Position numbers and translations under genes: made by a program
Part shown: positions 1 to 35,882 of the stretch, piece after piece
How the letters are laid out: the number at the start of each line of letters is the position of its first letter
Position numbering within the stretch: position 1 is the stretch's first letter
Notes under the pieces: model-generated
The model's input: only the letters and a program-made list of their open reading frames with translations
The model's database searches: none
What the model was told of the DNA's origin: nothing
NCBI GenBank assembly: GCA_017656165.1
Contig: JACDOL010000016.1
Coordinates: 1-35,882 of the forward strand
DNA: 35,882 nucleotides
Source of the DNA: Desulfotomaculum sp.
GTDB taxonomy: Bacteria; Bacillota; Desulfotomaculia; Desulfotomaculales; Desulfohalotomaculaceae
Direction: 5' to 3'

Positions 1-15
1 TTAAATAAGTAACTA

Positions 16-44
16 TTGAAATTTTCCGTATTTTGTTATAAAAT
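16..44 (+). promoter_or_regulatory. Sigma-A-like promoter of the GntR regulator gene
   Basis: TTGAAA at 16-21 and TAAAAT at 39-44 are separated by 17 bases, close to the vegetative consensus. They lie about 58 bases before the start codon of the regulator at 102. The call is based on sequence match only. Confidence 0.55.
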
Positions 45-101
45 ATTATTGTTAATCTTATTAAAATGTTAAAAGCATAAGAGATAAAGTAGGTGTTGGT
101 A

Positions 102-827
102 ATGGATTTCAAGCCCATTCGCACCAAGAAAATTTATGAAGAAATAGTTGAACAAATTAAATCCTTTATTGCAGAAGGCAAGCTAAAACCAGGAGATAAA
201 CTAATGTCCGAGCGTGAGCTTGCCGAAAAAATGCAGGTTGGTCGCTCAGCGGTGCGGGAAGCATTTAGGGCTCTTGAGGCAATGAAAATCATTGAAATAA
301 GGGCTGGTGAAGGTACTTACATCCGGGAAGCAAATGCAGATTTTATAATTGATGCACTAACTCTATTACTAAATACCGAAAAAGAAACTGCCCGGGAACT
401 GATGGAGTTAAGGAAAATTCTAGAAGTAGAATGTGCTGGTCTGGCAGCTAAGCGGCGTACAGAAAAGGACCTTAATACCATGAAACACGCGCTTCAGCAG
501 ATGGAACGGGACATTAAAGAAGGAAATATCGGTGACCAAGCGGACCTGTTATTTCACTATTCCGTAGCAAAAGCAACTCATAATTCGATGGTTATAAGAT
601 TAATAACCACAATTTCTGATGCCATTAACCGTGTTATGAGAGAGGCTCGCTATAAATTATATAAAAACCCTAACCGTCCAAAACAGCTGCTGGATGAGCA
701 CTGGAAAATATACAGGGCAATAAATGAATTAAACGTTGTAAATGCTCAAAAAGCAATGTACCAACACCTGGACGGAGTAGAAAAAGAAGCTTTTAATTTT
801 AATAATGATAAAGGATCGGTTAACTAA
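102..827 (+). CDS. GntR family transcriptional regulator, FadR/FCD subfamily
   Basis: The 241-residue protein has an N-terminal GntR winged helix at about residues 1-75 (SERELAEKMQVGRSAVREAFRALE is the recognition helix region) and a C-terminal all-helical FCD ligand domain at about 90-230. His-containing segments LLFHYSVAKATHN and DEHWKIYRAI match the places where FCD proteins carry metal or acid-ligand binding histidines. Family members usually repress genes for organic-acid, sugar-acid or amino-acid use, often next to their own gene. Here the neighbour is convergent and unrelated, so the target probably lies before position 1. I chose ATG 102 because AGGTG at 91-95 is well spaced before it. 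A GTG at 93 is in frame but lies inside that ribosome site. The ligand cannot be predicted. Confidence 0.85.
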   Translation: MDFKPIRTKKIYEEIVEQIKSFIAEGKLKPGDKLMSERELAEKMQVGRSAVREAFRALEAMKIIEIRAGEGTYIREANADFIIDALTLLLNTEKETARELMELRKILEVECAGLAAKRRTEKDLNTMKHALQQMERDIKEGNIGDQADLLFHYSVAKATHNSMVIRLITTISDAINRVMREARYKLYKNPNRPKQLLDEHWKIYRAINELNVVNAQKAMYQHLDGVEKEAFNFNNDKGSVN

Positions 828-845
828 TAAGTTAACTGGTCCTTT
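810..845. terminator. Bidirectional terminator between regulator and VanW genes
   Basis: The arms 810-825 and 830-845 pair over 16 positions if two G-U pairs are allowed, with a 4-base loop. The left arm overlaps the stop codon of the regulator. The gene on the other strand ends at 852, so the hairpin can serve both convergent genes. The T tracts are weak on both sides. Confidence 0.65.
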
Positions 846-851
846 ATACTA

Positions 852-2219
852 TTATTGTAACTTTAAATCTATAGGAATAGAATTTTCATGCTCAGCGGTA
901 CCCACTGCAATAATTTTGTCCACCGGGTTGTACCTGCTTGCAGGAAGTTTATCTTTCCGCAGTATTTGCCCATTTTCTATTATTACCCTTTCTGTATGAG
1001 CAATGTAACCTTTATTCCCTTCCTGCTTTATTACTTCCTGCCCTTTTAAAAGATTTTCATCTTTTTGGTAAACAACTTCCTGCTCCAGTACCTTTTCTAT
1101 CCAGCTGTTAATAACCACTTTCTTTTTATGATTTGCATCACCAAATATTTTTACCGTCAACCTTCCATCGCCCACATCAGTTTTTATATACAGGCATCGA
1201 CCGCTATTGTTTTGAAACTTAAAGTCCACTTTACCATAAACTACTGTAGCATCACGACCTATGGGAACATATGATACAGGCAAAGAATGGTTTTTACGCT
1301 CTACAACTTCTAAATCAGCCAGTAATACCGCATTATAAAGTGTAGTAGAAACTTGACACACTCCTCCACCTAAATCTTCAACAAGCTCATTATTTATAAT
1401 CACACCCGCTTCTTTATACCCTGCTTCAGAACTGCGGGGACCCACTACCTGGTTAAAAGATACTTCTTCACCCGGCACTACCAGCAGCCCATCTAAGGCA
1501 TTGGCTGCCACTTTAATATTATAAGTCCGGTTTTTTAAGCTGGGATCAAATTTAGTGGTATAACTGGATAAAAGTCCGCTGATACCCATATCTCCAATGT
1601 CACTGGTAGTGTATTCCGGAATTATTTCTTTTACAGGAACGGGTAAAGTTATTTTTTCCCTCACCAAAAGCTCATGTTCTAATTTTAACTTTAATTTATA
1701 CATATCTATGCTCTGTCCATTTTTAGATGGCTTTACCACTATCTCATCTCTCTCATTGATAAAAAAAGAGGCATCTTCAGCAGGTATATTTAAATGCCCA
1801 GCTTTGTTTTTTACAGCGTTACTCAACAGCTCCATATCAATGTTAATAACAGGTTGAATAATTAAGCCCTCTTTTTTTACACGGTGCCTTACCTTAAGCT
1901 GTTCAAAAAGCTGCCCCTGCCGACCAACAGCTGCAGCTCTTTTTATTGTTTCATCTATATCAATCTTCATACCTACTTCTCTTAAAGACAACGCCCAGGA
2001 CTGGTTTCCATATGTCAGAGTCACCGGCACATCTAGAAGCCTCTCCTGGAGAGAAACTAATTTTTTGGCAGCCTGCTGCTGCCTTAAGCCGCCAACACTG
2101 ACATCTTTAACCATCACTCCTGGAAGAATATCTCCTGGTGGCCACAAGTATTCTGCACCAAATAAATAAATTATAATCAATAACAAAAACAATAACGGGG
2201 CTGCAATTTTCAAATTCAC
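852..2219 (-). CDS. VanW family cell-surface protein with G5 domain
   Basis: The 455-residue protein has a hydrophobic N-terminal segment (about residues 7-25) that fits an uncleaved signal anchor or signal peptide. A peptidoglycan-binding-like repeat region follows at about 60-200. The VanW domain covers about 215-350, with typical features such as FDPSLKNRTYNI, VPGEEVSFNQVVGPRS and LGGGVCQVSTTLYNA. A C-terminal G5-like region spans about 380-450. Proteins with this layout (B. subtilis YoaR type) are exported and linked to the cell wall; their biochemical role is not established, and VanW itself is an accessory gene of vancomycin clusters. There is no vanHAX context here, so resistance should not be inferred. 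The start is GTG 2219 behind GGGGAAGGAG with an 8-base gap. It appears to be transcribed alone. Confidence 0.85.
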   Translation of the reverse strand: MNLKIAAPLLFLLLIIIYLFGAEYLWPPGDILPGVMVKDVSVGGLRQQQAAKKLVSLQERLLDVPVTLTYGNQSWALSLREVGMKIDIDETIKRAAAVGRQGQLFEQLKVRHRVKKEGLIIQPVINIDMELLSNAVKNKAGHLNIPAEDASFFINERDEIVVKPSKNGQSIDMYKLKLKLEHELLVREKITLPVPVKEIIPEYTTSDIGDMGISGLLSSYTTKFDPSLKNRTYNIKVAANALDGLLVVPGEEVSFNQVVGPRSSEAGYKEAGVIINNELVEDLGGGVCQVSTTLYNAVLLADLEVVERKNHSLPVSYVPIGRDATVVYGKVDFKFQNNSGRCLYIKTDVGDGRLTVKIFGDANHKKKVVINSWIEKVLEQEVVYQKDENLLKGQEVIKQEGNKGYIAHTERVIIENGQILRKDKLPASRYNPVDKIIAVGTAEHENSIPIDLKLQ

Positions 2220-2313
2220 AGTTAAAACTCCTTCCCCGCACTGTTGAATGGTTATTTTATTATTATTTAAATTGGTCCCTAATATGTCTGTATAATATTT
2301 ATAATAAATTAAA

Positions 2314-2342
2314 TAAGGGACGTGAGTTTTACACGTCCCTTA
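2314..2342 (-). terminator. Terminator of the ireB-ruvX-DUF1292 operon
   Basis: TAAGGGACGTG at 2314-2324 and CACGTCCCTTA at 2332-2342 form a perfect 11-bp stem with a 7-base loop. The minus-strand continuation is T-rich. It follows the DUF1292 stop directly and separates it from the VanW gene. Confidence 0.85.
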
Positions 2343-2364
2343 ACAGCAAAGTCTTATTTTTTTA

Positions 2365-2634
2365 CTACTGCTGAATTTCTTCTTCTCCAGCAACCTTTTC
2401 CTGCCAGGCATCGGCTACTTTTTCCCATTCTTCGTCCTCTTCAATATCTACTAAAATATCATTTCCATCTTCATCCTGGGCAAACTTTAAAATAATTGCT
2501 TCTTCTGCTTCCTCTTCTGCCGGCAGTAAAATGGCATACTCAGAACCCTCAACTTGAAGTATATCGACTACTGCAAAATCGTGTTCATTACCTTCTTCGT
2601 CTATTAAGGTAATAACTTCATCTCTTTCTGTCAA
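2365..2634 (-). CDS. DUF1292 family protein (YrzB-like)
   Basis: This small, very acidic protein (about 89 residues) contains the DUF1292 pattern: ITLIDEEGNEHDF near the N terminus, then a beta-rich core with EYAILLPAEEE. The C-terminal third is a run of Asp and Glu. Its function is unknown. In Firmicutes the gene regularly sits beside ruvX and ireB, as it does here, and B. subtilis YrzB is the reference member. I chose TTG 2634 because AAGAGGTGA lies six bases upstream. The GTG three codons earlier is part of that ribosome site. It is the last gene of its operon, followed by a strong terminator. Confidence 0.8.
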   Translation of the reverse strand: MTERDEVITLIDEEGNEHDFAVVDILQVEGSEYAILLPAEEEAEEAIILKFAQDEDGNDILVDIEEDEEWEKVADAWQEKVAGEEEIQQ

Positions 2635-2701
2635 AAAAATCACCTCTTATATTAAAATACTTAAATTTTATACCATAATTTATAGCCAATTGTCAAGAAA
2701 T

Positions 2702-3127
2702 TTATTCATGCGATGGTAATTTTATACTATCTAGATAACCCTGTAGGATAAGAACTGCTGCCACTTTATCTATCACCTTTTTTCTTTTTTTCCTGCTTAC
2801 ATCTGCTTCTATAAGCATTCTTTCAGCTGCAGCAGTAGTTAAACGTTCATCCCACAATTCCACTGGAAGTCCTATTTTGCTTTTTATCTTGGCAGCAAAA
2901 TCCTGCACTTTTTCTCCTTGAGGTCCAATGGTACCATTCATATTTTTAGGTAAGCCAACAACAATTTTTCCCACTTCATAAGATTTAATTATATCGGCCA
3001 ACTTCTCCATGTCCTTATCATCATCAGAGCGCCGGATAACTTCCAGGCCCTGGGCCGTCCATTCCATTAAATCGCTAACTGCCACTCCAATGGTTTTGTC
3101 ACCAATATCAAGACCCATAATTCGCAC
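2702..3127 (-). CDS. ruvX: RuvX/YqgF family Holliday junction resolvase-like nuclease
   Basis: The roughly 141-residue protein has the RNase H-like fold signature of the YqgF family: [15 protein letters not shown] at the N terminus with the first catalytic Asp, [10 protein letters not shown] in the middle, [14 protein letters not shown] with the Glu, and a final [14 protein letters not shown] with the last Asp just before it. E. coli YqgF acts in pre-16S rRNA 5' end processing, and a Holliday-junction nuclease role has been reported in other bacteria. I chose GTG 3127 (MRIMGLDIG) because GGGTGA is well placed and the N terminus matches homologues. An earlier GTG at 3136 and an ATG at 3118 are alternatives. 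It starts a few bases after the aldo/keto reductase stop and is presumably co-transcribed with it. Confidence 0.9.
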
Positions 3128-3137
3128 CCAAATCACC

Positions 3138-4085
3138 CTATATAATTTTTATACAAAATTCCGGGCAAACTGCACCACAGTAACCGCACAGACGACACAG
3201 ATTTTCATTCACTACTGCCTTATTATTAACCAGCTTTACAGCTCCTGCCTGGCAGCGCTTCACACAAGCCCCGCAGCCCTGACACCATTCTTCAATATGA
3301 AGCCTACGGGGTTTCCTTTTTACCTTTGACTGCAGTGCAGGAGGAATTTCCTCCCGGTTAAAAACTCTCACATTATATTCTACTTCATCTAAGGTCTGCA
3401 TGCCGATGGCCACGGATGTCAATTCTTTTATTCCCAAGACATAACTTATTGCTTCATCATAACTGGCCAGCAGGTTACCTCCGCCCAGTGCCTTCATTCC
3501 ATACAATCCTTTACCTGCCCTGGCAGCCTGTTTAATGGCTTTTAACATATCCGAAGCAGTTCCATCCTGAATGCCTATACCTTTTATATTTATTAACGGG
3601 TGAATAACATCAATTTCTGGAATACCTGCTGCTGCTGTAACTCCAGCAACACAATGTGTGGAAATACCCACAGCCCGTACTTTACCATCCCTTTTTGCTT
3701 TCAGAAGATATTCCATTGCTTCCCAGTGACCTTTGATTGTTAAAATAGATTCCTGTTCATGCAGTAAAAAAATATCTATGTAATCCCGTTTAAGTTCTCT
3801 TAAGGCTTTTTCCAGGCTTCTTTTCATGCCTTCCGAAGTATATGCGTAACTTTTAGTAGTTATGAAAACTTCATCAGTCCAACTTTTTAATGCTTCTTTG
3901 ATGTATGGGTAAGTCCGGTAATACTCTGCAGTATCAATAAAATTAACCCCGTACTCTAAGGCCTTTCTAATAACCCTGGCTCCTTCATTAACAGGCAGGT
4001 TAGCCTGCAGCGGTCCTATGGTAAGAGCACCAAAACAAAGCCTAGATACATTGAAACCTGTCCTTCCAAGAGTCCTATATTCCAT
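3138..4085 (-). CDS. Aldo/keto reductase with C-terminal 2x[4Fe-4S] ferredoxin domain
   Basis: Residues 1 to about 250 of this 315-residue protein form an aldo/keto reductase barrel: FGALTIGP, the FIDTAEYY segment with the catalytic Asp and Tyr, TTKSYAY with the catalytic Lys, and FLLHEQ with the His. The C terminus adds two cluster motifs, [11 protein letters not shown] and [11 protein letters not shown], each followed by a further conserved Cys or Pro. This gives eight ligands for two [4Fe-4S] clusters. The combination suggests an oxidoreductase coupled to ferredoxin-type electron transfer in an anaerobe; the substrate is unknown. ATG 4085 follows AGAGGAGGT with a 9-base gap. An in-frame upstream extension to 4130 lacks a ribosome site. 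It is inserted between ireB and ruvX, which are adjacent in many Firmicutes. Confidence 0.88.
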
Positions 4086-4132
4086 AATAAAAATACCTCC
4101 TCTACTTGAGGAAGGCGGATTTTTTTTCACTA

Positions 4133-4393
4133 TTACTTTTCATTTAAGTAATAGCGTACTAGTTCCTCTAAAAGTTCATCTCTTTCCAAACGCCTAATTA
4201 AATTGCGGGCATTGCCGTGGCTTGTTATATAGGCCGGGTCACCGGAAAGCAGGTATCCTACAAGCTGGTTAATTGGGTTATACCCCTTTTCTTTTAGGGC
4301 CTCATAAACTTTTAATAAAATATCCCTTGCATGGTTAACATCTTCAGCCTGCACTTTAAACATTACCGTATCTTCAGAAAAATCCCTGGCCAT
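4133..4393 (-). CDS. ireB: IreB family regulatory phosphoprotein (UPF0297)
   Basis: The 86-residue protein begins [14 protein letters not shown] and carries the family core [31 protein letters not shown]. In Enterococcus faecalis IreB is the target of the PASTA kinase IreK and negatively controls cephalosporin tolerance. The conserved threonines of the N-terminal segment that are phosphorylated there correspond to the DTVMF region, although only one Thr is visible here. The start is ATG 4393 behind AAAGGGAGG. It lies downstream of alaS, an order found across Firmicutes, but a terminator lies between the two genes. Confidence 0.92.
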
Positions 4394-4559
4394 GGCAAAA
4401 CCTCCCTTTTTTAATATTACCCATTCCACTTTCTATATTCGCCAGCTGAAAATCATTTTCCTTTAGTATTGGTAAGTTCTTAATGGTATTATATTTTAAC
4501 CTGATATCTTACAGATATTTCATTACTACAATTATTAGTTAATATTAGTTAAATTGACT

Positions 4560-4587
4560 AAAGCCGGCCCTTTATAGAGCCGGCTTT
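4560..4587 (-). terminator. Terminator of alaS
   Basis: AAAGCCGGC at 4560-4568 pairs perfectly with GCCGGCTTT at 4579-4587 across a 10-base loop. On the minus strand it lies just after the alaS stop and runs into a moderately T-rich stretch. The ireB operon therefore probably needs its own promoter between 4394 and 4550. TATAAT at 4488-4493 (minus) is the best -10 candidate, without a convincing -35. Confidence 0.8.
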
Positions 4588-4596
4588 AAACAAGCT

Positions 4597-7233
4597 CTAG
4601 TTTTTTAATTGTTCTTCTATTACTTTGTAAGCTTTATCCATCGCTTCCTGAAGTTTTGAGGGATCTTTACCACCGGCTTGGGCCATATCAGGTCTGCCGC
4701 CGCCGCCACCTCCAACAATTTTTGCCACTTCTTTTACTGCCCTGCCGGAATGTATGCCTCTTTCTACAACATCTTTGGTGGCTGCTGCCACAAGGTTTGC
4801 CTTTTCATCAATTTGTGCACCAAGAACAACTATACCAGAGCCCAGCTTATCGCGCATTATATCAGCAATACTGCGCAGTGAGTCCATGTCCTTAGCTTCT
4901 ACAACTGCAGCTAATACTTTAATGCCATTTATATCCCGTGCTTGATTGATTATACCAGCTACCTGCTGTTTAGATAATTTGTTTCTTAATTTCTCCAGTT
5001 CGTTTTCCATTTCTTTTACTTTACCCTGCAGGGCATGCACTTTCTTAACAGTTTCATGCGGGGAAGCTTTAACTAAGCCGGCTATCTGGTTAAGCTGCTC
5101 TTCTGCTGCCGCCAGATATTTTAATACCCCCCTACCGGTAACTGCTTCAATACGCCGTAAGCCTGATCCAACACTGCTCTCGGAGACAATCTTAAATAAA
5201 CCAATCTCAGAGGTGGAGGTTACATGAGTACCTCCGCACAGCTCCAGGCTGAAATCTCCCATCTTTACAACCCGTACAGACTGCCCGTATTTTCCATCAA
5301 ACAGGGCCATTGCCCCCATTGACTTAGCCTTGGACAGTGTAGTTTCTATTACCTCCACCGGTAGGTTGGCCAGAACAACATCGTTAACAATGTCCTCCAC
5401 CTTTTGTATCTCTTCCGGCGACAGACTGGTGTAATGAGTAAAATCAAAACGGAGGCGATCAGGTTCTACCAGAGAACCTGCCTGGTTTACATGTTCACCC
5501 AGGACTTCTTTCAGTGCCTTGTGCACCAGGTGCGTAGCCGAGTGATTGCGGGCAGTTTCCTTCCGCCTGCCGGCATCAACTTCTACCTTCACCTTGTCGT
5601 GCCGGCGCAGTACGCCGGAAATAATTTTCCCTCGGTGTACAATAAAGTTCTCTACCGGCTTAAAGGCGGAGTATATTTCCACCCTGCAGTCCTTCGCGGT
5701 AATGAAAGCATGGTCAGCCACCTGTCCACCGCTTTCTGGGTAGCAGGGAGTTACATCCAATATTATTTCTACTTCTTCACCAGCTTCAGCTGATAACTCC
5801 TGGAGATTATCCTTAATTACAGCCAGTACATTGGCTTCTGCAGTTAACCGCCCATATCCCACAAAAGTTGTTTCGCCATATTCCTCCCGCAGAGCCTTGT
5901 ACATGGCTCCCCTTTCGGATAGGTATTCTGTTTCCTGGCGAGCTTCCCTTGCTCTCTGACGCTGCTCCTCCAGGGATTTGGTAAAACCATCTTCATCAAC
6001 ATTTAATCCCTGTTCACCTGCTATTTCCTTAGTCAGTTCCAGCGGGAACCCGTAAGTATCATACAGTCTAAAAGCATCTTCACCGCTAATTTCCGTTTTT
6101 CCCGCAGCCTTAGCTTCGTCCATAAGCTGGTTTAATATTTCTGTCCCCTGGGATAATGTTTCTAAAAAGCGTTCTTCTTCGATACGTATAATCTTTAATA
6201 TATGATCCTGTTTTTCTTTTAACTCAGGATAAGCATCGCTCATTTTATCAATCACTGCACCAGCGACCTTATATAAAAAGGTATCTTCCATTCCAAGCAC
6301 ACGGCCGAAACGGACGGCCCGGCGCAGCAGGCGGCGGATTACGTATCCCCGGCCCTCATTGGAAGGCAGTGCACCGTCACCGATAGCAAATGTTATGGCC
6401 CTGGTATGATCGGCAATAACCTTTAATGCCAAATCTACTTCTTTGTTATCTCCATACTTCACCTTAACAAGGGAAGAGGTGTATTCCATTATGTCCCGGA
6501 GTAAATCAGTATCGAAGTTAGTCGGTACATTCTGTAAAACTGAAGCAACCCGCTCGAGACCCATGCCGGTATCAATACCCTTGTTTTTAAGCGGTGAATA
6601 ATTACCTTCTTCATCCCGGAAGAATTGGATAAACACCAGGTTCCATATCTCAAGGAAACGATCACAGTCACATCCTACCGCACAGTCAGGACTGCCGCAG
6701 CCCCGTTCTTCCCCTAAATCTATGTAAATTTCAGAACAGGGACCGCACGGCCCAACCCCAATTTCCCAGAAATTAGTGTCTTTACCCATTCGTACAATTT
6801 TTTCTTCTGGAATTCCCACTTTTTTATTCCAGATTTCAAAAGCTTCATCATCATCCTTGTAAATAGTTATCCAAAGCTTCTCCTTGGGAAGCTTTAAAAC
6901 CTCCGTAACAAATTCCCACGCCCAGGGAATGGCTTCTTCTTTAAAATAGTCGCCAAATGAGAAATTGCCGAGCATTTCAAAAAAGGTATGATGGCGCGCA
7001 GTCTTACCTACTTCATCAATATCCGGGGTCCGCAGGCATTTTTGACAGGTGGTAACCCGCTTAAATTCCGGGGTGGCCTGGCCAGTAAAAAAAGGTTTAA
7101 AAGGTACCATCCCGGCTGCCGTCCACAATATGCTGGGGTCATTATGAGGAATTAAAGATGCACTTGGGAGTATCTGGTGACCGCGCTCTTCAAAAAATTT
7201 CAGAAACTTTTCTCTGATTTCACTACCGGTCAA
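4597..7233 (-). CDS. alaS: Alanyl-tRNA synthetase
   Basis: The full-length 878-residue class II enzyme charges tRNA-Ala. The N-terminal catalytic core shows TAAGMVPFKPFFTG, ARHHTFFEMLGNFSFGDYFKEEAI and GIDTGMGLERVASVLQ. The editing domain carries HSATHLVHKAL and CGGTH, the four zinc-site and deacylase residues that remove Ser and Gly from mischarged tRNA. A coiled-coil and C-Ala domain closes the protein, with the glycine-rich stretch GGGGGGRPDMAQAGG. The start is TTG 7233, with GGAGG eight bases upstream. No T-box fits in the short gap before it, unlike hisS in this window. Nothing is truncated. Confidence 0.97.
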   Translation of the reverse strand: MTGSEIREKFLKFFEERGHQILPSASLIPHNDPSILWTAAGMVPFKPFFTGQATPEFKRVTTCQKCLRTPDIDEVGKTARHHTFFEMLGNFSFGDYFKEEAIPWAWEFVTEVLKLPKEKLWITIYKDDDEAFEIWNKKVGIPEEKIVRMGKDTNFWEIGVGPCGPCSEIYIDLGEERGCGSPDCAVGCDCDRFLEIWNLVFIQFFRDEEGNYSPLKNKGIDTGMGLERVASVLQNVPTNFDTDLLRDIMEYTSSLVKVKYGDNKEVDLALKVIADHTRAITFAIGDGALPSNEGRGYVIRRLLRRAVRFGRVLGMEDTFLYKVAGAVIDKMSDAYPELKEKQDHILKIIRIEEERFLETLSQGTEILNQLMDEAKAAGKTEISGEDAFRLYDTYGFPLELTKEIAGEQGLNVDEDGFTKSLEEQRQRAREARQETEYLSERGAMYKALREEYGETTFVGYGRLTAEANVLAVIKDNLQELSAEAGEEVEIILDVTPCYPESGGQVADHAFITAKDCRVEIYSAFKPVENFIVHRGKIISGVLRRHDKVKVEVDAGRRKETARNHSATHLVHKALKEVLGEHVNQAGSLVEPDRLRFDFTHYTSLSPEEIQKVEDIVNDVVLANLPVEVIETTLSKAKSMGAMALFDGKYGQSVRVVKMGDFSLELCGGTHVTSTSEIGLFKIVSESSVGSGLRRIEAVTGRGVLKYLAAAEEQLNQIAGLVKASPHETVKKVHALQGKVKEMENELEKLRNKLSKQQVAGIINQARDINGIKVLAAVVEAKDMDSLRSIADIMRDKLGSGIVVLGAQIDEKANLVAAATKDVVERGIHSGRAVKEVAKIVGGGGGGRPDMAQAGGKDPSKLQEAMDKAYKVIEEQLKN

Positions 7234-7297
7234 GTTCTATACCTCCAGTCTTTTATTTCTAATTGTTATTATAATTTTTGACATATTAAAAGAAAAA

Positions 7298-7332
7298 CCT
7301 TCCCTCCCAAAATTTAATGCGGGGCGGAAAGG
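7298..7332 (-). terminator. Terminator of the AI-2E family permease gene
   Basis: The arms 7298-7308 and 7322-7332 pair at 10 of 11 positions, including one G-U, across a 13-base loop. On the minus strand the stem is followed by TTTTTCTTTT. It lies between the permease stop at 7391 and the alaS start. Confidence 0.85.
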
Positions 7333-7390
7333 CATTTTAGCAGGTTCATTCGTGCTAATTATATAGAAATATACCTTATTATGTCAAGAA

Positions 7391-8440
7391 TTACCCATTT
7401 TCCGGCTTCAGAATTACCTTTTCATATAAAAACGTTATTATTATTTTAAAAATTGCCGCTGCCGGCACTGCCAGCAGCATTCCTGCCACACCGGCAAGTT
7501 TTGCCCCTGCTACAAGTCCCAGGATAACCACCAGGGGGTGAAGGCCAACACTTTTACCAAGAATCTTTGGGGCGATAATATTCCCCTCCAGCTGCTGTAC
7601 AATCAATATAGCCAGCAGTACTTTTACTGCCATCCATTTTGACTGCAGTAAACCAACAGTTACGGCAGGCACAGCCCCAATTAAAGGTCCAAAGTAAGGA
7701 ACCAATTCCGCCAAACCTGCTATAATTCCCAGCATAACAGCATATTCCAAACCCAGAAAAGCCATTGCCAGGCTGGTAAGTACCCCAACCACAAACACCA
7801 AAATTAGATGACCTCTAATAAAGCTGGTTAATACTGCATTAATTTTTTTGCCCAGTTCCCAGTATTCAGTAAAATTCTCTTCCGGCATCCATTTTTTAAC
7901 TGTTATCTTTATATTTTCCAAATCATTCAAAAAATAAAAAGCTAAAACCGGTGCCAACAGTATATTAAAAGTATAACTTACTAAATTTAATATGGCCTGG
8001 ACCGTTTGTTCTAAAATATTCTGCAGCATAAATTCTATTTCAATAATCTGCCGATTAATGGCTTGGCGCATACCCGGAGGGAGTTCTGTTTTGTAATAAC
8101 TTTTTTGCAAATCCCTAATTAAAACTTCCAGTTGGGAAGTATAAATGGGAAGCATATCCACAAGGGTATGAATTTGGGTTACCAGGCGCGGGATACCATA
8201 CATTAATACAGCAGCAGCAACAATTACTAAACCCAAGTATGCCAGGAAAATGGCCAGCACCCTGGGAGTGCCCCTTGCTTCCATGGATGATGTTATCGGA
8301 TACAATAAATACACCAGCACTAAAGTCAGCAGAAAAGTAACAAATAGCCCCCGGAGCAGGTAGATAAAAGCAGCCGCAGACAAAAATAAAAGGATATAAA
8401 AACTAATTTTATATTGCCTTTTTCTTTCCCATAACTCCAC
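7391..8440 (-). CDS. AI-2E family transporter (PerM/YdbI-like membrane protein)
   Basis: The roughly 349-residue protein has about eight membrane segments. Pairs of helices flank a soluble loop at about residues 100-170, and the C-terminal signature region includes IIAGLAELVPYFGPLIGAVPAV and NIIAPKILGKSVGLHPLVVILGL. The family includes E. coli TqsA, linked to autoinducer-2 export, and sodium/proton antiporters. The family name should not be read as proof of AI-2 transport. I favour GTG 8440 because GGTGGTGA lies just upstream. An ATG at 8461 and starts further upstream are possible but would run into a dispersed repeat (8471-8514). It has its own terminator and sits between two others, so it is probably a single-gene transcript. 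Confidence 0.82.
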   Translation of the reverse strand: MELWERKRQYKISFYILLFLSAAAFIYLLRGLFVTFLLTLVLVYLLYPITSSMEARGTPRVLAIFLAYLGLVIVAAAVLMYGIPRLVTQIHTLVDMLPIYTSQLEVLIRDLQKSYYKTELPPGMRQAINRQIIEIEFMLQNILEQTVQAILNLVSYTFNILLAPVLAFYFLNDLENIKITVKKWMPEENFTEYWELGKKINAVLTSFIRGHLILVFVVGVLTSLAMAFLGLEYAVMLGIIAGLAELVPYFGPLIGAVPAVTVGLLQSKWMAVKVLLAILIVQQLEGNIIAPKILGKSVGLHPLVVILGLVAGAKLAGVAGMLLAVPAAAIFKIIITFLYEKVILKPENG

Positions 8441-8470
8441 AATGTCACCACCAATTGACATCCTAAAAAA

Positions 8471-8514
8471 TCTTTGAATTTGCCGGCTGTCGTTTTCTCC
8501 GGTAAACACCTTGG
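8471..8514 (-). repeat. Dispersed intergenic repeat, copy A
   Basis: Positions 8471-8511 match 15251-15291 (copy C) at 38 of 41 bases. The match contains the core GAATTTGCCGGCTRTCG and the right-hand end GGTAAACACCTTGG. The left end seen in copy C is missing. It lies between the upstream terminator and the permease start. Confidence 0.8.
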
Positions 8515-8545
8515 CTGCGTCTAAACTATTTAGTGTATAAGGAAG

Positions 8546-8573
8546 AAAAAGTGAGGTTCCCACCTCACTTTTT
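8546..8573. terminator. Terminator of the small zinc-ribbon/membrane-protein operon
   Basis: AAAAAGTGAGGT at 8546-8557 and ACCTCACTTTTT at 8562-8573 form a perfect 12-bp stem with a 4-base loop. A-T tracts on both sides make it work in either direction. It follows the stop of the 58-residue membrane protein. Confidence 0.88.
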
Positions 8574-8580
8574 CCTTAAT

Positions 8581-8757
8581 CTACTTCATCATTTCCTGTA
8601 CTGTTTTTGTAACCCCTTTAATCATCCTGGTGGCCTGCCTGCGCCGCCGGGATCCCAGAAAACTGCGGCGGGCTTTTTTTTCTGGTTTCATATACATACT
8701 CATGGTGGCACCAATAATGCTGCCCGCAATTAACCCGCGCCAAAATGTTCCCCGCAA
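8581..8757 (-). CDS. Small single-span membrane protein, YtxH-like
   Basis: The predicted product has 58 residues. RGLIAGSIIGATMSMYM (about residues 7-23) is a single glycine-rich membrane span. A strongly basic segment with GSRRRRQATR follows, and then an amphipathic tail. This resembles the general plan of YtxH-type proteins (short span, then a charged helical tail), but the similarity is one of layout and no function is implied. I chose TTG 8757 because GGGGGTGA sits just upstream. An earlier GTG (8766) is possible but would overlap that ribosome site. It starts 28 bases after the zinc-ribbon gene and shares its terminator. Confidence 0.6.
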   Translation of the reverse strand: MRGTFWRGLIAGSIIGATMSMYMKPEKKARRSFLGSRRRRQATRMIKGVTKTVQEMMK

Positions 8758-8785
8758 CCCGCTCACCCCCTTGATTTTAACTATA

Positions 8786-8962
8786 TTAAAGCAGCATATT
8801 TTGATTTGAGGGATCAAAAGCTACCAGGCTGCCATCTTCTACCACTTCATAAATCTGTACCCCTTCACGAGTTTTACGATATTCCAAACAGCAGTCCCAG
8901 CAGTAATACTGGTCGACCCCAATTTTTCCTGTGGCTTTTCCTCCACAAACAGGACAATTCAA
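8786..8962 (-). CDS. Small zinc-ribbon protein, 58 residues
   Basis: This small gene reads from TTG 8962 behind AAAGGAGG to a TAA at 8786-8788. The product begins MNCPVCGGKATGKIG. Cys3, Cys6, Cys21 and Cys24 form a CxxC-x14-CxxC zinc ribbon, with an extra Cys25. The C-terminal half is short and acidic (YEVVEDGSLVAFD). I do not recognise a named family. Such mini zinc ribbons usually bind nucleic acid or a partner protein, but that is inference. It is the first gene of a two-gene operon with the small membrane protein downstream. Confidence 0.72.
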   Translation of the reverse strand: MNCPVCGGKATGKIGVDQYYCWDCCLEYRKTREGVQIYEVVEDGSLVAFDPSNQNMLL

Positions 8963-9055
8963 TTTAGGGTCCTCCTTTCAAAACTTTCTACCAGTATTCT
9001 TGCCAGGAACCCTTTAAATAATGCACAGTTTAACAGGTTGTTAATTAGCAAACGT

Positions 9056-9098
9056 ACTGCGTCGTTCTTAGAATTTGCCGGCTATCGTTTTCTCCGGT
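9056..9098 (-). repeat. Dispersed intergenic repeat, copy B
   Basis: This stretch aligns with 15241-15283 of copy C, with three differences over the first 41 bases. It keeps the core GTCGTTCTT and GAATTTGCCGGCTATCG. The terminal inverted repeats are absent. It sits between the mnmA terminator and the zinc-ribbon gene. Confidence 0.8.
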
Positions 9099-9099
9099 T

Positions 9100-9129
9100 A
9101 AAAAAGACGAGGTCTTTTAAAACCTCGCC
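9100..9129 (-). terminator. Terminator of the iscR-iscS-iscU-mnmA operon
   Basis: GACGAGGT at 9106-9113 pairs with ACCTCGCC at 9122-9129 (8 bp including one G-U). On the minus strand the stem is followed by six T residues. It comes directly after the mnmA stop. Confidence 0.85.
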
Positions 9130-9132
9130 GTA

Positions 9133-10230
9133 TTAATGATTAAGACTTTTTTCAATTATTCCACCACCAATCAGGTAATCTCCCTGGTAGAAGACCACCG
9201 ACTGTCCAGGGGTGACAGCCCGCTGCGGCTGATGAAATAACACCTTAACCCTTCCTTCCGGCATGGGGCTGATAACGGCTGGTGACGGTTTGGAATTATA
9301 CCTTACCTGCGCTTCTACTTTCACCGGTTCTGTTAACTTTTCAAATAAGATAAAGTTATTGTCAGAAGATATCAGTCCCCTGGAAAAAACAGCTTCTTCC
9401 GGACCCAAAATTACAGCATTGCGTTCGGGATCAATGTCTACCACATACATTCTTTTTCCGGCAGCTATGCCCAGGCCCCGGCGCTGGCCAATGGTATAAT
9501 AAGGTATACCCTTGTGTTCGCCAAGAACATTACCCTCTAAATCTAAAAATGGACCTTTTTTAAACCCTCCGCCGGTCCTTTCTTCTAAAAATTTTCGATA
9601 ATCGTTGCCGGGAACAAAACATATTTCCTGACTTTCAGGTTTAGAAGCAGTGGAAAATCCCAGTTCGGCCGCTATTTTACGCACCTCGTCCTTGGTGTAA
9701 TCGGCTAGGGGCATTAGTGTGTGGGCAATTTGATGCTGTGTCATGTTATATAATACATAGGTTTGATCTTTTCTTTCATCTACTGCTTTTCTAATAACCC
9801 AGCGTTTATACTGGTCTGAATAACCTAACCGGGCATAATGGCCGGTAGCAATGTAGTCCGCTCCCAAGGCAGCAGCTTTTTTCAACAGGGCATCAAATTT
9901 AACATAACGATTACAAGCAATGCAGGGATTAGGGGTGCGGCCTTGAAGGTATTCATTAGTGAAATAATCTATAACTGTTTTTTCAAATATATCCCGGAAA
10001 TTGAGAACATAATAGGGTATGCCAAGCTTGTCTGCCACCCGCCTGGCATCATCCACTGCTGTCAGTGAACAGCACCCGACGTAGTCATCATTTACCACAG
10101 TCACATCTGGTTCCCATATCTGCATTGTTACTCCAATACACTCATATCCCTGCTGCTGTAATAAAGCGGCGGTGACAGAACTGTCCACTCCGCCGCTCAT
10201 AGCCACAACAACCCTCTTTTTATTACTCAA
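9133..10230 (-). CDS. mnmA: tRNA-specific 2-thiouridylase MnmA
   Basis: The 365-residue enzyme uses ATP and persulfide sulfur to make 2-thiouridine at the wobble base of tRNA Lys, Glu and Gln. The PP-loop SGGVDSS is at residues 12-18. The catalytic cysteine pair is likely Cys106 (NPCIACN) and Cys204 (QEICFVPGND), the positions matching E. coli Cys102 and Cys199. The central segment ATGHYARL and the C-terminal beta-barrel are intact. TTG 10230 lies behind AGGTGA. It starts 11 bases after iscU, so the sulfur donor IscS and the consumer are co-expressed. Firmicutes with a dedicated desulfurase for MnmA usually place it next to mnmA; here the general isc genes take that place. Confidence 0.95.
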   Translation of the reverse strand: MSNKKRVVVAMSGGVDSSVTAALLQQQGYECIGVTMQIWEPDVTVVNDDYVGCCSLTAVDDARRVADKLGIPYYVLNFRDIFEKTVIDYFTNEYLQGRTPNPCIACNRYVKFDALLKKAAALGADYIATGHYARLGYSDQYKRWVIRKAVDERKDQTYVLYNMTQHQIAHTLMPLADYTKDEVRKIAAELGFSTASKPESQEICFVPGNDYRKFLEERTGGGFKKGPFLDLEGNVLGEHKGIPYYTIGQRRGLGIAAGKRMYVVDIDPERNAVILGPEEAVFSRGLISSDNNFILFEKLTEPVKVEAQVRYNSKPSPAVISPMPEGRVKVLFHQPQRAVTPGQSVVFYQGDYLIGGGIIEKSLNH

Positions 10231-10241
10231 AATTCTTTCAC

Positions 10242-10616
10242 CTACTCACCCTTCTGTTTTTTGCGGTAATTCTCTATTGCTGCGTGCAGGGCATCGGCTG
10301 CCAGGTTGGAGCAGTGCATCTTCTGGGGAGGAAGACCGTCCAACTCTTCTGCCACTGCCTTATTTGTGATTTTTAATGCTTCATCCAGTGTTTTATTTTT
10401 GGCCATTTCAGTAACCATACTGCTGGTAGCGATAGCTGCACCGCAGCCAAAGGTTTGAAATTTAATATCCACTATCTTATCTTCTTTTATTTTTAAATAA
10501 ATCTTCATAATATCCCCACAGCTGGGGTTGCCAACCTGTCCCACTGCATCGGCATCTGGGATTTCCCCTACATTCCGCGGATTGGTGAAATGATCCATCA
10601 CTTTATCACTGTACAT
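10242..10616 (-). CDS. iscU: Iron-sulfur cluster scaffold protein, IscU/NifU N-terminal type
   Basis: The 124-residue protein is the platform on which IscS-derived sulfur and iron form a cluster. The three cluster cysteines are Cys33 (NPSCGD), Cys58 (FGCGAAIA) and Cys102 (MHCSNLAADAL), and Asp35 is the conserved residue that makes clusters labile. The C-terminal KxxMHCSN form is the one found in Clostridia beside iscS rather than the SufU type, which has an insertion. ATG 10616 has GGAGGAG upstream. The gap of 40 bases to iscS and the tight spacing to mnmA indicate one transcript. Confidence 0.93.
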   Translation of the reverse strand: MYSDKVMDHFTNPRNVGEIPDADAVGQVGNPSCGDIMKIYLKIKEDKIVDIKFQTFGCGAAIATSSMVTEMAKNKTLDEALKITNKAVAEELDGLPPQKMHCSNLAADALHAAIENYRKKQKGE

Positions 10617-10656
10617 TTATTATCCACTCCTCCCCCATCAATTTATGCTCATAAAT

Positions 10657-11874
10657 TTATTTTTTATTCTCATCACAAGAAGCACAAGCACAAGGTGTGC
10701 AGGAAGCGCTGCCGGCAAGGGGCGACATTTTTCTGAGCCTCTCTATAATGGGTATTAAGTTGTCAACAAAATAATCAACATCTTCCTCTGTGTTGTACTT
10801 ACCCATAGAAACTCTCAGGCTGCCGTGAGCAATTTCTTTTGGAATACCCATAGCCAGCAGTACATGAGATGGCTCCAGTGAACCAGACGTGCAGGCTGAC
10901 CCGCTGGAAATGGCTATACCCAGCATATCCAGAGACAGCAGCATAGACTCCCCTTCAATAAATTCAAAACAGAAGCTGGCATGACCTGGAATACATTCAG
11001 TGGGGTGACCGTTTAACTTTACGTTAGGAATGCTGTTAAGCACCCTGTCCACCAGTTTTTCCCGCAGCTTGGTCAGCTTTTCAGCATATTCTTCTCTATT
11101 TTCCACAGCAATTTCCACGGCTTTGCCCAGTCCGATAATGCCCGGTGCATTTTCCGTTCCGGGACGGCGTCTGCGCTCCTGGCCGCCACCATACATTATT
11201 GGCTGCCACCATGTGCCCCGGCGCAGGTACATGGCACCTATTCCTTTAGGACCGTAAATTTTGTGGCCGGAAAAGGTAAGGATGTCCACATTAAGGTCAT
11301 CTACATTCACCGGAAGCTTACCTATACTCTGTACCGCATCTGTATGGAAAATAATTTTACGATCCTGGCTTTTCAGCATTTTACCAATCTCGGCAATGGG
11401 CATAATGGTACCCACTTCATTATTGGCGTGCATTATAGATACCAAAATTGTTTTATCAGTTAAGGCATTCCTTACATCTTCAACACTAACCCTTCCGTAT
11501 TGGTCCACAGGGAGAACAGTTACTTCAAACCCTTCTTTGGCCAGCTGCTCACATGTTGACAGTACACAGTGATGCTCCACTGCGGTGGTAATAATATGAT
11601 TACCTTTCTGCTTGTTAGCATAAGCAGCACCACGTATTGCCATGTTCGCCGCTTCAGTGCCGCCGCTGCAAAATGCAATTTCTCCCACATGCGAGGCTCC
11701 AATAGCTTTTACAACTTGTTCCCGGGCATGTTCTACTGCTTTTTTAACTTCCCTACCAAAATTGTGAATGCTGGAAGGGTTACCAAAATGCTCAGTGGTA
11801 TACTTCATCACCAGCTCAGCCACTGCAGGGTCTACCGGTGTAGTAGCAGCATGGTCAAAGTAAACTTTGCGCAT
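10657..11874 (-). CDS. iscS: Cysteine desulfurase, IscS/NifS type, with Cys-rich tail
   Basis: The 405-residue PLP enzyme converts cysteine to alanine and a protein persulfide. Lys205 in SGHKIYGPKG binds PLP, and His101 (VEHHC) and the TDAVQ segment line the cofactor site. Cys328 in SSGSACTSGS is the sulfur-carrying residue on the flexible loop, the IscS rather than SufS arrangement. The final 15 residues hold four cysteines, at 392, 395, 397 and 400 (CTPCACASC), which standard IscS lacks. I chose ATG 11874 because AGGAGG is ten bases upstream; an in-frame TTG nine bases earlier is too close to it. It follows iscR and feeds iscU and mnmA. Confidence 0.95.
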   Translation of the reverse strand: MRKVYFDHAATTPVDPAVAELVMKYTTEHFGNPSSIHNFGREVKKAVEHAREQVVKAIGASHVGEIAFCSGGTEAANMAIRGAAYANKQKGNHIITTAVEHHCVLSTCEQLAKEGFEVTVLPVDQYGRVSVEDVRNALTDKTILVSIMHANNEVGTIMPIAEIGKMLKSQDRKIIFHTDAVQSIGKLPVNVDDLNVDILTFSGHKIYGPKGIGAMYLRRGTWWQPIMYGGGQERRRRPGTENAPGIIGLGKAVEIAVENREEYAEKLTKLREKLVDRVLNSIPNVKLNGHPTECIPGHASFCFEFIEGESMLLSLDMLGIAISSGSACTSGSLEPSHVLLAMGIPKEIAHGSLRVSMGKYNTEEDVDYFVDNLIPIIERLRKMSPLAGSASCTPCACASCDENKK

Positions 11875-11903
11875 ATTAAACAAGCCTCCTCTTATACTGA
11901 AAC

Positions 11904-12338
11904 TTACTCCTTAGACTGCTTTATTTCTTCAGCTTCACGGCACATATCGGCCAGGCTGATAGAATCCAGCACTTCTACTATACTGTCTCTAACTTTAGCC
12001 CAAACATTCCGGGTGATACAATAATGAAATTGATCACAATCTCCTATATACTCCTCACTGACACATTCTAAAGGTGCTATCGGCCCTTCTAACACTCTGA
12101 TAACATCACCAACTGTAATTTCTTCCGGGCGCTTGGCTAATATATAGCCCCCTTGAGCTCCTCGTACACTTTTAACCAACCCTGCCCTGCGCAGAACAGC
12201 AATTAACTGCTCCAAGTAATTTTCAGGTACCCGCTGGCGCTCAGCCACTGTTTTTAAAGGAATAGGATTGTCGCCATAGTGCAGGGCTAGGTCGTACATT
12301 GCTTTTAGGCCATAGTGTCCTTTGGTGGTCAGCTTCAA
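11904..12338 (-). CDS. iscR: Rrf2 family regulator, IscR-like
   Basis: The 144-residue protein has an N-terminal winged helix (MKLTTKGHYGLKAMYDLA to about residue 75, with YLEQLIAVLRRAGLVKSVRG) and three cysteines at 92, 101 and 107. E. coli IscR uses three cysteines (92, 98, 104) to hold a [2Fe-2S] cluster; spacing here is wider for the first pair, yet the count and location fit a cluster-sensing protein. This argues against the cysteine-metabolism regulator CymR, which lacks these residues. It is first in iscR-iscS-iscU-mnmA, the usual autoregulated arrangement. The start is TTG 12338 behind GGGGGTGG. Cluster binding is inferred. Confidence 0.9.
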   Translation of the reverse strand: MKLTTKGHYGLKAMYDLALHYGDNPIPLKTVAERQRVPENYLEQLIAVLRRAGLVKSVRGAQGGYILAKRPEEITVGDVIRVLEGPIAPLECVSEEYIGDCDQFHYCITRNVWAKVRDSIVEVLDSISLADMCREAEEIKQSKE

Positions 12339-12358
12339 AAAACCACCCCCATAAAATC

Positions 12359-12375
12359 CCTAGTTTTTTACTAGG
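12359..12375. promoter_or_regulatory. Palindrome in the isc leader, possible Rrf2 operator
   Basis: CCTAGT at 12359-12364 and ACTAGG at 12370-12375 are perfect inverted repeats around five Ts. The site lies between the -10 box and the ribosome site of iscR, a good place for repression by the encoded regulator. Binding is inferred from position and symmetry only. Confidence 0.5.
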
Positions 12376-12390
12376 TTTTAGCTCAGTTTT

Positions 12391-12420
12391 ATATTAGCAT
12401 ACGCTTGTTACCAGTGTCAA
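12391..12420 (-). promoter_or_regulatory. Promoter of the isc operon
   Basis: On the minus strand a perfect TTGACA (12415-12420) and TAATAT (12391-12396) are separated by 18 bases. They precede the iscR start by about 50 bases, with the palindrome between. Confidence 0.65.
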
Positions 12421-12471
12421 TTATAATTCCGAGTAAAGTGGTTGGATATTTTTCTTTAATAAAATAGAAAT

Positions 12472-12499
12472 GCTGCCATGCAGCTAATATGATGGCAGC
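12472..12499 (-). terminator. Terminator of rarA
   Basis: GCTGCCAT at 12472-12479 pairs perfectly with ATGGCAGC at 12492-12499 around a 12-base loop. On the minus strand ATTTCTATTTTATT follows. It lies just after the rarA stop. Confidence 0.8.
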
Positions 12500-12510
12500 T
12501 TATTGAGGTT

Positions 12511-13803
12511 TTACACATTCTCTTTTTGTTGTTTTATAAGTGTAAGTTTTTCTTTTAATTTCTGCTCTACCCCGTAATTTTTTGGGCGGTAGTATTCAAC
12601 TCCCACCAGTTTATCCGGTAGGTACTGCTGTTGAACCCAGCCCCCGGGATAATCGTGAGGGTATTTATAATTAATTCCATGTCCTAATTTTACCGCCCCA
12701 CTGTAATGGGCATCCCGGAGGTGAAGCGGTACTGTCCCACAGTCTTTGTCATTGACATCTTTTAATGCTAAATCTATGGCCTGGTATGCTGAATTGCTTT
12801 TAGGACATAACGCCAGGTATATAGCCACTTCGGCCAGTATTATTCTTGCTTCAGGCATACCCACAAATTGTACCGCCTGGGCAGCTGCACTGGCCAATTG
12901 TAGGGCTTGGGGCTGCGCCAGGCCGACATCCTCGGCTGCACTAATTACTAAGCGGCGGGCAATAAATTTTACATCCTCTCCCCCTGCCAGCATCCTGGCC
13001 AGGTAGTGAAGAGCGGCATCAGGATCACTGCCCCTGATAGACTTAATGAGCGCAGAAGCTACGTCATAATGGCTGTCACCGGCCTTGTCATATTTCAACT
13101 TGCTCTTTTGTAAACATTCCTCCGCCACCTTCAGGTTATAATTTATTACTCCATTTTCATCTGGTTCAGTGGTAAGGACCCCTAATTCCAGGGCATTAAG
13201 GGCGGAACGGGCATCCCCTCCGCAGGCTTCTGTTAAATGTTCCAGTGCATCAGCGGTTAAGTTTACCTTATACTTACCCAACCCTCGTTCTTTATCCTTA
13301 AGGGCATTATTAATTATTTGTTTAATATCATCAGGGTGCAGCGGCTTAAATTGAAAAATGGTAGAACGGGAACGCAGGGCATTATTAACTTCAAAATATG
13401 GATTCTCGGTGGTGGAACCTATTAAAGTAATTAATCCCTGCTCCACAAAGGGCAGTAGAGCATCCTGCTGGCTTTTATTCAGGTGATGTATTTCATCCAG
13501 GAATAATATTACCGGCCCACTGCTGTGCGCCTTTTCAGCTGCTTTTCTTATATCTTTCACCCCGGATGTTACCGCATTTAAACGCTCGAAGGGCCGGTGA
13601 GAAGTATAAGCAATAATCTCTGCCAAAGCTGTTTTACCGGTTCCCGGCGGGCCATAAAATATAGCTGAACCCAAGCGCCCGGCTTTAATTGCCCGGTACA
13701 AAAGTTTATCTTTTGCCAGGATGTGCTTTTGACCTATAAATTCATCCAGGCTGCGCGGCCTCATCCTTGCCGCCAAAGGAAGGTGTTCAGGGTAAAAAAG
13801 CAA
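12511..13803 (-). CDS. rarA: Replication-associated recombination protein RarA (MgsA) AAA+ ATPase
   Basis: The roughly 430-residue clamp-loader-like ATPase acts at stalled replication forks. It carries Walker A GPPGTGKT, Walker B LFLDEIHH, sensor 1 GSTTENP, and the arginine-finger and lid region [11 protein letters not shown]. The C-terminal tetramerisation domain is recognisable from [22 protein letters not shown] and [22 protein letters not shown] 13803 ([16 protein letters not shown]) has GGAGGG six bases upstream. The ATG two codons earlier directly abuts that site and is unlikely, and an extension to 13860 would run through a degenerate repeat. It is probably transcribed alone, with terminators on both sides. 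Confidence 0.93.
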
Positions 13804-13827
13804 GTACATCCCTCCAATACTGGTCCT

Positions 13828-13895
13828 ATCACCGCCAAGATATTTACACCCCGAAAACACGCCGGTACATATACTTGAACGAACGCTTAAGCCTC
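13828..13895 (-). repeat. Diverged copy D of the dispersed repeat, opposite orientation
   Basis: The stretch begins with ACCGCCAAGATATTTACAC, nearly the same as the left flank and end of copy C (ACCGCCAAGGTATTTACAC). It then continues with GAAAAC, GCCGG and GAACGA in the order found in the reverse complement of copy C. It is too diverged to be certain. It lies just upstream of rarA. Confidence 0.45.
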
Positions 13896-13959
13896 CGCGC
13901 GCCTGCGCAGCAGGCCGCTGCGCTCTTCAAACATACTCGGCGCTATTACTAAATAAATT

Positions 13960-13986
13960 AAAAGAGCACGTGCTCTCACGTGCTCT
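13960..13986 (-). terminator. Terminator of the thioredoxin gene
   Basis: GAGCACGTG at 13964-13972 and CACGTGCTC at 13977-13985 form a perfect 9-bp stem with a 4-base loop. On the minus strand TTTTAATTTATT follows. Confidence 0.88.
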
Positions 13987-14022
13987 GTGAACAATTAGTA
14001 ATTTTATGTACAAGAATAAACA

Positions 14023-14352
14023 TTATAAGTGCTTCTCAATCATTTGTTTCAGTTCTTCAGCCTTGCGGAAACCAATGGCACGCTCAACTTCTTTACCATC
14101 TTTAAAAAGAATCATAGTGGGAATGCTCATTACCTGGTATTCGCCTGGTGTGCTGCGGTTTTCGTCAACATTAATTTTTGCAACTTTTACTTTTCCGGTC
14201 ATTTCATCAGCCAGCTTTTCCAACTCTGGTGCAACCATTTTGCAGGGACCACACCAGTCGGCCCAGAAATCAACCAGTACCGGCACATCACTGCTGCTGA
14301 CTTTTTCCTTGAAATCTGCATCACTGAGAATCATGATGTTTTCACTTGCCAA
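14023..14352 (-). CDS. trxA: Thioredoxin
   Basis: The 109-residue protein has a complete thioredoxin fold with the active site WCGPC (Trp33, Cys34, Cys37), the buried segment VLVDFWADW and the cis-proline SIPTM. It reduces protein disulfides in the cytoplasm, with electrons from thioredoxin reductase, whose gene is not in this window. The proposed start is TTG 14352 behind AAAGGGGCGAG; an ATG six codons later would shorten a conserved N terminus (MASENIMILSDADF). It has its own near-consensus promoter and a strong terminator, so it is a monocistronic gene. Confidence 0.95.
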   Translation of the reverse strand: MASENIMILSDADFKEKVSSSDVPVLVDFWADWCGPCKMVAPELEKLADEMTGKVKVAKINVDENRSTPGEYQVMSIPTMILFKDGKEVERAIGFRKAEELKQMIEKHL

Positions 14353-14434
14353 GAGAGACTCGCCCCTTTCTCTGGATAATATACAGTTAAATCTCTATAT
14401 TATGCCAAAACGTAAATTGTTTCTACAGCTCTAC

Positions 14435-14464
14435 ATTATAATGCCTACTAAAAGTACTTGTCAA
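14435..14464 (-). promoter_or_regulatory. Near-consensus promoter of the thioredoxin gene
   Basis: On the minus strand TTGACA (14459-14464) and TATAAT (14435-14440) both match the consensus perfectly, separated by 18 bases. The start codon of the thioredoxin gene lies 82 bases further on. Confidence 0.75.
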
Positions 14465-14481
14465 ATTTCTAAATATTCTCA

Positions 14482-15189
14482 TTATAAAATCAAATCTCTA
14501 ATAACAACACTGGCTAATATTAGGCCGGCTGAAGCCGGGACGAAAGAAATGCTTGCTGGCACCTGTTTTTCTGAACCACCAGTACCATTTTCAGCTTTTA
14601 TTGGTTTTTCGGTAGAATATACAACTTTTACTCCCTGGTAAATACCTGCTTTTTTAAGTCCCCGTCTCACCACCCTGGCCAGCGGGCATACCGAGGTTTT
14701 GGAAATGTCAGCAACTTTAAACCTGGTAGGATCAAGCTTATTGCCTGTTCCCATGCTGGATACTATTGGTATTCCCTTTTCTACACACTTTTTTATCAAA
14801 TCCAGCTTACCTGCTACATCATCTATGGCATCAACAACATAATCAATGTCATCACTAAGCAGCTTTTGACCGTCTTGAGGTGTATACATTTCCTTTACTG
14901 GAGTTACCTTTATCCGCGGGTTAATCAGTTTTACCCTTTCAGCCATAAGCTCTACTTTAGATCGGCCAACGGTAGTGTCCAGGGCATGAATCTGCCGGTT
15001 GATATTTGTTATATCTACACTATCAAAGTCAACCAGCACCAGTTCTCCAACACCTGCTCTTGCCAATGCTTCTACAGTAAAGGATCCAACTCCACCCACA
15101 CCAAAAACAGCAACCCTGCTGTTTTTTAATTTTTCTAATCCTTCTTTACCTATCAGCATTTCTGTACGTGAAAACCTGTGTACTGTCAA
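14482..15189 (-). CDS. tcdA: tRNA threonylcarbamoyladenosine dehydratase (TcdA/YrvM, ThiF/MoeB family)
   Basis: The roughly 235-residue E1-like enzyme uses ATP to cyclise t6A37 of ANN-decoding tRNAs to ct6A. The nucleotide loop VFGVGGVGSFTVEALARAGVG is followed by VDFDSVDITNINRQ, which includes the Asp and Arg that bind ATP, and by VVDAIDDVAGKLDLI. The closing region with KTSVCPLARVVRRGLKK is typical of the TcdA branch and separates it from MoeB and ThiF. I chose TTG 15189 (MTVHRFSRTEML) because GGGTGAAG sits about ten bases upstream and because homologues begin near HRFSR. The location downstream of aspS with a 6S RNA between matches B. subtilis yrvM. Confidence 0.9.
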   Translation of the reverse strand: MTVHRFSRTEMLIGKEGLEKLKNSRVAVFGVGGVGSFTVEALARAGVGELVLVDFDSVDITNINRQIHALDTTVGRSKVELMAERVKLINPRIKVTPVKEMYTPQDGQKLLSDDIDYVVDAIDDVAGKLDLIKKCVEKGIPIVSSMGTGNKLDPTRFKVADISKTSVCPLARVVRRGLKKAGIYQGVKVVYSTEKPIKAENGTGGSEKQVPASISFVPASAGLILASVVIRDLIL

Positions 15190-15230
15190 TTTTAACACTT
15201 CACCCACTTAAAATCTAAAATTAACCGCCA

Positions 15231-15291
15231 AGGTATTTACACTCCGTCGTTCTTTGAATTTGCCGGCTATCGTTTTCCCCGGTAAATACCT
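15231..15291 (-). repeat. Dispersed intergenic repeat, copy C, full length with terminal inverted repeats
   Basis: The 61-bp element has perfect 10-bp ends, AGGTATTTAC at 15231-15240 and GTAAATACCT at 15282-15291. The interior carries CGTCGTTCTTTGAATTTG, GCCGGC and GTTTTCCCCGG. Copies A and B share the interior at over 90 percent identity. It lies between the 6S RNA terminator and tcdA. Confidence 0.85.
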
Positions 15292-15299
15292 AAACAATA

Positions 15300-15478
15300 A
15301 TAAAAGCTTGGCCGCAGCCAAGCAAGTTTTTCCGTTCAATAGTATTACCCCACCAATGCCGTACTCATCCAGAGTTTATTGAACCCGTCCTCACAAAAGT
15401 GGGTGCCCTCCTGACTGCTTTCATGGTTCCTTACTTTACTTGTAAGGCATGCACTACTCACAATCAGAGACCGGACTC
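15300..15478 (-). ncRNA. ssrS: 6S RNA (bsrA-like), with terminator
   Basis: A non-coding minus-strand stretch between aspS and tcdA ends in a strong terminator, GCTTGGC 15306-15312 pairing with GCCAAGC 15317-15323, followed by TTTTATTATTG. It contains a CCTTAC/GTAAGG hairpin (15429-15447), a GGGCACCCAC element as I recall from Firmicute 6S RNAs, and a long-range GTTCAATA/TATTGAAC pair (15334-15341 with 15377-15384). B. subtilis encodes 6S-1 RNA (bsrA) between aspS and yrvM, the same location. 6S RNA binds the housekeeping RNA polymerase by mimicking an open promoter. The 5' end near 15478 is approximate; a TAATAT at about 15484-15489 may be its -10 box. The assignment rests on synteny more than on a full fold. 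Confidence 0.65.
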
Positions 15479-15636
15479 CCTTATATTATGGTGTTGGCTC
15501 AAAACTTCAGGATGAATACGTACACAGCAGGGATGCTAATAATTGTTAGTTTTGTTAACTTATTGTCTACAGTAATTATGTTAACACAGTATCGATTTGT
15601 TGGCAAGAACCAAAAAATACATATTTTTTTTAGTTT

Positions 15637-17442
15637 TTATTCTTCCGGTTTGCTGCTGTCATTAACTGCAGCCGTGCTCTTGATGTGCAGTTCCCGCAGT
15701 TGGCTCCTGTCTACAAAATCCGGGGCACCGGTCATTAAGCATGTGGCACTGGCAGTTTTGGGGAAGGCAATAACATCTCTTATACTGTTTTTACCTGCCA
15801 GCAGCATTACCAGGCGGTCAAAGCCAAAGGCAATTCCGCCATGAGGGGGTGCACCATATTCAAAGGCATCCAGCATAAAACCAAATTTTATCCTGGCTTC
15901 TTCTTCTGTGAGACCGATAGCTTTAAACATTTTCTCTTGAATGTCCCGGCGGTATATCCTAATACTGCCTCCGCCTATTTCAACTCCATTTAGCACCAGG
16001 TCATAAGCCTTAGCCCGGGCATTTTCCGGTTGATTGTCCAGCAGTTCCACATCTTCATCAAGCGGTGCTGTAAATGGGTGGTGCATGGCTACATAGCGCT
16101 TCTCTTCTTCATCATATTCCAGCAGCGGGAAGTCTACTACCCACAAAAATTTATAAGTGTCTTTGGGAATAATATCTAAATGCTGAGCCAGTTTAACCCG
16201 CAGCGCACCCAGCGCCGCTGCCACCACATTTGGTTTATCAGCTACGAACAATAATAGGTCCCCTGGCTCTGCTTCCATTTTTTCTAAAATGGCATTAATC
16301 TCTTCTTGTTTAAAAAACTTGGCTATGGGAGACTTTACACCATTCTCGTTAACATAGAAGTAAGCTAAACCTTTAGCCTGGTATATGGATACAAAAGCTG
16401 TCAGATCGTCGATATCCTTACGGCTGAAACTGCCGCAGCCCTTAGCATTTATTCCCCTAACCTGGCCGCCGTTTTGAGCTGCAGAACTAAATACTTTAAA
16501 ATCACACCCAGCAGCCACCGGGGTAATATCTTTAATTTCCATACCAAAACGAATGTCAGGCTTGTCTGTACCATAACGATCCATAGCCTCACGATAAGAC
16601 ATTCTGGGAAAAGGCCTAGGCACCTCAACACCAACGGTCTCTTTTACCAATTGGGCTATCATTTCTTCCATTAAATCCATAACGTCTTCCCTGTCTACAA
16701 AAGACATTTCCAAGTCTACCTGGGTAAACTCAGGCTGCCGGTCAGATCTTAAGTCTTCATCTCTAAAACAGCGCACAATCTGGAAGTAACGCTCCATACC
16801 AGACAGCATCAACAGCTGCTTAAAGATCTGTGGTGATTGGGGAAGGGCATAAAATTTTCCTGGGTTGACCCTGCTGGGTACCAGGTAGTCCCTTGCGCCT
16901 TCCGGGGTACTCTTTGTAAGCATGGGTGTTTCAATTTCTAAAAAGTCATGGCTGTCGAGAAAATCACGTACCGCTTTTGCAGCCCGGTGACGTAAAATCA
17001 TTGCCCGCTGCATCTCAGGGCGGCGCAGGTCAAGATAGCGATATCTCAACCGTACATTTTCATCCACATCTACACCATCTTCAATATAGAATGGTGGTGT
17101 CTTGGCTTTGTTCAAAACAACTAAGGTATGGGCATAAACCTCTATGGTACCTGTGGCCATCTTTGGGTTTTCTGTTCCTTCCGGTCGTTTAGAAACCTTA
17201 CCTTTTACTGCCAGTACCCACTCATTTCTGATCATTTCTGCCTTATGAAAAGCCTCTTCGTTAACATCAGGGCTGAAAACCACCTGTACTATTCCATAGC
17301 GGTCACGCAGGTCTACAAAAATTAACCCGCCGTGGTCACGCCGACGCTGTACCCAGCCCATGAGTACAACTTCTTCTCCAATGCTGTCGCTGTTAATTTT
17401 ACCGCAGTAGTGAGTACGTTTTAATCCCTGCATAAACTCCAT
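15637..17442 (-). CDS. aspS: Aspartyl-tRNA synthetase, bacterial type
   Basis: The 601-residue class IIb enzyme has an N-terminal OB-fold anticodon domain ([23 protein letters not shown]), a catalytic core with motif 2 [23 protein letters not shown], a GAD insertion at about residues 290-410, and motif 3 [15 protein letters not shown]. The length and GAD insert are typical of bacterial AspRS. Whether it also charges tRNA-Asn cannot be decided from sequence alone without checking for asnS and gatCAB. ATG 17442 is well placed behind GGGAGGT. An in-frame extension to 17499 overlaps the hisS end and lacks a ribosome site. It is the second gene of the hisS-aspS operon, with hisS ending two bases before it. 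No clear terminator follows before the 6S region. Confidence 0.96.
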
Positions 17443-17443
17443 C

Positions 17444-18700
17444 TTACTTACCTCCCAGCAACTCGGGTATTTTGTCCACTGGTATTTCCTGCTGTTCACC
17501 AGTGTTCATGTCTTTCATCATTGCAGTACCATTTTTGAGTTCATTTTCACCTAGAATAGCAGTATAACGAGCATTTAACTTTCCAGCATATTTCATCTGG
17601 GCCTTTAAACTTCTCCCATTATAATCTTTATCAGCTTTATATCCTTTTTCCCGGAGTTTAGACAGCAGTTTAAAAGCAGTGCGTTCTGCTTCTGCACAGG
17701 CAGTAACAACAAAAATATCCGGCCGCCATGCCGGTGGAAATTTAACACCCTGCTGTTCCATGGTTAATATTATTCGTTCCAGGCCTAGGGCATATCCAAT
17801 TCCGGGTGTATCCTTCCCACCGCATTGTTCCACCAAACCATTGTAACGTCCGCCGCCGCCTACAGAACTCTGGGCACCAATTCCCGGGGCCATTATTTCA
17901 AAGGCTGTATGGGTGTAATAGTCTAATCCCCTTACCAGTTTTTTATCTACCACATATTCAATGCCTAAATCTTCCAAGTGTTCTTTTACAGCCTCAAAAA
18001 ATGCAGAACATTCATCACAGAGGCAGTCCAATGTCGTAGGTGCACCAGCAGCCAGGGCCCTGCACTTTTCGTTTTTACAATCCAAGATTCGCATTGGGTT
18101 TCGTTCAAAACGATCCTGGCAGGTTGGGCAGAACTGGTCAAGCCTGGTATGTAAAAATTCTTTAAGGCGCTCTCTTAACTTGGGCCGGCACTCTGGACAC
18201 CCCAGGCTGTTAATATGCAGTTCCAGGCCTCTTAATCCCAGGCGCTTGTAGACTTCCATGGCCATTGCAATTACTTCGGCATCAATGCCAGGACTGTGAG
18301 CACCCAGCACCTCTACTCCAAATTGGTGAAACTGGCGGTACCGTCCGGCTTGGGGCCGATCATAGCGGAACATGGGACCTATATAGTAAAGTTTTACCGG
18401 CTGCGGTCCGGTGTAAAGTTTATTTTCCAGGTAAGCCCTTACTACAGCGGCAGTTCCTTCAGGACGCAGGGTAACGCTCCGTTCCCCGCGGTCTATAAAG
18501 GTATACATTTCTTTTTCCACTATGTCGGTGGTTTCGCCTACCCCACGCTTAAAAAGTTCAGTATGTTCAAATATAGGTGTGCGGATTTCCCTGTAACCAT
18601 AGGTGCGGCATACATCCCTGATTACATCCTCTACAAACTGCCATTTTTCAACCTCTCCGGGAATAATATCATTGGTTCCCCGGGGCCTGTTGGTCAGCAC
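17444..18700 (-). CDS. hisS: Histidyl-tRNA synthetase
   Basis: The 418-residue class II enzyme shows the N terminus [10 protein letters not shown], motif 2 [20 protein letters not shown] and the histidine-specific motifs [15 protein letters not shown] and [15 protein letters not shown]. Motif 3 is [13 protein letters not shown]-terminal anticodon domain runs from about residue 325 to the end. A CPTC and CLCDEC cysteine cluster in the insertion (about residues 190-240) suggests a metal site, as seen in some Firmicute HisRS. GTG 18700 is preceded by GGGGGTG. It is controlled by the T-box leader upstream and is followed almost without gap by aspS. Confidence 0.96.
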
Positions 18701-18749
18701 TTTAACACCCCCGAACTAACAATTTAACTCCTATTACATACATAAATTT

Positions 18750-19019
18750 TAAAACCCGTCCCTAGTTATGCAAAAGCATACCCAGGGACGGGACAATTCC
18801 CGTGGTGCCACCCTGCTTGAACGCAATCGTTCCACTTTAATGGCGATAACGGATCCACCGGGCCAGCCTAATAGATGCTGTACATCGTTCAGCGGCCTCT
18901 CCCGGGTGTCTTTCAACGAACCTCCCTGCAGATGGGCTTCCAGTCAAGACCCATCCTCCCTGGCCAGGGATGTGTGCGCCTACTTTCCCGGTCATCGAGT
19001 TAACAGTTATAGTCATACT
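18750..19019 (-). promoter_or_regulatory. T-box riboswitch leader of hisS-aspS
   Basis: The minus strand carries the T-box sequence AGGGTGGCACCACG (18801-18814) followed by a terminator, CCCGTCCC 18755-18762 pairing with GGGACGGG 18785-18792 and ending in a T-rich tail. Stem I is visible from the specifier loop at about 18981-18992 (AAAGTAG, opposite CCGGG/CCCGG) to the distal GATGGG/CCCATC hairpin. On the 3' side of the specifier loop GAAAGACACC contains GACAC (18906-18910), which reads GAC (Asp) and overlapping CAC (His). Uncharged tRNA binding would let transcription continue into the synthetase genes. Whether both codons work is inference. Confidence 0.9.
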
Positions 19020-19025
19020 ATGAAA

Positions 19026-19054
19026 ATTGTAATAAAACAACGAATAAATGTCAA
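19026..19054 (-). promoter_or_regulatory. Promoter of the hisS-aspS T-box leader
   Basis: On the minus strand TTGACA (19049-19054) and TACAAT (19026-19031) are separated by exactly 17 bases. The predicted start of the T-box RNA is near 19019. Confidence 0.75.
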
Positions 19055-19059
19055 CAAGC

Positions 19060-19202
19060 CTACTGGGTAAATTCCTTTATAACTTTGGCCAGGCCGGGTC
19101 CTGGGTATTTAACTTCTTCATTTAAAACAATTATATTACTCCTTATATCATAACCATCTCCTTTGGCTGCTTTTTTACCATCAGTTCATCTATCATTATC
19201 AT
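19060..19202 (-). pseudogene. Possible small gene split by a -1 frame change
   Basis: The minus strand opens with GGGG and ATG at 19194-19196 and reads MIDELMVKK. At 19170-19176 it meets A-AAA-AAG in exactly the codon phase of the E. coli dnaX slippery heptamer. The zero frame stops ten codons later. The -1 frame continues as AAKGDGYDIRSNII and then NEEVKYPGPGLAKVIKEFTQ to a stop at 19060-19062, about 45 residues in total. The joined peptide has normal composition, and the two halves fit where the A run is. It may be programmed frameshifting, a one-base loss in an A tract (real or sequencing), or coincidence. I recognise no family. It ends only a few bases before the hisS promoter. Confidence 0.35.
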
Positions 19203-19262
19203 CTTCCCCTACTTATTTGGCGTATGAAGAGCCTAAAAAGTTCTCTTAAGCTGCAAACTTTC

Positions 19263-19291
19263 TTTAAATATACGCAGCTTTTGGATATAAT
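19263..19291 (+). promoter_or_regulatory. Likely promoter of the DUF896 gene
   Basis: A perfect TATAAT at 19286-19291 lies 17 bases after TTTAAA (19263-19268), a weak -35. The start codon follows 22 bases later, so the leader is short. Confidence 0.45.
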
Positions 19292-19313
19292 GGTGGTTGA
19301 GGTGATTTCTTAT

Positions 19314-19541
19314 ATGACTATTACCAAAGAACTGGTAGGTCGAATAAATGCCCTGGCTCGTAAACAGCGCAGCGAAGGACTAACAGAAGACGAAAAGAAA
19401 GAACAGCAAAAATTGCGGCAAATATATCTTAAAGGTATACGCCAGCAGGTAATTAATCAGCTGGAATTAGCAGGTATTAGCAAAAAAAATAGCTGTTCAT
19501 GCGGGTGCCGCCATAACCATGACGATAATCACAAACACTAA
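19314..19541 (+). CDS. DUF896 family protein (YnzC-like) with Cys/His-rich tail
   Basis: The 75-residue protein begins MTITKELVGRINALARKQR and contains the family core SEGLTEDEKKEQQKLRQIYLKGIRQQVINQLELAGI. It forms the helical hairpin known from B. subtilis YnzC, whose function is unresolved though it has been linked to stress and the SOS response. The usual tail with EGNDVTP is absent and is replaced by CSCGCRHNHDDNHKH, with three cysteines and four histidines, which looks like a metal-binding end. ATG 19314 follows GAGGTGA with an 8-base gap; an earlier start at 19224 has no ribosome site. It is likely co-transcribed with the HAD gene 17 bases downstream. Confidence 0.85.
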   Translation: MTITKELVGRINALARKQRSEGLTEDEKKEQQKLRQIYLKGIRQQVINQLELAGISKKNSCSCGCRHNHDDNHKH

Positions 19542-19558
19542 TAGGTGAGGTATGTGCA

Positions 19559-20278
19559 ATGATAAAGGCTGTTCTCTTTGATTTAGACGGCACTTTGCTG
19601 CCAATGGAAACGGATGTTTTTACAAATGAGTATTTTAAACTGCTTACCGGCGACTTTAAGGACCACTACCCGCCGGAGGATTTTAAAAAGTACATCTGGC
19701 AGGCCACCACTGCTATGATTAAAGACAACAGGAAAGAAGCAACAAACGAACAAGTTTTTATGGAAACATTTATTCCCCTTATTAATCATACCCAGGAAGA
19801 AATGATGGCCATGTTTGACAGCTTCTACAGCAATAAGTTTCCCAAACTGCACCGGTTCACATCCCCCACACCCCTGGCTAGGAAAACAGTTTCACTGCTG
19901 GCTGAAAAGGGCTACAAACTGGTGCTGGCTACAAATCCGATTTTTCCTATGGCTGCCACTAAAGCTAGGATGCGCTGGGCAGGAATTGATGATCTGCCGT
20001 GGGAAATTATTACTACCTATGAGCACAGTCATTTCTGCAAGCCCAATATAAATTATTATACTGAAATCCTAGACCAGCTTCAGATCGAGCCCCATGAAGC
20101 ATTAATGGTGGGAAACGACACAATAGAAGATTTGGTGACCAGCAAGCTGGGAATGAAAACATATTTAGTTACCGACTGCTTAATTGACCGGGGCGATTCC
20201 CCTTTTAAGCCCGATGCCAGCGGTACGTTGGAAGATTTTTATCATTTGGCAAAAAATAATTTTAAAGGTATACATTAA
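19559..20278 (+). CDS. HAD superfamily hydrolase
   Basis: The 239-residue protein carries the four HAD motifs: DLDGTLLP (motif I with the nucleophile and general acid Asp), LATNPIFP (motif II Thr), the Lys in HFCKPNINYY (motif III), and VGNDTIEDLVTSKLGM (motif IV Asp pair). The cap is an alpha-helical insert between motifs I and II, as in phosphoglycolate phosphatase-like and YjjG-type enzymes. It is expected to dephosphorylate a small metabolite; the substrate is not predictable. ATG 19559 is preceded by GGTGAGG. It follows the DUF896 gene closely and ends in a strong terminator. Confidence 0.88.
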   Translation: MIKAVLFDLDGTLLPMETDVFTNEYFKLLTGDFKDHYPPEDFKKYIWQATTAMIKDNRKEATNEQVFMETFIPLINHTQEEMMAMFDSFYSNKFPKLHRFTSPTPLARKTVSLLAEKGYKLVLATNPIFPMAATKARMRWAGIDDLPWEIITTYEHSHFCKPNINYYTEILDQLQIEPHEALMVGNDTIEDLVTSKLGMKTYLVTDCLIDRGDSPFKPDASGTLEDFYHLAKNNFKGIH

Positions 20279-20299
20279 GGGCGCATAAAGCGCCCTTAA
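20275..20299. terminator. Bidirectional terminator between HAD and MBL genes
   Basis: TTAAGGGCGC at 20275-20284 and GCGCCCTTAA at 20290-20299 form a perfect 10-bp stem with a 5-base loop, followed by TTTT. The left arm overlaps the HAD stop. The convergent MBL gene ends at 20302, so both transcripts can stop here. Confidence 0.88.
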
Positions 20300-20301
20300 T
20301 T

Positions 20302-20922
20302 TTACTGTATGAAGGGGTTATGTCTTTCTTCCTGTTCAATTAATGTATCAGGACCATGGCCTGGATACACACGGGTCTGACCTGGCAGGGTCAACAGCTT
20401 TTCTTTAATTCCCCTTACCAGTTCACTGTGATTACCTCCAGGAAAGTCAGACCTGCCTATGGAACCTGCAAACAGGGTATCCCCGGTGAATACCACATCT
20501 TTAACCTTTATACATATTCCACCCCTGGTATGCCCCGGTACACTTATTACTTCCAGTTCTAAATTACCCAGCTTTATTACATCACCTTCGGAAAGCAGCT
20601 TATCTGCAGGTTCTAATGAGACATTCTGACCTACAAATACAGACAGGTTTTTTTCTGGATTGGTAAGCATATCAGCATCATCTTTGTGAATCAGCACCTG
20701 AGCACTAGTGGATTCTTTTACCTGGCCAACTGCTGCTATATGGTCCACATGACCGTGGGTACAAATTATATATTTAGGCTTAACGTCCAGGCGCTTTACC
20801 AGGTCTAAAATATCGCCGGCATCACCGCCGGGATCAATAATTGCTGCTTCCCTGGTTTCCTCACAGGCTAAAATATAGCAGTTGGCATCCAATTGTCCTA
20901 CAGGTAATACTTCAATGATCAA
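20302..20922 (-). CDS. MBL-fold metallohydrolase, glyoxalase II-like (YqgX type)
   Basis: The roughly 206-residue metallo-beta-lactamase-fold protein has HGHVDHIAAV (the HxHxDH zinc motif), VPGHTRGGICI (His), FTGDTLFAGSIGRSD (Asp bridge) and VYPGHGPDTL (final His). This set is complete for two metal ions. Family members hydrolyse hydroxyacylglutathione, bacillithiol-type thioesters or other small esters; the substrate here is unknown. I chose TTG 20922 because GGGGGA lies six bases upstream; a GTG at 20940 is possible. It is the last gene of the recJ-apt-rel-dtd run, a neighbour pattern common in Firmicutes. Confidence 0.87.
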   Translation of the reverse strand: MIIEVLPVGQLDANCYILACEETREAAIIDPGGDAGDILDLVKRLDVKPKYIICTHGHVDHIAAVGQVKESTSAQVLIHKDDADMLTNPEKNLSVFVGQNVSLEPADKLLSEGDVIKLGNLELEVISVPGHTRGGICIKVKDVVFTGDTLFAGSIGRSDFPGGNHSELVRGIKEKLLTLPGQTRVYPGHGPDTLIEQEERHNPFIQ

Positions 20923-20939
20923 AGTTATTCCCCCATCCA

Positions 20940-21389
20940 CTAAAATTCTTTTTTACTATCCAGAAGCAGGGTAACGGGGCCGTCATTAACAATATTAACA
21001 ACCATGTGTTCCTGAAATTTACCGGTAGCCACTTCAAGTCCTAATTCCTTAAGTTTGCTGACAAACTTATGGTACAGTTCTTTGGCTTCTGCCAGTGGGG
21101 CAGCACTGGAAAAGCTCGGCCGGCGCCCCCGTCGGCAGTCACCGTATAATGTAAACTGGGAAACAACCAGTACTTCTCCACCGATATCTAATACTGAAAG
21201 GTTTAACTTATCATTTTCATCTTCAAATATTCTCAGTCCGGCAATTTTTTCCGCCAGGTAATTAACATCTTTCTCTGTGTCGTTATGCCCTACTCCAAGC
21301 AGCACTACCAATCCCTTGTCAATTTTACCTACAACCTGGTTGTCAACAGCAACCGAACTGCTGCTGACTTTTTGTACCACTGCACGCAA
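20940..21389 (-). CDS. dtd: D-aminoacyl-tRNA deacylase
   Basis: The 149-residue enzyme removes D-amino acids and glycine from mischarged tRNA. The N terminus [15 protein letters not shown], the catalytic SQFTLYGD and the cross-subunit [11 protein letters not shown] (a GP-cis-Pro dipeptide element) are all present. I chose TTG 21389 because GGAGGG lies seven bases upstream and because homologues start MRAVVQ. A longer reading frame to 21410 overlaps the end of rel. It starts 17 bases after rel stops. Confidence 0.95.
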
Positions 21390-21406
21390 TACTGCTCCCT
21401 CCAGTA

Positions 21407-23593
21407 TCAATGAACCAAAGTTTGGCCTCCTGCCACTCTCCGTACACCATAAACATCTTTAACACGCATTATCTTATTTACAACATACTCAAGCTGTTCA
21501 AGACTTTTCAAATACAGCGCCAGTTCAATGGTAGCCATCCCGTTTTTCCGGGTACGGGCAGTAACCCAGTTAGTGTTAATTTTCATTTCTACCAGCACTG
21601 TCAGCACATCATTTAACAAGCCGGGCCGGTCAATTCCTGAAACCTCCAGCTTAACCTGGAACTCGGATTGAAAATCCTTATCCCAAACCACTTCCACCAT
21701 TCTATCAGGATCATTTTCCTGGAGTTCTAACAAGTTTTTACAGTCTGCCCGGTGGATTGAAACCCCCCTGCCCCGGGTAATATATCCCACAATTTCATCC
21801 CCGGGAACAGGGTTGCAGCAGTGAGCCAGCCTGGTCAAGATATTATCTATTCCTTTTACCCTGATACCCTGTGTAGGCTTGCCCCACTTACTCCTGTTAA
21901 CTTTAGATAAGTATTCCTCCGTGTCAATCTCTTCGCTGTCATTAATATTAAGCTCTTCTTTCAGGCGGCTTAGAATATTTAATGCAGTTATTTGGCCGCT
22001 CCCAATGGCCGCAAATACATCATCTACACTGGAAAGGCTGTATTTTTGACCAACTACAAGCAGTTCTTTATCATTTTTTAAAATAATAGATAAATCCAGC
22101 CCCTGTTTTTTAATTTCACGCTCCAGCAATTCTTTTCCTTTCACAATATTTTCCTCTTTTTCTTCCCGCTTAAACCATTGACGAATGCGGGCCTTGGCCT
22201 GGGAAGTCTTAACAATGTTAAGCCAGTCCCGACTGGGCCTGTTGTTTTTGCTGGTGATTATCTCCACGATGTTGCCGTTTTTAAGTTTATAATCAAGGGG
22301 CACTATTCTACCGTTAACTTTGGCCCCAATACAGCGGTGTCCAATATCTGTATGAATGCGATAGGCAAAATCTATGGGAACGGAACCGGCCGGCAGTTCC
22401 ACAACATCACCCTTTGGGGTAAAAACAAAAACCGAGTGGGAAAAAATATCTATTTTAAGCCCTTCCATAAATTCCCGGGCATCTCGTAAATCTTTCTGCC
22501 ACTCTAACAGCTGCCGCAGCCAGGCCAGTTTCTTATCTGCTTCATCAATTACTCTATGTGTTGACCCTTCTTTATACCGCCAATGAGCAGCAATCCCGTA
22601 TTCTGCAGTACTGTGCATTTCATAAGTTCTTATTTGTATTTCAAAAGGCTCTCCCTCTGGGCCTATCACAGTAGTATGCAGAGATTGATACATGTTTGTC
22701 TTTGGCATAGCTATATAATCTTTAAAACGGCCTGGTATAGGTTTATACATAGTGTGAGCTATTCCTAAAGCACCATAACAGTCCTTAACCGTTTCCACCA
22801 GTATACGAACAGCCAGCACATCAAATATCTCAGTGAAATCCTTTTTTTGATCTTTCATCTTTTTATAAATAGAATAAAAGTTTTTAGGCCGGCCGTGTAT
22901 TTCTGCCTTAATGCCCACTTCCTTTAATCGTTCACTTAATGCATTAATAACCTGCTGAATAAATTCTTCTCGCTTTTTCCTGGTGGCAGCAACCAGTTCT
23001 TTTAACTTGTAATACTCTTCCGGGTGGCGGTATCTAAAGGAAATATCCTCAAGTTCCCACTTAATACGATAAATTCCCAAGCGGTGGGCCAGGGGGGCAA
23101 AAATATCCAGCGTCTCCTCCGCTTTTTCCCTCTGCTTTTCTTCGGACTGGTATTTTAAAGTTCGAAGGTTGTGCAGGCGGTCGGCTAATTTAATTAAAAC
23201 TACCCTTATGTCTTTGGCCATGGCCAGAAACATCTTCCGTAAATTTTCCGCCTGCCGTTCCTCCTTGCTTTTAAACTCCAGTTTTTTTAACTTTGTTACT
23301 CCATCAACCAGTAATGCAACATCTTCCCCAAACTCATTTTTTATATTTTCTAACGTAACACCGGTATCTTCCACCACATCGTGCAGAAGTCCACCTGCCA
23401 GTGTTTTTGTATCCAGCTGCAGGTCAGCTAAAATCTTAGCAACTTCCACAGGATGTACAAAAAAATCTTCACCGGAGTTTCTTTTTTGCCCAAAATGTGC
23501 CCATTCCGCATATCTATATGCTTTGCGGAGGAAAGCGATGTCCGCATTGGGATTATAGCTTTTTACTTTATCAATAATTTGTGACAAGGACAC
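21407..23593 (-). CDS. rel: Bifunctional (p)ppGpp synthetase/hydrolase, Rel
   Basis: The 728-residue protein has the full RSH layout. The HD hydrolase domain shows His47, [10 protein letters not shown] (residues 69-78) and [12 protein letters not shown]. The synthetase domain shows [36 protein letters not shown] and EIQIRT. TGS follows at about 385-450, then a conserved Cys/His region with [19 protein letters not shown] and an ACT domain from about 655. Both catalytic halves keep their key residues, so it is the single long Rel of a Firmicute, making and degrading the alarmone. GTG 23593 follows GGGGGG with a 7-base gap. It lies between apt and dtd. Confidence 0.96.
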
Positions 23594-23640
23594 CGTTATT
23601 CCCCCCCTTACGTCTTCTCCTATACCGAAACGTTGCTAAG

Positions 23641-23666
23641 CCCGGCATCACTTCTGTGGTACCGGG
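23641..23666. repeat. Hairpin in the apt-rel intergenic region
   Basis: CCCGGCATCAC and GTGGTACCGGG form an 11-position stem with one mismatch and one G-U pair around a 4-base loop. No T tract follows in either direction, so it looks like an mRNA structure in the co-transcribed apt-rel spacer rather than a full terminator. Confidence 0.55.
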
Positions 23667-23699
23667 TTATACTAAAAAGATAATAATTAATTTCATAAA

Positions 23700-24218
23700 C
23701 TAAATATCATATTGAATAAGTGATATTATATCATATTTACCCAGCTTTTCTCTACCTTTTAAATCTGTCAGTTCTATTATAAAGGCAGCACCCACTACTT
23801 TGCCGCCCAGCTGTTTTACCAGCTTTTCCGCTGCTGCCACCGTTCCGCCTGTGGCCAGTAGATCATCAACCAGCAGAACCCTTTGCCCCTCTTTAACAGC
23901 ATCTTTGTGAGCCTCAAGGGCGTCTTCACCATACTCCAGCTGATATTTGCTCTGCAAAACTTCACCGGGGAGTTTTCCCGGTTTGCGCATCAGTATTACA
24001 CCAGCCCCCAGTTCATAAGCAAGAGGTGCCCCTAGTGCAAATCCCCGGGCTTCTGGACAAGCCACAAGCTCCACATTCAGGTGACGGCATCGATCAGCAA
24101 GCTCTTTCACAGCATATTGAAAAGCTTCAGCGTTTTTCAGCAGGGTAGTTATATCTTTAAAGCTTATTCCCGGTTTTGGAAAATCAGGTATAATTCTTAT
24201 TACCGACTTTAAGTCCAA
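23700..24218 (-). CDS. apt: Adenine phosphoribosyltransferase
   Basis: The 172-residue enzyme salvages adenine to AMP using PRPP. The N terminus IRIIPDFPKPGISFKDIT, the flexible-loop region LMRKPGKLPGEV and the PRPP-binding VLLVDDLLATGGTVAAAEKL are all typical. TTG 24218 has GGAAGGGG upstream. It sits between recJ and rel, an arrangement shared by many Firmicutes, so nucleotide salvage and alarmone metabolism are co-expressed. Confidence 0.95.
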   Translation of the reverse strand: MDLKSVIRIIPDFPKPGISFKDITTLLKNAEAFQYAVKELADRCRHLNVELVACPEARGFALGAPLAYELGAGVILMRKPGKLPGEVLQSKYQLEYGEDALEAHKDAVKEGQRVLLVDDLLATGGTVAAAEKLVKQLGGKVVGAAFIIELTDLKGREKLGKYDIISLIQYDI

Positions 24219-24239
24219 TTTTATTACCCCTTCCTGTTG

Positions 24240-26954
24240 CTATAGACATGGCAGTTTTGTAAGAAATTTCAAATTTCCACTAACTATTATTGATACAAAC
24301 TGCAGGCCTTCCAGTGCTATGTTATTAGACCAGCGGAAGGTATCTGATATTTCTAAATCCAGTTTGTGACTGGGCCTGGGAAGCATTTTGACGTGATACC
24401 TGCCATTTTTGTAACCAAACTTTAAAAGTTCCAATTCTGCAAAAATTTTCAGGGCCAATGCCACTGTATAATCCTCAACCAAAGCCCCGCCATCTTCAGT
24501 TAAAGGGGCCATTAATTCATCTGCTGATAATGCAAGCACTTTATTCATTCCCACACGGCGGATTAAATACCTGTATAGGGCCACCAAACAGTCCCTTTCC
24601 GGTGCTAAGGTCGACAGCGCCTTAGTGGCAGCAGCAATATCCTCTGTTCCAAACATAAAATATAGATCACCGTTAACCCCGGTAACTTCAGCAGCAGTCT
24701 GCAGATCTTTAGCACTGAATGGAGGGTAATACAATATTACCTTACCCATATTTTTAAGCCCCAATTTTTTAACCAATCCCGGGGTTGTTACCAGCACAAC
24801 GCCGGATTCGGGTGTTGCCAGGTGCCTGATATATTCCATGGTTTCTCCAGGCATTCCCCGGCAGAAAAAACCAACCCGGTGCGCCAATTCCGGCTTCCTT
24901 AATACAATGGTATGGGCCAGTTCTACAACCTGGTAGCCGCTTGTTGCTAATATTACCACTGAACTATCATCTATAAAATTTACTAAAGTACTAAGGCGAT
25001 CGGGACAATCCCTGTAATCATGCAGGGTAACTTTATCCCAGAATTCAGTGGTTATCTCTTTAACAGGTTCATCCACCGGTCCAATTTTCTTGTAAGATTC
25101 CAACTTTTCCAGCAAATAATCCGGGCTGGATAAACGTAATTTCTTATTCTTCAGCAGCTTCTGGGAGAATCGAGTTATATCTTCTGAAAAATATTCACAG
25201 CTTATACCTTCATTTCGGATTACTGCATGGTGGGATATATCTTTAATTTTTAATTGTACTGAGCGGCGGCCGTTCCACTCATTTATTTCCGGAGCAAAAG
25301 CCACATCTACTTTTTTACCCGCCGCCAGCATTTCCCCATAGGCAGCAAGGTTAAAACCAATTCCATCAAGAACAGCCCTGTTCCCCCGAACCCTAACTTT
25401 TAAGTGGTTTTGATTGTCGCCCACAGCCCGCCAGTCAATCATTTGAACTCCCCGGCACCCCAGTATTGGGCCCGGGTTGCAGCAGCCAAAGGGTGACAGC
25501 TTGGCCATTTCTTCTACTACTTCGGTATTAAGTTCTTCAAGGGAAACCACCTTATCCACAGTTATACTTGGCACCAGTGCTTCCTCGTCCAGAACTTCAT
25601 CTGCATACTGGTTAATTTTTTCTCTTAAGCTGTCAACTTCTTTTGCCATAATTGAAAAACCTGCAGCTTTTTCATGGCCTCCATAATTAACCAGTAAGTC
25701 TTTGCAGTAATCCAGTGCATTGTATAAATGCAGGCCCTCTATGCTGCGGGCAGACCCTTTCCCTTCTTCTCCATCTAAGGAAATCAGCAGAACCGGCCGG
25801 TAAAAGCGTTCCAGCAGCCTGGAAGCCACAATACCTATAACACCGGGATGCCATCTATCAGATGCAAGCACCAGCACCTTTTTTTCCAGGTACTCCGGGT
25901 GCTCCTCCAGCATGGCCAGCGCTTCTTCCAGTACCTGCATTTCAATGTTTTGTCTTTCCCTGTTATTGGCATCCAGTTCACAGGCGATTTTCCTGGCTCT
26001 TTCCGGTTCCGGGCATAACAGCAGTTCTACTCCCAACCGCGGGTCAGCAATTCTTCCGGCAGCATTAAGGCGAGGTGCCAAGGCAAACCCAACATCCGAG
26101 GTATTAATTTGCCTATTAGCCACACCACTTACTTCTTTTAAAGCAGCCAACCCCAGGTTAGGGCTGATTCTTAACTGTTCTAAACCATGTTTAACAATGA
26201 TCCTGTTTTCACCCAGCAGAGGAACAACATCTGCCACTGTTCCCAAGCAGGCCACGTCCAACAAATCGTACCAGGCATCATTGGGCAGTTCCACTTCTCT
26301 ATAAACAGCCTGTACAAGTTTCACAGCTACCCCCACGCCTGCCAGTTCTTTAAAGGGGTAACGGCAGTCTGCTCTTTTGGGGTTAACTACCGCATCGGCA
26401 TCCGGGAGCTGTTCTCCCGGTTCATGGTGATCAGTAATTACTAGAATTAAGCCTAACTCTTTTGCCAGTTCGGCTTCCTCTAATGCTGTAATACCGCAGT
26501 CCACGGTGATTATCAGGCGATAACCTTCTTCTGCCGCCCAGCGCAGTGTGTCGCTATGCAAGCCATAACCCTGGTCACGGTGGGGAATATAGTAATCAAC
26601 CACTCCCCCGAGACGGTGCAGGGCATTTACTAATAACGCCGTGGCAGAAATACCATCAACATCATAATCCCCATGAACGAGAATAGGCCGGCCGCCTTTT
26701 AGACATTCCATTACCGCTGCCAGTGCCTTATCCATGTCTTTCATTAATAAAGGATCGTGCAGTCGATCCAGTTCACTGCCTAAAAACGCCCGGGCTTCTT
26801 CAACGGTATGAATACCCCTATTAATTAAAATTTGAGCCAGAAGTTCCGATATATTTAACTGGTTAGCCAGTATAATTCTAAGAGTTGAGTTGGAAGGTTT
26901 TACTTTCCATATTTTATGACCCTTATTTTTTTTCAGCTCAGGCAGATTAATCAT
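24240..26954 (-). CDS. recJ: Single-stranded-DNA-specific 5'-3' exonuclease RecJ with extra C-terminal domain
   Basis: The 904-residue protein keeps all DHH motifs: VHGDYDVDGISA, IITVDCGI, VITDHHEPGEQLPDADAVVNP, and in DHHA1 YGGHEKAAGFS. An OB-like domain follows (about residues 460-560). The last 330 residues form a large additional region, longer than in E. coli RecJ, with alternating strands and helices (VVILATSGYQVVELAHTI, GVVLVTTPGLV) that recall a degraded helicase fold without a Walker A lysine. Such C-terminal extensions are known in Firmicute RecJ, but this one is longer than usual. ATG 26954 follows AGGAG. It heads the recJ-apt-rel-dtd-MBL run. Confidence 0.93.
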   Translation of the reverse strand: MINLPELKKNKGHKIWKVKPSNSTLRIILANQLNISELLAQILINRGIHTVEEARAFLGSELDRLHDPLLMKDMDKALAAVMECLKGGRPILVHGDYDVDGISATALLVNALHRLGGVVDYYIPHRDQGYGLHSDTLRWAAEEGYRLIITVDCGITALEEAELAKELGLILVITDHHEPGEQLPDADAVVNPKRADCRYPFKELAGVGVAVKLVQAVYREVELPNDAWYDLLDVACLGTVADVVPLLGENRIIVKHGLEQLRISPNLGLAALKEVSGVANRQINTSDVGFALAPRLNAAGRIADPRLGVELLLCPEPERARKIACELDANNRERQNIEMQVLEEALAMLEEHPEYLEKKVLVLASDRWHPGVIGIVASRLLERFYRPVLLISLDGEEGKGSARSIEGLHLYNALDYCKDLLVNYGGHEKAAGFSIMAKEVDSLREKINQYADEVLDEEALVPSITVDKVVSLEELNTEVVEEMAKLSPFGCCNPGPILGCRGVQMIDWRAVGDNQNHLKVRVRGNRAVLDGIGFNLAAYGEMLAAGKKVDVAFAPEINEWNGRRSVQLKIKDISHHAVIRNEGISCEYFSEDITRFSQKLLKNKKLRLSSPDYLLEKLESYKKIGPVDEPVKEITTEFWDKVTLHDYRDCPDRLSTLVNFIDDSSVVILATSGYQVVELAHTIVLRKPELAHRVGFFCRGMPGETMEYIRHLATPESGVVLVTTPGLVKKLGLKNMGKVILYYPPFSAKDLQTAAEVTGVNGDLYFMFGTEDIAAATKALSTLAPERDCLVALYRYLIRRVGMNKVLALSADELMAPLTEDGGALVEDYTVALALKIFAELELLKFGYKNGRYHVKMLPRPSHKLDLEISDTFRWSNNIALEGLQFVSIIVSGNLKFLTKLPCL

Positions 26955-26985
26955 AGACAACTCCTACTTATTTTTTCTATACTTA

Positions 26986-27014
26986 ATTATAAACCAGCCT
27001 AATGGCATATTCAA
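26986..27014 (-). promoter_or_regulatory. Promoter of the recJ operon
   Basis: On the minus strand TTGAAT (27009-27014) and a perfect TATAAT (26986-26991) are separated by 17 bases, 31 bases before the recJ start codon. Confidence 0.62.
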
Positions 27015-27071
27015 TGAAAGCAGTTGATGATAAAATTTTCTTGTGAAACATTTTACTTGCCGGAGGTAAAA

Positions 27072-27458
27072 ATGAGTTACATATTTGTAGGACTAGGTGG
27101 ACTTATGGGAGCTTTGTGCCGGTATTTAACAAGCATAGTCATAAATGACAGCTATCTGCCTTTAAGTACTTTAGCAGTTAATCTTCTGGGGTGTTACTTA
27201 CTTGGTATATTAACTTTTTTACAGGTCCGTTCTCTAAATTCCAGGCTGCGGCTGGCACTTTCCACCGGTTTTTTAGGTTCATATACCACTTTTTCTACTT
27301 TTTCCATCGAAGTGCTTTATTTAATTAACCAGAGCCGGTATTTAGCTGCAGCCCTATACGTATTCATCAGCATCATAGGTGGTTTACTGCTGGCGCTGCT
27401 GGGCATGCTGACAGCTGATCGTATAAATATACTAAAAAGCCTGCCGGGGGATGAATAA
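27072..27458 (+). CDS. crcB: Fluoride efflux channel subunit Fluc/CrcB 1
   Basis: The 128-residue protein has four membrane helices with the family motifs GLGGLMGALCRY, NLLGCYLLGIL and TGFLGSYTTFSTFSIEV. The Phe and Thr of the TFSTFS stretch line the fluoride path. Many Firmicutes encode two adjacent Fluc genes whose products form a heterodimer of opposite topology, and the next gene is such a partner. ATG 27072 follows GGAGGTAAAA; an upstream extension to 27024 is not supported. No fluoride riboswitch is visible upstream. Confidence 0.92.
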   Translation: MSYIFVGLGGLMGALCRYLTSIVINDSYLPLSTLAVNLLGCYLLGILTFLQVRSLNSRLRLALSTGFLGSYTTFSTFSIEVLYLINQSRYLAAALYVFISIIGGLLLALLGMLTADRINILKSLPGDE

Positions 27459-27459
27459 T

Positions 27460-27846
27460 ATGGTCTCAATACTTTTTGTGGGAATAGGAGGTTTCCTGGG
27501 AGCTGCCAGCCGTTACGCTGTAAGCAGACTGTCATTTGTACACAAACATGATTTCCCTGTGGCCACCTTATTTGTCAATACGCTAGGGTCATTTGCTTTA
27601 GGTATCTTGTACAGCTGCAGCATATACCAGCTACCGCTGAATAAAAATATCATGTATTTCCTGGGCACAGGAATGCTGGGCTCCTTTACTACCTTTTCTA
27701 CTTTTTCAGTGGAATCTTTACAGCTGATTAAATCTGGTAAAAGATTTATATTTATTCTTTATATCAGCCTTTCTATACTTTTAAGCTTACTTGGAGCAGC
27801 AGCAGGCTTTTTAGCGGTAAGAATGATTTCTTCAGCTGGTAACTAA
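27460..27846 (+). CDS. crcB: Fluoride efflux channel subunit Fluc/CrcB 2
   Basis: The 128-residue partner of the preceding gene has GIGGFLGAASRY, NTLGSFALGIL and GMLGSFTTFSTFSVES. It is clearly homologous to the first copy and similar in length, consistent with a dual-topology heterodimer. ATG 27460 has GGGGG nine bases upstream; an ATG at 27451 would overlap that ribosome site. The start is one base after the first gene's stop, so translation is probably coupled. No terminator is seen right after it. Confidence 0.92.
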   Translation: MVSILFVGIGGFLGAASRYAVSRLSFVHKHDFPVATLFVNTLGSFALGILYSCSIYQLPLNKNIMYFLGTGMLGSFTTFSTFSVESLQLIKSGKRFIFILYISLSILLSLLGAAAGFLAVRMISSAGN

Positions 27847-27865
27847 CGAATAATATCTGTCTAGT

Positions 27866-27920
27866 GGGGAAATAATATGGCTAGCAAAATAACTAATATC
27901 CAAAGGAGTGATATTTCCCC
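27866..27920 (+). promoter_or_regulatory. Stem flanking the ribosome site of the winged-helix gene
   Basis: GGGGAAATA (27866-27874) can pair perfectly with TATTTCCCC (27912-27920). The second arm lies between AAAGGAGTGA and the ATG at 27921, so the stem would block initiation. This is a predicted structure with no evidence for use. Confidence 0.4.
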
Positions 27921-28196
27921 ATGACAGAGATAACTATGACTGAATATTTCAAAAGCGTCAAGAACAGGTTACCTGATGAAGCTTATAACGTTTTAAAAGC
28001 ATTATTTGACGATGGAAAGATGAACAAAGAAGAACTGTCACTGACTGCTAAGGTTAAGAGAGCAGTACTTGATCATATAATTATGCAGTTATATGCTTTG
28101 GGATTGGTTGACGTGACCTCAGAGGGTAAAAGCAGGATCTGTTCTTTAACCAAACTTGGTGAGGAATATTTGGACCTTTTAAAGTCCGCGAGCTAG
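27921..28196 (+). CDS. Small winged-helix DNA-binding-like protein
   Basis: The 91-residue protein fits a short winged helix. Helices around MTEYFKSVKNRLPDEAYNVLKALF and MNKEELSLTAKVKRAVLDHIIMQLYALG are followed by a wing-like strand pair (LVDVTSEGKSRICSLT) and a last helix. There are no recognition features pointing to a known family, so it is left as a putative regulator. ATG 27921 lies about ten bases after AAAGGAGTGA, a wide but usable gap. It may be read from the fluoride channel transcript, since 74 bases separate it from crcB and no terminator intervenes. Confidence 0.7.
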   Translation: MTEITMTEYFKSVKNRLPDEAYNVLKALFDDGKMNKEELSLTAKVKRAVLDHIIMQLYALGLVDVTSEGKSRICSLTKLGEEYLDLLKSAS

Positions 28197-28227
28197 GTAA
28201 AAAATGACAAAAAAATAAGTTATTAAT

Positions 28228-28264
28228 AAAGCGCGTGTTACCATGGTGCTTTTACACGCGCTTT
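28228..28264. terminator. Bidirectional terminator
   Basis: AAAGCGCGTGT at 28228-28238 and ACACGCGCTTT at 28254-28264 pair perfectly over 11 bp with a 15-base loop, with T and A tracts outside. It closes both the winged-helix gene and the convergent ABC transporter operon. Confidence 0.85.
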
Positions 28265-28268
28265 AAAA

Positions 28269-28994
28269 TTATAAAATTTTGCTGAGGAAAGATTGTGTCC
28301 TGGGATTTTGCGCGTTGCTGAATATTTCTTTTGGTGTTCCTTCTTCAACTATCTGGCCATTGTCCATAAAAATTACCCTGTCGCCCACTTCACGGGCAAA
28401 ACCCATTTCATGAGTTACTACTACCATTGTCATGCCTTCACGGGCCAGCTGCTTCATAACTGCCAGTACTTCACCAACCATTTCTGGATCTAAGGCACTG
28501 GTGGGTTCATCAAAGAGCATTATCTTAGGCCGCATAGCCAGTGCTCTAGCTATGGCCACCCTCTGCTGCTGTCCACCGGAAAGCTGACTTGGGTACGCGT
28601 TTGCTTTATCCTCAAGGCCTACTTTTTTCAGCAGCTCAATGGCCTTTTTTTCAGCCTCATCCTTCTGCATATTGCGTACTTTAATTGGGGCCAGGGTAAC
28701 GTTTTCCAGTACAGTTTTGTGCGGAAAAAGGTTAAACCGCTGGAATACCATTCCAACTTCCTGGCGAACATAATTAATATCGGTATTGGGATCTGTTATG
28801 TCATAGCCGTCAATAATGACTGTCCCGGAAGTGGGTTCTTCCAGCTTATTTAAACACCGCAAAAAGGTACTTTTACCTGAGCCGGAAGGCCCGATAACCA
28901 CAACCACTTCCTGTTCTTTAATGGAACAATTTATTCCTTTTAATACTTCCAGGCTTCCAAAGTTTTTATATAAATCTTGAACTTTAATGATCAC
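28269..28994 (-). CDS. Polar amino acid ABC transporter, ATP-binding protein (GlnQ-like)
   Basis: The 241-residue ATPase contains Walker [10 protein letters not shown] (residues 35-43), the Q-loop VFQRFNLF, the signature LSGGQQQR, Walker [13 protein letters not shown], and the switch His in VVTHEM. The pattern is that of GlnQ/HisP-type subunits of the PAAT family, which import polar amino acids. GTG 28994 overlaps the preceding permease stop by 11 bases, indicating translational coupling. It is the only ATPase for two binding-protein/permease pairs in this cluster. The substrate (glutamine, arginine, cystine or similar) cannot be fixed. Confidence 0.93.
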
Positions 28995-29643
28995 CGGCTT
29001 TCAACCTCTCTTCTGTCCAATTTACCCACTGGGAAATAACCAGCACCATAATCCAGTACATTATACCTACTAAAGCCCATATCTCAAATGCAGCAAAGGT
29101 GGTGGAGATTTTAATTTGTCCTTTCCTCACCAGCTCTTCCACTGTAATAACTGACAGCAGTGAAGAATCCTTTAAAGTAATAATAAACTGGTTGCCCAGT
29201 GGTGGTACTATCCTTTTAAAAGCCTGGGGCCAGATTACATAGCGCATAGCCTGGAAATGGGTCATACCCAGCGACCTTGCCGCTTCCATTTGCCCCTTTT
29301 CTATGGATTGAATCCCAGCCCTAACTATCTCAGCGATATAGGCACCAGCATTAACCCCCAGTGTGCTGGTTGCAGCCACAAAGGCATCAATGTTTAGGCC
29401 TGTGGCCTTGGGAAGGCCAAAATAAACAAAAAATATCTGCACCAACAGCGGTGTACCCCGGATTAAAGATATATAAAGCCTGGCTATGGAACTTAACAAT
29501 TTATTCCTTGATAGGCGCATCAAGCCAAAAAATAAACCAATGACAAAACCCAACAGCACAGCCAGGATGGTAATTTTCACTGTTGCAACGGCACCAACTG
29601 CCAGGAATGGTAGTATATCTGTCATCAATGTTTTTATATCCAC
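28984..29643 (-). CDS. Polar amino acid ABC transporter permease 1 (HisM/GlnP family)
   Basis: The 219-residue permease has about five membrane spans and the family signature [23 protein letters not shown] (the EAA loop that docks the ATPase), followed by [15 protein letters not shown]. Its partner is the binding protein just upstream. GTG 29643 follows GGGAA. It shares long stretches with the second permease ([21 protein letters not shown]), so the two are paralogous. The end overlaps the ATPase start. Confidence 0.93.
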
Positions 29644-29671
29644 ACCATCATTCCCTTCTTATTACCAGTTA

Positions 29672-29700
29672 AAGAGCGTAACACACAGTGTTACGCTCTT
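29672..29700 (-). repeat. Hairpin between binding protein 1 and permease 1
   Basis: AAGAGCGTAACAC (29672-29684) and GTGTTACGCTCTT (29688-29700) form a perfect 13-bp stem with a 3-base loop. The minus-strand tail is only weakly T-rich, so partial termination or mRNA end protection is likelier than full termination. The core GCGTAACAC recurs in the hairpin at 31386-31426. Confidence 0.8.
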
Positions 29701-29736
29701 ATAATGTTGCTTTTTCAACTATCTCTCGTAAAACAA

Positions 29737-30531
29737 TTACTCTCCAGTGCCAAACCACTTATTATAAATGTTATCGTAAGTGCCGTTTTCTTTCAGGGTC
29801 TGCAGTGCTTCGTTGATCTGCTGAAGAAGTTCTTCCTTACCTTGAGGTACAGCAATACCAAACTTTTCACCGGTTAACACGTCGCCAACAGTCTTAATTT
29901 TGCCTTTGCCTTCGGTGGCAATGTATCTTTCAACCACCGGCTTATCAACAATTACTGCATCAACGTTTCCGTTTTCCAGGTCAATATAAGATTCAGGGTT
30001 ATTGTCGTAAAGCATTACTTCTTTTACTTTCCCACTCTGCTTCAGTTCTTCAGCCTTTTTAGCTCCAGTGGTACCTATCTTAGCACCCAGCACTTTTCCT
30101 TCCAGATCATCTACACTCTTAATTTCTGTTTCATCGGCACGAACAGCAATAATCTGACCAGCATCTATGTAGGGATCACTAAAGAGCACCTGCTTTTTCC
30201 GCTCTTCGGTAATTGTAATACCTGCAATACCAACATCAACGTTGTTAGCCTGAAGGGCAGGAATTAAACCCTGGAACTGCATGGGTTCAAGATCTACTTC
30301 GTACCCAATTTCTTCTGCAATGGCATTAATTAAATCAATATCAAAACCAACATACTTTCCATCTTCTTCAAACTCAAAGGGCGGAAACGCAACGTCAGTA
30401 CCTACTTTTAATACTTTTTTATCCTGAGCATTATCACTGTTTGCTTCTTCGGTTCCGCCACCACAGCCTGCCAGTGCAATTAAAGCCAGCACAAGCAGTG
30501 AGACTATACCAACCCGTAAAAACTTTTTCAT
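29737..30531 (-). CDS. Amino acid ABC transporter substrate-binding lipoprotein 1
   Basis: The 264-residue binding protein has a lipoprotein signal: KKFLRVGIVSLLVLALIALAGC, cleaved before the Cys that anchors it to the membrane. The mature domain has the SBP_bac_3 features KVGTDVAFPPFEFEEDGKYVGFDIDLI and VGIAGITITEERKKQVLFSDPY, and it ends YNKWFGTGE. It captures a polar amino acid for permease 1 and the ATPase. ATG 30531 is preceded by GGAGG about 11 bases away. A separate promoter just upstream can drive it independently of pair 2. Confidence 0.93.
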   Translation of the reverse strand: MKKFLRVGIVSLLVLALIALAGCGGGTEEANSDNAQDKKVLKVGTDVAFPPFEFEEDGKYVGFDIDLINAIAEEIGYEVDLEPMQFQGLIPALQANNVDVGIAGITITEERKKQVLFSDPYIDAGQIIAVRADETEIKSVDDLEGKVLGAKIGTTGAKKAEELKQSGKVKEVMLYDNNPESYIDLENGNVDAVIVDKPVVERYIATEGKGKIKTVGDVLTGEKFGIAVPQGKEELLQQINEALQTLKENGTYDNIYNKWFGTGE

Positions 30532-30579
30532 TGTTTCCTTTTCCTCCTTTTTAACCTTTTTTAACACTAAGTCAACAAG

Positions 30580-30609
30580 ATTATATTATAAAAGCAGTAT
30601 TGTCGTCAA
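30580..30609 (-). promoter_or_regulatory. Promoter of binding protein 1 gene
   Basis: On the minus strand TTGACG (30604-30609) and TATAAT (30580-30585) are separated by 18 bases, about 50 bases before the start codon. It lies in the gap between the two transporter pairs. Confidence 0.6.
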
Positions 30610-30663
30610 TAAATTGAACAATTAGTTTGTCAATTTTGTTTATAAATTTAACATTATTTATAA

Positions 30664-31359
30664 TTATTCCGTTTCTAACTTTTTCTCCAGCCTATCTACC
30701 AGCCGTGAGAATGTAAAAGTCATAACCAAATAAACAAAAGCACAAGTGAGCCATAATTCAAAGGATGCGTAAGTACGGGCTACTTCCAGCTGGGTTTTCC
30801 TGGCCAGCTCCTCAAAGCCAATTACTGAAAGGAGTGATGTTTCTTTTAACAGCATAATAAACTCATTACCCATGGGAGGGATTACTCTTTTAAATGCTTG
30901 GGGTAGAATAACATAACGCATGGCCTGGACATGAGTCATTCCCAGTGAGCGGGCAGCTTCCATCTGTCCCTTCTCAATGGATTGGATACCACCCCTAAAA
31001 ATTTCTGCAATATAGGCACCACTATTTAAACTTATAGATAAAATTGCGGCTACCCAAATATTCATTGAAGTATTTGACAGCAGGGGATTCCCATTGACAG
31101 AAATCCAGTACTCATTTAATGAGTTTAAAAGGCCGGGAATGCCAAAATAAATCAGCATAATCTGCACAAACAGCGGCGTGCCGCGGAAGAAATCCACATA
31201 TGCTGTCCCCAAAATTTTACTCAATTTAACCTTAGACAGCCTGGCTAACCCGGCAATAAGTCCGATAATGCTGCCCAAAACTATGCCTATAACTGTAATT
31301 AACAGTGATATTACTGCTCCTTCTATCATCAATGGTAGTGCATGCAATATTACGTCCAT
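30664..31359 (-). CDS. Polar amino acid ABC transporter permease 2 (HisM/GlnP family)
   Basis: The 231-residue permease has about five membrane spans and the EAA loop [23 protein letters not shown], closely similar to permease 1. A 12-residue insertion around NSLNEYWISVNGNPLLSNT is specific to this copy. It lies upstream of binding protein 1 on the same strand and presumably shares the ATPase at 28269-28994, as no second ATPase gene is nearby. ATG 31359 follows AGGGTGG. It most likely works with binding protein 2 just upstream. Confidence 0.93.
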   Translation of the reverse strand: MDVILHALPLMIEGAVISLLITVIGIVLGSIIGLIAGLARLSKVKLSKILGTAYVDFFRGTPLFVQIMLIYFGIPGLLNSLNEYWISVNGNPLLSNTSMNIWVAAILSISLNSGAYIAEIFRGGIQSIEKGQMEAARSLGMTHVQAMRYVILPQAFKRVIPPMGNEFIMLLKETSLLSVIGFEELARKTQLEVARTYASFELWLTCAFVYLVMTFTFSRLVDRLEKKLETE

Positions 31360-31385
31360 AATTCCACCCTCTTCTGCTTAACTAC

Positions 31386-31426
31386 ATGAAATATGCGTAA
31401 CACCCCTGGTGTTACGCATATTTCAT
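31386..31426 (-). repeat. Hairpin between binding protein 2 and permease 2
   Basis: Two 19-base arms (31386-31404 and 31408-31426) are perfectly complementary with a CCT loop. The core GCGTAACACC matches the hairpin at 29672-29700, which has the same position in pair 1. No T tract follows on the minus strand, so it is more likely an mRNA stability or partial read-through element. Confidence 0.85.
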
Positions 31427-31456
31427 TGGTATAGCTAAAATTTTGGTAAAAACCAG

Positions 31457-32290
31457 TTATGAAGGACTGCCCGGCAGATACTCCGGTGGTTCATAACCAA
31501 ACCATTTCTTGTACAGTTCAGCAAACTTACCATTTTCCTTTAACTTTAACAGGCCGTCATTAATGGTTTCCAGCAGTTCTGTGTTGTTTTTAGCCACTGC
31601 AATGCCGTAGTACTCACCCTGCAGCAGGTCACCAACCAGTTTAACCTTATCTTTGCCTTTTTCTGCAATATAATGCTTGGTAACTGGAATGTCGTTAATT
31701 ACTGCATCTGCACCGCCATTAATAAGTTCCATAAATACCAGGTCAGTGGTGTTATATGTTTTTACCTTTGCGCCATATTTTTCTTTAAATTCATTAGCTT
31801 TATCTGCACCGGTAGTTCCGATTTGTACAGCTATTGTCTTCCCAGCCAAATCTTCCGGCTTGGTAATTTCATTGTTGTCTGAACGAACTGCCATAATTAA
31901 CCCAGCTTCATAATATGGAAGGGAAAAACTCACTTTCTCCTCACGTTCCGGTTTAATGGTCATCCCGGAAATTGCAATATCAATCTGACCAGTTTGGAGA
32001 GCCGGAATTAGACCGTCAAAGCCAAGGCTCTTTAATTCAATTTCTATTCCCTGTTCTTCAGCAATGGCTTTAATTAGATCAATATCAAAGCCCACAAACT
32101 CACCGTTTTCATCGGTGGATTCAAACGGGGCAAAGGTTGGTTCAAAAGCAACAATTAATTTTTCTTTAACTTCATTTTGCCCCTGTTCACTGTCTGTGGC
32201 AGCTGTTTTTTCACCACCACAGCCTACAACCGCAATCATTAGGGCCAGCACAGTTAAGGCAGCCAGGCTCAATTTTAATAGTTTCTTCAA
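31457..32290 (-). CDS. Amino acid ABC transporter substrate-binding lipoprotein 2
   Basis: The 277-residue lipoprotein has a signal segment from KKLLKLSL to ALMIAVVGC, with the Cys lipid anchor at about residue 24. The SBP_bac_3 domain has EPTFAPFESTDENGEFVGFDIDLI and IDIAISGMTIKPEREEKVSFSLPYY. It is paralogous to binding protein 1, but the sequences differ enough that ligand range may differ. TTG 32290 follows GGGGAG with a 6-base gap. It is first in this transporter cluster and diverges from the EamA gene. Confidence 0.92.
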   Translation of the reverse strand: MKKLLKLSLAALTVLALMIAVVGCGGEKTAATDSEQGQNEVKEKLIVAFEPTFAPFESTDENGEFVGFDIDLIKAIAEEQGIEIELKSLGFDGLIPALQTGQIDIAISGMTIKPEREEKVSFSLPYYEAGLIMAVRSDNNEITKPEDLAGKTIAVQIGTTGADKANEFKEKYGAKVKTYNTTDLVFMELINGGADAVINDIPVTKHYIAEKGKDKVKLVGDLLQGEYYGIAVAKNNTELLETINDGLLKLKENGKFAELYKKWFGYEPPEYLPGSPS

Positions 32291-32353
32291 TCAAAACTCC
32301 CCCTCTGAATACTAATTTCTTTTTATTAATAAATATACAGGAATAATTATTCG

Positions 32354-32382
32354 ATTTTATTTTTAAAAATCCTGCTGGTAAA
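32354..32382 (-). promoter_or_regulatory. Candidate promoter of the binding protein 2 gene
   Basis: On the minus strand TTTACC (32377-32382) and TAAAAT (32354-32359) are separated by 17 bases. The match is moderate. The octamer GCTGGTAA overlaps the -35 and recurs 41 bases away at 32415-32422. Confidence 0.35.
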
Positions 32383-32458
32383 TAAAATTGTTTTTTGTTA
32401 TTCTAGTTTTATCAGCTGGTAATTGCTGCTATTTAATTAAGGAGGGTTACAAAATTCA

Positions 32459-33352
32459 ATGAATACGGCATTAAATAGGCAGCTAAAGGCAGACCTGGCC
32501 CTTTTAATGGTAGCTTTTGTATGGGGTGTTACTTTTGTAGTAATCCAGGACGCCCTGCATAACATTACCCCGCATTACTTTAACGCCATTAGATTTTCTA
32601 TGGCTTTTACCTTTCTGGCTGCAGTATACTGGAAGCGCTTTAAATACATTAGTTTAACCACCATACTTACCGGCATATTTATTGGTTTATTTTTATTTTC
32701 CGGCTACACCCTTCAAACGGTGGGCCTAAAGTATACTTCAGCTTCTAAGTCCGGCTTTATTACCGGCATGTCTGTGGTAATGGTACCGCTGCTTACCGCC
32801 ATACTGCTCAGACGCATCCCTACCGCTCAATCAATTTTAGGGGTAGTCAGCGCTGCCGTAGGATTGGGACTTTTATCCTTTAACCAGGGTATAAGCGAAA
32901 TAAACCTGGGCGATGTGCTGACTTTTTTCTGTGCACTGTCCTTTGGACTGCATATTATTCTAGTAGGCAAGTTTGCCCCTGATAATGATTCAGTCCTTTT
33001 GGCTTTAATTCAAATTGCAACAGTGGCTGCAGCCAGTTTTATATTTGGTATATTTTTAGAAAACCCTCCCCGGGTTGAATCCTTTACTAAGCCGGTTTGG
33101 ACTGCCCTTGTGTTTACCGCCATACCAGCAACAGCCCTGGCTTTCTTAATTCAAAACACTGTACAAAAATTTACCACCCCCACTCATACTGCCCTCATCT
33201 TTACAATGGAACCTGTTTTTGCTGCTTTAACTGCTTTTCTATTGACTGGTGAAGTTCTCAGCACCAGCCAGTTAATTGGTTGTGGTTTAATCTTAACAGG
33301 AATGCTGGCAGCAGAACTCAAAGGAATACCCAGGAAATTAAAGAAAGGATAA
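32459..33352 (+). CDS. EamA/DMT superfamily transporter
   Basis: The 297-residue protein has ten predicted membrane helices in two EamA repeats. The first has VAFVWGVTFVVIQDAL and NAIRFSMAFTFLAAVYW. The second ends in HTALIFTMEPVFAALTAFLLTGEVLS, the typical closing motif. Members export amino acids, drugs or metabolites; the substrate here is unknown. It diverges from an amino acid uptake cluster, which makes an amino acid a reasonable but unproven guess. ATG 32459 follows AAGGAGGG about 12 bases away. It is flanked by a terminator on its 3' side. Confidence 0.88.
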   Translation: MNTALNRQLKADLALLMVAFVWGVTFVVIQDALHNITPHYFNAIRFSMAFTFLAAVYWKRFKYISLTTILTGIFIGLFLFSGYTLQTVGLKYTSASKSGFITGMSVVMVPLLTAILLRRIPTAQSILGVVSAAVGLGLLSFNQGISEINLGDVLTFFCALSFGLHIILVGKFAPDNDSVLLALIQIATVAAASFIFGIFLENPPRVESFTKPVWTALVFTAIPATALAFLIQNTVQKFTTPTHTALIFTMEPVFAALTAFLLTGEVLSTSQLIGCGLILTGMLAAELKGIPRKLKKG

Positions 33353-33368
33353 CTAAAAAGCATTATAA

Positions 33369-33407
33369 AAATGCAGAATGTAGAATATTTATCTACATTC
33401 TGCATTT
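33369..33407. terminator. Bidirectional terminator after EamA
   Basis: The 16-base arms (33369-33384, AAATGCAGAATGTAGA, and 33392-33407) pair perfectly around a 7-base loop. A tracts and T tracts flank it. It lies between the EamA stop and the convergent nucleotidyltransferase stop. Confidence 0.85.
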
Positions 33408-33412
33408 AAAAT

Positions 33413-35869
33413 TCATTCACCGGCAATTTTATTAATTTTGCTGCTGTAAATATCCGTTAATTCTTCTGCTATCTCCATGCTGCTGCCTTCACTATAAATC
33501 CTGCATACCGGCTCTTCCGGGTCAGGCAGCACCAGTGTCCAGCCATCCGGGTGGTAAACCTTTACCCCATCAAGCAGTTCCAGCTCACCTGGCTTTTCTT
33601 CAATAAGCTGGCGGATAACCCGGCCTTTTGCTTCCCATGGTACCGGTACCTGTTTCTTAGCCACAAAGAAAGCAGGTATTTCTTCTGCCAGTTGAGACAA
33701 TTTTATATTATTTTTTGCACAGTACTCAAGCACCTTAACTAAGGCTGCCATGGCATCGAAGTTTAGTAAAAATTGAGGCAGCTTTTTATCCTGTTTGCTG
33801 TCGTGAGCAATAATTTGCTCCAGCAGGTCCTGCACTGCCGTCTTTGTTCTTACCACCCTGCTGTTATACCTGCTGGCCAATTTATCAATAATTTTCGGGG
33901 CTGTTACAGGTACCACAACTGGGCCACCACGTTCTTTTAATACAATTAAAGCCAGCAGTGCCATAAGCATATCTTCCTGAATTATCTGTCCTTTCTCATC
34001 CACCAGTATTAAATTATCGGCATTAGGATCGATTACTGCACCGGCATCAGCACCTTTTTCCACCACAGCCCTACCCAGCGGTTCTTGGGCACTGCGCCAG
34101 CTGAACTGCCGGCTTCCATCATAGTAAACAAGTGTCTCCACTGACAACCCGGCGCTTAATGCCAGGCGGGAAATAAACTTATCCAGGTTCCTATTATCAT
34201 ACGCCAGTATTACTTGAAGTCCTGCATTGTCAAGAATATCAAAATTAATATATTTATTTAGATTTTCCAGGTAGGCTTCAACTACCCCAGGTACGGGTTC
34301 AACAGGAATTATTTTTTCCACATCTGCATGGCGGTAATCCCCCCTGGCCAGTTTGTTTTCTATTTTTCGCTCCTGCCCTTTTTTGATATTACCCCCCTGT
34401 GAATTAGTAAACACCATGTTGACTTTATCATTTCTAAATGAAGATATCTTTACGTGAACACCAGCTTCACATTTAAGATTTCTTACAGCATACCGGTGCA
34501 CAGGAGTTACAATAGACCCTGCATCCATAACCTCTACTCCCATAGACTGGATTCCGGTAGAAAAGGCTTTTTTTATCATTTCACAAACCGGGTAGCTGTC
34601 ACTGGAAAGTACCACCCTTTCACCTGGTCCTAATATGGAACCGTATACAGCACCCACTCGGCTGGCAAATTCAGGCGTTATTTCAATATTGGCCAGTCCG
34701 GCAATACCTTCCAGGCCAAAAATACTTTTAGGAGAGTTGGTCCCCCAGATAACGTTGCTGCATACAGCAGCACCTGTTTCCACAAATTTATCAGGCCAGA
34801 TCTTGACACCTGGTTTTATTATGCTGTGATCTTTTATTGTAGAATGATCCCCCACCACAGAGCCCTCATATGCTGAAGCATTGGAATATACAGACACCCC
34901 GCTGCCCATCACTGCTCCCCGGATGGAGGAGCTTGTACCCAGGTATACCCCGTTTAATAATACGCTTTTCTTTATGGAAGATTGTGCTTCTATACGGCAT
35001 CCTTCTCCCAGTACTGAAAAAGGTTCAATTTTTACCCCGGGACCGATATCACTTCCATCTCCAATTAATACCGGTCCCTTAATGGCAGCAGTAGAATTTA
35101 TTGTTACACCTTCTCCTACCCATACCTGGGGAGCAATTTCCCGCCCGGGTATAACTACTTCTGCTTTTCCGGAAAGTACATCCTGGTGAGCCTGCAAATA
35201 CTGCTGCAGATTTCCAATATCACACCAGTAACCGTCCAGTACTACACCATACATGGGCTTACCATCAGCCAACAGCCTGGGAAATAAATCTTTACTGAAG
35301 TCAAATTTTTGCCCCTGTTCAAAATATTCCAAAACTTCCGGTTCTAATATGTAAATCCCGGTATTTACGGTATCACTAAACACCTCTCCCCAGCTGGGTT
35401 TTTCTAAAAACTGTTTAATTCTTCCGTCGCGCTCCGTTATAACAACCCCGTATTCCAGGGGGGACTCCACCCTGGTTAATACCAGAGTGACCATTGATCC
35501 CTTCTCTTTGTGAAACTTTACTGCAGAAGATAAATCAAAATCAGTCAAAGCATCACCGCTGATAACCATAAATGTCTGGTCTAAAAAATCTCCAGCATTT
35601 TTTACACTCCCTGCAGTACCCAGCGGAACTTCTTCCACAAAGTACCGCATGCTGACTCCATATTCCATTCCATTTCCAAAGTAATCTTTAATGTCCCCTG
35701 GAAGGTACTGCAGGGTTACTCCAATGTCATCAAAACCGTGCTTTTTTAATAAATTCACTATATGTTCCATGATAGGTTTGTTCATTACCGGCATCATTGG
35801 TTTGGGCCGGCTGCAGGTCAGCGGTCTTAACCGTGACCCCTGGCCGCCGGCCATAATAATTGCCTTCAC
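33413..35869 (-). CDS. NDP-sugar pyrophosphorylase/phosphohexomutase-like fusion protein
   Basis: The 818-residue fusion has an N-terminal nucleotidyltransferase domain (residues 1 to about 235) with [12 protein letters not shown] and [15 protein letters not shown], followed by left-handed beta-helix hexapeptide repeats (about 245-370). From about residue 380 a phosphoglucomutase/phosphomannomutase-like half follows. In it the catalytic TASHNP equivalent reads KISSFR, keeping the Ser position but losing His-Asn-Pro. The metal loop reads DPNADN instead of DPDADR, and the sugar-binding GEESGH motif is not visible. The first half should be active, making a nucleotide sugar (GDP-mannose or NDP-glucose) for polysaccharide; the second is probably inactive or regulatory. 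GTG 35869 follows AGGAGG with a 7-base gap. Its upstream region lies outside this window. Confidence 0.9.
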
Positions 35870-35882
35870 AATAAAACCTCCT

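Follow-up and report, generated by a model that had tools for sequence, protein, structure and literature searches.

Overlapping Asp and His codons in the hisS-aspS T-box leader of a Desulfotomaculum sp. and its probable response to tRNA-Asp

The hisS-aspS operon and its leader

The window, the whole 35,882-nucleotide stretch of Desulfotomaculum sp. DNA analysed here (assembly GCA_017656165.1, contig JACDOL010000016.1), carries on its minus strand a hisS-aspS operon headed by a full-length T-box leader. The features referred to below, in window coordinates and in the direction of transcription, are the following.

19026..19054, minus strand: predicted sigma-70-type promoter, TTGACA-17-TACAAT (consensus match only)
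18781..19004, minus strand: full-length T-box leader (match to RF00230 over model positions 1-219 of 219; 97.2 bits, above the gathering score of 93)
18987..18991, minus strand: CCGGG, 5' strand of the helix closing the specifier loop (all 5 bases pair with 18906-18902)
18981..18984, minus strand: AGTA, 5' side of the specifier loop
18908..18910, minus strand: GAC (Asp) specifier codon in the canonical slot (stem I covariance model)
18907, minus strand: unpaired A, the final base of the loop, directly after the specifier
18906..18908, minus strand: overlapping CAC (His) triplet, whose final C (18906) opens the 3' strand of the helix
18902..18906, minus strand: CCCGG, 3' strand of the loop-closing helix
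18807..18810, minus strand: UGGC in the T-box bulge, its C facing discriminator G73 of tRNA-Asp
18751..18792, minus strand: probable terminator hairpin and UUUU (by eye; arms 18792-18784 and 18763-18755, 9 perfect pairs)
17444..18700, minus strand: hisS, histidyl-tRNA synthetase (TIGR00442, 535 bits, cut-off 287)
15637..17442, minus strand: aspS, aspartyl-tRNA synthetase (NF001750, 921 bits)

The two family matches bear out the gene order given in the initial annotation, HisRS then AspRS; the start of aspS was set at the ATG at 17442, one base past the hisS stop. The promoter site is the best in 18600-19300 and matches 11 of the 12 consensus positions, which would place the start of transcription at about 19019. 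A simple terminator scan (rule: 5 T in 8) reports no site, and the tail of the hairpin reads UUUUAAAAUUU.

Immediately downstream of aspS lies a 6S RNA (RF00013; 15343-15536, minus strand). A 6S RNA is also found downstream of hisS in all 11 of the 11 Staphylococcus and Macrococcus loci scanned, at a spacing that would fit aspS.

The specifier loop reads GAAAGACA and runs into the helix strand CCCGG. Its 3' side carries the pentamer GACAC (18910-18906, minus strand) and a purine, A18907, follows GAC, both as first described. From this overlap of an Asp and a His codon it had been proposed that both triplets serve as specifiers, CAC being used after a two-base shift, such that one leader would sense two tRNAs.

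Only GAC aligns in the modelled specifier slot

The register of the loop was read with a stem I covariance model built from an alignment of 34 leaders with varied specifiers and run over three sets, its input being 100 of 103 loci from the order (Desulfotomaculales) and 81 of 107 loci from Bacilli and from Staphylococcus and Macrococcus. The model aligned a single codon of our leader, GAC, in the slot, an outcome named beforehand in the initial annotation as telling against two working codons. GAC corresponds to aspS, the second gene of the operon. Elsewhere in the order, T-boxes gave ACC, ATC, CTC, TTC, TCC, AGC, GCC, GTC, GGC, CCC, ATG and TGG in this slot; the register is therefore general and not fitted to Asp. 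Codon and gene agree in three loci that were checked, with ACC before thrS (L003) and ATC before ileS (L004, L302), and an aminotransferase gene stands behind the TCC leader L001. The genes of the control T-boxes were checked at these four loci only, the rest of the controls being named by their codons.

The predicted optimum of stem I (-37.8 kcal/mol) already leaves GAC and the A that follows it unpaired, so that presenting the Asp codon is free of cost. Unpairing CAC, by comparison, costs 3.4 kcal/mol, or 6.8 kcal/mol with one spacer base. The second codon is not fully presented in the loop, as it borrows the helix base C18906. These costs bear on the possibility that the loop-closing helix adopts two registers, GAC reading tRNA-Asp in one and CAC reading tRNA-His in the other, with each uncharged tRNA inducing both enzymes; they speak against an easily reached second register.

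The T-box bulge points in the same direction. Inspected by eye, the tRNA genes of this genome give discriminators G73 for tRNA-Asp, G73 for tRNA-Asn and C73, opposite G-1, for tRNA-His. UGGC pairs with G73 of tRNA-Asp and is mismatched to C73 of tRNA-His, and the bulge thus fits one of the two tRNAs rather than both. For His the bulge is a less telling test, since C73 may be base-paired within tRNA-His itself, the ground on which, according to a statement in TBDB, the discriminator is not used for His leaders. Of the proposal of two overlapping specifiers, then, the GAC half holds in both slot and bulge, whereas the CAC half draws on a helix base and meets a mismatched discriminator.

Conservation of the two triplets among hisS leaders

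Regions upstream of hisS were fetched from 103 loci of the order, 37 of Staphylococcus and Macrococcus and 70 of Bacilli (70 of 121 genomes looked at). A total of 146 leaders were read, ours included: 47 from the order, 31 from Staphylococcus and Macrococcus and 68 from Bacilli. They comprise 145 distinct leaders, L177 being the same as L197. The Staphylococcus and Macrococcus leaders fit the model poorly and were read by pattern for their own loop-closing helix in 31 of the 37 loci (unread: L161, L171, L178, L180, L181 and L182). L191-L199 were read by the loop-closing-helix pattern or by eye, L147 and L198 by pattern and L194 and L196 by eye. Since the HisRS tree places L193-L199 within the staphylococci, staphylococci number more than the 31. 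No T-box was found at L257 or L260.

The slot codon is GAC in 49 of these leaders and AAC in the other 97, with no third codon, indicating from comparison of the sequences that GAC is more than chance. The triplet two bases further on (+2) is CAC in 102 and CAT in 15; in the remaining 29 it is not a His codon (CCC in 8, CAA in 8, CCT in 6, CTC in 5, CTT in 1 and CAG in 1). The two codons are thus not conserved together, with 29 of 146 leaders lacking a His codon at +2 and 97 of 146 bearing AAC instead of GAC, and the alignment with other hisS leaders, like the folding costs, goes against the use of CAC after a two-base shift. A HisRS tree with 120 rows requires no fewer than 11 changes in whether +2 holds a His codon (CAY), and no fewer than 7 in the slot codon. 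The base of the bulge opposite the discriminator is C in 107 leaders, U in 29, A in 9, unread in 1 and G in none. Eight further leaders beyond the 146 read GACGG (6), GACAG (1) and GACAC (1), all with a UGGC bulge; all of these except the GACAC leader were read by eye (GAA spacing), one base off the alignment of the model.

Closer to home the pentamer is better kept, and this is a point in favor of sensing of both tRNAs: GACAC is present here, and all 3 leaders from the genus and all 7 GAC leaders from the order have it. Within the order our leader belongs to these seven, AAC filling the slot in the other 40 of 47; AAC is likewise the slot codon in those Staphylococcus leaders that were read.

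The same counts bear on the converse idea that CAC is the true specifier and GAC incidental. It would suit the position of hisS as first gene of the operon, and the S. aureus hisS-aspS T-box is named a histidine T-box in a passage of PMC7927825. CAC, however, is offset by two bases from the slot found by the model in other T-boxes, and it varies among leaders in which GAC or AAC is invariant (146 of 146), leaving this idea hardly credible. A search for T-boxes that do read His was made as a control: a pattern search in Bacilli, over 20 regions preceding weak HisRS-like (hisZ-like) matches, turned up no convincing T-box, the lone pattern match (L272) being judged by eye, and CAC stood in the slot in 0 of 50 T-boxes read (66 model matches, 14 further genomes).

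Probable origin of the overlapping CAC

Control T-boxes of the order, counted with L007 (the present leader), L012 (the same stretch as L009), L183-L185 and L187-L189 left out, show how such a triplet can come about. AC follows the specifier in 21 of 68 T-boxes with other NNC specifiers (in 6 of 7 after ACC and in 7 of 13 after ATC), and the first base of the following helix is C in 72 of 79. In the same genome the thrS leader reads ACCAC, the aminotransferase leader UCCAC and the ileS leader AUCAU, the last also with a His codon at +2. The ileS leader of a relative has CAC at +2 too, and CAC is found behind UCC, UUC and CCC specifiers. None of the checked genes with a His triplet at +2 (thrS, ileS, aminotransferase) has a connection with histidine. 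Two weak T-box matches on contig C39 of this genome read ATCAC and GTCAC. Given that CAC at +2 occurs in leaders of other genes such as thrS and ileS, the triplet is most simply accounted for as NNC + A + the first C of the helix.

There is nonetheless an excess of AC in hisS leaders, which favors a role for CAC. In the order, AC follows the slot in 37 of 47 hisS leaders versus 21 of 68 pooled controls (Fisher p 5e-7, uncorrected for shared descent). Among model-read Bacilli leaders it follows AAC in 16 of 17 and GAC in 11 of 42 (p 1.5e-6, uncorrected for descent), an enrichment in AAC leaders that is what a CAC role would predict. The case for CAC as more than chance is weaker than that for GAC. 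Taken with the cost of freeing CAC, the discriminator mismatch, its loss from 29 leaders, its repeated changes on the tree and its occurrence in thrS and ileS leaders, the excess of AC and the conserved pentamer leave sensing of both tRNAs by this leader unlikely, as judged from sequence comparison and predicted folds.

Two observations on the control set stand apart from this question. The two matches on contig C39 form a tandem (G000:C39:81-332, L012, and 431-685, L009), both below the gathering score. In this genome a CTC (Leu) T-box leader (L002; G000:C3:62574-62863, minus strand) harbors a tRNA-Ala(GGC) gene, on the same strand and between stem I and the AGGGUGG box. Related loci are L289, L297, L298, L300, L301 and L308. 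The control set holds 12 CTC leaders; ARAGORN was run on 9 of them and found the tRNA-Ala in 7, the exceptions being L294 and L295. A literature search returned nothing bearing on a tRNA-Ala gene inside a Leu T-box leader.

A clade of Bacilli with a UGGA bulge

The nine hisS leaders whose bulge reads UGGA (L200, L202, L204, L208, L209, L211, L213, L215 and L221) form one clade of Bacilli on the tree (9 rows, support 91), and all nine have a His codon at +2 (CAC in 8, CAU in 1). In one genome of this clade (G139) the discriminator is G73 in the tRNA-Asp and tRNA-Asn genes seen and C73 in the tRNA-His gene; UGGA would therefore pair with none of the three tRNAs, and this clade may read His. A bolder scenario may be drawn from these leaders, in which the slot flips between GAC and AAC as it tracks an AspRS charging both Asp and Asn, RACAC acts as a hinge towards His, the UGGA clade reads tRNA-His and GACAC leaders such as ours are dual intermediates. 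We regard it as speculative and unlikely.

Asp or Asn: the partner enzymes

The prevalence of AAC raises another possibility, namely that GAC meets the GUU anticodon of tRNA-Asn through a G-U pair, such that the leader may partly report tRNA-Asn, a tRNA that this AspRS might charge as well. Several findings are in keeping with it. AAC fills the slot in most leaders of the order, and tRNA-Asn shares G73 with tRNA-Asp. No asnS scored over the NCBIfam cut-off in this genome (99.9% complete), in which gatB is present, and the best-scoring solved relative of the AspRS by sequence is the Asp/Asn enzyme 4wj3. If the AspRS charged both tRNAs, either of them would be reasonable to sense. GAC here, on the other hand, matches tRNA-Asp perfectly, and a wobble pair at the first position would probably be weaker. 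According to a passage of PMC2494555, T-boxes before tRNA ligase genes carry the codon of that ligase in all cases, a rule that speaks against an Asn reading; the second ligase of an operon is treated there as possibly under another specificity. Reading of tRNA-Asn by our leader appears very unlikely. A literature search for an Asn specifier in hisS leaders returned no paper joining all terms within a coverage that leaves out key reviews.

Two candidate markers of the Asp/Asn choice were tried and set aside. The presence of AsnRS fails to sort GAC from AAC leaders in the order: asnS is present in 5 and absent from 2 genomes with GAC leaders, and is present in 30, absent from 8 and a fragment only in 2 of those with AAC leaders. 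Both congeners searched (G037, G038) have asnS. The second marker was residue 31 of AspRS, with His expected in non-discriminating and Leu in discriminating enzymes. This residue is His in all 45 T-box loci of the order in which the motif was found (GAC 7, AAC 38). Among 58 Bacilli loci whose slot was read by the model it is Leu in 57 and Phe in 1, and it is Leu in 36 Staphylococcus and Macrococcus loci. The marker is indecisive, however, the S. aureus enzyme being called non-discriminating in passages of PMC6523644 and PMC4206432 despite the Leu of the Staphylococcus and Macrococcus loci.

Proposed mode of action

We consider it very probable that this is a standard T-box of a hisS-aspS operon, sensing one tRNA species, uncharged tRNA-Asp, with CAC as a by-product of its architecture. 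The reading is based on the fold, the register, the fit of the discriminator and comparative conservation; tRNA binding, antitermination and the terminator are inferred. GAC would pair with the GUC anticodon of tRNA-Asp, and the UGGC bulge with its free GCCA end; the antiterminator would thereby be favored and both enzymes expressed. CAC would arise in passing, in that most specifiers end in C, A is a frequent next base in the loop and, in this lineage, C is almost always the first base of the helix beyond it.

Relation to known systems and implications

In codon slot, following base, helix and UGGN bulge, our leader is like the thrS and ileS T-boxes of its own genome, from which we found no difference that matters; at +2, thrS shares its CAC and ileS has CAU. 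The single-codon T-box of glyQS likewise has the same slot, following base, helix and UGGN bulge.

The overlap itself and the proposal of two tRNAs for hisS-aspS leaders are already in print. GACAC is described as characteristic of hisS-aspS T-boxes in a passage of PMC5313534, which cites Gutierrez-Preciado 2009 for an interaction mainly with tRNA-Asp, while a passage of PMC4342826 cites the same work for two alternative leader structures sensing both tRNAs, a proposal that counts in favor of dual sensing. Compared with the hisS-aspS T-boxes of bacilli and lactobacilli as reported there, our leader has the same operon and the same GACAC but belongs to another lineage, and the pentamer varies widely in our survey (GACAT, GACCT, GACAA, AACAC, AACCC, AACTC). 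A precedent for two-codon sensing is the T-box of the Clostridium acetobutylicum transamidation operon (Saad 2013, as related in parts of PMC4052509 and PMC7778990), which also has two overlapping codons in one loop and is reported there to bind both of its tRNAs, tRNA-Asn and tRNA-Glu. Unlike in that T-box as described in these passages, the second codon here takes a base from the helix, misfits the bulge and is not conserved.

Overlapping specifier codons have so far been taken to signal the sensing of two tRNAs by one leader. As ordinary T-box architecture already yields CAC or CAU at +2 in leaders of other genes, including thrS and ileS, an overlap is by itself weak evidence for such sensing. 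The sharper question is why many hisS-aspS leaders bear the codon of Asn and not that of Asp.
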